Assembly (NCBI RefSeq): GCF_003058265.1
Contig: NZ_QBUK01000013.1
Span: 62,001 to 126,000, forward strand
Length of the DNA: 64,000 nucleotides
Reading direction: 5' to 3'
Source: Flagellimonas amoyensis
GTDB taxonomy: Bacteria > Bacteroidota > Bacteroidia > Flavobacteriales > Flavobacteriaceae
The notes beneath the pieces were generated by a model, which ran no database searches, was not told the origin of the DNA, and saw only the letters and a program-made list of their open reading frames with translations. A program made the translations under genes and the position numbers. Shown here one piece after another: positions 1-64,000 of this stretch. Position 1 is the stretch's first letter, and each line of letters begins with the position of its first letter.

Positions 1-184
1 CAAAAAAGTGAAAAAGGGCATTGCCCTACTCCCGGACGGTTATCGGGAGATCATCAATCTGTATTTGATTGAAGGATATGATCATGTGGAAATTGGGGAA
101 ATATTGGGTATATCCACCAGCACATCCAAATCCCAATACCACAGGGCCAAGAAAAAATTATTGGAAATCATCAATGAATTGTAA
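1..184 (+). CDS. ECF-type RNA polymerase sigma factor, C-terminal fragment
   Basis: This is the last 60 residues of a protein that begins left of the window (frame starts at base 2). It holds the region-4 helix-turn-helix of an extracytoplasmic-function sigma factor: a short linker ending LPDGYREI, then HVEIGEILGIST as the first helices and a basic recognition helix ending YHRAKKKLL. Such proteins direct RNA polymerase to a small regulon. The stop codon overlaps the ATG of the next gene by one base (TAATG), so the two are translationally coupled, as is usual for a sigma/anti-sigma pair. Which ECF group it belongs to cannot be told without the missing region 2. Confidence 0.85.
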   Translation, partial: KKVKKGIALLPDGYREIINLYLIEGYDHVEIGEILGISTSTSKSQYHRAKKKLLEIINEL

Positions 185-723
185 TGGACAATTTTGAAAA
201 ACATATCAGGCAGAATGCGGATCAGTTTGACGAACACAGGGCGGACAGGGCCAAAATGTGGGCCAAGATCGCAGCTGACCTGAAACAGGAAGAGCCAAAA
301 GTGGTTCCCCTCTGGAGAAGGCCCATGGTCCAAATAGCGGCTTCCGTGTTGCTCTTGGTGGGCCTTACCTCATTTATCTGGCTGAAGGGATTGGGCCAAG
401 GAGCGGACCACACCCAATATGCTTCCAAAGAATTGATGGAAATAGACATGTATTACAAGGACCTGGTCTCCTATCAAGTCCAGTTGGTGAAGAACAATCC
501 CAGACTCACCGAGGATGACAAGGCCGAATTCCTGTCCTTCATGGATGAACTGGACGCTGAATATGATGTCCTGAAGAAAGAAATGCAAAAGAACCTTGAC
601 AACGAGCGTGTGTTGGAAGCCATTGTGGGCAATTACAAAAAGCGCATTGAGCTCATTGAGAATTTATTACGGCAGTTGAACGATTCTAAAAAAGTGGATG
701 ATGATTATGGGTACACATTATAA
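184..723 (+). CDS. single-span membrane protein, probable anti-sigma factor
   Basis: A 179-residue protein with about 47 polar N-terminal residues, one membrane span at roughly residues 48-67 (MVQIAASVLLLVGLTSFIWL), and a charged, probably helical C-terminal domain rich in Lys, Asp and Glu. No signal peptide is seen, so the N-terminus should be cytoplasmic and the rest periplasmic, the usual anti-sigma topology. It follows the ECF sigma gene with a one-base overlap. The role of sequestering that sigma factor is inferred from position and topology; I see no recognisable zinc-binding anti-sigma motif. The end overlaps the next gene by 26 bases. Confidence 0.65.
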   Translation: MDNFEKHIRQNADQFDEHRADRAKMWAKIAADLKQEEPKVVPLWRRPMVQIAASVLLLVGLTSFIWLKGLGQGADHTQYASKELMEIDMYYKDLVSYQVQLVKNNPRLTEDDKAEFLSFMDELDAEYDVLKKEMQKNLDNERVLEAIVGNYKKRIELIENLLRQLNDSKKVDDDYGYTL

Positions 724-1792
724 AAAAGCACTGTGGATGGTGCTGATGCTGTTCTCGGTGTATGTGGGAAAAGCTCAGGAGAAGGTATATAAGACCATAG
801 AGAAGAGTTTTCCGTTGACGGGTGCCGGTGAGTTGCACTTGGAGAACAAATATGGGAATGTGACCTTGAAGGGATGGGACCAGAACAAGGTCGCCGTAAC
901 AGTTTCCATCACGGTCAACCATCGCAAAAAGGAAAATGCACAAGAGCTGTTGCAGCGCATCAGTCCCGAGATGAAGGCGAACAACGGTTATGTTTCCATT
1001 GTTTCCGAAATATCCAATAAGAATACGGGCTGGTTCGCCGACTTTTTCAACCGGAACAATCCCATCGATTTTGACCGCAGCCATGTGCAGATCGATTATG
1101 AAGTGTATCTCCCCGCAAAAGCCGGGTTAAAGATCACCAATCGCTTCGGGGATGTGATATTGGAAAATTGCAACGGCCCTTTGACCGCTTTGATAGAGCA
1201 TGGAGACCTGTGGATCGGGGAAAACCTGAATAAGGCAAACATTGTCCTGAAGTACGGGAAAATTAGGGCCAAAGACCTGAACTATGCCGATCTGGACCTA
1301 AAGAACGGTGAACTTGACATGGAAAATTCCAAAAGTCTGCGCTTACGCAGTGATGGAACCGAAATCAATATCCACGCGGTGAGTTCATTGGAAATCTATT
1401 CCAACAAAGACAATATTACGGTGAGTGAGGCAGGTACCTTGTACGGGAGTATGGAATTCACCACGTTCAAGTTGGACCGATTGGCGCAGGAAGTGGACCT
1501 GAAGTTGAAGATTGTGGATTTTCGCCTATTTGGGATCACCAACCCATCCGCAGAAATCACCATAGAACAGGAATCGGCAGATATTACGCTGTCCGTTGCC
1601 AATTTTTCGCATCGTTTTACGGCTACCTTGGAGGAAGGGATGGTACGCTTGCCCAAATCCTTTGAGAATGTCGACTCCGAAATGCTGGACAAGGGACGCA
1701 GGCTCCGAAAGATCGAGGCAACTTATGGATCGGACAAAAAAGGAAGCATTTCCATTCAAGGCCAAAAGGGAATTGTAACATTGAACGATTAA
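698..1792 (+). CDS. secreted DUF4097-like putative adhesin
   Basis: A 364-residue exported protein. It has an N-terminal signal peptide ending near VGKAQ (about residue 26) and then a repetitive beta-rich body with motifs such as ELHLENKYGNVTLKGW and LKITNRFGDVILENC, typical of DUF4097-type beta-helix proteins. It overlaps the anti-sigma-like gene, so it is probably part of the same sigma-factor operon. An alternative start is the ATG at 707. The family is often found beside ECF sigma/anti-sigma pairs in Bacteroidota, but its biochemical role is unknown; an envelope or surface role is inference. Confidence 0.65.
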   Translation: MMIMGTHYKKALWMVLMLFSVYVGKAQEKVYKTIEKSFPLTGAGELHLENKYGNVTLKGWDQNKVAVTVSITVNHRKKENAQELLQRISPEMKANNGYVSIVSEISNKNTGWFADFFNRNNPIDFDRSHVQIDYEVYLPAKAGLKITNRFGDVILENCNGPLTALIEHGDLWIGENLNKANIVLKYGKIRAKDLNYADLDLKNGELDMENSKSLRLRSDGTEINIHAVSSLEIYSNKDNITVSEAGTLYGSMEFTTFKLDRLAQEVDLKLKIVDFRLFGITNPSAEITIEQESADITLSVANFSHRFTATLEEGMVRLPKSFENVDSEMLDKGRRLRKIEATYGSDKKGSISIQGQKGIVTLND

Positions 1793-1860
1793 AAAATACC
1801 AATTGGGTGCAACCTTTTGGCAATTGTATTGTCTTTTAAAAAAAATCAATCAAAAATTGC

Positions 1861-2532
1861 ATGCACATGATCAATCAAAAAACGGCATTGCCCCTACTTT
1901 TTCTACTTTGGGGCCTTTTGGGCTTTGCCCAAGACAATGATGGGGAATACATCACTTTCAACGATCGCAAGAACGTGGTACATGGGGTCTATTTGGGCCT
2001 GTCTACCTATTTTGGGGAAATTGAGGGCGAGGATACCTACATCGGGGGACTCAAAGTGGCCTATGTGGCCAACCGTCAGTTCGAGGTCGGTTTTATGGCC
2101 AACATTCTGTATTCCGAGCAGGATATTTTCAACCCACGAACAGTCAACAACGATGATATTGTTGCCGTATATGGAGGGTTGCATTTGGAACCCATTCTTT
2201 TTGGAAAGTCAAGAGTGAGTCTGTCGTTTCCATTGCTGATTGGCGGTGGCGGGATGGGCTATGTGGACCATGACGCTGTACGAAGGGATGAAAATGTGGA
2301 CCTTGACGATGATGATATCGACGCCATATTTGTACTGGAACCCGGCATGAATGTTCTGTTCAATGTGTCCCGATATGTCCAATTGGAAGCGGGGGTGCGG
2401 TACAGAATGACCAGTAAGATTGACCTCGCACAAAGTCCGATAGAACGCCTCAATGGTTTTTCGGGAGGAATCGGTGTAAAACTGGGAGTCTTCAACATGG
2501 GCCGTAACCGTTATCGAAAACAATTGGACTGA
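1861..2532 (+). CDS. outer-membrane beta-barrel-like hypothetical protein
   Basis: A 223-residue protein with a signal peptide (cleavage near GFAQ, about residue 24) followed by alternating amphipathic segments (VHGVYLGLSTYFGEIEG, LKVAYVANRQFEVGFMANILY, LEAGVRYRM, FSGGIGVKLGVF) as seen in small outer-membrane barrels. It follows the DUF4097-like gene by 68 bases on the same strand and may share its transcript. I do not recognise a characterised homologue; the barrel assignment rests on strand periodicity. The start at 1861 could move to the ATG at 1867 (MINQK). Confidence 0.6.
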   Translation: MHMINQKTALPLLFLLWGLLGFAQDNDGEYITFNDRKNVVHGVYLGLSTYFGEIEGEDTYIGGLKVAYVANRQFEVGFMANILYSEQDIFNPRTVNNDDIVAVYGGLHLEPILFGKSRVSLSFPLLIGGGGMGYVDHDAVRRDENVDLDDDDIDAIFVLEPGMNVLFNVSRYVQLEAGVRYRMTSKIDLAQSPIERLNGFSGGIGVKLGVFNMGRNRYRKQLD

Positions 2533-2716
2533 TGGGAAATTTCAATCGCTTCCACCATCCGATCAACACCTTACGGGTCTTTTCAAAAAACGAACAAGTA
2601 TTCACACAAAATGGAAAAAAAGGCTGGTCGGCCATTCCATTTCAATGGGTCTCCGTCCCATCCATCAATCGGTAGATTTTCAAATAGTCATCACATCAAT
2701 CAAAAAACAATCAAAA
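2533..2716. other. intergenic spacer with no recognisable element
   Basis: 184 bases between two same-strand genes. I see no hairpin with a T-tract and no small coding frame with a convincing start. A promoter for the head-GIN lipoprotein probably lies here but no clear TAnnTTTG box is visible. Confidence 0.4.
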
Positions 2717-3439
2717 ATGAAAACACGAATCAGTGCCACACTGCTCATTGCGCTATTGACCCTTTTTTCTTCCTGTGACCACGATACCATCCACGCCCAT
2801 GGCGAGGTGACCTCTGTATACCATGACATTGAGGGTTATAGTAGGTTGCGGGTTTCCGATGCATTCCAAGTGTATGTCAATTTTTCCGAAGTTGAAGAAG
2901 AAATCCGTATTGCGGCCAATGACAATCTTCATGAAAAAATTGTGGTCGAAAAAGACGGGGACGAGCTGGTCATCCGTTTGAAAAGCCATACTTCCATACA
3001 AGGTAAGGCCGTTAGGAATGCTTACATCACCACCTCGGATCTTTCTGCATTTCGTTTGGGCGGGGCGTCCAGACTGACCTTGGAAAATGTGTGGGATGTT
3101 CAGGACGGTACCATTGAGGTTTCCGGGGCTTCAGATTTCAGTGGGGAAGTGATTGCCGAGCGATTGGAGGTGGACCTTGATGGTGCTTCTTCCATTGATG
3201 TGTCCGGGAGCGTTTCGTTTTTGGATGCGGAGCTTTCAGGGAGTAGCGACCTATTGGATTTTGGGTTGGACATTTCCAATTTGGACATTGACCTTTCGGG
3301 TGCCAGTACCGCATTTCTCTCCGTGGACGAAACCCTTAGTGTGAAGGCCTCAGGCGCCAGCACCTTAAATTACAAAGGTGATGCCACGATATTGAAAAGT
3401 GAGCTGTCCGGGGCTTCCCATCTCACCAAAAAAGATTGA
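2717..3439 (+). CDS. head GIN domain (DUF2807) lipoprotein
   Basis: A 240-residue protein starting MKTRISATLL. A type II signal peptide ends in the lipobox LFSSC, so it should be a lipoprotein. The mature part is a DUF2807 putative auto-transporter adhesin domain with recurring Gly-Ala-Ser turns (GGASRL, SGASDF, DGASS, SGSSD, SGAST, SGASH) marking the rungs of a beta-helix. An in-frame upstream ATG at 2645 exists, but the signal peptide fixes 2717. It ends 13 bases from the convergent end of hisIE. Function unknown; an envelope location is well supported, an adhesive role is not. Confidence 0.8.
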   Translation: MKTRISATLLIALLTLFSSCDHDTIHAHGEVTSVYHDIEGYSRLRVSDAFQVYVNFSEVEEEIRIAANDNLHEKIVVEKDGDELVIRLKSHTSIQGKAVRNAYITTSDLSAFRLGGASRLTLENVWDVQDGTIEVSGASDFSGEVIAERLEVDLDGASSIDVSGSVSFLDAELSGSSDLLDFGLDISNLDIDLSGASTAFLSVDETLSVKASGASTLNYKGDATILKSELSGASHLTKKD

Positions 3440-3452
3440 ATCATTGGCGTGG

Positions 3453-4049
3453 TCAGTGTCGCTCCTCCAGGATATTGACCACGTCACTAAGCTTAAAGTT
3501 CTTGGCCTTCAACAATATAAGGTAGTGGAACAATAGGTCGGCACTTTCATTCAGGAAAAGGTCGTCGTCGTTGTCCTTGGCCTCAATAACGGTCTCTACG
3601 GCTTCCTCCCCTACTTTTTGGGCTATTTTATTGATGCCTTTTCGGAACAAGGATGCCACGTAGCTATCTGGATTGTCGGGATCATTTTTTCGGGATTCGA
3701 TGATGTTTTCCAAAGTGGACAAAAAGCCATAAGCTTGTGCATTATCTTCCGCCCAACACGTATCCGTTCCTTTGTGACAGGTGGGCCCGACTGGGTTTAC
3801 GCTGACCAAAAGGGTATCATTATCGCAATCGACCTTTAGGTCGACCAGGTTCAAGAAATGGCCACTTTCCTCGCCTTTGGTCCAAAGCCGTTGCTTGGAA
3901 CGACTGAAAAAAGTCACTTTTCCCGTTTTTTGGGTAGTATCGAATGCTTCTTGGTCCATATATCCCAGCATGAGCACATTTTTGGTCTTCGCATCTTGGA
4001 TGATGGCCGGTACAAGGCCTTCTGGGTTTTTGTCGAAATCTATTTTCAT
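3453..4049 (-). CDS. hisIE: bifunctional phosphoribosyl-AMP cyclohydrolase / phosphoribosyl-ATP pyrophosphatase
   Basis: Carries out steps 2 and 3 of histidine synthesis: the C-terminal HisE half cleaves pyrophosphate from PR-ATP and the N-terminal HisI half opens the ring of PR-AMP. The protein has 198 residues. HisI occupies about 1-105, with the metal-site segment DCDNDT and the Cys pair in CHKGTDTCW; HisE covers about 110-198, with EEAVETVIEAK. It is the last gene of the his operon, about 100 bases after hisF. A repeat-like sequence lies in that gap. Confidence 0.95.
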   Translation of the reverse strand: MKIDFDKNPEGLVPAIIQDAKTKNVLMLGYMDQEAFDTTQKTGKVTFFSRSKQRLWTKGEESGHFLNLVDLKVDCDNDTLLVSVNPVGPTCHKGTDTCWAEDNAQAYGFLSTLENIIESRKNDPDNPDSYVASLFRKGINKIAQKVGEEAVETVIEAKDNDDDLFLNESADLLFHYLILLKAKNFKLSDVVNILEERH

Positions 4050-4063
4050 ACGCTATTGTTTTT

Positions 4064-4143
4064 GAATGCCACATCTCGACAGCTCCTTCGACTTACTTCG
4101 ACTACGCTCAGTAACCAACGTTCAGGATGACAGCTCGATGTGA
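4064..4143. repeat. REP-like imperfect palindrome between hisF and hisIE
   Basis: The hisF-hisIE gap carries a sequence of the dispersed type common in Flavobacteria: it begins near CACATCTCGACAGCT and ends near AGCTCGATGTG, so CACATC...GATGTG can pair, with internal pieces such as TTCGACTACGCTCAG. The segment GTTCAGGATGACAG near 4120-4133 resembles the TTCAGGGTGACG arm of the hairpins around the GIY-YIG gene. It lies inside the operon and would be transcribed. Copy number in the genome cannot be judged from one window. Confidence 0.5.
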
Positions 4144-4150
4144 CCATCAA

Positions 4151-4906
4151 CTATGTTCTTACAGGAATCCCTTCCTTCTTCAATTCATTCTTTAAATCTT
4201 GTATTTCAATCTCCTTGAAATGGAAGACACTGGCTGCCAAGGCGGCATCCGCTTTTCCTTCTACAAAGGTATCGGTAAAATGGGAAATGGTCCCTGCACC
4301 TCCCGATGCAATGATGGGAATGTTCACCAATTCCGATAATTTCGCCAAGGTTTCATTGGCAAACCCATTTTTGGTACCATCATGGTCCATCGAAGTAAAC
4401 AGAATTTCGCCTGCTCCTCGTTCTTCCACTTCTTTGGCCCAATCAAATAGATTGATTTCGGTTGGAACTTTTCCTCCAACCAAGTGTACTTTCCAATCGC
4501 CTTCAACCTGTTTGGCATCGATGGCGACCACAATGCATTGCGAACCAAATTTCGCCACCAACTCGTTGATGAGTTCTGGTCTTTTTACCGCTGAAGAGTT
4601 GATGGAAACTTTGTCGGCACCGTTCTTGAGCAAAATATCCACATCTTCCACGGAAGAAATACCCCCGCCCACCGTAAATGGTATGTTGATGGTCTCTGCC
4701 ACGTGATAGACCAGTTCGGCCAAGGTCTTACGCTTTTCCTCTGTAGCGGAAATATCTAAAAACACCAACTCATCCGCACCCTCCTTGGCATAAATGGAAG
4801 CCAATTCCACGGGATCACCTGCATCCCGAAGGTCCACAAAATTGACACCCTTAACGGTGCGTCCGTTCTTGATATCCAAACAGGGAATGATTCGTTTTGT
4901 AAGCAT
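4151..4906 (-). CDS. hisF: imidazole glycerol phosphate synthase, cyclase subunit
   Basis: HisF converts PRFAR plus ammonia delivered by HisH into imidazole glycerol phosphate and AICAR. At 251 residues it is a normal-length (beta/alpha)8 barrel. It begins [15 protein letters not shown], with the catalytic Asp in CLDIKNG, phosphate-binding turns VGGGISS and ASGGAGT, and the second acidic position in VVAIDAKQ. It is separated from the upstream hisA by DinB and GIY-YIG genes and by hairpin repeats, an unusual interruption since HisF and HisA often sit together. Confidence 0.97.
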
Positions 4907-4913
4907 AATTTAT

Positions 4914-4991
4914 CGTCACCCTAGCATAAAATAAGGGTCTTGTTTGATTTTAATTTATGTTATGTGATGCCGAAACAAGTTCGGCATGACG
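4914..4991. repeat. paired-hairpin element without a gene (copies D and A)
   Basis: Left part 4914-4940 begins CGTCACCCT and ends AGGGTCT, a degenerate hairpin. Right part 4966-4991 is GATGCCGAA-ACAAG-TTCGGCATGACG, whose arms ATGCCGAA (4967-4974) and TTCGGCAT (4980-4987) pair perfectly around a 5-base loop. The 78-bp unit therefore starts with CGTCA and ends with TGACG, the same ends as the neighbouring unit at 5023-5366 that carries a nuclease gene. It looks like a short, gene-less version of that unit. It lies in the transcribed gap upstream of hisF. Confidence 0.6.
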
Positions 4992-5022
4992 TTTTCTTCG
5001 AAAACTATCTTTGAATGTCAAT

Positions 5023-5366
5023 CGTCACCCTGAACTTGTTTCAGGGTCTCACTTTAGTAATCCAATATTTTTAATGTTGGATTTTGTTCTTTAATCAAAT
5101 TAATTTTCCAATCGTGGTGCCAGTTCTTCAATTGTTTTTCCCTTGCAATTGCTTGATCAATATCCGAGAAAACTTCAAAATACACCAAATCTGTCAGATT
5201 GTACTTTTTAGTAAACTTTGAACCACTTCCTTCTTGGTGTTCCACTACCCTTTTGGTTAAATTAGATGTCACCCCAATATAAAATGTTGTTCTGTACGTA
5301 TTGGTCATGATGTAAACAAAACTTTGCTCCATTCCTATGCGATGCCGAAACAGGTTCGGCATGACG
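5023..5366. mobile_element. candidate GIY-YIG unit bounded by inverted hairpin repeats
   Basis: A 344-bp stretch begins with hairpin C (5023-5051, arms CCCTGAA/TTCAGGG, loop CTTGT) and ends with hairpin B (5341-5366, arms ATGCCGAA/TTCGGCAT, loop ACAGG). The outer bases are CGTCA and TGACG. Hairpin C starts two bases after the nuclease stop codon and hairpin B lies 8 bases before its likely ATG, so almost nothing but the gene is enclosed. Mobility is inferred from this layout and from the position inside a biosynthetic operon. No target duplication is evident. Confidence 0.45.
5054..5332 (-). CDS. GIY-YIG single-domain nuclease (YhbQ/UPF0213-like)
   Basis: A 92-residue protein that is essentially one GIY-YIG domain: MEQSFVYIMTN supplies the first strand (YIM in the GIY place), FYIGVT the YIG motif with Arg in LTKRVVEH, and the later AIAREKQLKNW helix holds the metal-binding Glu. 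An upstream in-frame ATG at 5362 lies inside hairpin repeat B and would add ten residues encoded by the repeat; the MEQ start fits the family better. The family are small predicted DNA nucleases, mostly uncharacterised. It is an intruder in the his operon, bounded by hairpins on both sides. Confidence 0.8.
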   Translation of the reverse strand: MEQSFVYIMTNTYRTTFYIGVTSNLTKRVVEHQEGSGSKFTKKYNLTDLVYFEVFSDIDQAIAREKQLKNWHHDWKINLIKEQNPTLKILDY

Positions 5367-5888
5367 TTATTCGTTTTTCACATTAAGATCCACTCCATCA
5401 TAAAACCCCAAATCTTTGTTTTCCAATAATTTGGTCCAAAGCGCAATCTGCCCAGTGTGGTAGGACAGGTGTTCCGTAACATGGATGATGTTCCCCACCC
5501 CTGAAAAGTTGAATCCCTGCACAAATCTCTTGCGCAGTAGTTCATCTAAGGGCGCCTCATAAAATGCCCTTTTGGCCTCGTCAATGGTGTCGGACAGTTT
5601 TTGGATCAGTTCCGCTTTGGTATACCCTGATGTGGCTTCAAATTCCTCGTCGCGCTTGCGATTGTCTTCTTCATTTTTGATGGAAGCGATTCCATATTGT
5701 GTGATGTTGCCACACAAATGCAGCATCAAATTCCCAATGCTGTTGCTGGACTCGTTTGGTTTCTGCCAAATTTTGTCCTCGGGCAATTTATCCAAGCAGA
5801 TTTTGATCATGCGAAGGCTCTCGTTCATTCGATAGCCCACGTTCCAAGTCAGTTCATCTTGAAGTTCTTTTTCCTTATCCATTTTCAA
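5367..5888 (-). CDS. DinB superfamily protein
   Basis: A 173-residue four-helix-bundle protein of the DinB/YfiT type. Possible metal-binding histidines are in LMLHLCGN and in [13 protein letters not shown] near the C-terminus. Members include thiol-dependent transferases and many of unknown function. The start overlaps the end of hisA by 14 bases (start could be 5882, MDKEK), so it is co-translated with the his operon although it has no known role in histidine synthesis. Its stop is at the edge of hairpin repeat B. Confidence 0.8.
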
Positions 5889-6606
5889 GAATAAATTGTT
5901 CCAATTGCTTTAAACTGATTCTATTTTCATAAATGGCCTTGCCAATAATGGTCCCCTCGCACCCAATTTCGGCCAGTTCGGGAAGTTCGTCAAAGGCTGA
6001 AATGCCCCCGCTGGCGATCAATTTCAAACCTGTTGCCGATTGGGACAGGATTTTTTGGTACAAATCGAAAGAAGGCCCTTGCAACATCCCATCTTTGCTG
6101 ATGTCCGTACAAATTACATACTGAATGCCTTCCTGCTGATAATGCAGGATAAACGGAACCAATTCCTGCTCGGATTCTTCCAGCCAGCCCGAAACTGCCA
6201 CTTTTTCGTTGTTCGCATCGGCCCCCAGAATGATTTTTTCGGGACCATAGGTCTGCAACCAACCCAAAAAGGTGTCCTTGTCCTTCACGGCGATGCTACC
6301 ACCCGTAATTTGGGAAGCTCCACTTTCAAAGGCAATTTTTAAGTCTTCGTCCGATTTTAGACCTCCTCCAAAATCAATTTTTAGGCTAGTTTGGGAGGCA
6401 ATGCGCTCCAATATCTTATGGTTGACGATGTGTTTGGATTTTGCACCATCCAGATCTACCAAATGAAGGTGTTGGATACCGTGCGATTCAAACTGTTTGG
6501 CAACTTCCAACGGGTTTTCATTATAGATTTTTTTGGTCCCATAATCCCCCTTGGAAAGGCGCACGCATTTCCCCTCGATAATGTCTATGGCCGGAATCAA
6601 CCTCAT
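5875..6606 (-). CDS. hisA: ProFAR isomerase (phosphoribosylformimino-5-aminoimidazole carboxamide ribotide isomerase)
   Basis: Catalyses the Amadori rearrangement of ProFAR to PRFAR, the fourth step of histidine synthesis. The protein has 243 residues and starts [17 protein letters not shown], with the catalytic Asp in AIDIIEG; the second catalytic Asp is in ILGADANNE; phosphate-binding loops are DFGGGLKS and IASGGISA. Only three bases separate it from the upstream GNAT gene, and its end overlaps the DinB gene. Confidence 0.96.
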
Positions 6607-6609
6607 ACC

Positions 6610-7026
6610 TTAATCATATTTTGCGCGGTCGATGGCCAACCACATTTCTGAATTACCTACTCTTTCAAAACCGAATGCCTCATATAAGGTGTGGGCATCC
6701 TTCGTTTTTAGCGCAACCGTTTTTACAGTTTGTACATCGGGTCTGTCCATGATGTGCTTGATCAGCATTTTACCCAATCCCCGACCTTTGTAGGGGTCAA
6801 ATATCACCACGTCCATGATGTACGCGAATACCACGGAATCGGTCAACAATCGGGCAAAACCTATCTGTTCGTCATCAGAATTGAAAAGTCCAAAGCAAAT
6901 GCTGTTATCAATGGTTCGCTTGGTTTCTTCCGGACTTCTGTATCCGCCCCAATAGGTGGCCTTGATTTCTTTATGGACTTTTTCGATGTCCAACCTATCC
7001 TTATTCTCAGAAATGTAGAATTCCAT
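6610..7026 (-). CDS. GNAT family N-acetyltransferase
   Basis: A 138-residue acetyltransferase of the GNAT fold. The acetyl-CoA pyrophosphate loop is visible as DPYKGRGLGKMLIKHIM (about residues 79-95), preceded by strand AYIMDVVIF. It starts directly after the stop of hisH (no gap) and ends three bases before hisA, so it is translated as part of the his operon. The substrate is unknown; nothing in the sequence links it to a histidine intermediate. Confidence 0.85.
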   Translation of the reverse strand: MEFYISENKDRLDIEKVHKEIKATYWGGYRSPEETKRTIDNSICFGLFNSDDEQIGFARLLTDSVVFAYIMDVVIFDPYKGRGLGKMLIKHIMDRPDVQTVKTVALKTKDAHTLYEAFGFERVGNSEMWLAIDRAKYD

Positions 7027-7611
7027 CTAAATAAACGTTAGAAAATTGTTTAAAATGGTACTGCCTATGTCACTACTCTTTTCGGGGTGAAACTGTACCC
7101 CATAAAAATTGTCTTTTTGAAGGGCGGCGCTATATTCCAATCCGTATTCAGCACTGGCAATGGTTTCCTTGTCCAATGGGGCGTAAAAACTATGTACCAG
7201 ATAGATGTAGGATTTTTCAGGAATCCCCTTGAACAAATCGGTTTTCAGATTGGTGATTTGGTTCCAACCGATCTGTGGTACCTTTACGTTATTCGAGAAT
7301 TTCTTCACATCAAGGTCAAAAATGCCAAGCCCCTCTGTGTTTCCTTCCTCGGAGGAACGGCACATGAGCTGCATGCCCAAACAAATGCCCAAAACGGGTT
7401 GTTTTAATGTCGGGATGATGGTATCCAATCCACTGGATCTTAATTTTGCCATGGCCGAACTGGCCTCTCCCACTCCCGGAAAGATTACCTTGTCCGCTTC
7501 TTGGATTTCCTCGGCATCATGGGACAACACCGCATCATACCCCAACCGCTTCATGGCAAAGATGATGCTTTGGATGTTTCCTGCGCCGTAATCGATGATG
7601 ACTATCTTCAT
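7027..7611 (-). CDS. hisH: imidazole glycerol phosphate synthase, glutamine amidotransferase subunit
   Basis: HisH hydrolyses glutamine and channels ammonia to HisF. It has 194 residues starting MKIVIIDYGAGN (an earlier in-frame ATG at 7620 adds only MYF). The class I amidotransferase triad is present: Cys in LGICLGMQL, His and Glu in GVQFHPEKS. It follows hisB across a 166-base gap that contains repeat-like sequence, the largest break in the operon, and is directly followed by the GNAT gene. Confidence 0.96.
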   Translation of the reverse strand: MKIVIIDYGAGNIQSIIFAMKRLGYDAVLSHDAEEIQEADKVIFPGVGEASSAMAKLRSSGLDTIIPTLKQPVLGICLGMQLMCRSSEEGNTEGLGIFDLDVKKFSNNVKVPQIGWNQITNLKTDLFKGIPEKSYIYLVHSFYAPLDKETIASAEYGLEYSAALQKDNFYGVQFHPEKSSDIGSTILNNFLTFI

Positions 7612-7777
7612 AAAGTACAAAGTTTGATGTACGAAGTACGAACTTGTTTACCTATACTATTACTTACCATTGGTTCTTGCTGTTTTTATAGAAGAAAATT
7701 TACGCTAAATGCTCTGCTCCTATCTTTTAAATCTTTTTTCATCGACCTTCGTACTTCGAGTTTGGTACTTCCAACTT
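7612..7777. repeat. MITE-like imperfect inverted repeat in the hisB-hisH gap
   Basis: The left end near 7614-7643 contains GTACGAAGTACGAAC and the right end near 7745-7768 contains ACCTTCGTACTTCGAG and GGTAC. Read as reverse complement the right end gives AAGTACCAAACTC followed by GAAGTACGAAGG, which resembles the left end AAGTACAAAGTTTGATGTACGAAGTACG. The 166 bases between hisB and hisH have no coding potential that I can see. A small non-autonomous repeat is the likely explanation; it would be transcribed with the operon. Confidence 0.4.
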
Positions 7778-8914
7778 TTAGAGCATTCCTTTTGTTGATG
7801 GCAATACCATTTTCTCCACATCCCGTTTTACTGCCATTTTGATGGATTTCGCAAAGGCCTTGAATATGGCTTCGATTTTATGATGCTCATTGGTACCTTC
7901 TGCTCTTACATTCAAATTGGCTTTGGCTCCGTCCGTGAACGATTTGAAGAAATGATAAAACATTTCCGTGGGCATTTCACCAATCATTTCCCTATTGAAG
8001 TCGGCATCCCAAATCAGCCAGTTCCTTCCTCCAAAATCTATGGCGACCTGTGCCAGGCAATCATCCATGGGCAGACAAAACCCATAGCGTTCAATGCCCA
8101 ATTTGTTGCCCAACGCTTTGGCAAACACTTCGCCCAAAGCAATGGCAGTATCTTCAATGGTGTGGTGTTCGTCCACCTCCAGATCTCCATCTACCTTAAT
8201 GGTCAAATCCATTTGTCCGTGGCGTGCCAATTGGTCCAACATATGATCAAAAAAGGCCAATCCGGTCTTGATGTCACTTTTACCAGTACCATCCAAGTTT
8301 AACTTGATTTGAATGTCCGTTTCGTTGGTTTTTCTACTGATCTCGGCAACGCGGTTCTCCAGTTTCAGGAACTCATAGATCTTTTCCCAATCGTTGCTCT
8401 CCAAGGCGATGTAGGAATCTAATTCTTCCCGTTTTACGGTGATCTCCCCGGTTCCTAAATGGGTTTCGTCATTGATGTAGATACCTTTGGCCCCAAGGTT
8501 TTTGGCCAATTCCACATCGGTCAAACGATCCCCGATCACAAAGGAATTGGCTAGGTCGTAGTCTTCCGAAAAGTAAGCTGTGAGCATTCCGGTTCCTGGT
8601 TTACGTGTTGGGGCATTGTCTTTTGCGAAGGTTTTGTCGATAAAGACATTATCGAAAACCACCCCTTCCGCTTCAAAGGAGTTGACGATGAAATTCTGTA
8701 CGGGCCAAAAGGTGTTCTCTGGGAAAATGTCGGTACCCAAACCATCTTGATTGGTAATCATGACCAGTTCATAATCCAGTTCCTTGGCGATTTTCCCCAA
8801 ATAGGTGAATGCCTTCGGATAAAAGATCAATTTTTCAAAGGAATCTATCTGCTCATCAACGGTTTCCTTGATGATGGTCCCATCACGATCGATGAATAAT
8901 ACTTTTTTACCCAT
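7778..8914 (-). CDS. hisB: bifunctional histidinol-phosphatase / imidazoleglycerol-phosphate dehydratase
   Basis: A 378-residue fusion. The N-terminal HAD phosphatase (about 1-165) begins [14 protein letters not shown] with the nucleophile Asp in DRDGT and removes phosphate from histidinol phosphate. The C-terminal dehydratase (about 190-378) has metal-binding [14 protein letters not shown] and the segment [11 protein letters not shown], and converts imidazole glycerol phosphate to imidazole acetol phosphate. The start at 8914 is chosen because the DRDGT motif must lie near the N-terminus; an earlier in-frame ATG (8995) would run into hisC. The ATG comes two bases after the hisC stop. Confidence 0.97.
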
Positions 8915-8916
8915 GG

Positions 8917-9963
8917 TTATAGTTGCTTTAAAATGGCTATCAATGCTTTGTTTTCGGTTGGTGTCCCCACTGTAAACCGTAATGTGTTTTCGCACAGGGG
9001 TTGGGTGCTGCGGTTTCGCACCACCACATGTTTCTCGAGCAATTGCCGATATCGCTTGTCGGCATCATCGACCTTGGCCAGCACAAAATTGGCATCGGAG
9101 GGATATAATTGCTCCACAAAGTCCAATTCCTGTAAAGCCTTTTCCAGATTTGCCCGTTCCTCCAAAATTTGAACCACTTCCTGTTGCACGGCATCTTCAT
9201 TCAGAACACGTTGCAACGCTTTTTGCTGGGTCAATTGGTTGACATTGTAAGGTGGTTTAATCTTGTTCAGAATGGCAATGATCTCTTCCGAAGCGTAGCA
9301 AATGCCCAATCGAATTCCAGCCAGGCCATAGGCTTTGGACAAAGTTTGGGTTACGATCAGGTTGGGATAGTTGTTCAAACTGTTCAACCAACTTTCCTGC
9401 TCTGAAAAATCGATATACGCTTCGTCAATAACTACCAGCCCGTTGAAGGATTCCAATAGTTCTTCCACATATTCCTTTTTAAAGGAATTACCGGTTGGAT
9501 TGTTGGGAGAACAAATGAAAATCAGTTTGGTGTTTTTATCCACAGCCGATAAAATGGCTAGAACATCGGGTTCAAAATCCTTGTTCAACAACACTTCCCT
9601 GTTTTCCACGGCATTGATCCCTGCAAGTACTTTGTACATGCCATATGTTGGCGGCAAGGTGATGATATTGTCTTGGTTGGGCTCACAGAAGGCCCTGTAG
9701 ATTAAATCCAACACTTCGTCGCTGCCATTGCCCAAAAGCATGTTGCTTTCGGACACCCCTTTTTGTTCGGCAAGCACCGCTTTTAAGCTCCTTTGGTACG
9801 GATCGGGATAGCGGTTGACCCCATTTTCGAATGGATTTTCATTGGCATCCAAAAAAATCATGGTAGATCCATCGGAAACATACTCATCCCGTGCCGAAGA
9901 GTACGGTTTTAGGGCCTTTACAGATTCCCTGACGATGTTATTTATATTGAAGGTTTTAGTCAT
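8917..9963 (-). CDS. hisC: histidinol-phosphate aminotransferase
   Basis: PLP-dependent enzyme that transaminates imidazole acetol phosphate to histidinol phosphate. The 348-residue sequence is class I/II aminotransferase-like, with NNPTGN for substrate binding, DEAYIDF for the PLP ring Asp and Tyr, the Schiff-base Lys in [10 protein letters not shown], and RLG after it. It lies 34 bases after hisD, with a small hairpin between them, and is almost contiguous with hisB. Confidence 0.96.
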
Positions 9964-9970
9964 ATTCTTG

Positions 9971-9992
9971 AGGTCGCGACTGTTTTCGACCT
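9971..9992 (-). other. small intergenic hairpin between hisD and hisC
   Basis: AGGTCG (9971-9976) pairs with CGACCT (9987-9992) around a 10-base loop in the 34-base hisD-hisC gap. It has no T-tract, so it is not a terminator; it could tune mRNA processing or stability. Weak evidence, since 6-bp stems occur by chance. Confidence 0.25.
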
Positions 9993-9997
9993 TATAT

Positions 9998-11287
9998 TTA
10001 GTTTGGTTTTATTGCATTTAAGCGAAGCGTCACCGCATTTTTATGGGCCTGTAATCCTTCGGCATCCGCCATCAATTCAATGGAAGGACCTATGGCTTCC
10101 ATTCCTTCTTTGGATATTTTTTGAAAGGTCATGCTTTTCATAAAACTGTCCAGATTTACCCCACTGTATTGTTTGGCATAGCCGTTCGTAGGCAGCGTAT
10201 GGTTCGTCCCAGAAGCATAATCACCAGCACTTTCTGGAGTATAATTACCGATGAAAACGGAACCGGCATTTTGGATGTTCTGGAGGTAAAAATCCTCATT
10301 TTCAACACAGACAATAAAATGTTCCGGGCCGTAGTCATTGATCAAATCGATGGCTGTTTCATCATTCTGCACCAAGATGAGCTTGCTGTTCGCAATCGAT
10401 TTTTCTGCAATAGCTACTCTGGGTAATTCTTTGATCTGCGATTCAATTTCTTGTTCCACGGCATTAATCAACTTTTTCGACGTGGAAACCAGCATGACTT
10501 GACTATCGGTCCCATGCTCTGCTTGGCTCAACAAATCCGAAGCCACAAAGGCAGGGTTGGCAGAATTATCTGCTACAACCAAAAGCTCGCTCGGTCCGGC
10601 TGGCATATCGATGGCAACTCCATATTTAGTGGCCAATTGTTTTGCCACCGTTACAAACTGGTTCCCAGGGCCAAATATTTTGAACACATTGGGAATGGTT
10701 TCCGTTCCGAACGCCATCCCTGCAATAGCCTGAATACCACCTACTTTAAATATTTTTGTCACTCCACACAGTTGTGCAGCGTAGAGGATGGTCGGGTTTA
10801 TGTTTCCCTTTTTGTCCGGCGGCGTACACAAAATGATTTCTCCACAACCCGCCAATTTTGCGGGAACAGCCAACATCAAAATGGTCGAGAACAGGGGTGC
10901 TGTGCCACCGGGAATGTATAGCCCCACTTTTTGGATGGGTCTCTTTTCTTGCCAACACCTTACCCCGGGCATGGTTTCCATTTCCACCTTGGTTGTTCTT
11001 TGGTCGGCATGGAATTTTTCTATGTTGGATTTTGCCAAGGAAATGGCTTTTTTCAATTCGGATGGAACCGATTCGATTGCCGTTTCGATTTCCGCTGTTG
11101 TCACCAAAAAGGTATCTAATTGGACCCGGTCAAACTGGTCTGTATACTTTTTGATGGCCCCATCACCATTTGTTTGCACCTCCTCAAAAATGGACTCTAC
11201 GATCTTCTCAATATCGGCCACCGTTTGGGTTGGCCGTCTGAGTATCTCGGGCCAGTCTTCTCTTTTGGGGTTATTGACTCTGTTCAT
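9998..11287 (-). CDS. hisD: histidinol dehydrogenase
   Basis: NAD- and zinc-dependent enzyme that oxidises histidinol to histidine in two steps. At 429 residues it is full length. Characteristic segments are YIPGGTAPLFSTILML, DMPAGPSELLVVAD, LLSQAEHGTDSQ and DYGPEHFIV, which carry the zinc ligands and catalytic Glu/His pair. The start overlaps the end of the upstream GNAT gene by 17 bases. Confidence 0.97.
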   Translation of the reverse strand: MNRVNNPKREDWPEILRRPTQTVADIEKIVESIFEEVQTNGDGAIKKYTDQFDRVQLDTFLVTTAEIETAIESVPSELKKAISLAKSNIEKFHADQRTTKVEMETMPGVRCWQEKRPIQKVGLYIPGGTAPLFSTILMLAVPAKLAGCGEIILCTPPDKKGNINPTILYAAQLCGVTKIFKVGGIQAIAGMAFGTETIPNVFKIFGPGNQFVTVAKQLATKYGVAIDMPAGPSELLVVADNSANPAFVASDLLSQAEHGTDSQVMLVSTSKKLINAVEQEIESQIKELPRVAIAEKSIANSKLILVQNDETAIDLINDYGPEHFIVCVENEDFYLQNIQNAGSVFIGNYTPESAGDYASGTNHTLPTNGYAKQYSGVNLDSFMKSMTFQKISKEGMEAIGPSIELMADAEGLQAHKNAVTLRLNAIKPN

Positions 11288-11726
11288 TTTTCAATTTTTT
11301 TATCATGTGATAGCCTAAGGGGACATATCCATGGGTCTCCCAAAACTTCTTTCCTCTGGTGTTCTCTGCATAGCAGTTCACCTCTGCCGTTTCACAATCG
11401 ATCTCTTTGGCATAGACGAACAAAAAGTCCATCATAAGCTGACCGATACCCTTTCCTTGATAGTTTGGTGCAATCATTACATTGTCTGGTTCCACATGCT
11501 TGCCTGCATAGAGTTTGTTCAATACCCATACCCCACAAATGCCGATCAATTCCTCTTGGTCATACACCCCAATGCATTTATAGCCCATCGGGATCATTTC
11601 AGTTAATCGATTTTCCAACACCGCCAGGGGAATTTTTTCTCTATTGAGGATATACGCCAAGGGCAAAATGTCCTTGAGTTTTTCCTGCGGAATCCATTGT
11701 ATGGTGTAGGGTGTTTCCATCTTCAA
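11271..11726 (-). CDS. GNAT family N-acetyltransferase
   Basis: A 151-residue acetyltransferase with the acetyl-CoA binding motif NYQGKGIGQLMMDFL (about residues 89-103) after strand VEPDNVMIAP. It starts three bases after hisG and overlaps hisD by 17 bases, so it is transcribed and translated with the his operon. It is not similar in length or sequence to the other GNAT gene in this operon. Substrate unknown. Confidence 0.85.
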   Translation of the reverse strand: MKMETPYTIQWIPQEKLKDILPLAYILNREKIPLAVLENRLTEMIPMGYKCIGVYDQEELIGICGVWVLNKLYAGKHVEPDNVMIAPNYQGKGIGQLMMDFLFVYAKEIDCETAEVNCYAENTRGKKFWETHGYVPLGYHMIKKLKNEQSQ

Positions 11727-11729
11727 AAA

Positions 11730-12587
11730 CTAAAGGACCATTTTTTCGATAGGACAGACCAAGATACCCTCGGCACCGGCTTGCTTCAGTTCATCAATGA
11801 CCTCCCAGAAAGTATCCCGGGTGATCACGGAGTGAACGGAGCTCCAACCCTCTTCTGCCAGGGGCAATACTGTGGGGCTACGCATTCCGGGCAAAATGGA
11901 AATGATTTCGTCCAGTTTGTCGTTTGGGGCGTTCAGCAGAATGTATTTGTTCTGTCTGGCCTGGAGCACGGATTGGATCCTGAACTGCATTTTTTTCAGG
12001 ATTTCTTTGCGCTCCTCGGATATTTTGGGTGAAACGGCCAGTACGGCCTCACTTTGCAAAATCACCTCTACTTCCTTCAAATTGTTCTTGAACAGGGTAC
12101 TGCCACTGGACACGATATCACAAATACCATAGGCCAAACCAATGTTGGGGGCTATTTCCACCGATCCATTGATCAGGTGCAGGTCGGCAGTGATCCCTTT
12201 GGATTTGAGGTATTCGTTCACCGTGTGCGGGTATGAGGTGGCGACCTTCTTTCCTTCAAAATCCTTGACCGAATTGTACTTGACCCCTTTGGGTACTGCA
12301 AGGGATACGCGACATTTGGAAAAATTCAGTTTTTCCGCCACGGCAATGTCATTGCCTTTTTCCACCAATACATTTTCCCCGATGATGGCAATGTCCACTA
12401 CCCCATCCCTTAAATATTGGGGAATGTCCCCGTTCCGCAGATAGAAGACTTCCAAAGGAAAGTTTCTGGCGGTGGCCTTTAATTGGTCCTTTCCATTATC
12501 GATGGAAATACCACAATCCTTCAAGATCTGAAGGGAATCCTCGTTCAAGCGACCGCTTTTTTGTACAGCAATCCGAATTTTTGTCAT
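11730..12587 (-). CDS. hisG: ATP phosphoribosyltransferase, long form
   Basis: First enzyme of histidine synthesis: joins ATP and PRPP. The 285-residue length and the C-terminal ferredoxin-like regulatory domain mark the long, HisZ-independent form that is feedback-inhibited by histidine. The start is MTKIRIAVQKSGRL; an earlier in-frame ATG (12632) would place the start inside the attenuator tail. Recognisable pieces are DIAIIGENVL and the PRPP loop region GICDIVSSGSTL. Expression should depend on read-through of the attenuator at 12633-12658. Confidence 0.96.
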   Translation of the reverse strand: MTKIRIAVQKSGRLNEDSLQILKDCGISIDNGKDQLKATARNFPLEVFYLRNGDIPQYLRDGVVDIAIIGENVLVEKGNDIAVAEKLNFSKCRVSLAVPKGVKYNSVKDFEGKKVATSYPHTVNEYLKSKGITADLHLINGSVEIAPNIGLAYGICDIVSSGSTLFKNNLKEVEVILQSEAVLAVSPKISEERKEILKKMQFRIQSVLQARQNKYILLNAPNDKLDEIISILPGMRSPTVLPLAEEGWSSVHSVITRDTFWEVIDELKQAGAEGILVCPIEKMVL

Positions 12588-12623
12588 TAGTTCAACTGTT
12601 ATGTTCAAGAAACCAAATGGGCA

Positions 12624-12658
12624 TAAAAACAAAACCCGCTTGATTTCTCAAACGGGTT
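12624..12658 (-). terminator. attenuator terminator of the his operon
   Basis: On the minus strand AACCCGTTTGA (12658-12648) pairs with TCAAGCGGGTT (12643-12633) over 11 bp, with one G-U pair and a GAAA tetraloop, followed by a U-rich run (12632-12624). It lies between the leader peptide stop and hisG. The 5' arm CGTTTGAG (12654-12647) can pair instead with CTCAAGCG in the leader coding sequence (12702-12695), which would destroy the terminator. Confidence 0.85.
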
Positions 12659-12688
12659 AGAATATATTTTAGTTACAACAATACACTT

Positions 12689-12745
12689 CTATCTCGCTTG
12701 AGGGCAAGTATAAAAATGGTGATGATGTACAGTGTTATTTCTCAT
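12689..12745 (-). CDS. hisL: his operon leader peptide with four consecutive His codons
   Basis: An 18-residue frame reading MRNNTVHHHHFYTCPQAR. The His codons CAT CAT CAC CAT occupy 12727-12716. The Pro-Gln-Ala codons form CTCAAGCG (12702-12695), which is complementary to the 5' arm of the downstream terminator. This is the arrangement of classical attenuation: a ribosome stalled for lack of charged His-tRNA leaves CTCAAGCG free to pair with the terminator arm and lets polymerase through; a ribosome that reaches the stop covers it and the terminator forms. The peptide itself probably has no other role. Confidence 0.85.
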   Translation of the reverse strand: MRNNTVHHHHFYTCPQAR

Positions 12746-12752
12746 TACGTGT

Positions 12753-12780
12753 CAAATGTAGAACATATTTTTTTATCAAA
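12753..12780 (-). promoter_or_regulatory. his operon promoter
   Basis: On the minus strand TACATTTG (12760-12753) matches the Bacteroidota -7 box TAnnTTTG exactly, and TTTG (12780-12777) sits 16 bases upstream as a possible -33 element. The box ends only 7 bases before the leader ATG at 12745, so the start of transcription should fall at or just before the ATG. No other convincing promoter for the his operon is seen. Confidence 0.65.
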
Positions 12781-12790
12781 AAAGGGGAAT

Positions 12791-13606
12791 TTAGTTATTT
12801 CCCAAAATAAGGGGGAGCCCATCATCGCCCGATCCCACTACGACCACTTTGGCATTTGGCGACTGGGCAAGTTTCAAAGTTGCTTCAATTCCCTTGTCCT
12901 TTAATATTTTATCCGTCAGGGATGCGCTCAATATTTGATTGGCGTCCGCCTTACCTTGGGCTTCAATCCGTACCTTTTCGGCTTCCTTTTGGGCGGTCAC
13001 CAACCGGAATTCGTATTCCAAGGATTCCTGTTCCTGTTTCAATTTACGTTCAATGGCGTCCTTGATGGTTGGCGGCAGGGTCACGTCCCTTACCAACACT
13101 TCGTTGAGCTGGATGTATTGGTCCTCCACTATTTTCTGGGTCTCCTCAAAAATTTCCTGTTGAATGGCATCCCGCTTGCTGGAATAGAGTTGTTCCGGGG
13201 TGTATCGTCCCACCACGCTACGGGCAGCGGATCGGATAGCGGGCAACAGCACACGATCTACATATTGTTCGCTTTTTTCCTGGTGCAATTTGCCCAATTC
13301 GTTGTATCTGGGCTGAAACCATACCGAAGCTTCCAGTTTGATGTCCAATCCGTTGGAGGACAGCACGTTCATTTTTTCCAGCCTTTCCTGCTGACGGGCC
13401 TCATAAATGAACACTTTGTTCCAAGGGGCCACAATATGAAAACCTTCGTCCAGTGGCGGCTCATCGGTGACGACACCTCCGGCAAAGGTCTTGTACAAAA
13501 CCCCAGCTTCACCGGAACCGATGGTCACTGCCGATTTTGAAATGAATATGATGAGAATAATGACACCTGCAATGGCAGGCAATGCAATCTTTGGTAATTT
13601 ATCCAT
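12791..13606 (-). CDS. prohibitin-family SPFH membrane protein
   Basis: A 271-residue protein starting MDKLPKIALPAIAGVI, with one N-terminal membrane span (about residues 5-26) followed by an SPFH/band-7 domain and a helical segment rich in Glu, Lys and Ala (LKQEQESLEYEFRLVTAQKEAEKV), as in prohibitins. These proteins form ring-shaped membrane scaffolds and often modulate proteases. It starts 11 bases after the stop of the VWA gene and probably shares its transcript. An in-frame ATG 45 bases upstream would overlap that gene and is less likely. Confidence 0.85.
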   Translation of the reverse strand: MDKLPKIALPAIAGVIILIIFISKSAVTIGSGEAGVLYKTFAGGVVTDEPPLDEGFHIVAPWNKVFIYEARQQERLEKMNVLSSNGLDIKLEASVWFQPRYNELGKLHQEKSEQYVDRVLLPAIRSAARSVVGRYTPEQLYSSKRDAIQQEIFEETQKIVEDQYIQLNEVLVRDVTLPPTIKDAIERKLKQEQESLEYEFRLVTAQKEAEKVRIEAQGKADANQILSASLTDKILKDKGIEATLKLAQSPNAKVVVVGSGDDGLPLILGNN

Positions 13607-13617
13607 GAGTTTGTTGT

Positions 13618-15648
13618 TTACATTAATCCATTGTACTTCCTGATGAACCATTCCGCTGCGAGGACGAGTACCATCAGTCCGAGTAAAATACGGAAATCTA
13701 TTAAAGATACCACATTCTCCCTGCTCTTTTGGACAGGGAGAAACCGCTGGGATGATGCTAGGTCGTTCACCAAGGCGTCCACATTGTCCAAATAGTACAA
13801 TTCTCCACTGTTTTTTTCAGCCAAGCGTCCCAATTTCATATGGTCCGAGGAGGTAAGTTGCTTTTCGGGATCAAAGTCCAAAATTCGGAAAACCCCGGAA
13901 CGTTTGTGATTTTCGCTTTCCACGGAAACGGTAAATCGGTATTCACCAGACGCAAGGTCGCTAAGGTCCACTTCGTAATAGCTGCTTTTCAACAACATGG
14001 GCGATTCACGGGTGAAATCGTTGTCCAATCCCTCAATCTGGATGGAAATGCGTGCATTGGGGTCAAACTGATAGCCTTCATCAAAATAAGTGGCCCTGAT
14101 CTTGGCCATGCTGGCATTTTCAAACACGAGTGCATAGTCCACATCCAATCTGCTTCGCTGGTCGTTGGAGGTCAAATAGACCATCAGGGTTCCCATAAAG
14201 TCATCAAACTTTTGAAAACTCTGATCGTTCCGATAGGTTTGGGCCCGCCACCGCCAACTATTTTCCCCGAACAACACTGCCTCTCGCTGCTTTCCTTCGG
14301 TAAGGATGGAAAACAAGGGCTTGTCCAGTTCCACCCCTCGGATTTGTTGGGACAAAATGACTTCCCCACTTTTTTTCAATTCAATATCTCCCAGATTGCC
14401 CACCAGAGGCGGGAAACCGTCCACATTGAAATCCCCAAGGCCGAAAATTCCGAAGGCATTGTTCAAAATGGGCAGGATTTCCTCGGATTGGCTGTTATCC
14501 ACCGAAAAGCTTTGCTGGACCCCGTTCAAAAAGTTCCAATCCGTTTTGCTGCCCGTTATGGTAAAATAATTGGTTTTCGATTTTTGTAGAAAATCATATA
14601 CCTGACGGAAGTTCCTATTGGGTTGGTACAAGATCAGAATATCCGCTTCTTCCAAATTTTGGGTGGTTCCAGTGGGTTTGGTGATGGAGACGGATCGTTG
14701 CTCATTGGCCTCAATGGATTTTTTAAGTGCTCCAATGTCCGGATGGAGCATATCCGAAACAATCACCACGTTGGTTTTTTCATCAATCACCTCAATGGCG
14801 GTTTCCTTTGCGTTGTTGGCCGTGTTCTTTTCATTTTCCAAAGCCCCCACCTCCACCTTGATGGTCTTTATCCCCACGCTTTGGGCCTCGATGAGTGTAT
14901 TCAGGGTCTGGCTGTTCTTAAGGGCATCCAGTTCCACGCGTTGCTGATGGACCTTGTTTCCATTAATGGAAATGGTCACTGTTTTGGAGACCGCTGCAGA
15001 ACCTTGGTAGCGAATGGTGGTTTCAACAGGGAACTTATTTTTCAGGAACGCATAGGTATTACTGTTGATGAGCCCTACGGAAATATCCGCATGCTGGGTG
15101 GTGTCACCGACCACAATGGGGTTTACGGATAAGTTTTCGCCCAAATTAAGGTATTCATAATCCCTTCCCAGCGTCTGGTTGCCGTCCGTGATCAAGACGA
15201 CTGCATTGGTGCCGTTCAAAAAAAGCTCATTGGCCGTGGAAAGGGCTTTGGAAATATCGGTATTCCGTTGGTTGAAGACAATGGAGTCGGTTTGGTCAAC
15301 TGTACTGCCAAAACCAAACCCATGAATGGAAAAACGATCTTGAAGCTGTGAATTATCCTTGATCTTATCCAAGACCTCAGAAAGATTTCCCTCCGTTGTG
15401 GCCTCTTTCATGGAAGTGGAATGGTCCACCATCAGGATCAGGTTCGCTTTCTCCAGATAGTAATCATTGTCCACGAATTTGGGATTGATCAAAAGTAAAA
15501 GGCCGCAAAACAAGGCAATGAACCTCAATGCGGCCAATATGATCTTAAGTGGACCTTTTTTGGGGTTCCTATAGTAGTATTGAAAAAATACGACGCCTAG
15601 CGCGATGATCGCGGCAAGAACAATAAGGAACACCGTGTATAGCTCCAT
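13618..15648 (-). CDS. membrane-anchored VWA-like protein
   Basis: A 676-residue membrane protein. Two N-terminal spans (about residues 5-25 and 38-58) are followed by a von Willebrand A-like domain with an incomplete metal site, MVDHSTSMKE, then Ig-like and beta-rich parts, and a C-terminal span near 655-672 (ILLGLMVLVLAAEWFI). It resembles the BatA-type protein at 59677 in plan. It begins five bases before the fabG end and precedes the SPFH gene. The periplasmic function is unknown; VWA domains usually mediate protein contacts. Confidence 0.7.
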   Translation of the reverse strand: MELYTVFLIVLAAIIALGVVFFQYYYRNPKKGPLKIILAALRFIALFCGLLLLINPKFVDNDYYLEKANLILMVDHSTSMKEATTEGNLSEVLDKIKDNSQLQDRFSIHGFGFGSTVDQTDSIVFNQRNTDISKALSTANELFLNGTNAVVLITDGNQTLGRDYEYLNLGENLSVNPIVVGDTTQHADISVGLINSNTYAFLKNKFPVETTIRYQGSAAVSKTVTISINGNKVHQQRVELDALKNSQTLNTLIEAQSVGIKTIKVEVGALENEKNTANNAKETAIEVIDEKTNVVIVSDMLHPDIGALKKSIEANEQRSVSITKPTGTTQNLEEADILILYQPNRNFRQVYDFLQKSKTNYFTITGSKTDWNFLNGVQQSFSVDNSQSEEILPILNNAFGIFGLGDFNVDGFPPLVGNLGDIELKKSGEVILSQQIRGVELDKPLFSILTEGKQREAVLFGENSWRWRAQTYRNDQSFQKFDDFMGTLMVYLTSNDQRSRLDVDYALVFENASMAKIRATYFDEGYQFDPNARISIQIEGLDNDFTRESPMLLKSSYYEVDLSDLASGEYRFTVSVESENHKRSGVFRILDFDPEKQLTSSDHMKLGRLAEKNSGELYYLDNVDALVNDLASSQRFLPVQKSRENVVSLIDFRILLGLMVLVLAAEWFIRKYNGLM

Positions 15649-15653
15649 TCATT

Positions 15654-16403
15654 CTAGGTTAGCATACCTCCATCCACGTTCAGCACCTGTCCGGTAACAT
15701 AGTCGGAAAGATCGGACGCCAAGTACAGACAGGCATTCGCCACATCTTCGGGAGATCCACCTCTTTTCAACGGAATGGCATCCCTCCAGCCCTGAACTGT
15801 TTTCTCGTCCAATTTATCGGTCATCTCGGTCTCTATAAAACCGGGGGCAATCGCATTGCAACGGATGTTCCTAGATCCGAGTTCGAGTGCCACAGATTTG
15901 GTGAACCCGATCATACCAGCTTTGGAAGCGGCGTAGTTGGTCTGTCCGGCGTTGCCCTTCACCCCTACCACACTGCTCATGTTGATGATAGATCCCTTGC
16001 GCTGTTTCAGCATGGTACGCTGAACGGCCTTGGTCATATTGAAAACGGATTTCAGGTTGATTTCGATCACCGAATCAAAATCCTCTTCGCCCATGCGCAT
16101 CAACAAATTGTCCTTGGTGATGCCCGCATTGTTGATCAGTACATCGATACGGCCGTCAAAATCTTCCAGAACTTGGGCCACGAGGGCTTCGGAATCTGCA
16201 TAGTTGGCAGCATTGCTCTTGTAGGCCTTGGCTTTTACGCCCATGGCCGTGAGTTCTTTTTCCAATTCCAAGGCGGGTGCCTCGCTGGAACTATAGGTGA
16301 AGGCCACATTGGCCCCGTGCTTTGCAAAGACTTCGGCAATTCCTTTTCCAATTCCCCGGCTTGCCCCGGTAACGATTACATTTTTCCCTTCCAAAAGTTT
16401 CAT
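15654..16403 (-). CDS. fabG: 3-oxoacyl-[acyl-carrier-protein] reductase
   Basis: A 249-residue short-chain dehydrogenase that reduces 3-ketoacyl-ACP with NADPH in fatty acid elongation. It has the cofactor motif TGASRGIGKG, NNAGIT, the catalytic Ser in NMSSVVG and the Tyr-Lys pair in YAASKAG, and the C-terminal NVDGGMLT typical of FabG. A -7-like box (16524-16531) and the sucD terminator lie upstream, so it probably starts its own transcript, continuing into the VWA and SPFH genes. Confidence 0.93.
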   Translation of the reverse strand: MKLLEGKNVIVTGASRGIGKGIAEVFAKHGANVAFTYSSSEAPALELEKELTAMGVKAKAYKSNAANYADSEALVAQVLEDFDGRIDVLINNAGITKDNLLMRMGEEDFDSVIEINLKSVFNMTKAVQRTMLKQRKGSIINMSSVVGVKGNAGQTNYAASKAGMIGFTKSVALELGSRNIRCNAIAPGFIETEMTDKLDEKTVQGWRDAIPLKRGGSPEDVANACLYLASDLSDYVTGQVLNVDGGMLT

Positions 16404-16523
16404 CTCTTGCTATTTAGTTGTTTTTAAATGGTCAGATGCTATTTGCCTATCAACTATTTTGGTTTCTGTCCGCAATGGTCATGGCTTGTTTTATGCAACC
16501 CTTGTGTTAGAATGGTTGTCCGC

Positions 16524-16531
16524 CAAATATA
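16524..16531 (-). promoter_or_regulatory. possible promoter of fabG
   Basis: The minus strand reads TATATTTG, an exact TAnnTTTG -7 box, about 120 bases before the fabG start and downstream of the sucD terminator. No clear -33 element was identified. Confidence 0.45.
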
Positions 16532-16552
16532 ATGGTTGTTTTACGTTTAGAC

Positions 16553-16579
16553 GAAAAAAAATCCCGCATTGAACGGGAT
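16553..16579 (-). terminator. terminator after sucD
   Basis: On the minus strand ATCCCG (16579-16574) pairs with CGGGAT (16566-16561), followed by a run of T residues (16560-16553). It begins 23 bases after the sucD stop codon and separates sucD from fabG. Confidence 0.75.
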
Positions 16580-16601
16580 TTGTATAGGATTTAACGGTTG
16601 G

Positions 16602-17474
16602 TTATCCAACCACTTCTTTTACTTTGGCTCCGATTTCTGCGGGTGAATCCACAACATGGATGCCACATTCACGCATAATCCTTTTTTTGGCCTGTGCAGT
16701 GTCGTCGCTTCCTCCAACAATGGCTCCGGCGTGTCCCATGGTACGTCCGGCTGGGGCAGTTTCCCCTGCAATAAAACCAACAATGGGCTTCTTGCTGCCA
16801 CTTTCTTTGTACCATCTTGCAGCTTCGGCTTCCAGTTGACCTCCAATTTCCCCGATCATGACCACACATTCGGTCTCAGGATCGTTGATCAAAAGCTCCA
16901 CTGCTTTTTTGGTCGTGGTGCCGATGATGGGATCTCCTCCGATACCAATGGCGGTGGTAATCCCCAAACCTTGGCGCACTACTTGGTCCGCAGCTTCGTA
17001 GGTAAGGGTCCCTGACTTGGATACAATGCCCACTTTTCCTTTTTTGAATACAAATCCGGGCATGATACCTACTTTGGCCTCTCCTGGGGTAATAACACCT
17101 GGGCAGTTGGGACCGATCAAGGTACAGTCCATACCCTTGATATAGTCATTGGCCTTTACCATGTCCGCAACAGGGATACCTTCCGTAATGGTAATGATCA
17201 CTTTGATACCTGCACTGGCAGCTTCCATGATGGCGTCCGCAGCAAACGCTGGTGGTACAAAAATAATTGTGGTGTCGGCACCTACTTCCTTAACGGCTTG
17301 TTCCACAGTGTCGAAAACGGGTTTGCCCAAGTGTTCTTGGCCACCTTTTCCTGGGGTGACACCGCCGACCACGTTGGTTCCATATTCGATCATTTGCTCG
17401 GCGTGAAAGGTTCCTTCACTACCGGTGAATCCTTGTACAATTATTTTTGAATCTTTGTTTACTAAGACGCTCAT
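16602..17474 (-). CDS. sucD: succinate-CoA ligase (ADP-forming), alpha subunit
   Basis: The 290-residue alpha subunit of succinyl-CoA synthetase, a TCA-cycle enzyme that makes ATP or GTP from succinyl-CoA. It has the CoA-binding start [14 protein letters not shown], the Cys/Gly stretch [13 protein letters not shown], and the phosphorylated His in [10 protein letters not shown]. The beta subunit gene sucC is not in this window. It has its own -7 box (17496-17503) and terminator, although it lies within the LPS gene group. Confidence 0.96.
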
Positions 17475-17495
17475 AGGTTTAACTTATAATAGGTG

Positions 17496-17503
17496 CAAAA
17501 ATA
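17496..17503 (-). promoter_or_regulatory. promoter -7 box of sucD
   Basis: The minus strand reads TATTTTTG, matching TAnnTTTG, 22 bases before the sucD start codon. The 60-base gap after the LpxD-like gene holds no obvious terminator, so read-through from upstream is also possible. Confidence 0.5.
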
Positions 17504-17534
17504 CGGTTTGCTATGGTTTTAATCTATCGATTTT

Positions 17535-18470
17535 TTAATTCTTTTTGAGTTTTTGAAGGATTTCCGGAATCATTTTCACCGAGGCCATTTGCTTGAGCTT
17601 TTCACGTGCTTCCTCGGCTGGACTTCCGAAATAGGTTTTACCGCCCTCCAAGGATTTGGCTACTCCTGTTTGGGCCAAGATGACGGCTTTTTTCCCAATG
17701 GTAGCCCCACTGGTGATCCCGACCTGTCCCCAAAGGGTAACCTCGTCCTCGATCACCACACAACCTGCAATACCCACATGGGATGCAATCAGGCATTTTT
17801 TTCCGATAATGGTATCATGGCCCACTTGGATCTGATTGTCCAGTTTGGACCCTTCCTTGATGGTCGTTGCTGCGGTCACGCCCCTGTCTATGGTACAAGA
17901 TGCCCCAATATCCACGTTGTTTTCAATGACAACGTTCCCGCCTGACAACAATTTGTCAAATCCCTCAGGGCGATTTTTATAGTAAAAGGCATCTGCCCCC
18001 AAAACGGTATTGGCATGAATGGTGACATAGTCCCCGATCACACAACCATCATAAATGGTGACGTTGGGATGGACGACGCAATTCTTACCAATTTTGACAT
18101 GATTGCCAATAAAGGCGCCTGGTTGGATGATGGTGCCCTCGCCAATTTCCGCACTTTCCGAAACGTTACTGTTCGCCCTTTCGAAAGGTTTGAAGTGCTT
18201 GGTCAATGTATTGAAATCCCTAAAGGGGTCATCGGAGACCAAGAGTGCTTTGCCTTCGGGACATTCCACCTCTTTGTTGATGAGCACCACGGTGGCTCTG
18301 GACTGCAAAGCTTTGTCATAGTATTTGGGATGGTCCACAAACACAATGTCTCCTTCTTCCACCACATGGATTTCGTTCATCCCCAAAACCGGAAATGTTT
18401 CGTCCCCGACAAATTCGGAACCGATGATTTCGGCAATCTCCTTTAATGAATGGGTCCTGGGAAATTTCAT
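17535..18470 (-). CDS. LpxD-like UDP-3-O-acylglucosamine N-acyltransferase paralogue
   Basis: A 311-residue left-handed beta-helix acyltransferase with N-terminal LpxD-like domain (about 1-100) and hexapeptide repeats (IGKNCVVHPNVTIYDG and following). The presumed catalytic His is kept in QVGHDTIIG. It is a second copy beside lpxD (21224-22264) and is shorter; where LpxD has GADGFGF this protein has GADAFYYKN, suggesting a different acyl or sugar substrate. It lies three bases after efp. The real substrate is unknown; calling it a second LpxD would be premature. Confidence 0.8.
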   Translation of the reverse strand: MKFPRTHSLKEIAEIIGSEFVGDETFPVLGMNEIHVVEEGDIVFVDHPKYYDKALQSRATVVLINKEVECPEGKALLVSDDPFRDFNTLTKHFKPFERANSNVSESAEIGEGTIIQPGAFIGNHVKIGKNCVVHPNVTIYDGCVIGDYVTIHANTVLGADAFYYKNRPEGFDKLLSGGNVVIENNVDIGASCTIDRGVTAATTIKEGSKLDNQIQVGHDTIIGKKCLIASHVGIAGCVVIEDEVTLWGQVGITSGATIGKKAVILAQTGVAKSLEGGKTYFGSPAEEAREKLKQMASVKMIPEILQKLKKN

Positions 18471-18473
18471 CCC

Positions 18474-19040
18474 CTACTCTTTAGCACGTTCCAGATAGGC
18501 ACCTTTTTCGGTGTCGATCTTTATCTTGTCCCCTTCGTTGATGAAAAGCGGCACATTGATTCTGGCCCCGGTCTCCACTGTGGCAGGTTTTGTGGCATTG
18601 GTCGCTGTATTACCCTTCACACCTGGTTCGGCATGGATCACTTCCAGAATAACGCTGGCTGGCATTTCCACGGACAGTGGACTATTATCCTCGGCATTGA
18701 AGATTATGGTAACGACCTCTCCTTCTTTCAGCAGGTCAGGTGCATCAAGGGAATCCTTTGGCAAGGAGATTTGATTGTAGTCCTCCGTATTCATGAAATG
18801 GAAGGTTTCACCCTCTGGATATAAGTATTGGTAGGTACGTGTCTCTACCCTTACATCCTCTATTTTATGTCCTGCGGAAAAGGTATTGTCAATGACTTTT
18901 CCCGTGGTCACACTTTTTAGTTTTGTACGCACAAAGGCCGGGCCTTTGCCTGGTTTCACATGAAGAAACTCGATAATCTTGAAGATATCGTGGTTGTATC
19001 GGATGCACAACCCTTTTCGTATATCAGAAGTATTTGCCAT
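18474..19040 (-). CDS. efp: translation elongation factor P
   Basis: EF-P relieves ribosome stalling at polyproline stretches. The 188-residue protein has the three-domain plan and the tip loop HVKPGKGPAF, with Lys at the position that is modified in many bacteria; the C-terminal part has the usual LFINEGDKIKIDTEKGAYLER. I do not see a modifying enzyme in the window. It lies five bases after lpxA and three before the LpxD-like gene, a linkage of translation and LPS genes that is common in Bacteroidota. Confidence 0.95.
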   Translation of the reverse strand: MANTSDIRKGLCIRYNHDIFKIIEFLHVKPGKGPAFVRTKLKSVTTGKVIDNTFSAGHKIEDVRVETRTYQYLYPEGETFHFMNTEDYNQISLPKDSLDAPDLLKEGEVVTIIFNAEDNSPLSVEMPASVILEVIHAEPGVKGNTATNATKPATVETGARINVPLFINEGDKIKIDTEKGAYLERAKE

Positions 19041-19044
19041 ATAT

Positions 19045-19830
19045 TTAATTTGTACTGAAATAGCCTTTCATGATACCCCTTTGCGAGTCTTTGATGAACT
19101 GTAAGATCTCATCACGCTCCGGGGTGGCTTCCATTTCTGCTTCTATAATGGATGCCGCTTGTGAATTGTTGTAGTTTTTTTGATAAAGGATTCGGTAGAT
19201 ATTCTGGATTTCCCGGATCTTGTCCGCTTCAAAACCTCTTCTTCGCAACCCAATGGAGTTGATCCCCACATAGGATAAAGGTTCCCTTGCTGCCTTCACA
19301 TAGGGAGGCACATCTTTTCGGACCAAGGATCCCCCGGTCACAAAGGCATGGTTACCAATGGATACGAATTGATGTACGGCCACCATTCCGGCCAACACTA
19401 CGTTGGTGCCGATCGTGACATGTCCTGCCAAAGTGGAGTTGTTGCTGAAAATACAACCATCGCCCACTACGCAGTCATGGGCCACGTGACAATAGGCCAT
19501 GATGAGACAATTGTTGCCTATCACGGTTTTCATACGGTCCGAAGTGCCTTTGTTAATGGTGGCGCATTCCCTGATCGTGGTGTTGTCGCCAATATGTACG
19601 GTGGTCTCCTCTCCTTGATATTTGAGGTCTTGCGGCATGGCAGATATAATGGCTCCCGGAAAAATGTTGCAGTTTTTGCCGATCCGTGCGCCTTCCATGA
19701 TGGTTACGTTGGAACCGATCCAAGTCCCCTCTCCAATGGTCACGTTGTTATGGATTGTGGTAAAGGGCTCAATGACCACGTTTTTGGCAATCTTGGCCCC
19801 TGGGTGAACGTATGCTAAAGGTTGGTTCAT
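19045..19830 (-). CDS. lpxA: acyl-ACP--UDP-N-acetylglucosamine O-acyltransferase
   Basis: First committed acyl transfer of lipid A synthesis. The 261-residue protein is a left-handed beta-helix with about ten hexapeptide coils and a C-terminal helical domain. The catalytic His lies in LIMAYCHVAHDCVVG; the helical part has GLRRRGFEADKI, typical of LpxA. It starts one base after the lpxC-fabZ stop, so translation is coupled. Confidence 0.95.
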   Translation of the reverse strand: MNQPLAYVHPGAKIAKNVVIEPFTTIHNNVTIGEGTWIGSNVTIMEGARIGKNCNIFPGAIISAMPQDLKYQGEETTVHIGDNTTIRECATINKGTSDRMKTVIGNNCLIMAYCHVAHDCVVGDGCIFSNNSTLAGHVTIGTNVVLAGMVAVHQFVSIGNHAFVTGGSLVRKDVPPYVKAAREPLSYVGINSIGLRRRGFEADKIREIQNIYRILYQKNYNNSQAASIIEAEMEATPERDEILQFIKDSQRGIMKGYFSTN

Positions 19831-21249
19831 CTACGAGTCTGTGTTTTTTGTTTTTACGATCTGGGCCATCAGTTCGGCCTCAGATACCAATCTGCCATTG
19901 GCATAGGCATAGGCCTGCATGTGGCAGATGCCCCTACGGATAGGGGAAATCAAATCGCATTTAAATATTAAGGTATCTCCGGGAACTACTTGTTGCTTGA
20001 ACTTCACATTGTCAATCTTCATGAAGAAGGTCAAGTAGTTTTCTGGGTCCGGCACTGTGCTCAGCACTAGGATACCCCCGGTCTGCGCCATGGCTTCCAC
20101 TTGAAGGACGCCGGGCATTACTGGTGCTCCGGGAAAGTGTCCTACGAAGAAAGGTTCGTTCATGGTCACGTTCTTCACCCCCACTACATGGGAGTCCGAA
20201 AGCTCCAATATCTTATCCACCAATAGGAACGGAGGCCGGTGCGGCAACATGTTCATGATCTGGGTGACATCCATCAATGGGGTCTGGTTCAGATCGTAGG
20301 TGGGTACTTTGTTTCTTTTTTCAATCTTGATGATCTTGGACAGTTTTTTGGCAAACTGGGTGTTCACAAAGTGTCCCGGCTTGTTGGCAATCACTTTTCC
20401 CCTGATCCGCGAACCTATCAAGGCCAAATCGCCCACAACATCCAACAGCTTGTGGCGTGCGGCCTCGTTGGGGTAATGGAGGGTAAGGTTGTCCAATATG
20501 CCATTGGGCTTTACGGACAGTTTTTTCTTGTCAAAGGCCTTTTCCAATTTTTTCATGGTGGATTCGGATATTTCCTTGTCCACATATACGATGGCGTTAT
20601 TGAGGTCACCTCCTTTGATAAGGCCATGCTCCAGTAGCATTTCCAGCTCATGCAAAAAGCTAAAGGTTCTAGCTTCGGATATTTCCTCCTTAAAGTCGCT
20701 CATTTTTTCCAATGTCGCATTCTGGGTGCCCAATACTTTGGTCCCAAAATCGACCATTGTGGTTATCTGGTACTCATCGGATGGGATAACCGTAATTTCG
20801 CTGCCCGTAGCTTCGTCCTTGTAAGAGATGACATCTTTCACGATGTATTCTTCCCTTTCTTCTTCCAGTTCAACGATACCGGCCTCTTCCAACGCCTTCA
20901 CAAAGAATTTTGAGGAACCGTCCATGATCGGGGGTTCTGGTGCGTCCAGTTCGATAAGGACGTTGTCTATGTCCAATCCCACCAATGCAGCGAGTACATG
21001 CTCCGAAGTGTGGATCTTCACCCCATTTTTTTCCAAATTGGTCCCCCGCTGTGTATTTACCACATAATTGGCGTCGGCCTCAATGATGGGTTCTCCTTCC
21101 AGATCTATCCTCTTGAATGCAAATCCATGGTTTTCCTTTGCAGGTAAAAAACTCATGGTCACATTCTCCCCAGTATGCAAGCCTACGCCCTGTAGGGTCA
21201 CCTTTTTTGCAATGGTGCGTTGTTTATTGCTTATTTTGCTCACCTTCAA
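19831..21249 (-). CDS. lpxC-fabZ: bifunctional UDP-3-O-acyl-N-acetylglucosamine deacetylase / 3-hydroxyacyl-ACP dehydratase
   Basis: A 472-residue fusion found in Bacteroidota. LpxC (about 1-310) is the zinc deacetylase that commits to lipid A, with zinc ligands in HTSEHVLAAL and HKLLDVVGDLAL. FabZ (about 325-472) is the hot-dog dehydratase of fatty acid synthesis, with LPHRPPFLLVDKI and HFPGAPVMPGVLQVEAMAQ. Joining them balances lipid A and membrane phospholipid synthesis. The start overlaps lpxD by 26 bases. Confidence 0.96.
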   Translation of the reverse strand: MKVSKISNKQRTIAKKVTLQGVGLHTGENVTMSFLPAKENHGFAFKRIDLEGEPIIEADANYVVNTQRGTNLEKNGVKIHTSEHVLAALVGLDIDNVLIELDAPEPPIMDGSSKFFVKALEEAGIVELEEEREEYIVKDVISYKDEATGSEITVIPSDEYQITTMVDFGTKVLGTQNATLEKMSDFKEEISEARTFSFLHELEMLLEHGLIKGGDLNNAIVYVDKEISESTMKKLEKAFDKKKLSVKPNGILDNLTLHYPNEAARHKLLDVVGDLALIGSRIRGKVIANKPGHFVNTQFAKKLSKIIKIEKRNKVPTYDLNQTPLMDVTQIMNMLPHRPPFLLVDKILELSDSHVVGVKNVTMNEPFFVGHFPGAPVMPGVLQVEAMAQTGGILVLSTVPDPENYLTFFMKIDNVKFKQQVVPGDTLIFKCDLISPIRRGICHMQAYAYANGRLVSEAELMAQIVKTKNTDS

Positions 21250-22264
21250 CCTTTTTTTCTATGTTGGAGATTTGATTTACCAGCTTGGGCAAATTCTTAA
21301 AATGTACATATGACTTATTGAAGTCCCCATAATTAAGGGCCGGTGACCCTTGGAGCACTTCATCGTCCTTCACGTTTCTTCCTATTCCCGATTGGGCCTG
21401 TATTTTCACCCTATCACCTATGGTGATGTGGCCAACAATGCCCACTTGACCACCAATGAGGCAGTGTTTGCCGATTTTGGCGGAACCTGCTATACCGGTC
21501 TGTGCGGCAATGGCCGTGTGCTCCCCTATTTCCACATTGTGGGCTATTTGTATCTGGTTGTCCAGCTTTACGCCTCTTCGCAATATGGTGGAGCCCAATG
21601 TGGCCCTATCTATGGTGGTTCCTGCGCCTACATCAACATTGTCCTCCAGGATCACGTTCCCGGTCTGGGGAACCTTGCTATATTCTCCATCGGCATTGGG
21701 GGTAAATCCAAAACCATCGGCCCCGATAATGACTCCACTATGGATGACACAATGGTTGCCGATCAAGGATTCCGAATAGATCTTGGCCCCGGCAAAGACC
21801 ACGACGTTGTTGCCTATGGTCACATTGTCTCCTATATATACATTGGGGTATATCTTCACATTGTCACCGATCTTCACATTGTCGCCCAAATAGGAAAAGG
21901 CACCCAAGTAAAAACCTTCACCATAAACCGCGCTTTCAGATACGAAAGCAGGGTTTTCCACTCCAACTTTGTTGTTCTTCTTCACTTGGTTGTAATATTC
22001 CAATAGTTTGGAGAACGACTTGTAGGCATCTTCCACTTTGATCAATGTGGTGGACAAGGTCTGTTCTGGGACAAAGTCTTTGTTCACAATGGTTATGGAG
22101 GCCTTTGTGGAATAGATATAAGAGGTGTACTTTGGATTGGCCAAAAAGGTCAGCGACCCTTTCTCCCCTTCTTCGATCTTGGATAATTTATGGACAGCGA
22201 TTTGAGGATTTCCCTCAACTTCCCCCTCTAGGATTCCGGCAATTTGGGTAGCTGTAAATTTCAT
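21224..22264 (-). CDS. lpxD: UDP-3-O-(3-hydroxyacyl)glucosamine N-acyltransferase
   Basis: Third acylation step of lipid A: adds the N-linked hydroxyacyl chain. The 346-residue protein starts MKFTATQIAGILEG; N-terminal uridine-binding domain about 1-100, then hexapeptide coils with GADGFGF and the catalytic His in QIAHNVEIGEHTAIA, and a C-terminal helix. The earlier in-frame ATG at 22291 is unlikely because LpxD normally starts at MKFTA. It heads the lpxD, lpxC-fabZ, lpxA, efp, lpxD-like run and starts 23 bases after the HD-domain gene. Confidence 0.95.
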   Translation of the reverse strand: MKFTATQIAGILEGEVEGNPQIAVHKLSKIEEGEKGSLTFLANPKYTSYIYSTKASITIVNKDFVPEQTLSTTLIKVEDAYKSFSKLLEYYNQVKKNNKVGVENPAFVSESAVYGEGFYLGAFSYLGDNVKIGDNVKIYPNVYIGDNVTIGNNVVVFAGAKIYSESLIGNHCVIHSGVIIGADGFGFTPNADGEYSKVPQTGNVILEDNVDVGAGTTIDRATLGSTILRRGVKLDNQIQIAHNVEIGEHTAIAAQTGIAGSAKIGKHCLIGGQVGIVGHITIGDRVKIQAQSGIGRNVKDDEVLQGSPALNYGDFNKSYVHFKNLPKLVNQISNIEKKVEGEQNKQ

Positions 22265-22287
22265 TTGTGCAAAAGTAACAAAATTTG

Positions 22288-23514
22288 TCAAACAGCTTCC
22301 TTCGGGTAGCAGCTGTAATATTTGGTAACGGTTTTGGAAAGTGCCTTCAAACTGAGCTGATCGGATTCTTTGAGCACATCGGTTATTCTTCCACTCTTTT
22401 TGAGAATGTAAATGGCCTGTTGTTCCATACTATAGGCCTTGTTCGATATTTCTCCCTCAAATACAAAGTTGGAGGCTTCTTCGAGTGAAAGATCGTGTTT
22501 TTGCATGATTCTTTCCAATTTTCCGTTCATTTTTTCTGGATCGGTGGGGCGCTTTTTGATTTTGATGTGCAATAATTTCCGGTTGAGCAGCATCTGGCAC
22601 ATTCTGGAAAGCACAAAATCATCATGTAACTGCCATGATTTTATGGCGCTCAGTATGTCCACATCGTCCAACTGGGCAAATTTTTCAAGAATCTCCGTGT
22701 TGAAGACAATCGCCCCTTCCTGTTTCAGGAAAAACAACAACGATTGGCTTGCTGACAGTTCCTCTCCCTTGGCAAGCAATAATTTGGCACGCTGCATTAC
22801 CCGTATCAACAATTGTTCGGCAGCCAAACCTGTTTTGTGGAGATATACCTGCCAGTACATGAACCTTCGGGCCATGAGGAACTTCTCCACGGCATAGATG
22901 CCCTTCTCCTCTACCACCAGATTGCCATCGACCACATTGAGCATGGAAATGAGTCGCTCGGAATTGATGTTGCCTTCGGTGACCCCTGAATAGAAGCTGT
23001 CCCTCTTCAGGTAATCCAAACGGTCCATGTCCAATTGGCTGGACACCAGTTGGTTCATATAAGGCTTGGGATAATCGCCCTTAAAGATGGAAATGGCGGT
23101 TTCCAGTTGACCGTCGAATTCATCATTGAGGGCTTTCATGAATTGCAACGATAGCTTTTCATGGCTCAGGTCCTTCGCCACGACGCCTTCCAATGCATGG
23201 GAAAATGGACCGTGGCCCATGTCGTGCAGCAATATGGCGCAGAGCAACCCGTTTTCTTCCTCGTCCGTGATCTCAACATTTTTCATCTTCAGGACCTGTA
23301 TCGCCCTTGTCATCAAATGCATGCTCCCCAAAGCATGGTGAAATCGGGTATGATGGGCCCCTGGATACACCAAATAGGAAAGGCCCATTTGGGATATTCT
23401 CCGCAACCTTTGGAAATAAGGATGGGAGATGAGTCTAAAAATTAGTTCGTTGGGAGTTCCAATAAAACCGTAAATTGGATCGTTAAAAACGTTAAGCTTA
23501 TTGGTTTTTACCAA
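22288..23514 (-). CDS. HD domain phosphohydrolase
   Basis: A 408-residue protein with an HD superfamily metal site: HHTRFHHALGSMHL, then HDMGHGPFSHALEG in the first quarter. It is like the dNTPase/YdhJ-type HD proteins that hydrolyse nucleotides, but the substrate here is unknown. It is divergent from porX; a -7 box (23535-23542) serves it. It ends 23 bases before lpxD, so it may be cotranscribed with the LPS genes. Confidence 0.85.
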   Translation of the reverse strand: MVKTNKLNVFNDPIYGFIGTPNELIFRLISHPYFQRLRRISQMGLSYLVYPGAHHTRFHHALGSMHLMTRAIQVLKMKNVEITDEEENGLLCAILLHDMGHGPFSHALEGVVAKDLSHEKLSLQFMKALNDEFDGQLETAISIFKGDYPKPYMNQLVSSQLDMDRLDYLKRDSFYSGVTEGNINSERLISMLNVVDGNLVVEEKGIYAVEKFLMARRFMYWQVYLHKTGLAAEQLLIRVMQRAKLLLAKGEELSASQSLLFFLKQEGAIVFNTEILEKFAQLDDVDILSAIKSWQLHDDFVLSRMCQMLLNRKLLHIKIKKRPTDPEKMNGKLERIMQKHDLSLEEASNFVFEGEISNKAYSMEQQAIYILKKSGRITDVLKESDQLSLKALSKTVTKYYSCYPKEAV

Positions 23515-23534
23515 GGATTTTTGTTTTTATCCCA

Positions 23535-23542
23535 CAAAGATA
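23535..23542 (-). promoter_or_regulatory. promoter -7 box of the HD-domain gene
   Basis: The minus strand reads TATCTTTG (TAnnTTTG), 20 bases before the HD gene start, with a TTG about 21 bases further upstream (23564-23566) as -33. It lies in the short gap shared with porX. Confidence 0.5.
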
Positions 23543-23550
23543 ATCACTAT

Positions 23551-25095
23551 ATGAACAAGATTACAATTCTTTGGGTAGATGATGAGATAGATCTGCTCAA
23601 ACCACATATACTTTTTTTGGAAGGCAAGGGCTACGAAGTGGTCACCAGCCAAAGCGGACAGGATGCCCTGGAGGAACTCAGGGAACAATTTTTCGATATT
23701 GTTTTTCTGGATGAGAACATGCCGGGCATATCCGGTCTGGAAACTTTGACAGAAATCAAAAAGTACGACGTTTCCATTCCAGTGGTCATGATCACCAAGA
23801 GTGAAGAGGAATACATCATGGATGAGGCCATTGGTTCCAAGATCGCGGATTACCTGATCAAGCCCGTGAACCCCAACCAGATACTACTCTCTCTAAAGAA
23901 AAGTTTGGACAACTCCCGATTGATCTCGGAAAAGACAACCTCCAATTATCAACAGGAATTCCGAAAGATAGCCATGGACCTCTCCATGGTCAACTCCCAT
24001 GAGGAATGGGTAGATCTGTACAAAAAATTGATCTATTGGGAACTTCAATTGGAACATATAGAGGATACCGGGATGTTCGAAATCTTGGAGTCCCAAAAAG
24101 TGGAGGCCAATTCGCAGTTTGGCAAGTTTGTGGACAAAAACTACAAAAGCTGGTTCAAGGAGGGGAATGCCCCCATCATGTCGCATACCCTGTTCCGGAA
24201 CAAGGTGCAGCCCGAACTGAAAGAAGGCAAAACCTTGATGGTGGTGATCGATAATCTTCGGTACGACCAATGGATGGCTTTTGAAGAGATTCTTTCCGCA
24301 CATTATAAAAAGAAACAGGAATGTGCTTATTTCAGTATTCTCCCGACCGCTACGCAATATGCCCGAAATGCACTCTTCTCCGGATTGATGCCCTTGGACA
24401 TGGAAAAACAGTATCCCAATTGGTGGAAAAATGATACGGATGATGGGGGCAAGAACCTTTTTGAGGCCGAGTTCCTTGGGGCGCAACTGAAGCGATTGGG
24501 ACTGGACCTGAAATGGGAATACCATAAGATCAACAACCTGAAACAGGGCAAGCAACTGGCCCAGAACTTCAAATCCCAAAAGGAAAACGACCTCACGGTG
24601 GTGGTCTATAATTTTGTGGACATGCTGTCCCATTCCAAGACCGAAATGGAGGTGGTGAAGGAATTGGCCTCCAATGACAAGGCCTATCGCTCCCTTACGT
24701 TGAGTTGGTTCAAGAACTCCCCTTTGCTCGAAATCATCCAACAGGCACAGGCCTTGGGCATGAAGCTCATTTTGACCACGGACCATGGCACCATCAACGT
24801 GAAGCAGCCCTCAAAAGTGATCGGTGATCGGGAAACCAGTCTGAACCTCCGCTATAAAACAGGAAAGAGCCTCACCTACGAGGACAAAGAAGTGCTGGCT
24901 ACCAAAAATCCGCAGGAAATTCACCTGCCCAACATCAACCTGAGCAGTAGTTTCATCTTTGCAAAAAATGATCTTTTCTTTGCCTACCCCAACAACTTCA
25001 ACCATTATGTGGGCTATTATCGAAATACATATCAACATGGAGGGGTTTCCTTGGAAGAAATGATTGTTCCTTTTGTAGTTTTGGAAGCAAAATGA
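23551..25095 (+). CDS. porX: PorX-type response regulator with PglZ alkaline phosphatase domain
   Basis: A 514-residue protein: a CheY-like receiver (about 1-120; phosphorylation Asp in FLDENMPG, near residue 53, and the conserved Lys in LIKPVNP) followed by a PglZ domain with VVIDNLRYDQW and the metal motif LTTDHGTINV. In Porphyromonas and Flavobacterium, PorX controls the type IX secretion system and cleaves oligonucleotide signals. The start MNKITILWVDDEIDLL is chosen for the receiver's first strand; a 10-residue N-terminal extension is possible. The sensor PorY is not nearby. Confidence 0.92.
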   Translation: MNKITILWVDDEIDLLKPHILFLEGKGYEVVTSQSGQDALEELREQFFDIVFLDENMPGISGLETLTEIKKYDVSIPVVMITKSEEEYIMDEAIGSKIADYLIKPVNPNQILLSLKKSLDNSRLISEKTTSNYQQEFRKIAMDLSMVNSHEEWVDLYKKLIYWELQLEHIEDTGMFEILESQKVEANSQFGKFVDKNYKSWFKEGNAPIMSHTLFRNKVQPELKEGKTLMVVIDNLRYDQWMAFEEILSAHYKKKQECAYFSILPTATQYARNALFSGLMPLDMEKQYPNWWKNDTDDGGKNLFEAEFLGAQLKRLGLDLKWEYHKINNLKQGKQLAQNFKSQKENDLTVVVYNFVDMLSHSKTEMEVVKELASNDKAYRSLTLSWFKNSPLLEIIQQAQALGMKLILTTDHGTINVKQPSKVIGDRETSLNLRYKTGKSLTYEDKEVLATKNPQEIHLPNINLSSSFIFAKNDLFFAYPNNFNHYVGYYRNTYQHGGVSLEEMIVPFVVLEAK

Positions 25096-25102
25096 TGGAA
25101 CA

Positions 25103-25519
25103 GTGAAGAAAACTTTTCAATTGAACGAAATCCGTGACGTGGCCAAAGAAATCATTGGGACCGCCCCGGGAAATGTCCTTTGCTTTCATGGGGAAATGGG
25201 TGTTGGAAAAACCACGTTGGTCAAGGCCATGATGAAAGAACTCGGTGCTGTGGACGAGGCCAATAGCCCCACTTTTGGATTGGTCAACGAGTATCGAGGT
25301 GGAAATGACAAACTCATCGCCTATCATTTTGATTTTTACAGATTGAACGATGAAAGCGAGGCGCTGGACATGGGATTTGAGGATTACCTCGCCCAAGGTG
25401 TCTGGGTGTTCATTGAGTGGCCGGAAAAAATCGAGTCGTTGATTCCTGAAGACGCTGTGGGTGTATTCTTGCACTTTATCGATGAAAGCACGCGCTCAAT
25501 CGAGTTAAATATTTCTTAA
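25103..25519 (+). CDS. tsaE: tRNA threonylcarbamoyladenosine biosynthesis ATPase TsaE
   Basis: A 138-residue P-loop ATPase that works with TsaB and TsaD in making the t6A modification of ANN-decoding tRNAs. The Walker A motif is GEMGVGKTTL (about residues 30-39), with the SPTFGLVNEY and HFDFYRL segments typical of TsaE. The only fitting start is GTG at 25103, seven bases after the porX stop; the nearby ATG codons are in another frame and stop at once. Cotranscription with porX is conserved in many Flavobacteria as far as I recall. Confidence 0.92.
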   Translation: MKKTFQLNEIRDVAKEIIGTAPGNVLCFHGEMGVGKTTLVKAMMKELGAVDEANSPTFGLVNEYRGGNDKLIAYHFDFYRLNDESEALDMGFEDYLAQGVWVFIEWPEKIESLIPEDAVGVFLHFIDESTRSIELNIS

Positions 25520-25569
25520 AACTCGATTGACCTATCTTCAACGAAATTATTGTACAGAACAAGTACTAT

Positions 25570-25614
25570 TCGATAAAAGGAATGTTTTTTAGGTTAAAAA
25601 CCCAATTTTATCGA
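25570..25614. other. nested inverted repeat in the tsaE-peptide gap
   Basis: TCGATAAAA (25570-25578) pairs perfectly with TTTTATCGA (25606-25614); inside it GTTTTT (25584-25589) pairs with AAAAAC (25596-25601). There is no T-tract after it, so it is not a typical terminator, and the promoter of the following peptide gene lies further downstream. It might end or process the tsaE transcript, or bind a protein. Confidence 0.35.
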
Positions 25615-25644
25615 TGAAACGTAGGTCAGGTTGAAATATTTTCC

Positions 25645-25652
25645 TACATTTG
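25645..25652 (+). promoter_or_regulatory. promoter -7 box of the small secreted peptide gene
   Basis: TACATTTG, an exact TAnnTTTG match, 42 bases before the ATG at 25695. A TTG at 25631-25633 is too close for a normal -33 element, so only half the promoter is convincing. Confidence 0.5.
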
Positions 25653-25694
25653 TTCTGTGAATGAATTCATTTATTAACCAAAAACTCTTTTACG

Positions 25695-25829
25695 ATGAAC
25701 ACTAAAAAAGTTTTTTTTGGATTGCTAGCTGTTGCTTTTTTGGCAATGACCGCTGTTTCTACTAACGTTGTTAAGTCTGACAGCAACCAAACAGCAAGCA
25801 TCGACAAGGACAAGATTATAAAACTATAA
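25695..25829 (+). CDS. 44-residue secreted peptide, function unknown
   Basis: Codes for MNTKKVFFGLLAVAFLAMTA followed by 24 residues ending DKDKIIKL. It has a textbook signal peptide: basic N-terminus, a hydrophobic core and a small-residue region (MTAVST). The mature part would be about 20-24 charged residues. It stands alone with its own -7 box and a strong terminator 24 bases after the stop, so it looks like a real, separately expressed gene. I do not recognise the peptide. Possible roles such as signal, bacteriocin-like or chaperone-like peptide are only guesses. Confidence 0.7.
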   Translation: MNTKKVFFGLLAVAFLAMTAVSTNVVKSDSNQTASIDKDKIIKL

Positions 25830-25853
25830 TCGTTCTGGTCTCCAGTAAAAATT

Positions 25854-25883
25854 AATCCCTTTTTTCGAAAAGGGATTTTTTTT
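25854..25883 (+). terminator. strong terminator after the small peptide gene
   Basis: AATCCCTTTT (25854-25863) pairs with AAAAGGGATT (25868-25877) around a TTCG tetraloop, followed by a run of T residues to 25883. It closes the 44-residue peptide gene and isolates it from the membrane protein gene at 25915. Confidence 0.9.
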
Positions 25884-25914
25884 ACAATAAATTCAGGCTT
25901 TTCCAGTTATCAAC

Positions 25915-26460
25915 ATGATGAATGAGAAGTCTACAGTCAGAAAACGCTTTATAATTGAAGGAGTTTTGGCATTGTTTATTGCTATTACCCCTTTGCTGTT
26001 CTATTGCTACAAATACCTTCCCCCAAACGCCACTTCTTGGACATTTTTAGGCATTGAGTTTGGTGAGAATGGATTTCAACTGGTCAGTACCGCATTTTAT
26101 TATTATTTCAGCAAGCTGGTCCCGTTGCTCTTGTTGGTCATTTGGTTCGTAACGTCAAAGAACTGGTGGTACCATGCCATACTCATTCCCATTGCGATGT
26201 ATAGTTTCCAACTTTATAGCGCGTTGAACTTTGCTTCTAAAAAAGTGGATGAAAATGAAATCCTTTATGTGATTGCCGTTACCATGGTCGTGGTCCCTGT
26301 CGTGTATTTCATCAGGTTGAAACTGGTGGACAAACACGTGCACGGCATTGATTTGGATGCCATGGACACCGAACTTCAAATACTGAAGGAAAAAGAGGAA
26401 TTGCGAAAGGAAAGGGAGAAACTCGAACTACGACAAAAGACCCTTTCAAAAAAAATGTAA
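25915..26460 (+). CDS. four-span membrane protein with charged C-terminal helix
   Basis: A 181-residue protein with hydrophobic segments at about residues 14-32, 61-80, 85-103 and 116-133, then a 45-residue highly charged tail (LKEKEELRKEREKLELRQ) that looks like a coiled coil. The start may be the ATG at 25915 or 25918. It is followed by the alanine dehydrogenase gene after 42 bases that include a -7 box. I do not recognise the family and assign no function. Confidence 0.65.
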   Translation: MMNEKSTVRKRFIIEGVLALFIAITPLLFYCYKYLPPNATSWTFLGIEFGENGFQLVSTAFYYYFSKLVPLLLLVIWFVTSKNWWYHAILIPIAMYSFQLYSALNFASKKVDENEILYVIAVTMVVVPVVYFIRLKLVDKHVHGIDLDAMDTELQILKEKEELRKEREKLELRQKTLSKKM

Positions 26461-26470
26461 ATTTGTTAAA

Positions 26471-26478
26471 TACCTTTG
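26471..26478 (+). promoter_or_regulatory. promoter -7 box of ald
   Basis: TACCTTTG matches TAnnTTTG and lies 24 bases before the ald start codon. It would give a 5' leader of about 20 bases. No -33 element at the right distance is clear. Confidence 0.45.
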
Positions 26479-26502
26479 GTATGAAGAACAGATTTACTGC
26501 TT

Positions 26503-27702
26503 ATGAACCAGCCTTCTTCCCCTTTTAGCAAACAGCAATTGCTGCCCCAAGAAGAAACTTTAGAGGTCCTCAAACAAAAGGGCGAACTTTTTATAGGAAT
26601 CCCCAGGGAAAACCAATATCAGGAGAAAAGGGTCTGCCTTACCCCCGATGCCGTAAATGCCATCACGGCACATGGACATCGGGTGCTCATGGAATCAGGG
26701 GCCGGGGATGGTGCCAATTTTTCGGACATCGACTACACCAATGCCGGAGCAGAGATCACAAGGGATGTGAAAAAAGTATTTTCGTGCCCCATCCTCCTAA
26801 AAGTGGAGCCTCCTACCCTGTCGGAAATCGATTTGATGAACCCCCAGACCATCATCATTTCTGCCCTCCAGATAAAGACCCAACGAAAAGAATATTTTGA
26901 AGTGCTGGCCAAAAAAAGGCTTACGGCAATCGCCTTTGAATTTATCAAGGACGACGATGGAAACTATCCCGCCGTGCGTTCCCTGAGCGAGATTGCGGGT
27001 ATTTCCTCCATCCTCATTGCCTCGGAATTGATGGCCGCCACTGGCAAGGGCAATGGGTTGATGTTCGGGAACATCAGCGGTGTGCCTCCTGTGGAAGTGG
27101 TGATCATTGGCGCAGGGACTGTTGGGGAGTTTGCGGCACGGTCGGCTTTGGGTCTTGGCGCCAACATTAAGGTGTTCGACAATTCCATCAGCAAGCTGCG
27201 AAACCTACAGACCAACCTGAACCGAACTGTCTATACCTCCACCATCCAGCCCAAGAACCTGATAAAGTCCTTGAAGCGCTGTGATGTGGCCATTGGCGCT
27301 ACACGAGGCAAGGACCGCTCCCCGATCGTAGTGGGCAAATCCATGGTGGAGAACATGAAAAAAGGCGCGGTGATCATTGATGTGAGCATAGATATGGGCG
27401 GGTGCTTTGAAACCTCGGAAGTGACCACGCACACCAAGCCCACTTTTGAAAAATACGGGGTCATCCATTACGGGGTGCCCAATATACCGTCCCGTTATCC
27501 ACGGACCTCTTCCATATCCATTAGCAATATTTTTACACCTTACCTGCTCAAAATTGGCGAAGATGGCGGCTTGGAACATTCGCTACGGTTCGATAAGGGC
27601 CTTCGCAGTGGCCTTTATATGTACCACGGCATCCTGACCAACAAATCGGTGGGTGAATGGTTTGGGCTGAGCTATAACGATATTAACTTTCTTATTTTTT
27701 AA
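26503..27702 (+). CDS. ald: alanine dehydrogenase
   Basis: A 399-residue enzyme of the alanine dehydrogenase / transhydrogenase alpha family. It reversibly deaminates alanine to pyruvate with NAD. The N-terminal part has FIGIPRENQYQEKRVCLTP, the cofactor fold has VVIIGAGTVGEFAARSAL, and later IDVSIDMGGCFETSE is characteristic. It is longer at the N-terminus than the usual 370 residues by about 30 residues. The 124-residue membrane protein gene follows closely. Confidence 0.9.
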   Translation: MNQPSSPFSKQQLLPQEETLEVLKQKGELFIGIPRENQYQEKRVCLTPDAVNAITAHGHRVLMESGAGDGANFSDIDYTNAGAEITRDVKKVFSCPILLKVEPPTLSEIDLMNPQTIIISALQIKTQRKEYFEVLAKKRLTAIAFEFIKDDDGNYPAVRSLSEIAGISSILIASELMAATGKGNGLMFGNISGVPPVEVVIIGAGTVGEFAARSALGLGANIKVFDNSISKLRNLQTNLNRTVYTSTIQPKNLIKSLKRCDVAIGATRGKDRSPIVVGKSMVENMKKGAVIIDVSIDMGGCFETSEVTTHTKPTFEKYGVIHYGVPNIPSRYPRTSSISISNIFTPYLLKIGEDGGLEHSLRFDKGLRSGLYMYHGILTNKSVGEWFGLSYNDINFLIF

Positions 27703-27708
27703 ACACGC

Positions 27709-28083
27709 ATGGGATTTTTAAGGCGATTGGGATGGTACTTGGTAGGACTCTCCATTGGAATTGTATTTTTGGTGTTCTTCTTGAAGAAAAAATCCGGGGG
27801 AGAAGGCATGGACTTCTGTTATTTTCCCAATTGCAGGGTATTGAAGGACATGCGCTCCAAACCCATCTCCTTTGGAGATGCCGTTCCAGAAGCATATAGG
27901 GACACCCTGATGGTCAAATCCATTTTGGCCGATGGGAATGTGGATTTTAGGAAAAGTGACACCAAGGCAGAACCCTGTAAGGTCTACTATGTTTCAAAAA
28001 AGATTGCGGACCGGAATATGGAACTGCAGATCAGAAACTGTCAAGAAGGACTGATCATTCAAAATACAGCCCTATTGGACTAA
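27709..28083 (+). CDS. membrane-anchored DUF4258-like protein
   Basis: A 124-residue protein with one N-terminal span (about residues 9-26) and an extracytoplasmic domain containing Cys residues in MDFCYFPNCRVL, EPCKVYYV and RNCQEG. The plan fits DUF4258 proteins of Flavobacteria, but the assignment is from memory. It starts six bases after ald and ends four bases into the convergent proline dehydrogenase gene. The function is unknown. Confidence 0.6.
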   Translation: MGFLRRLGWYLVGLSIGIVFLVFFLKKKSGGEGMDFCYFPNCRVLKDMRSKPISFGDAVPEAYRDTLMVKSILADGNVDFRKSDTKAEPCKVYYVSKKIADRNMELQIRNCQEGLIIQNTALLD

Positions 28084-29252
28084 ACATCCAACTTCCTGCG
28101 CTTCCGTTCTTTTTGCAATAAGGCCAATTCCCTTGAAGTCTGTCCGGCGACCGAGGTGTTTTCCTCTGCCCTTCTGATCAGATAGGGCATTACATCACGC
28201 ACAGGGCCGTAGGGCACATATTTTACCGCATTGTATCCCAATGCGGCGAGATTATAGGTGATGTGGTCACTCATCCCGAAGAGTTGACCAAACCAAACAT
28301 TGCTATCCGAAGGCGCTATGCCCTTCTCCTGCATTTTTGAAATCAATTTGAGACAGCTCTGCTCGTTGTGGGTTCCGGCAAAGAGTACAAACCGGTCCAA
28401 ATTTTCCATCATATAATCAATGGCGGCATCAAAGTTTTCATCCGTCTGCTTTTTGGAGGCACAGATGGGGGTCGGGTATTCTTTCTCCTTGGCCCTGTCG
28501 TTCTCTTTTTCCATATAGGCTCCTCTCACCACTTTGGCTCCTACACAGAATTGTTCCGTAGCGGCAATGTCCCTCAGCTTTTGGATATAACCCAATCGGT
28601 CCCAGCGGTACATTTGGAAGGTATTGAAGACAATGGCTTTTTCTTTGTTGTATTTGCGCATCATTTCCAGCACCAAGTCATCGGCAGCATCCTGCATCCA
28701 ACTTTCTTCCGCATCAATGAGCAAGGAAACGTCCAGGTCATGGGCTTTCTTGCAAACTTTATCAAACCGGTTCACCAACCTGCCCCATTCCGCTTTTTCG
28801 CCATCGGTCAGCACATCCCCGGCACTTACTTTTTCAAACAGTTTGAATCGACCAAAACCGGTAGGCTTGAACACCGCAAAAGGGATGGCATCCTTTTCCT
28901 TGACAAAATCAAGTACTTCCAAGGTCTTTTCCATGGCAAAATCGAACTGGTTGTCCACCTCCTTGCCTTCAGCCGAATAATCGAGAATGGAACAAACCCC
29001 CTTTTCATACATTTTATCAATGATGGGAAGACAATCTTCTTCGTTCACCCCGCCACAAAAATGGTCAAAGACAGTGGCCCGTATCAGACCTTCCACAGGC
29101 AGATGGGCCTTTATGGCAAAGTTGGTCACCGCAGTACCTATACGCACTAGGGGCTCGTTGGCAATCATCTTAAAAAGGAAGTAGGCACGCTCCAATTGGG
29201 AGTCGGTCTTTAGCTCAAAAGCTATTGCGGTATTCTCAAAATTCGGCAACAT
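28080..29252 (-). CDS. proline dehydrogenase
   Basis: A 390-residue FAD enzyme that oxidises proline to pyrroline-5-carboxylate, the first step of proline use. It has the barrel segments AVFKPTGFGRF, LLIDAEESWMQ, FNTFQMYRWD, VVRGAYMEKEN, FAGTHNEQSC and the C-terminal YVPYGPVRDVMPYLIRRAEEN typical of the PRODH domain. It is a stand-alone PRODH, not a PutA fusion. A -7 box at 29275-29282 serves it; it is divergent from aroB. Confidence 0.92.
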   Translation of the reverse strand: MLPNFENTAIAFELKTDSQLERAYFLFKMIANEPLVRIGTAVTNFAIKAHLPVEGLIRATVFDHFCGGVNEEDCLPIIDKMYEKGVCSILDYSAEGKEVDNQFDFAMEKTLEVLDFVKEKDAIPFAVFKPTGFGRFKLFEKVSAGDVLTDGEKAEWGRLVNRFDKVCKKAHDLDVSLLIDAEESWMQDAADDLVLEMMRKYNKEKAIVFNTFQMYRWDRLGYIQKLRDIAATEQFCVGAKVVRGAYMEKENDRAKEKEYPTPICASKKQTDENFDAAIDYMMENLDRFVLFAGTHNEQSCLKLISKMQEKGIAPSDSNVWFGQLFGMSDHITYNLAALGYNAVKYVPYGPVRDVMPYLIRRAEENTSVAGQTSRELALLQKERKRRKLDV

Positions 29253-29274
29253 TATTTGTAATCTATTTAAGATC

Positions 29275-29282
29275 CAAATATA
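29275..29282 (-). promoter_or_regulatory. promoter -7 box of proline dehydrogenase
   Basis: The minus strand reads TATATTTG (TAnnTTTG), 22 bases before the proline dehydrogenase start. Confidence 0.5.
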
Positions 29283-29343
29283 AGTACGGAATCAATAACC
29301 TTTTCTATAAAAATAGTCTTTATTTAGTGGTGAAATTGAAATT

Positions 29344-30399
29344 ATGGAATCGGTCAAATCACAAAGTTACGAAGTACATATCGGGGAGTTGGCGCAAGCG
29401 GCCCTGAACCAACATATTGCCAAAAAGAATTACTCCAAAATATTTCTCTTGGTCGATACCAATACCAAGAAACATTGCCTGCCAGCGTTCAAGGAAATGT
29501 TCACAGCGCCCATTGATTCCATTTTTGAGATTGAACCCGGGGAAGAGAACAAGCACATCCACACTTGTCTTCAGGTCTGGGAATCTCTGTCCAATTTTGA
29601 CGGGGACCGTAGGAGTCTCTTGATCAATCTTGGAGGTGGGGTGCTCACCGATCTTGGTGGGTTTGTGGCCTCCACATTCAAGCGGGGCATTGATTTCATC
29701 AACATTCCCACTACCCTACTTTCCATGGTGGATGCATCCATTGGCGGGAAAAACGGTGTTGACCTTGGTGTCTTGAAGAACCAGGTCGGAGTCATCAACC
29801 AACCCCAAATGGTGCTGGTGTTCCCAGAATTTCTAAAAACACTGGAGAAAAGACAAGTGATCAGCGGGTATGCGGAAATGCTAAAGCATGGACTTATCAG
29901 GGATGCAGCCTACTGGGCCGATTTGAAACAAAAAAGCAACTTTTCGGAAGCTTCCAGCATTCAAAAGTCCATCGCCATCAAGAACGATGTGGTGCTGATA
30001 GACCCTACAGAAAAAGGATTGCGCAAGATCTTGAATTATGGGCACACCTTGGGGCACGCGATTGAATCCTATTGCCTTGAGAATCCCATGAAGAAAACCC
30101 TTCTTCATGGAGAGGCCATCGCTATCGGAATGATCTTGGAGGGTTACATATCCCATGAGCTCAAGGGATTGCCCAAATTGTCATTGGAAGAGATCAAGGA
30201 AACATTTTTGCACTATTTTGAAAAAGTGGACTTCAATGGGGATGATATCGATGCCATATTGAAACTCCTGAAATACGACAAGAAGAATTCCCACGGCGAT
30301 GTCAATTTTGTACTCCTTCAATCCATCGGTGATGCGGTCACGGACATCAAAGTGCCCGAGGAACTCTTCCATAAGGCGTTCGACTACTACGCAGAATGA
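29344..30399 (+). CDS. aroB: 3-dehydroquinate synthase
   Basis: Second step of the shikimate pathway: converts DAHP to 3-dehydroquinate. The 351-residue NAD- and metal-dependent enzyme shows INLGGGVLTDLGGFVASTFKRG for NAD binding, SMVDASIGGKNGVD, and the metal ligands in YAEMLKHG, GHTLGHAIE and LLHGEAIAIGM. It stands alone between proline dehydrogenase and a DinB gene. Confidence 0.96.
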   Translation: MESVKSQSYEVHIGELAQAALNQHIAKKNYSKIFLLVDTNTKKHCLPAFKEMFTAPIDSIFEIEPGEENKHIHTCLQVWESLSNFDGDRRSLLINLGGGVLTDLGGFVASTFKRGIDFINIPTTLLSMVDASIGGKNGVDLGVLKNQVGVINQPQMVLVFPEFLKTLEKRQVISGYAEMLKHGLIRDAAYWADLKQKSNFSEASSIQKSIAIKNDVVLIDPTEKGLRKILNYGHTLGHAIESYCLENPMKKTLLHGEAIAIGMILEGYISHELKGLPKLSLEEIKETFLHYFEKVDFNGDDIDAILKLLKYDKKNSHGDVNFVLLQSIGDAVTDIKVPEELFHKAFDYYAE

Positions 30400-30418
30400 T
30401 GGATAACACGTCCTGATC

Positions 30419-30934
30419 TTACAAGTAGCGCTCCTTTATGATCCGGACATGGTGTGCCTGATGGCCACTGATGATGAATCCCATTGCCCTGACACTCATA
30501 GGGGACCCACTGGCAACCCCTTTCCGCTTGAGCGCCTCATCATCAAAAGACTTGAAAAGGGTGATGGTGGAATCCCGAACGGCCCTGTATTCAGCCATCA
30601 AATCCTGAACGGTCCTGGAACCGGCATTGGAATAAGGTACATACAGATCTTGATCGAATCCAGGCAAATCAACCTTGTCGTTTCGGGCAAAGCGGAGCGC
30701 CCGGTACTGAAAGATCCTTTCAGTGTCTATCATATGTACCAAGGCTTCAGCCAAGGACCATTTTTCTTCGGCGTAGGCAAAAGAGAGCTTACTTTCTGGT
30801 ATTTTCTCCAAAAGGGACAAAAAACCCTCCTTACCTACCAACAAAGCATCCATTAGGGAAACCTCTCCCAATGCCATGATGTAGGTATGGTAATACGGAT
30901 TATAATCAGAAGTGGGCAACTCTGAAAGAAACAT
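30419..30934 (-). CDS. DinB superfamily protein
   Basis: A 171-residue DinB/YfiT four-helix-bundle protein. Likely metal-site histidines occur in ALVHMIDTE and in ISGHQAHHVRIIKERYL at the C-terminus, an intact triad pattern. The family includes bacillithiol or mycothiol-linked transferases and many uncharacterised members. It follows the Lrp-type gene by 18 bases on the same strand. It is not closely similar to the DinB protein in the his operon. Confidence 0.8.
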   Translation of the reverse strand: MFLSELPTSDYNPYYHTYIMALGEVSLMDALLVGKEGFLSLLEKIPESKLSFAYAEEKWSLAEALVHMIDTERIFQYRALRFARNDKVDLPGFDQDLYVPYSNAGSRTVQDLMAEYRAVRDSTITLFKSFDDEALKRKGVASGSPMSVRAMGFIISGHQAHHVRIIKERYL

Positions 30935-30952
30935 GGTCCTTTGGCAAGTAGA

Positions 30953-31432
30953 TTACATCTCGTTGAAGATGGTGTGCATCAAACGTTTTTTATCGTTGAT
31001 GCTCTCTTCCAACGAAATCATGGTTTCCGTTCTGCTGATACCGTCAATGTCATCGATCTTGAAGATGATGTTCTTGGCATGGGTGGTATCCTTGGCCCTG
31101 ATCTTGCAGAAAATATTGAATTTTCCTGTGGTGATATGTGCAACGGTTACGTAGGGAATCTGATTGAGTCTTTCCAACACAAATTTCGTCTGGTGGGTCT
31201 TCTCTAGAAAAATGCCCACATACGCTATAAAGGAATAGCCCAGTTTCACATAGTCCAGGGTTAGCGAAGAGCCTCGGATGATTCCTGCTTCTTCCATTTT
31301 TTTGACCCTGACGTGGACCGTACCTGCTGAAATCAACAATTTCTTGGCAATATCAGTAAAGGGTGTACGGGTGTTGTCTATCAACATGTCCAATATCTGG
31401 TGGTCGACTTCGTCTAGCTTAACTTTGTTCAT
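30953..31432 (-). CDS. Lrp/AsnC-family transcriptional regulator
   Basis: A 159-residue regulator: winged helix-turn-helix at about residues 6-55 (DHQILDMLIDN, DIAKKLLISAGTVHVRVKKMEE) and a C-terminal RAM domain that binds amino acids and forms octamers. The start MNKVKLDEV is chosen from the family's length; an open frame extends upstream to 31609 but without coding character. Its neighbours (alanine and proline dehydrogenases within 3 kb) make amino acid control plausible, but no target is proven. Probably cotranscribed with the DinB gene. Confidence 0.9.
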   Translation of the reverse strand: MNKVKLDEVDHQILDMLIDNTRTPFTDIAKKLLISAGTVHVRVKKMEEAGIIRGSSLTLDYVKLGYSFIAYVGIFLEKTHQTKFVLERLNQIPYVTVAHITTGKFNIFCKIRAKDTTHAKNIIFKIDDIDGISRTETMISLEESINDKKRLMHTIFNEM

Positions 31433-31449
31433 TATCTTGAAATTTTCAG

Positions 31450-31457
31450 CAAAATTA
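31450..31457 (-). promoter_or_regulatory. promoter -7 box of the Lrp-type gene
   Basis: The minus strand reads TAATTTTG (TAnnTTTG), 17 bases before the Lrp-type start. It supports the 31432 start over longer alternatives. Confidence 0.45.
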
Positions 31458-31532
31458 ATGAAATGAGGAAATTTACGTAATAAAAATGGTGCTTTTTTAA
31501 ATAAAATGCAAGAATGCTCGATGAATAGTTGC

Positions 31533-32636
31533 TTATTTCTTGGTTTGGAGCAGTAAATTAACAATTTTGGTGTCCGAAATTCCTGTAGCAAAATCCTTGG
31601 AATCAACACATTCTAGGGTTTTGTGTCCGTAAAACCCTTCAAGCGGCCCGCTTTCAACAATTTCGGGTTCAAAAATGATTTTTTTCCCTTCCAACACTTC
31701 TTTATAGCGAATTCCGACCAATTCACCGTCAAATTCCGGGTTCAGGATGCCAGCATTCTTCACCAGAACATCAAAGAAAAGTTTATCATTCTCCGGGATT
31801 TTGAAATAATCTTCGGAACTGAAATGTTCTATTTGGTCCAAAGCAATGGTTCGCAATGCCTCGACGAGGGCGTGAAAAATATATTCCCGGGTTCTTTCCC
31901 TTTCATAATCCCCGGGAAAATGTCCGGACTCGAACAGAATAGTTGGTGTGCCTGTCATCTGGAAGGCGTCGCCCACACAGTTGTCGTTAAACCCGTCATC
32001 GTACCTTCCCACCTGCCCTGGAATGAGCTTTTGGAGCAAGGTGTCCATGGACACAATGATCTTCATGGCCGTCTCACGCGTAGGGGTCACATCCCGAGCT
32101 TCATTGCTGGCAGGGGACAAAAAGGAAACTGTGGCAGGCTTGTCCGTGGTACCTGCACTGAAAAGGGTTCGTTGATCGTGTAGATTGAAACAAAAATCAG
32201 GTTGGAACTCCTCAAAGAGTTGTCGCAATGCCACACTTTCGGGTTGGGTGAGCATCTTGGCGTCCCTATTAAGGTCAACATCGTTCTTATTTACTCGGGT
32301 GTACGCCTTGGCACCATCCGGATTGAGCATGGGGACAATCATCAGTGTACAGCGCTCCAATATCTGTTCAGCGATAGGGTCCTTGGATTGTAGGTAATTG
32401 ACCAAGTCCCAAACCGCTTTTGTGGTCGTGGATTCATTCCCGTGCATTTGGGACCACATCAAAACCTTTTTGCTGCCATTTCCCATAGTGAATGCATAAA
32501 GGGTTTTTCCGGCCACGGAGTTTCCAATTTCCCTTAAAGGAAGGGGTAATTTGGAAAAACAGGTTTCTTCCAACATTTCTTGGGTAATGTACCTATCGCT
32601 TATCGATAGCTCTTTATATACTGAATGATCAATCAC
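31533..32636 (-). CDS. M14-family zinc carboxypeptidase
   Basis: A 367-residue peptidase. Zinc ligands are in MHGNEST (HxxE) near residue 65 and in NLHDQRTLF; the catalytic Glu is in LFESGHFPGDY. There is no signal peptide, so it should act in the cytoplasm, possibly on murein or other peptides; the substrate is unknown. Its promoter (32656-32663) overlaps a CAATTG palindrome cluster, so its expression may be controlled. Confidence 0.88.
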   Translation of the reverse strand: MIDHSVYKELSISDRYITQEMLEETCFSKLPLPLREIGNSVAGKTLYAFTMGNGSKKVLMWSQMHGNESTTTKAVWDLVNYLQSKDPIAEQILERCTLMIVPMLNPDGAKAYTRVNKNDVDLNRDAKMLTQPESVALRQLFEEFQPDFCFNLHDQRTLFSAGTTDKPATVSFLSPASNEARDVTPTRETAMKIIVSMDTLLQKLIPGQVGRYDDGFNDNCVGDAFQMTGTPTILFESGHFPGDYERERTREYIFHALVEALRTIALDQIEHFSSEDYFKIPENDKLFFDVLVKNAGILNPEFDGELVGIRYKEVLEGKKIIFEPEIVESGPLEGFYGHKTLECVDSKDFATGISDTKIVNLLLQTKK

Positions 32637-32916
32637 TACTTGTGTTATTTGTCCACAAAAATAACCATGTATTATTTTACAATTGTAATTATTAGATGTT
32701 GCAAAAGTTTACAATTGTGTGTCAATTGAGGAGTGAAATCTATAATTCGGGCACATTTGTAAATTATTTAAATGGTTATTCATTTAATGAATTAAATATC
32801 AGTAGTATAAGTTGGCTTATGTGATGTATTTATTTGAATTATTGAAAATAAATCAAGGATTCTCTTCTCGCTTTTGAAATCTGGTTTGTACATTTGAAGA
32901 ATGAAAATTTACATTT
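32637..32916. promoter_or_regulatory. AT-rich divergent control region with CAATTG palindromes
   Basis: 280 bases without a gene. On the minus strand TATTTTTG (32663-32656) is a -7 box for the M14 gene. TTACAATTGTAA (32677-32688) is a perfect 12-bp palindrome where the -33 element should be; a partial copy TTACAATTGT lies at 32709-32718 and CAATTG again at 32723-32728, about three and one helical turns apart. On the plus strand two TACATTTG boxes (32889-32896, 32910-32917) precede the XRE gene. The palindromes look like operator sites; the protein that binds them is unknown. Confidence 0.5.
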
Positions 32917-33312
32917 GTGGATGAGGAAATAATTTCCCGGATTCAGGCTGTGATCGCCCACTATGGCTTGTCGGTCTCTGCTTTTGCTGATGAGATCGGA
33001 GTGCAACGTTCCAGCATTTCACACTTGCTCAGCGGCAGGAACAAGCCTAGTTTGGATTTTGTGATGAAACTGGTCGGTGCCTACCCCGAGGTAAACCTGT
33101 ATTGGCTATTAAAGGGCGAGGGCAGCTTTCCTGAAAGTACTTCAGTAAAACCGGAAAGCAATCAAATGGTCTTCCCTAAGGAAAAAGTGGCTGATCAGCC
33201 GGTTGAAGTTCCACCACCAGCTAAGAAGGAAATCACCCCTAATGCGCCCCATCGCGTTGTGCTGTTGTTTGAGGACGGGACATTTCAAACCTATCGGGAC
33301 AAAAAAGATTGA
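32917..33312 (+). CDS. XRE-family helix-turn-helix transcriptional regulator
   Basis: A 131-residue protein with a Cro/CI-type helix-turn-helix in the first 65 residues (GLSVSAFADEIGVQRSSISHLLSGRNKPS) and a Pro/Lys-rich, likely disordered tail with no sensor domain. The predicted start is GTG at 32917; the second of two -7-like boxes overlaps it, so the first (32889-32896) is the probable promoter. The CAATTG palindromes upstream are candidate operators but this is a guess. It is followed by a lipoprotein gene after 31 bases. Confidence 0.8.
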   Translation: MDEEIISRIQAVIAHYGLSVSAFADEIGVQRSSISHLLSGRNKPSLDFVMKLVGAYPEVNLYWLLKGEGSFPESTSVKPESNQMVFPKEKVADQPVEVPPPAKKEITPNAPHRVVLLFEDGTFQTYRDKKD

Positions 33313-33343
33313 CCCGTTCGAGTTCTTTCCGTTTCTTTGTGTT

Positions 33344-33721
33344 ATGGTAAAATATTTCTTTTCTGGACTCGTCCTGACCTTCTTTTTAGCTTGCGGAGAA
33401 GCTCCCCAGCGCAACTGTACCGATTTTAAAACAGGCACGTTCACCTTTACCGCCACCATCAACGGGGAGGAAAAAACGACCACTTTTCATAGGACCATGG
33501 ATATTGAAGTGGATGAGTTTGAAGGAAAAAAGGACTCATCTTCCATCCGATGGATCAACGATTGCGAGTATGTCCTGAAGAATTTGAACCCAAAGAACAA
33601 GGCGGAGGAAAAATCCATCCACATCAAAATCTTGAGCACCACAGAGTCTTCCTATACTTTTGAATACGGTGTTGTTGGGGACACAAAAAAATTCAAGGGC
33701 ACGGCCCACAAAACCCAATAA
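33344..33721 (+). CDS. small lipoprotein, function unknown
   Basis: A 125-residue protein starting MVKYFFSGLVLTFFLACGEA, with a lipobox (FLAC) after a type II signal peptide. The mature part is beta-rich with NCTDFKTGTFTFTATING and later CEYVLKNLNP, a pattern seen in small Flavobacterial DNA-topoisomerase-linked lipoproteins, but I cannot name the family. The start follows the signal peptide; a longer frame back to 33203 would overlap the XRE gene. Confidence 0.75.
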   Translation: MVKYFFSGLVLTFFLACGEAPQRNCTDFKTGTFTFTATINGEEKTTTFHRTMDIEVDEFEGKKDSSSIRWINDCEYVLKNLNPKNKAEEKSIHIKILSTTESSYTFEYGVVGDTKKFKGTAHKTQ

Positions 33722-33734
33722 GGTTTAAATGGAT

Positions 33735-34691
33735 CTAATTTGGCCGCTGGAACAAAAGTTCAGGGTTGGCTTCTTTGTGCTTTTTGCACATCCGTTGTTG
33801 CTGTTTCACGGTGAGGGTGCTGCCATCATGGCTCCAGCCCGGAGGGCCAAAAATGTACATGAATTTATGGGATAGCTTGTCCACTTTCTTCACATCGTTC
33901 CAGATATCCTTGAATTCATGGGTCAAGATGACCACGGGATTGTAGGAGTCAGGGGAATGGATCACGCCATATTTCACATCGATATCGTCATCCAGTTCTT
34001 TCCACGTACCGAACATCTTGTCAAAAATACTGAGGAACCCACCGTGGTTTTTGTCCAGGTATTCCACATTTTGGGCATGGTGAACCTGATGCATGGTGTG
34101 TGTGTTCATGAACTTTTCCAAAAAGCCCAATTTGGGCACGTAGACGGAATGTAGCTGGAACTGCCACAAGGCTTCGATACCCAAACAGACCACTACCATT
34201 TCCGGTGGGAAGCCGATAGCAGGCAGCCATGCATAGAAAAAAGGTTTGTAGAGAATGGTGAACCATCCGTTCCGAACGGCGGTCCCTAAATTGAAGTTGT
34301 CAGAGGAATGGTGTACGATGTGCGCCGCCCAGAGAATCCTGATCTCGTGATTGGCCCTGTGGAACCAATAATAAGTGAAATCATCGGCCAGTTGGCAGAT
34401 GATCCAAATATACCAGACATAACCAAAGGATTCGTAACCCAAAAAATTGGTCCTGACCCCATTCACCATAGGATTGCAGAGTTCGTAAACCCCTTCGAAC
34501 AGGACTATGGCGAAGGCCACTTTGAAGAGCGGGCCCAAAATGGCGGACCCTACTCCCATGAAACCACTGGCGGCCAAATCTTTCCAATTGTAAATGTGAT
34601 CGTCCCCATGCGCCTTGCTATATGTCAATTCCAGTAAAATAAAGGCAATAAAAACGGGTACGCCGTAAACCAGCGGGTTAGTGAAGTCCAT
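33735..34691 (-). CDS. sterol desaturase / fatty acid hydroxylase family membrane protein
   Basis: A 318-residue integral membrane di-iron enzyme. The eight-His motif is visible as HRANH, HIVHH, and HTMHQVHH, then NHGGFLSIFD. Multiple membrane segments lie in the first 120 residues and again near 150-190. Family members hydroxylate or desaturate lipids (sterols, fatty acids, carotenoids). The substrate is not evident here. It lies 68 bases after parC on the same strand. Confidence 0.9.
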   Translation of the reverse strand: MDFTNPLVYGVPVFIAFILLELTYSKAHGDDHIYNWKDLAASGFMGVGSAILGPLFKVAFAIVLFEGVYELCNPMVNGVRTNFLGYESFGYVWYIWIICQLADDFTYYWFHRANHEIRILWAAHIVHHSSDNFNLGTAVRNGWFTILYKPFFYAWLPAIGFPPEMVVVCLGIEALWQFQLHSVYVPKLGFLEKFMNTHTMHQVHHAQNVEYLDKNHGGFLSIFDKMFGTWKELDDDIDVKYGVIHSPDSYNPVVILTHEFKDIWNDVKKVDKLSHKFMYIFGPPGWSHDGSTLTVKQQQRMCKKHKEANPELLFQRPN

Positions 34692-34759
34692 AAAGAGGTT
34701 TTAAACTGTCTGTTTTAGATGTGTGTGTAACTCTTGCGACAAAATAGGCAGAAAAAGCG

Positions 34760-37387
34760 TCAAAACAAAGAGGTTTGGTCAGAACCGTCATTCTTTGTGG
34801 TTATATCGTCATCAGAATTGTCTATTGGTTCCTCGTCCACTACTTCCATGTCCTCTGCACTCACCTCTTCCGGCTCTTCAAATGGCAATGGATCCAAAAC
34901 GTTGATGCCCTTTACTTTTTCCGCGGTCAATTGATTGCCCAAAGCCTTGATTCCCTTAATGGATATGAAGTCTTCCACATTCACTTCCAGATTGGGTTTG
35001 GCATCTTTCCCACGCGGTTTCACAAACTCAACCTCCAGAACGGGTCTCCAGTCCGTGGTCACCATTTCCATAAAGGATTTTGGGTTTTCGGAGATGACCT
35101 GTTCTTCCTTGTTCGGGCTTTCCACTAAAAAGCGTTTGAGATAATAGCGTTCTTTTTCCCCATCGTAATGGACAACGGAAATAGGTTTGTCGGGATTCCA
35201 CTTTTCCAGGACCACCATAGTATCGCTGAAACGGGTGAGCAGGTCGGGTGGAATGGTCTTCACCGTTCCTTTTTGATCAATGACCAGTAAAAGATCATCG
35301 CCCTTGAACTCCCCAAGGAGTTCGCCTCTTCCATCCACGTTCAATCGGCTGACAATGTCATCGAACCAAATCTTTCTGGGTTTGAGGGTGGATACGCCTT
35401 TTTCCTTCAGTTCGATGCGCTTGACCGGGTACTTGGTGACCAAATTTCCCTTGGATGCTCTTCCTTTGATGAGTACATCGGCAAAATCTAGATCCCATTT
35501 CAGTTTTTTGATACTGCCGGATTGGCGAAGCAACACGGTGACCACTTCGGCCTCTCCATTGGGGTTTGCGGAAAAATAGAGTACTTCCGAAGAAGCATTT
35601 TCGCTGGCCAAAGGATACATTTTGTCGCGGGTGATGCTGGTGACATTGAACCGCTTGATGTAGCTGGGGCCGCCTTTGCCCTCTTTGTAGATCATATTGT
35701 ACACCGTGCGCTTGTCCTTTTTCTTGAACACGGCCACATGGATGATGTTCTTGCCCACAAAGACCTTGGAGTCCACTTTAGTGACCATCATCTCCCCTTT
35801 TTCGGTAAAGACGATCACGTCGTCAATGTCGCTGCAATCCGCCACATATTCGTCCCGTTTCAAAGAGGTACCTATAAAACCTTCCTCACGGTTCACATAG
35901 AGTTTGGTATTGCGGATGACGACTTTGGTGGCCTCGATGTCATCAAAGATCCTGATCTCTGATTTACGCTCCCTGCCATCACCGTATTTCTTCTTGAGTT
36001 CCTTGAAGTAATCGATCGCAAACTCCACTAAATGTTCCAAATGGTGTTTGGTCTGGGCTATTTTTTCATCAAGGCTTTCGATGAGTTGCTGGGCCTTTTC
36101 CAAATCGAATTTGGAAATCCGCTTGATCCGAATCTCGGTCAGCCGAACAATATCTTCTTCGGTCACAGCCCTTTTAAGGTGTGTGGTGTGTGGTTTCAGA
36201 CCTTTGTCAATGGCGGCGATCACGCCTTCCCAGGTCTCTTCTTCTTCAATGTCCCGATAGATCCTGTTCTCGATGAATATGCGTTCGAGGGACGCAAAGT
36301 GCCACTGTTCTTCCAGTTCACCCAACTGTATTTCAAGCTCTGCTTTAAGTAGCTCTACGGTATTATCGGTGGAGCGTTCCAGCATTTCCTTGACCCCGAT
36401 GAACAAAGGTTTGTTGTCCTCGATGATACAGCCCAACGGTGAGATGGAAGACTCACATGCCGTAAAGGCATAGAGGGCATCAATGGTCTTGTCCGGGGAC
36501 AATCCTGGGGGAAGATGGACCAATATTTCCACTTCTGCCGCGGTGTTGTCCTCTATTTTTTTGATCTTGATCTTTCCTTTTTCGTTGGCCTTCAGTATGG
36601 AATCGATCAAACTGGAGGTGTTGGTCCCAAAGGGAATCTCGTTGATGACCAAGGTGTTCTTGTCCAAGGTCGATATTTTGGCCCGGACGCGTACCTTTCC
36701 GCCCCTCAATCCTTCGTTGTAGTTGGTGACATCGATGATTCCCGCAGTCGGGAAATCAGGATAAAGGGTGAACCGTTGTCCTTTTAGGTGTTTTATGGAT
36801 GCGTCAATGAGTTCGATGAAGTTGTGGGGCAATATTTTGGTGGAAAGTCCCACGGCTATTCCCTCGGCTCCTTGCGCTAACAGCAATGGAAATTTTACGG
36901 GAAGGTTGACGGGTTCTTTTTTTCTGCCATCGTAAGAAAGTTGCCATTCTGTGATCTTTGGACTGTAGATGACCTCCAGGGCAAATTTGGAAAGCCTTGC
37001 CTCGATATAACGAGGTGCTGCTGCCCCGTCCCCGGTCAGGATATTCCCCCAGTTTCCTTGGGTATCGATCAGCAGGTCCTTTTGGCCGATCTGCACCATG
37101 GCATCAGCAATACTGGCGTCACCATGGGGGTGGTACTGCATGGTATGGCCTACCACATTGGCCACTTTGTTGTACCTCCCGTCGTCCAATTCCTTTAGGG
37201 AGTGCATGATCCTTCGTTGCACTGGTTTGAAACCGTCCTCGATGGCGGGCACTGCACGCTCCAAAATCACATAGGAGGCATAGTCCAAGAACCAGTCTTT
37301 GTACATGCCCGTTACCTTCACCAAGCTGTCCTGGGAATTATCGGGGCTCCCTAAGCCTTCATCGTTCAATTCTTCGTTCTCTTCCAT
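34760..37387 (-). CDS. parC: DNA topoisomerase IV subunit A
   Basis: An 875-residue type IIA topoisomerase A subunit that breaks and rejoins DNA. The active-site Tyr is in AAPRYIEARLSKFA; the preceding VVGHTMQYHPHGDASIADAM is the typical helix-turn-helix segment (quinolone region). The C-terminal beta-pinwheel follows. The partner parE is directly upstream with a 25-base gap; I prefer ParC over GyrA from the paired B subunit's short length and the AAPRY motif, but gyrase cannot be wholly excluded. The C-terminus is acidic. Confidence 0.88.
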   Translation of the reverse strand: MEENEELNDEGLGSPDNSQDSLVKVTGMYKDWFLDYASYVILERAVPAIEDGFKPVQRRIMHSLKELDDGRYNKVANVVGHTMQYHPHGDASIADAMVQIGQKDLLIDTQGNWGNILTGDGAAAPRYIEARLSKFALEVIYSPKITEWQLSYDGRKKEPVNLPVKFPLLLAQGAEGIAVGLSTKILPHNFIELIDASIKHLKGQRFTLYPDFPTAGIIDVTNYNEGLRGGKVRVRAKISTLDKNTLVINEIPFGTNTSSLIDSILKANEKGKIKIKKIEDNTAAEVEILVHLPPGLSPDKTIDALYAFTACESSISPLGCIIEDNKPLFIGVKEMLERSTDNTVELLKAELEIQLGELEEQWHFASLERIFIENRIYRDIEEEETWEGVIAAIDKGLKPHTTHLKRAVTEEDIVRLTEIRIKRISKFDLEKAQQLIESLDEKIAQTKHHLEHLVEFAIDYFKELKKKYGDGRERKSEIRIFDDIEATKVVIRNTKLYVNREEGFIGTSLKRDEYVADCSDIDDVIVFTEKGEMMVTKVDSKVFVGKNIIHVAVFKKKDKRTVYNMIYKEGKGGPSYIKRFNVTSITRDKMYPLASENASSEVLYFSANPNGEAEVVTVLLRQSGSIKKLKWDLDFADVLIKGRASKGNLVTKYPVKRIELKEKGVSTLKPRKIWFDDIVSRLNVDGRGELLGEFKGDDLLLVIDQKGTVKTIPPDLLTRFSDTMVVLEKWNPDKPISVVHYDGEKERYYLKRFLVESPNKEEQVISENPKSFMEMVTTDWRPVLEVEFVKPRGKDAKPNLEVNVEDFISIKGIKALGNQLTAEKVKGINVLDPLPFEEPEEVSAEDMEVVDEEPIDNSDDDITTKNDGSDQTSLF

Positions 37388-37412
37388 TTAGAAGGGTGTG
37401 CATTTATTTGTT

Positions 37413-39272
37413 CTATAGTTGGTTTTCTTCAATCAGATCAAGTTCCACTTTAAGGTTGTTTATGATGAATTCCTGCCTGTCCGGAGTGTTTTTCCCCATG
37501 TAGAACTCCAAGAGGTTATCTATGCTCATCGCTTTGTCTAGCATTACAGGTTCCAGACGGATATTGTCACCAATAAAATGCTTGAACTCATCAGGAGAAA
37601 TCTCGCCCAGTCCCTTGAACCTTGTGATTTCGGGTTTTCCTGTCAATTTTACGATGGCGTTCCTTTTCTCCTCTTCGCTGTAGCAATAGATGGTCTCCTT
37701 TTTGTTCCTCACCCTAAAAAGTGGGGTCTGCAAAATGTAGAGGTGGTTTTCCTTGATCAATTCTGGAAAGAACTGCAGAAAGAAGGTGATCAACAACAAA
37801 CGGATGTGCATCCCGTCCACATCGGCATCGGTAGCGATCACGATATTGTTGTATCGCAAATCTTCCATGGATTCTTCGATGTTCAATGCGGCTTGCAGCA
37901 GATTGAACTCCTCATTCTCGTACACAATCTTTTTGGACATGCCGTAGGAATTCAACGGTTTTCCACGAAGACTGAACACGGCTTGGGTGTTCACGTCCCT
38001 TGATTTGGTGATGGATCCTGAAGCGGAATCCCCTTCTGTGATGAAAAGGGTGCTCTCCAATCGACGGTCGCTTTTCATATCCTGAAGATGGACACGGCAA
38101 TCGCGTAATTTTTTATTGTGAAGACTTGCTTTTTTGGCGCGCTCCCTTGCCAATTTCCGAATTCCGGACAGTTCTTTTCGCTCCCGCTCCGCTTGAACGA
38201 TTTTACGCTGAAGTGCTTCCGCTGTGTGTTGATTCTTGTGCAGGTAGTTGTCCAGATAGGTGCCCAAAAAGTCATTGATATAGGTACGGACCGTGGGCAG
38301 TTCGCCTCCCATGTCAGTGGAACCGAGTTTGGTCTTGGTCTGACTTTCGAACACGGGCTCCATCACTTTAATGGAAATGGCCGAAATGATTGACTTCCGA
38401 ATATCCGAAGCATCATAGTTCTTGCCATAAAAATCGCGGATGGTCTTCACAACTGCTTCCCGGAAGGCTGCCTGGTGCGTTCCGCCCTGGGTGGTGTGCT
38501 GTCCGTTCACAAAGGAATGATACTCCTCGCTGTACTGGGTCTTGCTGTGGGTCATGGCCACTTCGATATCCTCTCCTTTCAGGTGGATGATCGGGTAGAG
38601 GAAATCGTCCTCGTTGTTGTTGTCCTCCAACAGGTCCTTCAACCCATTTTCGGACTGGTATTTTTCGCCATTGAAAACAATGGTGAGTCCGGGATTGAGG
38701 TATACGTAATTTTTGAGCATGCGTTCCACATACTCGTTCCGGTATTTGTAATTTTTGAAAATGGTATCGTCAGGCGTAAAACTGATCTTGGTGCCCCTTC
38801 TTCGGGAGGTTTCGTCCAAAAGCTCTTCATTGACGAGGTTTCCAATATGGAATTCAGCGGATTTGGATTGTCCATCCCTGTTCGATTCCACCTTAAAAAA
38901 TGTGGAAAGGGCGTTGACCGCCTTGGTCCCTACCCCGTTCAATCCGACGGATTTTTTGAAGGCACGCGTGTCGTACTTGCCCCCGGTATTCATTTTGGAG
39001 ACCACATCGACAACTTTTCCCAAAGGAATGCCACGGCCATAGTCCCGCACGTTCACCAAATTGTCCTTTATGGTGATCTCGATGGTTTTCCCTGCACCCA
39101 TGACAAATTCATCGATACAGTTGTCTATCACTTCTTTGAGCAATATGTAGATGCCATCATCGGCGGACGACCCATCGCCCAATTTACCAATGTACATCCC
39201 TGGACGCATGCGAATATGCTCCTTCCAATCCAGGGAACGAATATTATCCTCTGTATACTGGGTTTCTGCCAT
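37413..39272 (-). CDS. parE: DNA topoisomerase IV subunit B
   Basis: A 619-residue ATP-hydrolysing subunit: GHKL ATPase with [19 protein letters not shown] and [11 protein letters not shown], then the TOPRIM part with [12 protein letters not shown] and the [10 protein letters not shown] metal site. The shape and length fit ParE rather than GyrB. It begins the parE-parC pair; with parC it decatenates replicated chromosomes. Confidence 0.9.
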
Positions 39273-39378
39273 GAATCAATAAGGGTTAATCCTTGCTAAT
39301 ATAAAATTTAGGGGCAAAAATTAAGGCCTGGAACCAAGAAAGTAATCAACAATGAAAACCTTCGATTGTTAATATACA

Positions 39379-40281
39379 TCAAGCCTTAGCCCTCTTTTTT
39401 TGCTGTATGGAGAGGTAGGTGACCCCAAAAATCACCACCATCATTCCAAGTAATTGCCAATACGTCAATCTTTCGTCCAAAAATACAAAAGCCAAGAGTA
39501 TGGTGGAAACCGGACCCAAACTTCCCAATATGGAAAAATTGGAGGCCCCCAAGCGTTCAATGGATGCCGAGACCAGAAAAGAAGGGATCAAAGTGGCCAA
39601 AATGGCCATGGCAATGCCGTAAAGATATACAGGCAAGGGATATTCCCAAAGTTGCCAGTTTCCCGCAATGAGGTAATGCAGAAAGATGCATCCCGTGGAA
39701 ACGATCATGGCGAAGCACGTAAACCGCAACATCCCAAATTTGGGAATCAGCCAACCACTGCCCACCAAATAGGAAGCGTAGGTGATGGCGCTCAGCAGTA
39801 CCAAAAAGCCACCCCATAGCACTCCGTTCCCGCTGATGTCCAATTCACTCCAAAAGGTGATGACCACTCCTAGGTAGGTGATGATGATCGCAATGGTTTG
39901 GATTCTAGTGATTTTCTGTTTGAAAAATAGCCAAGAAAGAAATACGACAATGGTAGGATATACAAACAAAATGATCCGTTCCAATCCGGCCTTGATGTAA
40001 TTCAGCCCCAAAAAATCAAAATAGCTGGCCAAGTAATAGCCCACAAACCCGAAAAGGAACAACCAAGCATAATCTTTTGGTTTGATTTGGACGGATGGTT
40101 TTTTCTTCTGGATCAGAAAAAGGATTAAAATATAAAATGGGAGCGAAAAGAGCATCCGGAACAAGAGCAGATCCAAGGTGTCCACATGGTATTCGTAGGC
40201 CAGTTTCACCATGACGGCCTTTGAGGAAAAGAGAATCACCCCAAAAATCCCATAGAGAATACCCAAGCCTTTGTTTGACAT
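39379..40281 (-). CDS. EamA/DMT-family transporter
   Basis: A 300-residue inner-membrane protein with ten predicted spans in two EamA halves (for example ILYGIFGVILFSSKAVM and GVLWGGFLVLLSAITYASYL). The family exports or imports small metabolites; the substrate is not predictable. A -7 box TAGCTTTG at 40286-40293 lies just five bases before the start, which would make this transcript almost leaderless, or suggests a later start. Confidence 0.85.
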   Translation of the reverse strand: MSNKGLGILYGIFGVILFSSKAVMVKLAYEYHVDTLDLLLFRMLFSLPFYILILFLIQKKKPSVQIKPKDYAWLFLFGFVGYYLASYFDFLGLNYIKAGLERIILFVYPTIVVFLSWLFFKQKITRIQTIAIIITYLGVVITFWSELDISGNGVLWGGFLVLLSAITYASYLVGSGWLIPKFGMLRFTCFAMIVSTGCIFLHYLIAGNWQLWEYPLPVYLYGIAMAILATLIPSFLVSASIERLGASNFSILGSLGPVSTILLAFVFLDERLTYWQLLGMMVVIFGVTYLSIQQKKRAKA

Positions 40282-40285
40282 GTAT

Positions 40286-40293
40286 CAAAGCTA
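40286..40293 (-). promoter_or_regulatory. possible promoter of the EamA transporter gene
   Basis: The minus strand reads TAGCTTTG (TAnnTTTG). It ends five bases before the annotated start codon, so either the transcript is nearly leaderless or this box is not used. Confidence 0.35.
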
Positions 40294-40349
40294 TGCTTGG
40301 TTCAAATTTTTTAGCGAATGGAAATGGATGGAATTACAACGGTCAGTGC

Positions 40350-41444
40350 TTACACATTGAACCTAAAGTGCATGATATCACCATCTTTCACAATGTATTC
40401 CTTGCCTTCTACCCGCATACGGCCAGCTTCCTTTACTTTGGATTCGCTGCCGTATTTGATATAGTCATCATACGAAATGACCTCAGCTCGGATAAAGCCT
40501 TTTTCAAAATCGGTATGGATCACCCCGGCAGCCTGGGGAGCAGTTGCCCCGACAGGAATGGTCCACGCCCTCACCTCTTTGACACCTGCAGTGAAATACG
40601 TTTCAAGATCCAATAATGTATAGGCACCGCGGATCAGTTTGGCCGAACCTGGCTCGGAAAGGCCCAAATCTTCCAAGAACATCTGGCGTTCTTCATAGGT
40701 TTCCAATTCGGTGATATCGGCTTCGGTACCTACGGCCAAGAAAATCACTTCCGCATTTTCATTGGCCACGGCTTCCCTTACTTTTTCCACATACGCATTC
40801 CCCGTAGTGGCCGAACCTTCGTCCACATTGCAGACATACATTACGGGTTTGTCGGTGATCAATTGCATGGGTCTGACGTATTCGTCACGATCTTCTTCAC
40901 TGATCTCGATGGCACGGACCGAAGTTCCAGCTTCCAGTCCTTGTTTGATGGCGTTGAGTATGGCTTCTTCCTTTTGGGCTTCCTTGTTTCCGGTTTTGGC
41001 GGCTCTTTTTACTTTTTCAAGCTTTTTGTCCACACTTTCCAAATCCTTCAACTGGAGCTCCATGTCGATGGTCTCTTTGTCACGGATAGGGTTAACGGAA
41101 CCATCCACGTGTACGATATTGTCATTGTCAAAACAGCGCAAAACATGTAGGATAGCATCGGTTTCGCGGATATTTCCCAAAAACTGGTTGCCCAAACCTT
41201 CACCCTTGCTGGCTCCTTTTACCAAACCGGCAATGTCCACAATTTCTACCGTTGCAGGTACCACACGCTCTGGATTGACCATAGATTCCAATTTTTCCAA
41301 ACGCTGGTCGGGCACGTTCACCACGCCAATGTTGGGTTCTATGGTACAAAATGGGAAGTTGGCACTTTGTGCTTTTGCATTGGAAAGGCAATTGAACAAA
41401 GTTGATTTTCCTACGTTGGGCAATCCTACAATACCGGCTTTCAT
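40350..41444 (-). CDS. ychF: redox-regulated ATPase YchF
   Basis: A 364-residue OBG-family P-loop NTPase that prefers ATP. The G1 loop is GLPNVGKSTLFN, G3 is DIAGLVKGASKGEGLG, and the usual guanine motif NKxD is replaced by NVDE (VCNVDEG), which explains the ATP preference. A C-terminal TGS-like domain follows a coiled coil. It binds ribosomes and acts in stress responses. A -7 box lies 24 bases upstream. Confidence 0.96.
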   Translation of the reverse strand: MKAGIVGLPNVGKSTLFNCLSNAKAQSANFPFCTIEPNIGVVNVPDQRLEKLESMVNPERVVPATVEIVDIAGLVKGASKGEGLGNQFLGNIRETDAILHVLRCFDNDNIVHVDGSVNPIRDKETIDMELQLKDLESVDKKLEKVKRAAKTGNKEAQKEEAILNAIKQGLEAGTSVRAIEISEEDRDEYVRPMQLITDKPVMYVCNVDEGSATTGNAYVEKVREAVANENAEVIFLAVGTEADITELETYEERQMFLEDLGLSEPGSAKLIRGAYTLLDLETYFTAGVKEVRAWTIPVGATAPQAAGVIHTDFEKGFIRAEVISYDDYIKYGSESKVKEAGRMRVEGKEYIVKDGDIMHFRFNV

Positions 41445-41468
41445 TGAATACTATCTATTTTGAGGCTG

Positions 41469-41476
41469 CAAATATA
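41469..41476 (-). promoter_or_regulatory. promoter -7 box of ychF
   Basis: The minus strand reads TATATTTG (TAnnTTTG), 24 bases before the ychF start codon, inside the gap between ychF and the 42-residue membrane peptide gene. Confidence 0.5.
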
Positions 41477-41499
41477 AGTTGAAGTTTTGGTATAGGGAC

Positions 41500-41628
41500 T
41501 TAAAATCCTTTCAGTAAAAGATAGATGCCGATACCGAACAGGGCAATGATCCCCAGAATGGCCACCAAGGACAGGATGCACCCTGCCTGTTTCCAAATTC
41601 CGCCGTATTCTTTTTCTGTTTCTTCCAT
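41500..41628 (-). CDS. 42-residue single-span membrane peptide
   Basis: Codes for 42 residues starting MEETEKEYGG, with one strong membrane span (about residues 18-39, CILSLVAILGIIALFGIGIYLL) and a short Lys-Gly-Phe end. Its ATG lies right after the T-tract of the ferredoxin terminator (41629-41655), so it has no room for its own promoter except within or before that terminator. It therefore depends on terminator read-through or on a promoter inside the ferredoxin gene. Small Flavobacterial membrane peptides of this type are common but unnamed. Confidence 0.65.
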   Translation of the reverse strand: MEETEKEYGGIWKQAGCILSLVAILGIIALFGIGIYLLLKGF

Positions 41629-41655
41629 AAAAAAACCCCGAACTAAGGTTCGGGG
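41629..41655 (-). terminator. terminator after the ferredoxin gene
   Basis: On the minus strand CCCCGAAC (41655-41648) pairs with GTTCGGGG (41643-41636) around a 4-base loop, then seven T residues run directly into the ATG of the 42-residue peptide gene. It begins 24 bases after the ferredoxin stop. Confidence 0.85.
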
Positions 41656-41678
41656 CTAAATTACAAGTTTTTTATTGC

Positions 41679-42032
41679 TTATCCGTTCGGATGCATAAAA
41701 CGCTGCTTACCTAGCAACACTTCTTCGCTTTCCACATGGTCATCATCTGGCACACAACAGTCCACTGGGCAGACCGCCGCACATTGGGGTTCCTCGTGGA
41801 AGCCCTTGCACTCCGTGCATTTATCGGGAACAATATAATATATTTCGTCACTGACGGGCTCTTGCACATCTTCGGCGTTCACTGCTTTTCCATTGGGCAG
41901 GACGACATCCCCTTCCAAGGAAGTTCCATCGCCGTACCTCCATTCGTCAGCTCCCTCGTATATTGCGGTATTGGGGCATTCCGGCTCGCAGGCACCGCAA
42001 TTGATACATTCATCTGTTATAATTATTGCCAT
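41679..42032 (-). CDS. 4Fe-4S dicluster ferredoxin
   Basis: A 117-residue soluble electron carrier. The first cluster is bound by [13 protein letters not shown] (residues 9-21), and the second by [22 protein letters not shown]. The stretched second motif is typical of the ferredoxins of alpha/beta and Bacteroidota bacteria. Divergent from the acyl-CoA reductase gene; each has its own -7 box in the gap. The partner enzyme is unknown. Confidence 0.92.
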
Positions 42033-42072
42033 AATTTTCTTTTCCTTTTGGGTTGATTCTTTTCAGCATGCT

Positions 42073-42117
42073 TACATTTGACAAAAATAAACCCTACTAA
42101 TTTAGTGTACAAATATA
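42073..42117. promoter_or_regulatory. divergent promoters of ferredoxin and acyl-CoA reductase genes
   Basis: On the plus strand TACATTTG (42073-42080) points to the acyl-CoA reductase gene (start 42118), with a TTG 17-22 bases upstream as -33. On the minus strand TATATTTG (42117-42110) points to the ferredoxin gene. The boxes overlap in opposite directions, so the two transcripts may compete. Confidence 0.55.
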
Positions 42118-43155
42118 ATGACACCGTATATGGAAACCATCCAAGCTTTTGTTAAACTCGGAAAACACCTAACGGATTTTTGTGAAAAATGTTATCACAA
42201 TGATATAGCGTTGGATGCCGATTTCAACGAAGTCATGATTAGGGCCGGACATATGAACGGGTGGTTCACCAAAGATAATATCCTACATGCACTGGCGCAG
42301 TGGGGAGCCTTGTTGACTGAAGAAAACCTTACGGATTGGCTGTCCCGCTACCCTATTCAGGAAACCACTTCTCCGAAAACGGTGGGCATTGTAATGGCAG
42401 GAAACATCCCACTGGTAGGGTTCCATGATTTTCTGTGTGTACTGCTTTCTGGAAACAACGTATTGGCCAAACTGTCGTCCAACGATAAGGTGTTGTTGCC
42501 CTACCTCGCACACCATTTGATACAACAAGAACCCTCGCTGGCCACTCGAATTAAGTTTACGGAAGGCAAAATGGAAGGTTTTGATGCCGTCATAGCCACA
42601 GGGAGCAACAATACCAGCCGCTATTTTGAATATTATTTTGGGAACAAACCGAACATCATCCGAAAGAACCGTAACTCGGTCGCCATATTGACGGGAAAGG
42701 AATCTGCCGAAGAACTGACTGCTTTGGGCGAGGATATTTTCAGGTACTACGGTCTGGGATGTAGAAACGTGTCCAAGATCTATGTGCCGAAGGGATATGA
42801 TTTTGAACCTTTTTTCAATGCCATTTTCTCGTATAAAGACATCATTGACCAGCATAAGTATGCCAATAATTACGATTACAACAAGGCGGTATACCTAATG
42901 AGCGATTTCAAGATCCTAGACAATGGCTTTTTGATATTGAAGGAAGATGATGGACAGGCCTCCCCTATTTCGGTACTTTTTTATGCGTATTATGATTCGG
43001 ATGAAACATTGGAACAGGAGTTGACCGCACAGGAAGAACAGATCCAGTGCATTGTTTCGGGAAAAGGAGATATCGGTTTTGGCGACACCCAAAAGCCTGC
43101 CCTCCACGACTATGCCGATGGTGTGGACACCATGGATTTTCTTTTGAAACTTTAG
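42118..43155 (+). CDS. acyl-CoA reductase (LuxC-like)
   Basis: A 345-residue protein of the acyl-CoA reductase family, which reduces acyl-CoA to aldehydes in some members. It has the aldehyde-dehydrogenase-like segment VGIVMAGNIPLVGFHDFL, the phosphate loop VIATGSNNTSRYF, and the Cys in YYGLGCRNVSKIYVPKG. Gene order acyl-CoA reductase, serC, serA is common in Flavobacteria. Its real substrate in this context is unknown. Confidence 0.82.
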   Translation: MTPYMETIQAFVKLGKHLTDFCEKCYHNDIALDADFNEVMIRAGHMNGWFTKDNILHALAQWGALLTEENLTDWLSRYPIQETTSPKTVGIVMAGNIPLVGFHDFLCVLLSGNNVLAKLSSNDKVLLPYLAHHLIQQEPSLATRIKFTEGKMEGFDAVIATGSNNTSRYFEYYFGNKPNIIRKNRNSVAILTGKESAEELTALGEDIFRYYGLGCRNVSKIYVPKGYDFEPFFNAIFSYKDIIDQHKYANNYDYNKAVYLMSDFKILDNGFLILKEDDGQASPISVLFYAYYDSDETLEQELTAQEEQIQCIVSGKGDIGFGDTQKPALHDYADGVDTMDFLLKL

Positions 43156-43225
43156 GAAATCCTAACCACAGGATTCGTTTTCTGATCCAAGTTTTTTTTA
43201 GACCTTTACCCCTTAAACCAAGGAA

Positions 43226-44290
43226 ATGAAAAAGCACAACTTTAGCGCAGGCCCTTGCATTTTGCCCAAAGAGGTAATGCAAAAGGCATCCGATGCCGTT
43301 CTGGAACTGGATGGCATCGGTCTTTCACTCATTGAGATCTCGCACCGCAGTAAGGAATTTGTGGACATAATGGACAAGGCCCGTTCCTTGGCATTGGAGC
43401 TAATGGGTCTTGAGGGAAAAGGGTATCAGGCCCTCTTCCTACATGGAGGCGCCAGCCTACAGTTTTTGATGACGGCCTACAATCTTTTGGACAAAAAAGC
43501 AGGCTATGTGAACACGGGTACGTGGAGCCAAAAGGCCATCAAAGAGGCACGTTTGCTGGGCGATGTGGTGGAAGTCGCTTCTTCCCAAGAACAAAATTTC
43601 AACTATATCCCAAAGGGATATTCCGTGCCTTCGGACCTAGACTATTTGCATTTGACCTCCAACAATACCATTTTTGGTACACAGATAAAGGAATTTCCCG
43701 AAACCAATGTGCCATTGGTCTGCGACATGAGTTCGGATATTTTTTCGCGTCAGCTCGATTTTTCCAAATTTGACCTGATCTATGCCGGGGCCCAAAAGAA
43801 TATGGGTCCAGCAGGGGCCACTTTGGTCGTGGTGAAGGAAGATATTCTGGGCAAGGTATCCCGAAAAATACCTTCCATGTTGGATTATTCCATCCATGTG
43901 AAGCAAGAGAGCATGTTCAACACCCCTCCCGTTTTTGCAGTTTATGTGTCCATGCTGACCATGCAATGGCTCAAGGATCTCGGTGGAATTGCTGCCATTG
44001 AGGAAATCAATGAGCGCAAGGCCAACCTGATCTATTCGGAGATTGAACTCAACCCCGTATTCTCTGGATATGCGGCCAAAGAAGACCGTTCCCTGATGAA
44101 CGCCACCTTCAACATTACGGACGACGCGTTGAAAGATACTTTTGATACCATGTGTAAAGACGCTGGAATCAGTGGAATCAACGGACATCGGTCTGTGGGT
44201 GGTTACAGGGCTTCCATGTACAATGCCCTTCCCATGGAAAGTGTAGGGGTCTTGGTGGATATCATGAGCGAACTGGAAAAGAAAGGATAA
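43226..44290 (+). CDS. serC: phosphoserine aminotransferase
   Basis: Second step of serine synthesis, 3-phosphohydroxypyruvate to phosphoserine (also used in pyridoxal phosphate synthesis in some bacteria). The 354-residue PLP enzyme starts MKKHNFSAGPCILPKEV; the PLP Lys is in YAGAQKNMGPAG and the C-terminal part has INGHRSVGGYRASMYNA. It is followed by a four-helix-bundle gene and then serA. Confidence 0.96.
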   Translation: MKKHNFSAGPCILPKEVMQKASDAVLELDGIGLSLIEISHRSKEFVDIMDKARSLALELMGLEGKGYQALFLHGGASLQFLMTAYNLLDKKAGYVNTGTWSQKAIKEARLLGDVVEVASSQEQNFNYIPKGYSVPSDLDYLHLTSNNTIFGTQIKEFPETNVPLVCDMSSDIFSRQLDFSKFDLIYAGAQKNMGPAGATLVVVKEDILGKVSRKIPSMLDYSIHVKQESMFNTPPVFAVYVSMLTMQWLKDLGGIAAIEEINERKANLIYSEIELNPVFSGYAAKEDRSLMNATFNITDDALKDTFDTMCKDAGISGINGHRSVGGYRASMYNALPMESVGVLVDIMSELEKKG

Positions 44291-44327
44291 ACATCCATTT
44301 TCAATGTTCAGTTATAAATTTTAAGGT

Positions 44328-44663
44328 TTGATTGAAGAAAGGAGTTTTGAGTTTTCCTTGAATATCATCAAGTTGGTCAAAGACTTGAAAAGTAACAATG
44401 AATATGTTTTCGCTGATCAATTATTGCGTTCGTCCACAAGCATTGGCGCCAATGTAGTTGAGGCTGGTGCAGGACAATCCAAAAAAGATTTCATAGCCAA
44501 GATGTCCATTGCTTCGAAGGAAGCCAGAGAAACCAGATATTGGCTAAGGTTGATTGACCGGGCAAATTTATCAAACATGGACCTGAACAGCTACTTGGAT
44601 GAGATTGACCAAATCATTAAAATTCTGACCAAAATTGTAAAAACCAGTCAAGAAAACATTTAG
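44328..44663 (+). CDS. four-helix-bundle protein (S23/avd-like)
   Basis: A 111-residue helical protein of the four-helix-bundle family (LLRSSTSIGANVVEAGAGQSKKDFIAKMSIASKEARETRYWLRL). These proteins include intervening-sequence-encoded and retroelement-accessory (Avd-like) members, with nucleic-acid binding in some. The only in-frame start is TTG at 44328: an upstream ATG (44304) in the same frame is cut off by TAA at 44322-44324. The gene is inserted between serC and serA, which are neighbours in related genomes as I recall. The function is unknown. Confidence 0.75.
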   Translation: MIEERSFEFSLNIIKLVKDLKSNNEYVFADQLLRSSTSIGANVVEAGAGQSKKDFIAKMSIASKEARETRYWLRLIDRANLSNMDLNSYLDEIDQIIKILTKIVKTSQENI

Positions 44664-44688
44664 AATTTAAATCTTATAATTTAGCACT

Positions 44689-45642
44689 ATGAAAGTCATA
44701 TTGGCTAATGACGGCTTGGCCCAATCGGGAATCGATTTACTGAAAAGCGAAGGTTTTGATATCCTCACCACAAGGGTGGCCCAAGAACAACTGGCCAACT
44801 TTATCAACAAGAATCAAATCACCGGTCTTTTGGTGCGCAGTGCCACAGAGGTCGATAAAAAAACCATAAATGCCTGCCCTGGCTTGAAGTTGATCGGCCG
44901 TGGTGGTGCGGGTATGGACAATATTGATGTGAAGCATGCCGAGTCCAAGGGAATCCATGTCATCAATACCCCCGAAGCTTCTTCAGAATCTGTGGCCGAA
45001 CTGGTCTTTGGACACCTGTTCAACGGGGTCCGTTTCCTTCACGATTCCAACCGGAATATGCCCTTGGATGGGGACAGCATGTTCAAGCAGATGAAAAAAA
45101 GCTATGCAGGAGGAATTGAACTACGGGGCAAAACCTTGGGTATTATCGGTTTTGGCAAAATTGGTCAGGCCACGGCAAAGATGGCATTGGCACTGGGCAT
45201 GAGGGTCATTTTCACCGATCATCATGTAACAAAGACCACAGTGGAAATCCCTTTTCATGATGGACGATCCGTAAAATTTGAACTGCAAGCGATGGATTTG
45301 GACGTCGTGCTGAAACAATCCGATTTTGTGAGCCTGCACGTGCCCGCACAGGAAAAATACCTCATTGGAAAAAAGGAGCTTGCAAAAATGAAACATGGGG
45401 CAGGAATCATCAATACCTCGAGGGGCGGCGTGCTGGACGAAGTGGCCCTGGTGGATGCCTTGGACAGTGGACACCTATCCTTTGCCGGATTGGATGTGTA
45501 CGAATCCGAACCGAAGCCGGAGATCAAAATCTTGATGAATCCAAAAATATCCCTTTCCCCCCATATCGGTGCCTCTACCATTGAGGCCCAGGAGCGAATT
45601 GGGGTGGAACTGGCCCAACAGGTGATCAAATTGCTAAAATAG
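44689..45642 (+). CDS. serA: D-3-phosphoglycerate dehydrogenase, short form
   Basis: First step of serine synthesis; oxidises 3-phosphoglycerate with NAD. The 317-residue protein has the NAD-binding segment LGIIGFGKIGQATAKMAL, catalytic Arg in LVRSATEVD and INTSRGGVLDE, the Glu and the His in SLSPHIGAST. It lacks the C-terminal ACT domain, so it is the short, non-serine-regulated type. With serC it gives phosphoserine; serB is not seen here. Confidence 0.93.
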   Translation: MKVILANDGLAQSGIDLLKSEGFDILTTRVAQEQLANFINKNQITGLLVRSATEVDKKTINACPGLKLIGRGGAGMDNIDVKHAESKGIHVINTPEASSESVAELVFGHLFNGVRFLHDSNRNMPLDGDSMFKQMKKSYAGGIELRGKTLGIIGFGKIGQATAKMALALGMRVIFTDHHVTKTTVEIPFHDGRSVKFELQAMDLDVVLKQSDFVSLHVPAQEKYLIGKKELAKMKHGAGIINTSRGGVLDEVALVDALDSGHLSFAGLDVYESEPKPEIKILMNPKISLSPHIGASTIEAQERIGVELAQQVIKLLK

Positions 45643-45719
45643 TAGCTTTTTACAGTCCGATTGAAACTCCAAAACCCAGTTTTTTGTACATTGTCCGCCT
45701 AACCTTAACATATTAAAAG

Positions 45720-46361
45720 ATGTCAGGATTATTGGATTTATTGAACAGCCCCGTGGGCAGACAAATGATCAGCGGGGTTGCCAACCAAACAGGACAGTCG
45801 GAAAGCAAGACCGCCGACGTTTTGAGCATGGCCGTACCACTTTTGATGGGCGCCATGAAAAAGAACACGACAACCCCTGGCGGAGCGCAGGGATTGATGG
45901 ATGCCCTTTCTTCCAAACATGACGGGAGTATCTTGAGCGACCTTGGTGGACTTTTCGGGGGCGGTGTGGACCAAAGTGTGGTGAACGATGGTGCAGGCAT
46001 CCTTGGCCATGTACTCGGTTCAAAACAACCACAAGTGGAAAATGCCCTGAGCAGCAAATCCGGACTGGATGCAGGTACCATATCCCAGATTTTAAAGATT
46101 GCGGCCCCTATCCTATTGGGGTATTTGGGCCAACAGACCCGCCAACAAAAAGTGAACAGCCCCGATGGCCTCAATGGTCTCTTGGGAGGTTTGATGGGCG
46201 GAAACAAAAAGGCTGCAAAACAGCAATCCCTCATTGAGACTTTTTTGGATTCCGATGGTGATGGCAGCGTCATAGACGATTTGGCCGGAATGGTCCTGAA
46301 CAGCGGAGGATCTAAAAAGGGTGGATTAGGCGGCCTACTGGGCGGTTTCTTTGGAAAGTAA
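45720..46361 (+). CDS. DUF937 protein
   Basis: A 213-residue protein with many Gly and Ala (LGGLFGGGVDQSVVNDGAGILGHVLG, LGGLLGGFFGK at the end) typical of DUF937. There is no signal peptide. The family is of unknown function; copies often accompany serA in Flavobacteria. A strong terminator at 46388-46417 closes it. Confidence 0.75.
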   Translation: MSGLLDLLNSPVGRQMISGVANQTGQSESKTADVLSMAVPLLMGAMKKNTTTPGGAQGLMDALSSKHDGSILSDLGGLFGGGVDQSVVNDGAGILGHVLGSKQPQVENALSSKSGLDAGTISQILKIAAPILLGYLGQQTRQQKVNSPDGLNGLLGGLMGGNKKAAKQQSLIETFLDSDGDGSVIDDLAGMVLNSGGSKKGGLGGLLGGFFGK

Positions 46362-46387
46362 GCCTTTTTTAGCGAAGATTTAATAAG

Positions 46388-46417
46388 GCCATTTGAGTTT
46401 TCAAATGGCTTTTTTTG
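46388..46417 (+). terminator. terminator after the DUF937 gene
   Basis: GCCATTTGA (46388-46396) pairs with TCAAATGGC (46401-46409) around a 4-base loop, then a T run to 46416. It begins 26 bases after the DUF937 stop and ends 13 bases before the next ATG. Confidence 0.88.
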
Positions 46418-46429
46418 TATCTTAATCTT

Positions 46430-46888
46430 ATGAAAAAGAGAATTTTATCCCATTTTATGGCCGTGGTGGCCGGAGTATTTCTGCTGATATCCTGTACGGC
46501 CCAAAAGGAAGCACTTAACATTTCCAATGAAGAGCAGGCCATGTTCGACTCTGCCGAGGAGGAACCTGTGGAGATCAAGGATGAGGAAACGGAATATGAG
46601 ATCATTATCATTGAACCCGGGTTTTACACATGGCTCCAGTCCATTGCAAGACCGGAAGGCTACTATTCCCAGAGCTTTTTGGAAAGCCGTAACGCCATTA
46701 TGGTCATCAATTGGAACCAACGGGTTTTACAGCCCTCCATGTACAATCCCAATCTGTACGAAATGCAGATCAATTACGACCCCAATATCGATTATGGCTA
46801 TGATGTCAACTACAAGCTCTACAACTACTTTGTCTATTTCCAACGAAAATATAACCAACGCTTAGGCCCTTTCTTTCCTAGGATATAA
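46430..46888 (+). CDS. DUF6146-like lipoprotein
   Basis: A 152-residue protein starting MKKRILSHFMAVV, with a lipobox (LLISC) and acidic linker after it (EEEPVEIKDEETEYE). The mature part has EPGFYTWLQSIARPEGYYSQSF and is aromatic-rich. The start at 46430 is chosen because an upstream TTG at 46415 lies inside the T-tract of the preceding terminator. The family has no known function. Confidence 0.72.
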   Translation: MKKRILSHFMAVVAGVFLLISCTAQKEALNISNEEQAMFDSAEEEPVEIKDEETEYEIIIIEPGFYTWLQSIARPEGYYSQSFLESRNAIMVINWNQRVLQPSMYNPNLYEMQINYDPNIDYGYDVNYKLYNYFVYFQRKYNQRLGPFFPRI

Positions 46889-46920
46889 TGTCTTATTTTT
46901 GTGACAACTATCTCTAGGCA

Positions 46921-47436
46921 ATGGAAAAATTGAAAAAGCGTTGGGAAATCCAGAAAAACTGGCAGTTGCTTTTCCCTGTTCTTGGCGTTCTGCTGACCGT
47001 TTTCGTCGCTTTTCTCATTGCCAAGGACTCTCCCCAATGGTTTGGTGTGGAAAACACCACAACAGAATGGTTTGTCATCATTGCTCTTTGCGCCCTATTG
47101 TCCTATTGCTTGGTCCGTTTTTTCCTTTGGTGTTTCCAAAAATTGGAGCACAAGTGGAAAGTGACCTATAAATGGGAAATGATCGCCATTTTCATTGTTT
47201 TTGCCATTACCGGTTCCCTCTCCGGCAAATTGGCCGGTCCACTGGTGGAATTGTTGGGTCTGGGTCGTGAAATGACCCATCCTGTTTTGTATTGGACAGC
47301 ACGGATTGTCCTTATTCTTCCCATTTATAAAATCATCTTGGTCATTGTGGGTTGGCTTTTTGGTCAGTTCCGATTCTTCTGGGAATTTGAGAAAAAAATG
47401 CTCAGACGAATGGGTCTGGGCTTTCTGCTGCCATAG
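46921..47436 (+). CDS. multi-span membrane protein, DUF6787-like
   Basis: A 171-residue inner-membrane protein with hydrophobic segments at about residues 17-34, 50-70, 85-102, 120-140, and a basic C-terminus. I recall DUF6787 as the closest Flavobacterial family but have not checked it. It is 32 bases after the DUF6146-like gene and 17 before the next, so it may be cotranscribed with them. Confidence 0.65.
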   Translation: MEKLKKRWEIQKNWQLLFPVLGVLLTVFVAFLIAKDSPQWFGVENTTTEWFVIIALCALLSYCLVRFFLWCFQKLEHKWKVTYKWEMIAIFIVFAITGSLSGKLAGPLVELLGLGREMTHPVLYWTARIVLILPIYKIILVIVGWLFGQFRFFWEFEKKMLRRMGLGFLLP

Positions 47437-47453
47437 TTTATGTTTTTTTTAAC

Positions 47454-47825
47454 ATGGATTGTGCCAAGTGCTTGGTTACTTTGTTGGGTATGACCTCGTT
47501 CCTCCAAAAACGCATTGGCATCTTTGTTTCCCTAGTCATGATTGTAGCCATTTTGGCCCCTTCCATGATAAAATTGGGACATGCCTTGCATGGGCACAAT
47601 TCGGAGAAGAAATGCGTGTCCTACGGAACAAACCATATCCACAGTTCAGATTTAGATTGTGATTTCCACGATTTTACGCTGGCATCCAAAGTATTGTTTT
47701 CCTCCCATTTTGTGTACACCCCTGTGGAGGTTCCAAAAATTGTGTATTCCAGCACTTACCTTTCCAAAGTTTTTGAATCATGTTCAGCGAAGCACTCCGC
47801 TTCAAGAGCACCCCCAATGGTATAA
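47454..47825 (+). CDS. small exported protein with His/Cys clusters, linked to TonB receptor
   Basis: A 123-residue protein with one N-terminal hydrophobic segment (FVSLVMIVAILAPSMI) and, just after it, a cluster of possible metal ligands: HALHGHN, KKCVSYG, NHIHSSDLDCDFHDF. The start may be 47454 (ATG) or 47490 (MTSFLQKRIG). It lies 44 bases before the TonB-receptor gene whose extracellular loop is also rich in His. I suggest a joint role in metal binding, but that is inference. Confidence 0.6.
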   Translation: MDCAKCLVTLLGMTSFLQKRIGIFVSLVMIVAILAPSMIKLGHALHGHNSEKKCVSYGTNHIHSSDLDCDFHDFTLASKVLFSSHFVYTPVEVPKIVYSSTYLSKVFESCSAKHSASRAPPMV

Positions 47826-47869
47826 CCACCTATACCCTTACTGAATTTCAAAAACTATAGCATCCTCGA

Positions 47870-50125
47870 ATGAAACAATTTTATATTTCAATGCTTTTGG
47901 CATTGACACCTCTATTTATATGTGCCCAAAACACATTGACGGGCAAGATAACGGACTCCGAAAATAATGGTCCTCTGGAGCAGGTATCCGTTTATTTTCC
48001 CCAATTGGAGAAGGGAACGGTGACCGATGCAAACGGAGAATTTACCCTGAAGGGACTTCCGCAAGGATCCTACAAATTGGTAATTGCTTATCTGGGCTAT
48101 GAAACCTTTTCCACTTCTTTTCAAATCGGTTCCGGGGCAAATCAATTTGAGTATCAAATGGTGGCATCGGCCATTGAGATCGATGAAGTGGTCCTTTCCA
48201 CGCCCTTTCATAAATTGGAACGTGAGAATGTGATGAAAGTGGAACAAAAATCCATTGCGGAGCTGAAAAGCAATGGTGCCATCACCCTTGCCGATGGGAT
48301 CACCAATATTCCCGGGGTTTCTTCCGTTTCCACAGGTATGGGTATTGGAAAGCCCGTCATCCGGGGTTTGAGCTTTAACCGGGTGTTGGTCTATACCCAA
48401 GGGGTGCGTTTGGAAAATCAACAGTTTGGTGGTGAGCACGGTCTGGGCATCAACGATGCCGGGATATCGAGCGTGGAAGTCATCAAGGGGCCAGCCTCGC
48501 TTTTGTACGGTTCGGATGCCTTGGGAGGCGTTCTGTATCTGAATCCGGAAAGTTTTGAACTGCCAGGGAACACCTCAGGGGATGTCAACCTGAACTATTT
48601 CACCAATACCCTAGGCTATGGTGCCAATGCCGGTTTCAAGACTTCAGGGGAGAGATTCAAATTTTTGGCGCGTGGGGCCTATACTTCCAATGCCGATTAT
48701 GAAACTGGAGATGGAACTGGTGTGACCAATTCAAGGTTCAATGAAACGGATTTCAAAACGGGGCTGGCCTATCAAGCCACACAATTCAAATCGGAGCTCC
48801 GCTACAACTACAATGCTTCCAATTTGGGGATTCCTGAAGAAATCGGTGTACAGGATAACGACAGGGACCCACTTTTGCCCAATCAAGAGCTCTCCACACA
48901 CATCATTAGCTCCAAGAATAACTTCTTCTTTAAAAAATCGAGTTTGGAGGCCACCTTCGGATACACGTTCAATGATAGGAAGGAATTTGAGGAACATCAT
49001 CATGAAGAGGAAGGAGAAGAGCACGAAGAAGAGGAACATGGAGAGGAAGGCCCCGCACTGCATATGGAACTCAGCACCTTCAATTACAACATCCAATTCA
49101 ATCCACATTGGGGCAAAATGACCACCATTTTTGGAATTCAGGGCATGCACCAAAAGAATGAAAACTTTGGGGAAGAAGTATTGATTCCGAATGCCATTAC
49201 CAACGACTTTGGAATTTTGGCCACCTCTCACATCCATTTTGACCGAAGTGACCTGCAATTGGGGATACGATATGACCTCCGTTCCATCAATGGGGAAGAA
49301 AGTGGCTTGGTCGGTGAAGAAACCTACATTGGTGCACTCGACAGGAATTTCAACAGTTTCAATGCATCGGCTGGGATTCGTATGGATCTTACGCCAAATA
49401 TCATAGGCCGATTCAATCTTGCAACTGGGTTCAGGGCCCCTAACCTATCAGAATTGACGTCCAACGGCTTGCACAGTGGTGCCAACCGTGTGGAGATTGG
49501 CAATCCTGACCTAAAAAGTGAGCAAAATTTTCAGGTGGATATAGCGCTGGAATACAACAACAAACATTTTGAGGCCTATGTCAATGCCTTTTACAATGGC
49601 GTGAACGATTATATCTACTTGCAACCTACGGGAGAGTTTAGGGAGGAAGATCCGATCTATGACTTTCAGCAACAGAATGCAACCTTATATGGAGGGGAAT
49701 TTGGGTTCCATTTGCATCCACATCCTTTGGATTGGCTCCATTTGGAGAGCAGTTACGATATTGTTTATGGGCAATTGGAGGACAAATCCAACCTTCCCTT
49801 GATTCCTGCCAACCGATGGACCAATACCTTCCGGGTGGAATGGAAAAAAAGGGCCTCGCAGTACCGATGCTATGCATTCGTGACCCTTCAGACCCATTTT
49901 GACCAGAACAAGGTGGCCGATTTTGAAACACCAACATCCCGATACAACCTATTCAATATGGGCATTGGTGGGGACGTGAGGATTTTTGATCAAAAAATTG
50001 GGTATAAAATCAGTGCAAACAACCTTTTTGATAAAAACTACATCTCCCATTTGTCCCGTTTGAAGACGGACGGCATTGCCAACATGGGCAGGAACATTGC
50101 TTTTAACCTAAGCATTCCGCTGTAA
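47870..50125 (+). CDS. TonB-dependent outer-membrane receptor, metal (zinc) type candidate
   Basis: A 751-residue receptor. A signal peptide ends near ICAQ (about residue 20), followed by a carboxypeptidase-like regulatory domain (about 21-105), a plug domain (about 115-230, with the signature LLYGSDALGGVLYL) and a 22-strand barrel. A loop at about residues 370-395 is packed with Glu and His (EEHHHEEEGEEHEEEEHGEE), as in zinc-binding loops of ZnuD-like receptors. Uptake of zinc or another divalent metal is inferred. The C-terminal segment has the aromatic end NIAFNLSIPL. Confidence 0.85.
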   Translation: MKQFYISMLLALTPLFICAQNTLTGKITDSENNGPLEQVSVYFPQLEKGTVTDANGEFTLKGLPQGSYKLVIAYLGYETFSTSFQIGSGANQFEYQMVASAIEIDEVVLSTPFHKLERENVMKVEQKSIAELKSNGAITLADGITNIPGVSSVSTGMGIGKPVIRGLSFNRVLVYTQGVRLENQQFGGEHGLGINDAGISSVEVIKGPASLLYGSDALGGVLYLNPESFELPGNTSGDVNLNYFTNTLGYGANAGFKTSGERFKFLARGAYTSNADYETGDGTGVTNSRFNETDFKTGLAYQATQFKSELRYNYNASNLGIPEEIGVQDNDRDPLLPNQELSTHIISSKNNFFFKKSSLEATFGYTFNDRKEFEEHHHEEEGEEHEEEEHGEEGPALHMELSTFNYNIQFNPHWGKMTTIFGIQGMHQKNENFGEEVLIPNAITNDFGILATSHIHFDRSDLQLGIRYDLRSINGEESGLVGEETYIGALDRNFNSFNASAGIRMDLTPNIIGRFNLATGFRAPNLSELTSNGLHSGANRVEIGNPDLKSEQNFQVDIALEYNNKHFEAYVNAFYNGVNDYIYLQPTGEFREEDPIYDFQQQNATLYGGEFGFHLHPHPLDWLHLESSYDIVYGQLEDKSNLPLIPANRWTNTFRVEWKKRASQYRCYAFVTLQTHFDQNKVADFETPTSRYNLFNMGIGGDVRIFDQKIGYKISANNLFDKNYISHLSRLKTDGIANMGRNIAFNLSIPL

Positions 50126-50154
50126 ACAAATCCAAAACGGGAATTATAGTGAAA

Positions 50155-50460
50155 TTAAAGGTCGATCTTTTTAGGTTGGCCTTTTTTCTTTGAAGCCAAG
50201 AGATAAGTGTAGATCCATGTCAACGTGAAGGTGGGAATCACATCCAGACCGGGGATAAGTTCCTCGGCAAAGGTGATCAAACCAGCAGCCTGTCCTACCC
50301 TGCCCTTGTACAACCGTGTCATGAGCCATCCGGCCACGGGAGCCCAAATCACATCGGAAAACTCCCCAATGCCCGGTATTGCGTAGGATATCATCCCAAT
50401 ACCATCAAACAACAACCCTAGAAGAAGGTTGCGGTACTTGTTGTCTTTTTCTTCTGCCAT
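50155..50460 (-). CDS. small membrane protein, function unknown
   Basis: A 101-residue protein starting MAEEKDNKYRNLL, with three likely membrane segments (GLLFDGIGMISYAIPG, VIWAPVAGWLMT, IPTFTLTWIYTYLLA) and a Lys-rich end. The start at 50460 is preferred because it is the Met before the helix; an in-frame ATG at 50484 adds eight residues. Convergent with the TonB receptor gene; follows folE by 42 bases. Confidence 0.65.
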   Translation of the reverse strand: MAEEKDNKYRNLLLGLLFDGIGMISYAIPGIGEFSDVIWAPVAGWLMTRLYKGRVGQAAGLITFAEELIPGLDVIPTFTLTWIYTYLLASKKKGQPKKIDL

Positions 50461-50502
50461 AAAGGAAAAATAGGAATTCCCCATGAATTGTAAAAATCCA
50501 AA

Positions 50503-51102
50503 TTAGGACAAATCGGCACTGATCAACTTCAAGAACTCGTTGCGCGTCTCTATTTTCTCGAACTGGCCCCTAAATCCAGAGGTTGTCGTAACAGAGTTTT
50601 GTTTTTGCACCCCACGCATCATCATGCACATGTGCGAGGCTTCTATCACCACGGCAACACCTTTGGGTTTTAATGTAGTGTTGATGCATTCCAAGATATC
50701 ATGCGTCAATCGTTCCTGGACCTGGAGCCTACGGGCAAACACATCCACCACACGGGGAATCTTGCTCAGTCCCACAATATGTCCGTTGGGAATGTAGGCC
50801 ACATGGGCCTTTCCGAAGAAGGGAAGCATGTGGTGTTCACAAAGGGAATAGACCTCAATGTCCTTTATGATGACCATGTCATCATACTTTTCCGCGAACA
50901 TGGCCCCTTTCAGGATCTCTGTGGCATCCTGTTTATAGCCTTGGGTAAGGAACAGCATGGCCTTGGCGGCACGTTCTGGCGTTTTCAGCAAACCTTCACG
51001 GGTAACGTCCTCCCCAAGATCGTCCATGATCTTGGCAAAGTGGTCCTTTACCTCATTGGTGACTTCCATGTTGTATTCTTCAAGGTTTCTGTATGGTGCC
51101 AT
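50503..51102 (-). CDS. folE: GTP cyclohydrolase I
   Basis: First step of tetrahydrofolate (and pterin) synthesis: opens GTP to dihydroneopterin triphosphate. The 199-residue protein has the zinc ligands [11 protein letters not shown] and a Cys later in HMCMMMRG, plus [16 protein letters not shown]. The start at 51102 overlaps the msrA stop by one base (TAATG); the longer frame would intrude into msrA. Confidence 0.96.
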
Positions 51103-51653
51103 TAGGTGCTTTTTTGTGCTAGTAGGGCATTCAGTTTTTTGATCTTTGGATCGATGATGAACTGGCAATACGGCTGCTGCCTGTGATCGTTATAATAGTT
51201 ATGATGCTCCTCCTCGGCCAGATAAAATGGCTTTTCCTCGGATACGGCGGTCACGATCGGTGATGCAAAGATGCCTACTTTTTCCAAAAGGGCAATGAAT
51301 TCTTCCGCAAGTTGCTTTTGTTCCGCGGTGGTGTAGAAAATCTCGCTGCGGTATTGGGTGCCCACATCGTTCCCCTGCCGATTCAGCGTGGTAGGGTCGT
51401 GCGTGGCAAAAAAGACCTCCAAAAGTGTAGCAAAAGAGACTTGGGAAGGATCAAAAGTGATCTTTATCGCTTCGGCATGGCCTGTCCTGCCCGTACAGAT
51501 TTCCCGGTAGGCCGGATTTTTGATATTTCCGCCTGTGTAGCCGGGGATTATTGCTGTTACACCGTTGAGTCGTTGAAACACAGCTTCGGTACACCAAAAA
51601 CAACCGCCAGCAAAAATGGCGGTCTCGACGGAATCCTCTTTTTGTTCATTCAT
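51102..51653 (-). CDS. msrA: peptide-methionine (S)-S-oxide reductase
   Basis: Repairs oxidised methionine. The 183-residue protein has the catalytic Cys in GGCFWCTEA (near residue 18) and the typical [14 protein letters not shown] and [10 protein letters not shown] motifs. It is single-domain, without MsrB. Overlaps folE by one base, so the two are coupled. Confidence 0.96.
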
Positions 51654-51812
51654 TATTAACCAAAGTTAAACAAAATAGTCAATTAAAGATCTATTTTGGA
51701 AATTAATTGTTTTCTCCTTAGTCGTTGTACTGGCGAAAAACTTTATTTATGAAAACGTAATCTTTGTCCAATCAGCAGTAATCCTTACTTTCACCCAGCG
51801 AAGCAGTTTTTC
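51654..51812. other. divergent gap between msrA and lolD
   Basis: 159 bases with an AT-rich left half. I see no clear TAnnTTTG match for either gene and no small coding frame that convinces me. Confidence 0.35.
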
Positions 51813-52481
51813 ATGATCAAGGCTACAAATATCCAGAAAAGTTACGGCGATCTCAAGGTATTGAAGGGGGTCGATATTGAAATCCAAAAAGGGGAAGTGG
51901 TTTCCATTGTGGGGGCTTCCGGTGCAGGAAAAACCACTCTATTGCAGATTTTGGGTACTTTGGACTCCCCTACCAACAAAGGGGAAAGCTCCTTGTTAAT
52001 CAACAATACCGATGTGAACCGATTGAACGATAAAAACCTGGCCCAATTCCGCAATGAGCATATCGGGTTTATTTTTCAGTTCCACCAACTGTTACCGGAG
52101 TTCACTGCGTTGGAAAATGTCTGCATTCCTGCCTTTATCAAAAAAACAGCGAGACCAGAGGCCGAAAAGCGGGCCAAAGAGCTATTGGACTTTTTGGGGT
52201 TGAAAAATCGCTATGACCATAAGCCCAATGCACTCTCCGGGGGGGAACAGCAACGTGTTGCCGTCGCACGGTCTTTGATGAACAGTCCTTCCGTGGTATT
52301 TGCGGATGAACCCAGTGGAAATTTGGACTCTGAAAGTGCGGACAACCTGCACAAACTGTTTTTTCAGCTTCGGGATGAATTTGGGCAGACCTTTGTTCTG
52401 GTGACCCATAACCTTGAATTGGCAGATATGGCCGACCGTAAGCTCACCATGGTGGATGGTCTGATCGTTTCCAAAGACTGA
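51813..52481 (+). CDS. lolD: ABC transporter ATP-binding protein, LolD-like
   Basis: A 222-residue ATPase with Walker [12 protein letters not shown] (near residue 35), Q-loop [10 protein letters not shown], signature [14 protein letters not shown] and Walker [13 protein letters not shown]. Its length and spacing fit the LolD/MacB-type class, which in the Lol system powers lipoprotein release. Its membrane partners are not in this window, so the exact role is inferred. It starts an operon with the TIGR02757 gene one base later. Confidence 0.8.
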
Positions 52482-52482
52482 T

Positions 52483-53247
52483 ATGACCAAAGCGGAGCTA
52501 AAGGATTTTTTGGATGCCAAGGTGCAGGAATACAACCATCCCAAATTTTTGGAGGACGACCCCTTGCAGATTCCGCATCGATTTATCCAAAAAGAGGATA
52601 TCGAAATCAGTGCTTTTTTAACGGCTACCATTGCGTGGGGCAACCGCAAGAGCATCATCAACAATGCTTCCAGATTGATGGAACTGTTGGACAATGCGCC
52701 CTATGATTTTGTATGCCATCATACCGAAGAGGATCTGGACAAACTGGCTCCTTTTGTACATCGGACGTTTAATGGATCCGATCTTGGTTACTTTGTAACC
52801 AGTCTAAAAAATATCTACACAAACCATGGCGGTCTGGAGGGTGTCTTTACCCAACACCAAACAGTTGATTCCATGCAGGGTTCCATTTCCCGTTTCAAGG
52901 AGCTGTTTTTTGAACTGGAACATGAGCAGCGAACTACAAAACATATCTCCGACCCCACTAAAGGTTCTGCCGCCAAGCGTATCAATATGTTCCTGCGCTG
53001 GATGGTGCGTGACAATAGCACCGGAGTGGATTTTGGGTTTTGGAAAGGAATCGATCCCGCTAAACTCTCCTGCCCTTTGGATGTGCATTCCGGCAATGTG
53101 GCGCGAAAGTTAAAATTGCTCAAACGCAAACAGAATGATGCCAAGGCCCTTCAGGAATTGGACAACAGTTTGCGAAAACTCGATGCGTCCGATCCCGTAA
53201 AATATGATTTTGCCTTGTTCGGCTTAGGGGTTTTCGAGAAGTTTTAA
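52483..53247 (+). CDS. TIGR02757 family protein
   Basis: A 254-residue protein of a conserved family (TIGR02757) found mostly in Bacteroidota, with no known function; I recognise HRTFNGSDLGYF and FGFWKGIDPAKLSCPLDVHSGNVARKLKLLKRKQND as typical. No signal peptide or membrane span. It starts one base after lolD and ends at the terminator at 53266-53303. Confidence 0.75.
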   Translation: MTKAELKDFLDAKVQEYNHPKFLEDDPLQIPHRFIQKEDIEISAFLTATIAWGNRKSIINNASRLMELLDNAPYDFVCHHTEEDLDKLAPFVHRTFNGSDLGYFVTSLKNIYTNHGGLEGVFTQHQTVDSMQGSISRFKELFFELEHEQRTTKHISDPTKGSAAKRINMFLRWMVRDNSTGVDFGFWKGIDPAKLSCPLDVHSGNVARKLKLLKRKQNDAKALQELDNSLRKLDASDPVKYDFALFGLGVFEKF

Positions 53248-53265
53248 GGCATACTTTTAAAAAAG

Positions 53266-53303
53266 AAAAGACCCACCGACATCCATCAGCAGGTCTTTTT
53301 TCA
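53266..53303. terminator. bidirectional terminator between TIGR02757 gene and lipoprotein gene
   Basis: AAAAGACC (53266-53273) pairs with GGTCTTTT (53292-53299), giving A-tract and T-tract on opposite sides, as needed for termination of both convergent transcripts. The loop is long (18 bases), so strength is uncertain. Confidence 0.65.
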
Positions 53304-53317
53304 TCTATTGGATCTTT

Positions 53318-54133
53318 TTATTTGGTAAATGGATACGCTGTCCCTAAAATGGTGATGGTGGAATTGGTGTAGTCTACCTTGATATCTTTGATATCTGCGA
53401 TGTCCATATCCAGAATACCGGACTCGATATTTCGGGGATACAGTACAAAATGTAAGGGATCCTCAACGGTCAAAGTGTAATCCAACCCAGCTGAGCTGGT
53501 CCCGTTTTGCGATCCATCCAACAAATATTCATCGTCCCAGATATACAAGGGCGTATCGTTCCCCGCTATCCATGTCCTTGTGGAATTTTCTTGGTATTCG
53601 ATCACGGCCCCGGCCTGTGTGGTGATCTTGCCATCTTCGATGACCACACTATACTCTAGGTTCCCGTCTCCATTTTCTCCCAAATTTTTCACCACGTGGG
53701 TCCCTTCCACTTTGTACTCGTTGTGGTAGTAGTCGGTAAAAGTGGCTGTGTGCTCACTATCGGGTTGTCCGTACCAATTTGTGGAAACAATGGTCACGAT
53801 GCCCTTGCGGGTGACCCCGTCCTTACCCAAAACACCAGTTCCAAAATCCACAGTGATGGTTTTTGGAAACGTGGAAAGATCTGCAGGGGATATGGTAATG
53901 TCTAGATTTTCGGAAGTGGTTTCAATGGATTTCGCCTGCGAACCAGTTGTTTCGTCTTCAGCGGTCAACAGGACATCGCCATTGTTGTTCCCAACATCTT
54001 GAAATATTTTGCTAACCGTTACATACTCCACCAAAGCATCGATGGCAGATTCTGAAGAGGTGTCGTTTTTTACGTCTTCCTTGTCACAGCCAAAGAAGAG
54101 AAGAGCCAATGTAGGTATCATCAGTTTTTTCAT
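53318..54133 (-). CDS. lipoprotein of unknown function
   Basis: A 271-residue protein starting MKKLMIPTLALLFFGCDKED, with a lipobox and an Asp/Ser-rich linker. The rest is beta-rich with many Asp/Thr pairs (TITVDFGTGVLGKDGVTRKG, GIVTIVSTNWYGQPDSEHTATF). I do not recognise a domain. It is convergent with the TIGR02757 gene and is transcribed in the same direction as the oxidoreductase gene 76 bases upstream. Confidence 0.7.
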   Translation of the reverse strand: MKKLMIPTLALLFFGCDKEDVKNDTSSESAIDALVEYVTVSKIFQDVGNNNGDVLLTAEDETTGSQAKSIETTSENLDITISPADLSTFPKTITVDFGTGVLGKDGVTRKGIVTIVSTNWYGQPDSEHTATFTDYYHNEYKVEGTHVVKNLGENGDGNLEYSVVIEDGKITTQAGAVIEYQENSTRTWIAGNDTPLYIWDDEYLLDGSQNGTSSAGLDYTLTVEDPLHFVLYPRNIESGILDMDIADIKDIKVDYTNSTITILGTAYPFTK

Positions 54134-54209
54134 AATGGATAAGATTTGTTAATACAAATAACGTTAAATTCCTCATTATCCACATGTTCCGCCCACGGAT
54201 TTTTTTTAT

Positions 54210-55349
54210 CTATCCTCCAAACCCATAACCAGAGGCAAAATCCAAAGGAATTTTTTGGCCTCCGTTCGCTATGGATGTGTAGATGGCCTCCACGATCATC
54301 ATGTCCCGTTTGCCCATTTCCCCGGGAGCTTTATTGGGCTCGCCGAACAATACATGCTTGGCAAAATCGTCCATTTGCAATTTTTGCTGGCTTTCGTGGG
54401 GAAACTTGAGCTCATCCCCTTTGGAAGTACGTCCGCTCAAAGGGCCATAATTGTTGGCAGGCTGAAGCTGGAACCAACCCGATGTCCCGGATACATACAT
54501 GCTGTTGGCATTGAAATTATGCGAGGTGGAAATGTTGCCTACGGCCCCACTTGGGAATTCAAATTGGGCCATGATGGTCTCATCCGTATCCTTGAAATAC
54601 TCCGGGCGGGTGCTGAATTCCTGTGCCGATACGGAAATGGGATTTTCTCCCGTGCCATAAATGGCACTTTGCACCGCGTAGACGCCCATGTTCATGAGGG
54701 CTCCGCCCCCTGAAAGCGATTTGTCCAACCGCCATTGGTCCGGATTTCCTGTGGAACGGTAGGCCGCTTCCGCAGAAACAAATTGAATGTCACCAAAGGT
54801 TTTTTCTTTCACAAATTCCTTTACTTGCTGCGTATAGGGTTCGGAATGCAAACGGTACCCCATCCCCAGTTTCACCCCGGCATCTGTACAGGCCTTGATG
54901 ATGGCGTCGCACTCCGCCACACTGATGCCCATGGGTTTTTCGCAGATAACGTGCTTTCCTGCCTTGGCAGCCCTGATACAGAATTCCGCATGCATGCTGT
55001 TCGGTAGCACCACATAGACCACATCAATGGCCTTGTTATTGGCGATATCATCAAAATTTTGGTAGTTGTAAATGTTTTTTGAAGGAATACCATACTTGTC
55101 GGCCCAAGCCTTCTCCTTTTCGGGTGTTCCGGTTACAATTCCGGCCAAATAACAGTGTTGTGTATCCTGCAAAGCAGGGGCCAATTGATAGGTGCTGTAA
55201 CCGCCCAGCCCCACCAAGGCGATCCCCAATTTCTTTTTATCCTGATAGGTGCCCATGGCACAGGCAAATGGGGCTGCGGAAAGCAGGGCTGCACCGCCCA
55301 TTCCTTTCGCGATGACCGTGTTGAAATTCCTACGGGTGATGGTCTTCAT
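54210..55349 (-). CDS. Gfo/Idh/MocA family oxidoreductase with Tat-type signal
   Basis: A 379-residue NAD(P)-dependent oxidoreductase. The N-terminus TRRNFNTVIAKGMGGAAL fits a twin-arginine export signal, then the cofactor fold (LGIALVGLGGYSTYQLAPAL) and the catalytic EKPMG segment (ICEKPMGIS). The substrate is probably a sugar or polyol; not predictable. Exported members of this family are frequent in Bacteroidota glycan use. It is not linked here to any sugar cluster. Confidence 0.85.
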   Translation of the reverse strand: MKTITRRNFNTVIAKGMGGAALLSAAPFACAMGTYQDKKKLGIALVGLGGYSTYQLAPALQDTQHCYLAGIVTGTPEKEKAWADKYGIPSKNIYNYQNFDDIANNKAIDVVYVVLPNSMHAEFCIRAAKAGKHVICEKPMGISVAECDAIIKACTDAGVKLGMGYRLHSEPYTQQVKEFVKEKTFGDIQFVSAEAAYRSTGNPDQWRLDKSLSGGGALMNMGVYAVQSAIYGTGENPISVSAQEFSTRPEYFKDTDETIMAQFEFPSGAVGNISTSHNFNANSMYVSGTSGWFQLQPANNYGPLSGRTSKGDELKFPHESQQKLQMDDFAKHVLFGEPNKAPGEMGKRDMMIVEAIYTSIANGGQKIPLDFASGYGFGG

Positions 55350-55495
55350 GTGTTGCGGTTTTAGGTGATGGTCTTAAAGGTAAACATTAGCTCCTAATTC
55401 TGCACTATCGGTTTCTTTTACGAATCTTTTAACAAATCGGGAAGTTTCAAAATATGTATTTTTAGCAACGTGTAATGATTCAACCTAAATTAAAA

Positions 55496-56980
55496 ATGAA
55501 AAAACTTTATCTCTTTGGCATATGCCTTTATGCCGCAGTTTCTTTTGGCCAAGAACGAAAATTGCCCGTGGACACCACAGTGACCACACAACATGCGGTG
55601 ACCATCAACGGGACCCGCATCAATTATACCGCAACAACGGGAACACAACCTGTTTGGGACGAATTGGGAAAACCGATTGCAGCACTGCACTACACCTACT
55701 ACACCAAAAATGATGTGAAGGACCGTGCTGAACGTCCTTTGTTGATCTCCTTCAACGGAGGACCAGGTTCAGGTTCGGTGTGGATGCACCTGGCCTACAC
55801 TGGCCCCCGTATTCTCAAGATTGATGATGAAGGATATCCTGTGCAACCTTATGGTGCCAAGGAAAATCCCTATTCCGTGCTGGACGTGACCGATATTGTG
55901 TATGTGAACCCGGCCAACACCGGGTATTCCCGTACCATTCCCGAAACAGGGAAAGAAGTAGATCGCGAAAAGTTTTTTGGCATCAATGCCGATACCAAAT
56001 ATTTGGCGGAATGGCTGAACACCTTCGTAACGCGGAACAATCGCTGGAGATCCCCAAAATATATTGTGGGGGAAAGTTATGGTGGTACCCGGGTGATGGG
56101 ACTATCTTTGGCGTTACAGAACCAGCAATGGATGTACTTGAACGGGGTGATCATGGTGTCGCCTGCGGATTATAAGGTTTTCCGTGACAACGATCCTGTT
56201 TCCAGTGCGCTGAACCTCCCCTATTTTACGGCTGCTGCATGGCACCACAAGGCATTGCCTTCCGCATTGCAAAGCAAGGACCTTTTGGAAATCTTGCCCG
56301 AGGCAGAAGCTTTTACCATCAATGAACTGTTGCCCGCCATTGCCAAGGGAGGTTTTATTCCCGAGGCAGAACGCACAGCCATTGCAAAGAAAATGGCCTA
56401 CTACTCCGGTTTGAACGAAAAAGATATTTTGGACCACAACTTGGATGTACCCACGCAATTCTTCTGGAAAAATCTATTGAAGGATGAGGGAGGCTATACC
56501 ATCGGAAGATTGGACAGTCGCTATCTTGGGTTTGACAAACAGCTTTTCGGTACACGACCAGATTATGCCCCCGAGCTGACTTCTTGGTTGCACAGCTTCA
56601 CTCCGGCCATCAACTACTATTTGCAGGAAGAGTTGGGTTTCAAAACGGACATCAAATACAATATGTTCGGTCCTGTGCACCCTTGGAACAATGATGACGA
56701 CAATGTGAGGGACAACCTTCGTCAGGCCATGGCACAGAACCCTTACCTGAACGTATTGGTGCAATCCGGTTATTATGATGGAGCATGTACCTATTTTGCG
56801 GCAAAATATACCATGTCCCAAGTGGACCCCAGCGGACGTATGAAGGACAGGTTCGAGTTCAAGGGATACCGTTCCGGGCACATGATGTACCTTAGGAAAG
56901 AGGACCTCAAAACCGCCAATGATGATATCCGTGCCTTCATCCTACGCACACAGGCCAATGGCAAGAGTGCGAAGTATTGA
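55496..56980 (+). CDS. secreted S10-family serine carboxypeptidase
   Basis: A 494-residue exported peptidase. The signal peptide is MKKLYLFGICLYAAVSFGQ; the catalytic Ser is in GESYGGTRVMG, the oxyanion-related FNGGPGSGSVWMHLAYTGP, the Asp in VLVQSGYYDGAC, and the His in YRSGHMMYL. It trims amino acids from the C-termini of extracellular peptides. The 55475 ATG upstream adds seven residues before the signal peptide and is unlikely. Followed by a hairpin terminator at 57008. Confidence 0.92.
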   Translation: MKKLYLFGICLYAAVSFGQERKLPVDTTVTTQHAVTINGTRINYTATTGTQPVWDELGKPIAALHYTYYTKNDVKDRAERPLLISFNGGPGSGSVWMHLAYTGPRILKIDDEGYPVQPYGAKENPYSVLDVTDIVYVNPANTGYSRTIPETGKEVDREKFFGINADTKYLAEWLNTFVTRNNRWRSPKYIVGESYGGTRVMGLSLALQNQQWMYLNGVIMVSPADYKVFRDNDPVSSALNLPYFTAAAWHHKALPSALQSKDLLEILPEAEAFTINELLPAIAKGGFIPEAERTAIAKKMAYYSGLNEKDILDHNLDVPTQFFWKNLLKDEGGYTIGRLDSRYLGFDKQLFGTRPDYAPELTSWLHSFTPAINYYLQEELGFKTDIKYNMFGPVHPWNNDDDNVRDNLRQAMAQNPYLNVLVQSGYYDGACTYFAAKYTMSQVDPSGRMKDRFEFKGYRSGHMMYLRKEDLKTANDDIRAFILRTQANGKSAKY

Positions 56981-57007
56981 TGCTTAAACCACACTAAAAT
57001 CCAATAG

Positions 57008-57042
57008 ACGGTGATGTGAAATTTTCATGTCACCGTTTTTTT
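57008..57042 (+). terminator. terminator after the S10 peptidase gene
   Basis: ACGGTGA (57008-57014) pairs with TCACCGT (57030-57036), with a partly paired inner loop (GAAA/TTTC), then a T run to 57042. It begins 28 bases after the stop. Confidence 0.78.
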
Positions 57043-57088
57043 ATATCTTTAACATATTGATGTTCTTGCTTCTATATCAAAAAAGCAA

Positions 57089-57379
57089 GTGTCATTACCA
57101 AAAGATACCGCCATGGGAGGAGAAGGAAGCATGATGCATGCTGTCAACAGTCTAAAAGAAAATAGAAAACTTCTTAAAAAAAGAAAGTTCAAATCCGTGG
57201 ATGATGTTTTTGGAAAAGAGAACACCACTTTACTCCGTTTTAAGAAATCCTCCCCCCAAGATATCCTTAGGGTCCAAAAAGACATGCAACTTCAAAAACA
57301 GCGAAACCTAAAAATCCAGGTGGTTTCATTTTTGATTACAGTGTTGATTATTTTGGGCATCTACCTCTTACTATCCTAA
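57089..57379 (+). CDS. small C-tail-anchored membrane protein
   Basis: A 96-residue protein: charged helical N-terminal two-thirds (MMHAVNSLKENRKLLKKRKFKSVDDVF) and one membrane span at the C-terminus (about residues 76-95). The annotated start is GTG (57089); an ATG at 57113 (MGGEGSMM) is a credible alternative. It lies between the S10 peptidase and esterase genes on the same strand. It resembles small Flavobacterial proteins of unknown role; no function assigned. Confidence 0.62.
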   Translation: MSLPKDTAMGGEGSMMHAVNSLKENRKLLKKRKFKSVDDVFGKENTTLLRFKKSSPQDILRVQKDMQLQKQRNLKIQVVSFLITVLIILGIYLLLS

Positions 57380-57409
57380 ATAGTTTTTTATTTTTAACAA
57401 AAAACAAAG

Positions 57410-58108
57410 ATGTTGAGAACACAAACCTTGATTTGGACCATGGCCGCGTTGTTAGGATTCTTGAACCCGATGAAAAGCACGGCCCAAGATTGGCCCAATC
57501 TGGAAAAGTACAGCGAAGCCAATGCCACGCTGTCCGCACCAGCAGCTGATGAGAAAAGGGTAGTCTTTATGGGCAATTCCATCACCGAGGGCTGGTTGGG
57601 CGCCAACCCTGATTTTTTCACAGAGAACCCATACATCAACCGAGGCATCGGTGGACAGACCACCCCCCAAATGGTGTTGCGTTTTCGGCAGGATGTCATC
57701 GCCTTGAACCCAAAAGTTGTGGTCATATTGGCCGGGACAAATGATATTGCTGGAAATACAGGCCCCATGACCTTGGTACAGATCAGGGACAACATCCTTT
57801 CCATGGTTCAACTGGCCAAGGCCAATGGCATATCGCCCATCGTTTGTTCAGTACTCCCTGCTTACGACTATCCATGGCGACCCGGAAAAGAGCCTAATGT
57901 CAAAATCCCTGAACTGAACGGCATGCTCAAGGAGATGGCTGCCCAAGAAGAGGTCATGTATCTGGATTATTTTTCGGCCATGTCCGATGACCGTAATGGG
58001 CTTCCCAAAGAATTGACCACGGATGAAGTACACCTGACCAAGGCCGGATATGCCGAAATGGAAAAATTGGTACAGGAAGCCATCCAAACGATCCTTTCGA
58101 AAAAATGA
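57410..58108 (+). CDS. SGNH/GDSL-type esterase or lipase, secreted
   Basis: A 232-residue hydrolase with a signal peptide (about residues 1-26, ending STAQ) and the four SGNH blocks: MGNSITEGW (Ser; block I), GIGGQTT (Gly), GTNDIAGN (Asn) and DEVHLTKAGY (Asp-His). The family hydrolyses acyl or acetyl esters, often from polysaccharides. The ending overlaps the next gene by four bases (ATGA). Confidence 0.9.
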   Translation: MLRTQTLIWTMAALLGFLNPMKSTAQDWPNLEKYSEANATLSAPAADEKRVVFMGNSITEGWLGANPDFFTENPYINRGIGGQTTPQMVLRFRQDVIALNPKVVVILAGTNDIAGNTGPMTLVQIRDNILSMVQLAKANGISPIVCSVLPAYDYPWRPGKEPNVKIPELNGMLKEMAAQEEVMYLDYFSAMSDDRNGLPKELTTDEVHLTKAGYAEMEKLVQEAIQTILSKK

Positions 58109-58497
58109 ACGATCTGGAATTCTTAACTGCATTTGAGTCGGGAAGCTTTCCTCCGAGTTTGTTCGACCATGAGGCTCATTTGCGATTGGCTTGGGTCAAC
58201 TTGACACAGTATGGGGAAGAAAAGGCCATTGAAAAGGTGTGTCGAAGCATCAAGAATTTTGATGCACTGCACGGGGATGGCAGCAAGTTCCACACAACCC
58301 TGACCGTGGCCTCCATCAAGACAGTGAACCATTTCATGCAAAAGTCCAAGTCCCACAATTTTGCGGATTTCATCCAGGAATTCCCGAGATTGAAGAATTC
58401 TTTCAAGGAATTGCTGGGCCAACATTATGGTTTTGAACTACTTTTTGACCCTAGGGCAAAAGAAGCGTATCTAGCTCCAGACTTGCTTCCTTTTTGA
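58105..58497 (+). CDS. conserved hypothetical protein, helical
   Basis: A 130-residue soluble, likely helical protein (LRLAWVNLTQYGEEKAIEKVCRSI, KTVNHFMQKSKSHNFADFIQEFPRLKNSFKELLG). Several His residues (DHEAHLR, LHGD, HTTL) could form a metal site but no known family comes to mind. Its start overlaps the esterase stop by four bases, so the two are translationally coupled. Confidence 0.65.
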   Translation: MNDLEFLTAFESGSFPPSLFDHEAHLRLAWVNLTQYGEEKAIEKVCRSIKNFDALHGDGSKFHTTLTVASIKTVNHFMQKSKSHNFADFIQEFPRLKNSFKELLGQHYGFELLFDPRAKEAYLAPDLLPF

Positions 58498-58539
58498 TGG
58501 TTCCATTGACGGGCGATTGTTTTTCAGTTACTTTGTAAA

Positions 58540-59547
58540 ATGCAGCAAAACAAGGTCAGCATCATCATTCCTTTCAAGGACACGGCCCATTTTTTGCCCA
58601 CTTGTTTGGATTCCATTCTGGCCCAGACCTATAAAAATTGGGAAGTCTTGGCCGTGAACGATCATTCCAGCGATTTGAGTTTTGGCCTGCTTTCCTCTTA
58701 TGCCGAAAAGGATGAAAAAATAAAGGTGTTCCAAAACGAGGGAAACGGAATCATCCCGGCCTTGCGAACGGGATATGCCAAAAGTAGCGGCGGATTTGTG
58801 ACCCGAATGGATTCTGACGACATCATGAAGCCCAATAGGCTGGAGGTCATGGTGGAATCTTTGTTGAAAACAGGAGAAGGGCACATTGCCGTGGGCCAAG
58901 TACGCTATTTTTCGGACAGGGGAATCAGCAATGGCTACGACCGTTACGAGAAATGGCTGAACCAATTGACGGCGACTGGGAAGAATTACAGTGAAATCTA
59001 CAAGGAATGTGTCATCCCCTCCCCTTGCTGGATGGTACACCGAACTGATTTTGAAATCTGTGGTGCTTTCAACCCTAATCGTTATCCAGAGGATTATGAC
59101 CTCACCTTCCGGTTTTATGGACAAGGCCTGAAAGTCATCCCCTGTACACATGAACTGCACCTGTGGCGGGATTATGATACCCGAACCTCACGGACACACG
59201 AACATTACGCACAGAATTATTTTTTGGACATCAAGCTGCATTACTTCTTACAGTTGGACCATGACAAGAATCGACCCTTGGTCGTTTGGGGAGCTGGTTT
59301 CAAAGGGAAATCCATTGCGAAGGGGCTTCAAAAAAAAGGGTTGGATTTTACATGGCTGTGCGATAATCCCAAAAAGATAGAAAAACGAATCAATGGCAAG
59401 GAATTGGTGCATTTCTCGGCCCTGAAGGATTTAGATCGCCCACAGAGCATCATCACCGTGGCCAACGAAACTGCCCAGCAAGAGATCAGGGCCTATTTTC
59501 AAAGCTTGGGGCTACAACCCATGACGGATTATTTCTTTTTTTGTTGA
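58540..59547 (+). CDS. GT2-family glycosyltransferase
   Basis: A 335-residue protein. The GT-A fold occupies about the first 235 residues: VSIIIPFKDTAHFLPTCLDSILAQ, then the metal-binding MDSDD and EDYDLTFRF as the acceptor-side motif. The last 100 residues resemble a small nucleotide-binding fold (VVWGAGFKGKSIAKGLQ), a less common fusion. No LPS or capsule cluster surrounds it. The sugar donor and acceptor are unknown. Confidence 0.85.
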   Translation: MQQNKVSIIIPFKDTAHFLPTCLDSILAQTYKNWEVLAVNDHSSDLSFGLLSSYAEKDEKIKVFQNEGNGIIPALRTGYAKSSGGFVTRMDSDDIMKPNRLEVMVESLLKTGEGHIAVGQVRYFSDRGISNGYDRYEKWLNQLTATGKNYSEIYKECVIPSPCWMVHRTDFEICGAFNPNRYPEDYDLTFRFYGQGLKVIPCTHELHLWRDYDTRTSRTHEHYAQNYFLDIKLHYFLQLDHDKNRPLVVWGAGFKGKSIAKGLQKKGLDFTWLCDNPKKIEKRINGKELVHFSALKDLDRPQSIITVANETAQQEIRAYFQSLGLQPMTDYFFFC

Positions 59548-59676
59548 GCGAACAGTTATTGGGTTGTTCAGTTATTTGGTTATTGGACTTGAACTTGTCT
59601 CTTGAACTTGAGTTTGCCCCCAGAAGTTTCACCCCGAACTATTTTAATCCCTATATTTGTCCAATCAAAGTTGGGA
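59548..59676. repeat. dispersed GGTTATT-type repeat between glycosyltransferase and BatA genes
   Basis: The 129-base gap includes repeated pieces such as GTTATTGGGTTGTTC, AGTTATTTGGTTATTGG, and GGACTTGAACTTG followed by TTGAACTTG. The same GTTATTTGGTTATT stretch recurs near 63903-63920. These look like dispersed repeats with no gene content. Confidence 0.4.
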
Positions 59677-61599
59677 ATGCAGTTTAAACATCCGGAAATT
59701 CTTTGGGCTCTTTTTCTTCTGGTCATTCCCGTCGTCATCCACCTTTTTCAGTTACGCCGATTCACCAAGACGCCGTTCACCAATGTGGCCATGCTCCAAA
59801 AAGTGGTTTCGGAATCCCGAAAAAGCAATTCGTTGAAGAAATGGTTGCTATTGTTCACTCGTCTATTGCTACTGGCCGCCATCATCATTGCTTTTGCACA
59901 ACCATTTACCGCACTGGTGACTGCACTGAAAGAAAAGGAAACCGTGGTCTATCTGGACGACTCCTTCAGCATGCAGGCCAAGGACAATGGGATCACCCTT
60001 TTGGAAAAAGCGGTCCAGGACCTGATCAAAAATCTGGATGCGGAAACCCATTTCAGTCTTTTTACCAACGAAAGGACTTTTACTGACATTCGCATCAAGG
60101 ACATCCAAAATAGATTGTTGTCGCTCCCCTATTCCTCCAAACAACTTCGCTTGGATGAAATCGGTTTGAAGGCCAACACCCTTTTTTCCACCTCCAATGC
60201 CACTACAAAAAATCTGATCGTCATTTCCGATTTTCAGCAAAGACTGCTTTCCGATAATGCCCCCATGGATTCCACCCAAAACACCTATTTGGTGTCCTTG
60301 AGACCTGAGGAAATCCAAAATGTGTCCATCGATTCCATTTTTTTGGAAGATGGGACAACGGACCAAGAATCGTTGGGCGTACAACTATCCGGAGGGTCGG
60401 AGGATGGCACCCTGCCCATATCGCTCTATAATGGCCAGGACCTGATCGCCAAAACGGCAGCGAAGTTTTCGGCCAACGGAACGGCCAAAGTGGTCTTCTC
60501 CATTCCATCGAACCAAGAAATCAATGGCAGATTGTCCATTCTGGACAATGGTCTGGGGTATGACAACACCTTCCATTTCAACATCAATGCCAAGGAGAAA
60601 ATCAAAGTGGTTGCGGTAACGGCTTCGGACAGTGATTATTTGGAGCGTCTGTATACCGATGATGAATTTGAATTGAAGAAATTCACCTTGAACCAATTGG
60701 ATTATAGCGCCCTGGATGTACAAAATGTAGTGGTGCTGGACAACCTGAAGGCCATTCCCAACAATCTGCAAAGTGTGCTCCGCACCTTTAGGGAGAATGG
60801 CGGCACATTGATCATTGCCCCTTCCTTGGAAACTGATTTTCCGTCCTATAATGCACTGCTGACAAATTGGGACACTACGCGCCTCACGGACACGGTGACC
60901 ACGGCCTCCCAAGTGACCACCATAGCTTATGGCCATCCGCTGTACAAGAACGTATTTGAAAGCGAGGTTGCCAATTTCCAATACCCTACCGTGAAGGAAC
61001 ACTTCAAAATACAATCAAGGCTGCCCAAGATCCTGTCGCTCGAGGGAGGGGATGGCTTTTTGTTGGGCAACGATGGACTTTTCGTATTCTCGGCTTCCTT
61101 GGAGCAGGAGAACACCAATTTTAAAAACTCCCCATTGATTGTCCCCACGTTCTACAACATGGCCCATTCAAGTCTGCAGGCACCCGGTTTGTACCATACA
61201 TTGGGAAGCGGCAGTTCCATCGACATTACCGCAAATCTGGGGACCGATGATATTCTGAAAGTTTCCAAGGAAGGGTATGAATTCATTCCCCTGCAACAGG
61301 CGTTTCCCAATCGGGTCAGGCTCACTTTTGACCAAAACCCGACCGAAGACGGCATTTATGCCATCCAACAAAATGGGCGTCCCTTAAAAAATATCAGCTT
61401 CAATTATCCACGGGAAGAGAGCCAACTCCAATACCTGGATGTTGACAATCTGCCACATACGACCACCCAAGACTCCATAGCGTCCCTTTTTGACCGATTG
61501 GAAGCGGACAGCAATATCACCGCTTATTGGAAATGGTTTGTTATTTTAGCGTTGCTTCTGGCGCTGATAGAGGTTATCATTCAAAAATTCGTTACATGA
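59677..61599 (+). CDS. BatA-like membrane protein with VWA domain
   Basis: A 640-residue protein starting MQFKHPEILWALFLLVIPVVIHL (N-terminal BatA domain; residues about 1-60 with two spans), then a VWA-like domain with an incomplete MIDAS, VVYLDDSFSMQAK, beta-rich periplasmic part, and a C-terminal span (FVILALLLALIEVII). It resembles the protein at 13618 in plan. The start at 59677 is chosen because the BatA domain starts MxFxHP. It overlaps the next gene (ATGA). Confidence 0.82.
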   Translation: MQFKHPEILWALFLLVIPVVIHLFQLRRFTKTPFTNVAMLQKVVSESRKSNSLKKWLLLFTRLLLLAAIIIAFAQPFTALVTALKEKETVVYLDDSFSMQAKDNGITLLEKAVQDLIKNLDAETHFSLFTNERTFTDIRIKDIQNRLLSLPYSSKQLRLDEIGLKANTLFSTSNATTKNLIVISDFQQRLLSDNAPMDSTQNTYLVSLRPEEIQNVSIDSIFLEDGTTDQESLGVQLSGGSEDGTLPISLYNGQDLIAKTAAKFSANGTAKVVFSIPSNQEINGRLSILDNGLGYDNTFHFNINAKEKIKVVAVTASDSDYLERLYTDDEFELKKFTLNQLDYSALDVQNVVVLDNLKAIPNNLQSVLRTFRENGGTLIIAPSLETDFPSYNALLTNWDTTRLTDTVTTASQVTTIAYGHPLYKNVFESEVANFQYPTVKEHFKIQSRLPKILSLEGGDGFLLGNDGLFVFSASLEQENTNFKNSPLIVPTFYNMAHSSLQAPGLYHTLGSGSSIDITANLGTDDILKVSKEGYEFIPLQQAFPNRVRLTFDQNPTEDGIYAIQQNGRPLKNISFNYPREESQLQYLDVDNLPHTTTQDSIASLFDRLEADSNITAYWKWFVILALLLALIEVIIQKFVT

Positions 61600-62855
61600 A
61601 CATTCTGCTGAAGTCTGCAAAAATTGTTTGTCCGGAGAACAAGGAACTTCACTTGAAAAAGCGGGACATCCTCGTCAAAAATGGGAAGATCGAAAAGGTG
61701 GCCGCTTCCATCGAAGCACCGGCCAACACAAAATTGGTCAACCTCAAGAACCTCCACGTTTCGGTGGGATGGTTTGACAGTGGTGTGAGCTTTGGTGAGC
61801 CCGGTTTTGAGGAACGTGAGACCATTGCCAACGGACTTCGGGTAGCAGCGAGCAGCGGTTTTACCGATATTTTGCTCTATCCCAGCAGCCATCCCGTGCC
61901 GGACACCAGTTCCGATGTGGTCTTCTTGAAGGAACGCGGATTGGGAAAACCCACTAACCTGCACCCGATGGGAGCGCTGACCAAAAACTCGGAAGGTGTG
62001 GATCTGGCCGAACTTTTTGATATGAAAAATGCCGGTGCGGTCGCCTTTTCCGATTTCAAGAAACAGGTCTCCAATCCCAATCTGCTCAAAATAGCTTTGC
62101 TATACGCCCAAAATTTTGATGGATTGGTCTTTTCCTTTCCCCAAGATGGTAGCATCAAGGGAACAGGGGTCGCCCATGAGGGTGAAGTGTCCACGACCCT
62201 AGGGTTGAAAGGCATTCCCGCCCTTGCTGAAGAACTTCAGGTTGCCCGTGACCTTTTTATACTGGAATACACAGGGGGTAAACTCCATATCCCGACCATC
62301 TCATCGGCCGGATCGGTAAAGTTGATCGCCAATGCCAAAAAGAAGGGATTGGACGTCACCTGTAGTGTGGCCATCCACAACCTTTTCTTTTCGGATGAGG
62401 AACTGAAAGGTTTCGATACCCACTTCAAAGTGTCCCCTCCCCTTCGCAGCAAAGCGGACAGTAAGGCCCTCATCAAAGGCTTGAAGGACGGCACCATCGA
62501 TTTGGTGACCTCGGACCACGTGCCCATCGACATTGAACACAAGCGTGTGGAATTTGACAATGCCTTGGACGGCTCCCTAGGACTGGAATCTGCCTTTGGC
62601 AGCCTCAACCAACTGCTCGGCACAGAGGAAACCATTGCATTGTTGACCAAAGGTCGCAACCGGTTCGGAATTGAAGACGCATCGTTCACCGAAGGGGCCA
62701 GGGCCAACATCACCCTGTTCAACCCGGACGAGACCTATACGTTCGGACCAAAACATATCCTGTCCACCTCCAAAAACAGCATGTTCTTGGGCGCGGAACT
62801 GAAAGGGAAAGTATACGGAACCATCAATAACGACCAAATCATCATCCATGAGTGA
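61596..62855 (+). CDS. dihydroorotase-like protein without the HxH metal motif
   Basis: A 419-residue amidohydrolase-superfamily protein like PyrC. The N-terminal beta-sandwich and barrel are visible, and GEPGFEERETIANG and SDHVPID are close to DHOase motifs. However, the first metal motif DxHxH reads WFDSGVSFGEPG here: both His residues are missing. It is thus likely to be inactive or to work without the usual zinc pair, like the inactive PyrC' partners of aspartate transcarbamoylase. The start overlaps the BatA stop by four bases. Another, active dihydroorotase may exist elsewhere. Confidence 0.8.
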   Translation: MNILLKSAKIVCPENKELHLKKRDILVKNGKIEKVAASIEAPANTKLVNLKNLHVSVGWFDSGVSFGEPGFEERETIANGLRVAASSGFTDILLYPSSHPVPDTSSDVVFLKERGLGKPTNLHPMGALTKNSEGVDLAELFDMKNAGAVAFSDFKKQVSNPNLLKIALLYAQNFDGLVFSFPQDGSIKGTGVAHEGEVSTTLGLKGIPALAEELQVARDLFILEYTGGKLHIPTISSAGSVKLIANAKKKGLDVTCSVAIHNLFFSDEELKGFDTHFKVSPPLRSKADSKALIKGLKDGTIDLVTSDHVPIDIEHKRVEFDNALDGSLGLESAFGSLNQLLGTEETIALLTKGRNRFGIEDASFTEGARANITLFNPDETYTFGPKHILSTSKNSMFLGAELKGKVYGTINNDQIIIHE

Positions 62856-63171
62856 GATAGAGACCGGAAAAACAACGGCCATTGTGGCCTACATCACCAT
62901 TGTGGGCTGTCTCATCGCCATCACCATGAATTTGGAGCCCAAGAATACCTTTGCCCGTTTCCATATCCGCCAGGCCTTTGGCATCCATTTGCTGTTCCAT
63001 GCCTTGGCGATCCTGTTCACCTATTCCGGTCTGGTCTATGTGTCGTTCATCGCCTACATTGTCTATATCGTCTTTTGGGTGTTGGGCTTTGTACAGGCGC
63101 TCAACGGAAAAACAAAACCCTTGCCCGTGGTCGGTCCGTATTTTCAAAAATGGTTCACCTTCATTTCATAA
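62848..63171 (+). CDS. small membrane protein, DUF4870-like
   Basis: A 107-residue protein with three membrane spans (about residues 10-28, 45-62, 66-86) separated by short loops; FHIRQAFGIHL is typical of DUF4870. The start overlaps the dihydroorotase-like gene by eight bases, so it is in the same operon. The function is unknown. Confidence 0.75.
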   Translation: MSEIETGKTTAIVAYITIVGCLIAITMNLEPKNTFARFHIRQAFGIHLLFHALAILFTYSGLVYVSFIAYIVYIVFWVLGFVQALNGKTKPLPVVGPYFQKWFTFIS

Positions 63172-63183
63172 AAAAACAGAACA

Positions 63184-63843
63184 ATGTCCCCCACCCCACT
63201 ATCCTTGGAGCACTTGATACGTCCATCCCAACTGACAACCGGAAAAATCCCGGCCATTTTCCTCTTCCACGGATATGGCAGCAATGAGGAAGATTTGTTT
63301 TCCTTTGCGCCGGAACTCCCTGAGGAACTAATGGTGATCTCGGTACGGGCACCGTATGACCTGGAACCTTTCGGACATGCCTGGTATGCCATAAACTTTG
63401 ATGCCGAACAAGGCAAATGGAGTGATGACGCACAAGCACGGGAGTCCCGGGACAAAATTGTGAAGTTCATTGACGAGGCCATCGAGGCCTATGGTCTGGA
63501 TGCGGAAAACATTACCCTTTTGGGCTTCAGCCAAGGGACCATCCTGAGCTATGCCGTGGCCCTTTCCTACCCTGAAAAGGTCAAAAATGTGATTGCCCTG
63601 AGCGGCTATATCAACGAAAAAATCCTGATGGACGGTTATGCCGAAAAGGATTTGGCCCATTTGGACTTCTATGCCTCCCACGGACAGGTAGATCAGGTCA
63701 TTCCTTTGGAATGGGCGCAGCGAACCCCTGATTTTCTAGAACATCTGGGCATTGCCTTCACCTATGAAGAATTTCCCATCGGCCACGGGGTCTCCCAACA
63801 AAATTTCTTTTCCTTCCGAAAATGGCTCGTGGAGCGACTTTGA
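63184..63843 (+). CDS. phospholipase/carboxylesterase (alpha/beta hydrolase)
   Basis: A 219-residue alpha/beta hydrolase of the carboxylesterase/thioesterase type. The nucleophile elbow is GFSQGTILS, catalytic Asp in GQVDQVIP and His in GHGVSQQ; HGYGSNEED follows the oxyanion strand. There is no signal peptide, so it is cytoplasmic. It follows the DUF4870-like gene by 12 bases. Confidence 0.9.
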   Translation: MSPTPLSLEHLIRPSQLTTGKIPAIFLFHGYGSNEEDLFSFAPELPEELMVISVRAPYDLEPFGHAWYAINFDAEQGKWSDDAQARESRDKIVKFIDEAIEAYGLDAENITLLGFSQGTILSYAVALSYPEKVKNVIALSGYINEKILMDGYAEKDLAHLDFYASHGQVDQVIPLEWAQRTPDFLEHLGIAFTYEEFPIGHGVSQQNFFSFRKWLVERL

Positions 63844-64000
63844 TGTGAGAAGTCCGAATAGAACATAGACGATAGAGAATAGACTTAGCATTTTGGTTAT
63901 TCTGTTATTTGGTTATTCGGTTACTGGGTTATTCGTGATGCTTGTCATTCTGAAAAAAACGAAGTGTTTGAAGAATCCCAACCTTAAAAAGATTCTTCGC
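63844..64000. repeat. dispersed repeat-like sequence at the window end
   Basis: There is no gene in the last 157 bases. Around 63895-63936 the GGTTATT unit is repeated with small variations (TTGGTTATTCTG, TTTGGTTATTCGG, TGGGTTATTCG). From 63946 on, GTCATTCTGA and AAGAATCCC and later AAGATTCTTCGC resemble the short dispersed repeats common in Flavobacterial genomes. The element may continue beyond the window. Confidence 0.45.

Follow-up and report, generated by a model that had tools for sequence, protein, structure and literature searches.

The region upstream of hisG in the Flagellimonas amoyensis genome is most probably a classical ribosome-mediated transcription attenuator of the his operon, a reading to which we give a probability of roughly 0.93. 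It was reached by comparing and folding sequences from a 64,000-nucleotide stretch of DNA (the window), from elsewhere in the same genome and from relatives across the Bacteroidota. The evidence consists of the anatomy of the region, its conservation, a constraint on the His codons, mutually exclusive RNA pairings and some compensatory change, all of which are seen directly in the sequences. Every element of the region, read base by base, lies on the - strand (Table 1), with the leader about 160 nt before hisG. The upstream gene, which shares this strand and has its stop codon ending at 12791, is presumably of prohibitin/SPFH type. The hisG assignment is supported by 88–97% identity to the first 18 named hisG loci, from Allomuricauda and Flagellimonas relatives, and hisG is followed on the same strand by hisD, C, B, H, A, F and I (named by reading; HisG alone was tested), which places the switch ahead of the entire his cluster. 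Within the cluster there are also - strand ORFs that we take not to be his genes (5054–5888, 6610–7026 and 11271–11726), and the non-his ORFs, judged by eye, are presumably two GNAT acetyltransferase-like, one GIY-YIG-like and one DinB-like.

Table 1. Elements of the hisG attenuator region, in positions of the window.
Feature	Positions	Strand	Basis or remark
-33-like TTTG	12777..12780	-	16 nt before the -7 box; consensus match only
-7 box TACATTTG	12753..12760	-	consensus TAnnTTTG; ends 7 nt before the leader ATG
Predicted 5' UTR, ~3 nt	12746..12748	-	RNA start predicted from the -7 box position
Leader ORF MRNNTVHHHHFYTCPQAR, 18 codons	12689..12745	-	ATG 12745-12743, stop TAG 12691-12689
Regulatory His codons CAT CAT CAC CAT	12716..12727	-	sequence and codon-position constraint
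Segment 1:2 hairpin (protector/pause), if uncovered by ribosome	12684..12718	-	predicted fold
Segment 2 CTCAAGCG, antiterminator 5' side	12695..12702	-	inside the leader
Segment 3 CGTTTGAG, common to antiterminator and terminator 5' arm	12647..12654	-	
Intrinsic terminator AACCCGTTTGA-GAAA-TCAAGCGGGTT (segments 3:4, GAAA loop)	12633..12658	-	
Terminator T-rich tail TTGTTTTTAT	12623..12632	-	sequence
hisG, first gene of the controlled his operon	11730..12587	-	ATG 12587; identity to hisG of Allomuricauda and relatives

The original prediction, made from the letters of the window, had described an 18-residue leader with four consecutive His codons, a GNRA-capped terminator before hisG, and a leader segment complementary to the 5' arm of that terminator. 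All three are present as described: the loop is GAAA, a T-rich tail comes after the stem, and segments 2 and 3 pair at 8/8 positions with one G.U. The distance from the His codons to segment 2, which had been put at about 14 bases, was close as a spacing, and the exact count from the last His codon is 13 nt. From the end of the terminator stem to the hisG ATG there are 45 nt. The leader region as a whole is more stably folded than expected (z = -4.37, with 0/200 shuffles equally stable). A generic terminator scan returned 4 sites in the stretch scanned where 3.3 were expected, which is weak evidence alone.

Up to the terminator, the predicted fold of the leader in the window is the segment 1:2 hairpin (-16.1 kcal/mol); in the family a hairpin of this type covering at least half of segment 2 is predicted in only 72/181 loci. 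When the footprint of a ribosome with His 1 or His 4 in its A site is masked in RNAfold, segment 2 is free, and with segment 4 absent these folds give an extended antiterminator of -17.6 kcal/mol. With the ribosome at the stop codon, the terminator alone forms (-16.2 kcal/mol). Once segment 4 is allowed, the terminator is favoured in all masked folds, that of the stalled ribosome included, and the switch must therefore be kinetic, as in known attenuators. We infer ribosome stalling, termination and a response to histidine from these features, in the following sequence. RNA polymerase would start 2–4 nt upstream of the leader ATG, and a ribosome would load on the leader at once and trail the polymerase. 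With ample charged tRNA-His the ribosome would reach the stop codon and cover segment 2, leaving segments 3 and 4 to make the terminator, and transcription would stop before hisG. When charged tRNA-His is scarce, the ribosome would stall at the His codons with its front edge just before 12702; segment 2, being free, would pair with segment 3, the terminator would be blocked, and hisG and the later genes would be transcribed.

Conservation was followed in the Flavobacteriaceae using a sample of 299 genomes, 251 of which hold a hisG match. A set of 190 hisG upstream regions was drawn from the 30 nearest genomes of this sample, 80 named loci and 80 further regions taken down the list of the same sample; it is ordered by HisG similarity and includes near-duplicates, so the regions are not all independent. 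Conservation of the leader and its His codons in relatives had been proposed as a test of the original prediction, and a short ORF with a His run is found in 190/190 regions (110/110 and 80/80). A short ORF containing HHH within 300 nt of hisG occurs in 182/190, compared with 3 on the reverse strand and 0–1 in five Markov shuffles. Four loci (L132, L157, L164, L125) have one Arg or Gln codon interrupting the His run (HRHH, HQHH), with leader and terminator kept. A relaxed leader–attenuator pattern was also scanned across whole genomes, giving matches in 161/298 family genomes and exactly one in the window's genome, at the hisG attenuator site. Among the matches listed there were none from the backward control, and the pattern was absent from the 20 listed genomes without hisG (of 48 such genomes, 28 being unlisted). 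At least two of the matches, in G077 and G159, look like chance occurrences elsewhere in the genome. As the relaxed motif is still strict, its absence from a genome means little. One further genome, G138, has two copies of the his leader motif (contigs C81 and C126) and one hisG match, which may reflect an assembly duplicate or a second controlled gene.

The -7 element of Bacteroidota is reported as TAnnTTTG, with RNA starting 4–5 nt after it (PMC6847099; PMC9723704, each available to us in part), and it is from boxes of this kind that we infer promoter use and RNA start. The best -7 box lies 5–8 nt before the ATG in 107/190 his leaders and at exactly 7 nt in 78, with a second peak of best-box distances at 17–19 nt. 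In the near group, T-A-x-x-T-T-T dominates positions -15 to -9 (74, 85, 99, 99 and 79%), while the last base of the box is A in 47% and the consensus G in 31%, the final G often being missing. Where the gap is 13–24 nt (57 loci), the sequence is A-rich from -1 to about -16. For comparison, the best box falls 0–8 nt from the start in 4/42 control genes of the window over a 60-nt range, equal to that used for the leaders, or 7/42 over a 40-nt range, the control starts being first ATGs that are unverified. Since the best box is mostly 5–8 nt before the ATG in the Muricauda–Maribacter group, the leader there should be almost leaderless. We think it probable that the his and trp attenuators of the Muricauda–Maribacter–Zobellia group, and the ilv attenuator of the window's genome, are transcribed as leaderless or near-leaderless RNA, with the ORF 0–4 nt from its start. 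With so short a 5' end, the sensing ribosome would have to load on the 5' end as it emerges, without a Shine–Dalgarno or standby site.

The chief alternative accepts the attenuator and gives it a normal 5' UTR, transcribed from a promoter farther upstream or by read-through, so that the near box is not a promoter. We regard this as rather unlikely, while noting that the RNA starts are predicted ones and that in 40/107 near-leaderless loci the best box leads a farther one by no more than one unit (that farther boxes never outscore the near box is largely by construction). An exact TAHHTTTG is present within 62 nt in only 80/190 loci, 43 of these having it 5–8 nt before the ATG; the near box more often ends in A than in the consensus G; and the generic scan listed nothing resembling a terminator on the - strand in the gap from the upstream gene to the leader. 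Against a farther promoter stand the sharp placement of the best box relative to the ATG, uncommon in the control genes, and a similar placement in the trp leaders. These carry WWW in 30/30 loci, the window's genome included, and their box stands at exactly 5 nt from the ATG in 16/30 and within 8 nt in 21/30.

Several other amino acid leaders occur in the window's genome. Upstream of trpE (L235, leader 1333–1389) lies MKLFIANNWWWNNLRQTS, with TATATTTG 5 nt before its ATG; this leader matches the Rfam family Bacteroid-trp. Upstream of ilvD (L234, leader 1091–1147), the branched-chain leader MKRNNPVISVVIIVPNLE has TAACATTG 4 nt before its ATG and is followed by a GGGCCTGTATC...GATGCAGGCCC stem; ilv leaders in relatives parsed too unevenly for counts. 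On the reverse complement of L231 (leader 1357–1428), a Phe/Tyr-rich leader, MTNTYFWNGFYFYFFFKRGTGLL, is followed by a terminator and pheA, and its promoter box is weak. No thrA leader was found in the stretches upstream of two homoserine dehydrogenase matches in the window's genome, stretches which stop short of the far upstream.

By named genera, the near-leaderless form, as judged from the position of the best box, is found in Allomuricauda (9/9), Flagellimonas (10/10), Maribacter (15/16), Zobellia (2/2), Arenibacter (4/4) and Cellulophaga (3/4), and the other form, with an A-rich 5' UTR, in Aquimarina (7/7) and Kordia (2/2). The his and trp classes agree in 20/25 genomes holding both (14 near–near, 6 UTR–UTR). 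The five discordant genomes have distances above 8 nt for his and at most 8 nt for trp by the automatic box choice, which under-calls the near-leaderless class: four of them (L010, L024, L025, L028) show TAnnTTTA 7–8 nt before the his ATG on reading. On a HisG tree of 110 loci the label switches between near and UTR at least 13 times, part of which is box-calling error.

Within the family, the terminator is as widespread as the leader. It was parsed by script in 187/190 family loci, with the wrong stem chosen for L051, and reading shows the stem in the three others as well (L014, with one mismatch, L107 and L110). Its sequence is nearly always CCGTTTGA...TCAAACGG or TCAAGCGG. A stem before a gene might also hide the gene's start and so attenuate the translation of hisG rather than its transcription, and translational attenuators are reported (PMC9413887, available in part); this is very unlikely here, given the T-rich tail after the stem and a distance from stem to ATG that is 45 nt in the window and 40–69 nt in 142/186 parsed family loci.

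Transcription attenuation requires, in addition, the alternative pairing. Both helices were scored on alignment A1, consisting of 24 sequences thinned to divergent ones. The terminator is paired in 99.6% of cells, with double changes in 3 pairs, and 0/500 shuffles reach its covariation score. The antiterminator is paired in 95.3% of cells, compared with 19–49% when the segment is slid; double changes occur in 2/8 core pairs, a count reached by 62/500 shuffles, and its covariation score is reached by 36/500. This covariation is modest because the core hardly varies, so on A1 placement supports the antiterminator more than covariation does. RNAalifold on A1 returns the terminator alone, as expected of mutually exclusive folds, and the antiterminator had to be specified explicitly in order to be counted. 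Across the wider set, 182/187 parsed loci have a stretch of leader that pairs with the 5' arm of the terminator, a few of them in a shifted register. The register was chosen by pairing, and pairs 4–9 are thus 100% paired by construction in the comparison of 182 loci; the flanking pair is formed in 94/182 where 63 are expected, a count reached by 0/2000 shuffles, which ignore relatedness. The pairing is found only in a shifted register in L019, L074 and L096, mismatches fall in the middle of segment 2 in L104, L135, L137, L154 and L161, and no good antiterminator was found in L151. The original prediction had looked to compensatory changes in the terminator/antiterminator pair, and these exist in small number: the three terminator pairs, the two of eight antiterminator pairs, and L180. 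The last is the best single case, in that its terminator stem is divergent (GCTCGCCT...AGGCGGGC) and the leader segment follows it (ATCGGGTG with CGCCTGAT), making 8 pairs, two of them G.U, in a best-helix search that carries no separate p-value.

The His run is constrained at the codon level, and its variation is mainly at the third base. Among the 157 distinct sequences of 17–18 codon leaders, the His codons show 0.025, 0.017 and 0.145 differences per site at bases 1, 2 and 3, and codons 2–6 of the same leaders show 0.379, 0.554 and 0.520. The ..QAR tail at the C-terminus of the leader is also conserved, as it might be if the peptide acted as an arrest peptide or small protein rather than through its codons. 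That possibility is remote still, as codons 2–6 vary freely (0.38–0.55 differences per site) and the QAR tail encodes segment 2, so that RNA pairing explains its conservation. In six loci (L007, L008, L066, L068, L070, L174) the Q codon is now a stop and segment 2 is retained in the RNA, which indicates that the tail is kept for the RNA and not for the peptide. Conservation, codon constraint and some compensatory change thus support the his attenuator with a stalled-ribosome antiterminator that was originally proposed.

Leaders of this type extend well beyond the family. In a phylum sample of 247 genomes, 213 hold a hisG match, and 40 of these hisG regions were chosen to spread over families (6 from the same family, 3 from the same order and 31 from farther away). 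At least three His in four codons are found in 35/40 regions (29/34 outside the family), with 0 on the reverse strand and 0–2 in shuffles, and the His run is mostly 3–4 codons long in the leaders examined. A leader and a parsed terminator are present in 25 regions, a leader with an unparsed terminator in 10, and no leader in 5. In 19 of the 25, pairing between a leader segment and the 5' arm of the terminator exceeds that in shuffles (p < 0.05); these segments, varied in sequence outside the family, include CTACCTGT, GCTTACCG and CCGGCG. The his attenuator therefore seems to be a general feature of the phylum, its RNA sequence replaced and its arrangement kept. The reading as a chance His ORF beside an ordinary intergenic terminator that serves the upstream gene, which would suit the shared strand, the upstream gene's end at 12791 and the near-expected yield of the generic scan, has a negligible chance of being correct: it is refuted by the conservation of the leader in every family region (HHH in 182/190 against 0–3 in controls), and the constrained His codons and the 35/40 phylum leaders also stand against it. 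One locus outside the class (L206, genome G442) has a HisG 60% identical to that of the window, where four others of its family code have 43–46%; its leader MNLLQLHHHRHHHTCSQARW and CCCGTCTGAG stem look flavobacterial, and its his operon was perhaps transferred together with its switch.

The enterobacterial his leader contains seven His codons. This leader (RF00514, His_leader) shares with the flavobacterial one a His run, the 2:3 and 3:4 pairings, a 1:2 pairing in those loci where one is predicted, and an intrinsic terminator before hisG; the flavobacterial His run is shorter (mostly 3–4) and the predicted 5' UTR is about 3 nt. Identity with a known Rfam leader was considered and rejected, for want of a covariance-model match in the window or in 18 hisG regions. 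The window has no Rfam family at gathering score, RF00514 is absent from its seven weak matches up to E = 10, and there is no match to RF00514 in the 18 hisG regions among 20 loci searched. Bacteroid-trp (RF01692) is likewise a leader-peptide attenuator of the same phylum (PMC2864571, available in part); it has Trp codons, and its stem sequence differs. Its match upstream of trpE in the window's genome scores 64.6 bits and has near-leaderless promoter geometry like that of his.

The belief that his attenuation was undocumented in this lineage does not hold. In Flavobacterium psychrophilum, Guerin 2021 described a structured 5' element before hisG which has no Rfam hits and is conserved in further genera of the Flavobacteriaceae, as well as clues of leader-peptide attenuation in amino acid operons of that species (PMC9723704). 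It occupies the same place in the same family, and it is likely identical with the attenuator of the window, although the leader sequence, the antiterminator and a compensatory analysis are absent from the portion of that paper available to us. The window attenuator is thus not new in outline. A review of his genes in the superphylum, in the portion available, speaks of attenuation for S. enterica and E. coli alone (PMC8305728). The near-leaderless form is the least known part of the his attenuator. The abstract of a 2004 study by Vitreschak is said to mention attenuators in Bacteroidetes/Chlorobi. Near-leaderless promoter geometry of a his attenuator was not found in a literature search that bore only narrowly on near-leaderless attenuator leaders in Bacteroidota. 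The closest precedent is trpL of Sinorhizobium meliloti, a classical attenuator with a transcript starting at the leader ATG (PMC7298713, available in part); it concerns trp in an Alphaproteobacterium, and the RNA start is mapped there and only predicted for his here. A mycobacterial leaderless attenuator leader peptide is also named in one reference list. According to the available parts of the transcriptome papers, leaderless RNAs make up 5.5% in F. psychrophilum (PMC9723704), 5' UTRs under 10 nt make up 3.7% in Bacteroides thetaiotaomicron (PMC7366714), and 87% of leaders exceed 10 nt in F. johnsoniae (PMC6847099). If the near-leaderless reading is true, coupling of transcription and translation would begin with the first nucleotides of the RNA, in a phylum otherwise poor in leaderless RNAs, and Aquimarina and Kordia would reach the same switch through an A-rich 5' UTR of about 13–18 nt.

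In practice, the element has no Rfam family match, and its leader of 17–18 codons is below the usual gene-length limits. Classical attenuation needs a ribosome close behind the RNA polymerase, and Bacteroidota are without Shine–Dalgarno sites. As the ribosome must trail the polymerase, a his attenuator that is family-wide, and apparently phylum-wide, would be sequence evidence that transcription and translation are coupled in Bacteroidota. The near-leaderless form would make initiation on the leader directly testable in this clade, with the sister genera that have a 5' UTR as a natural comparison.
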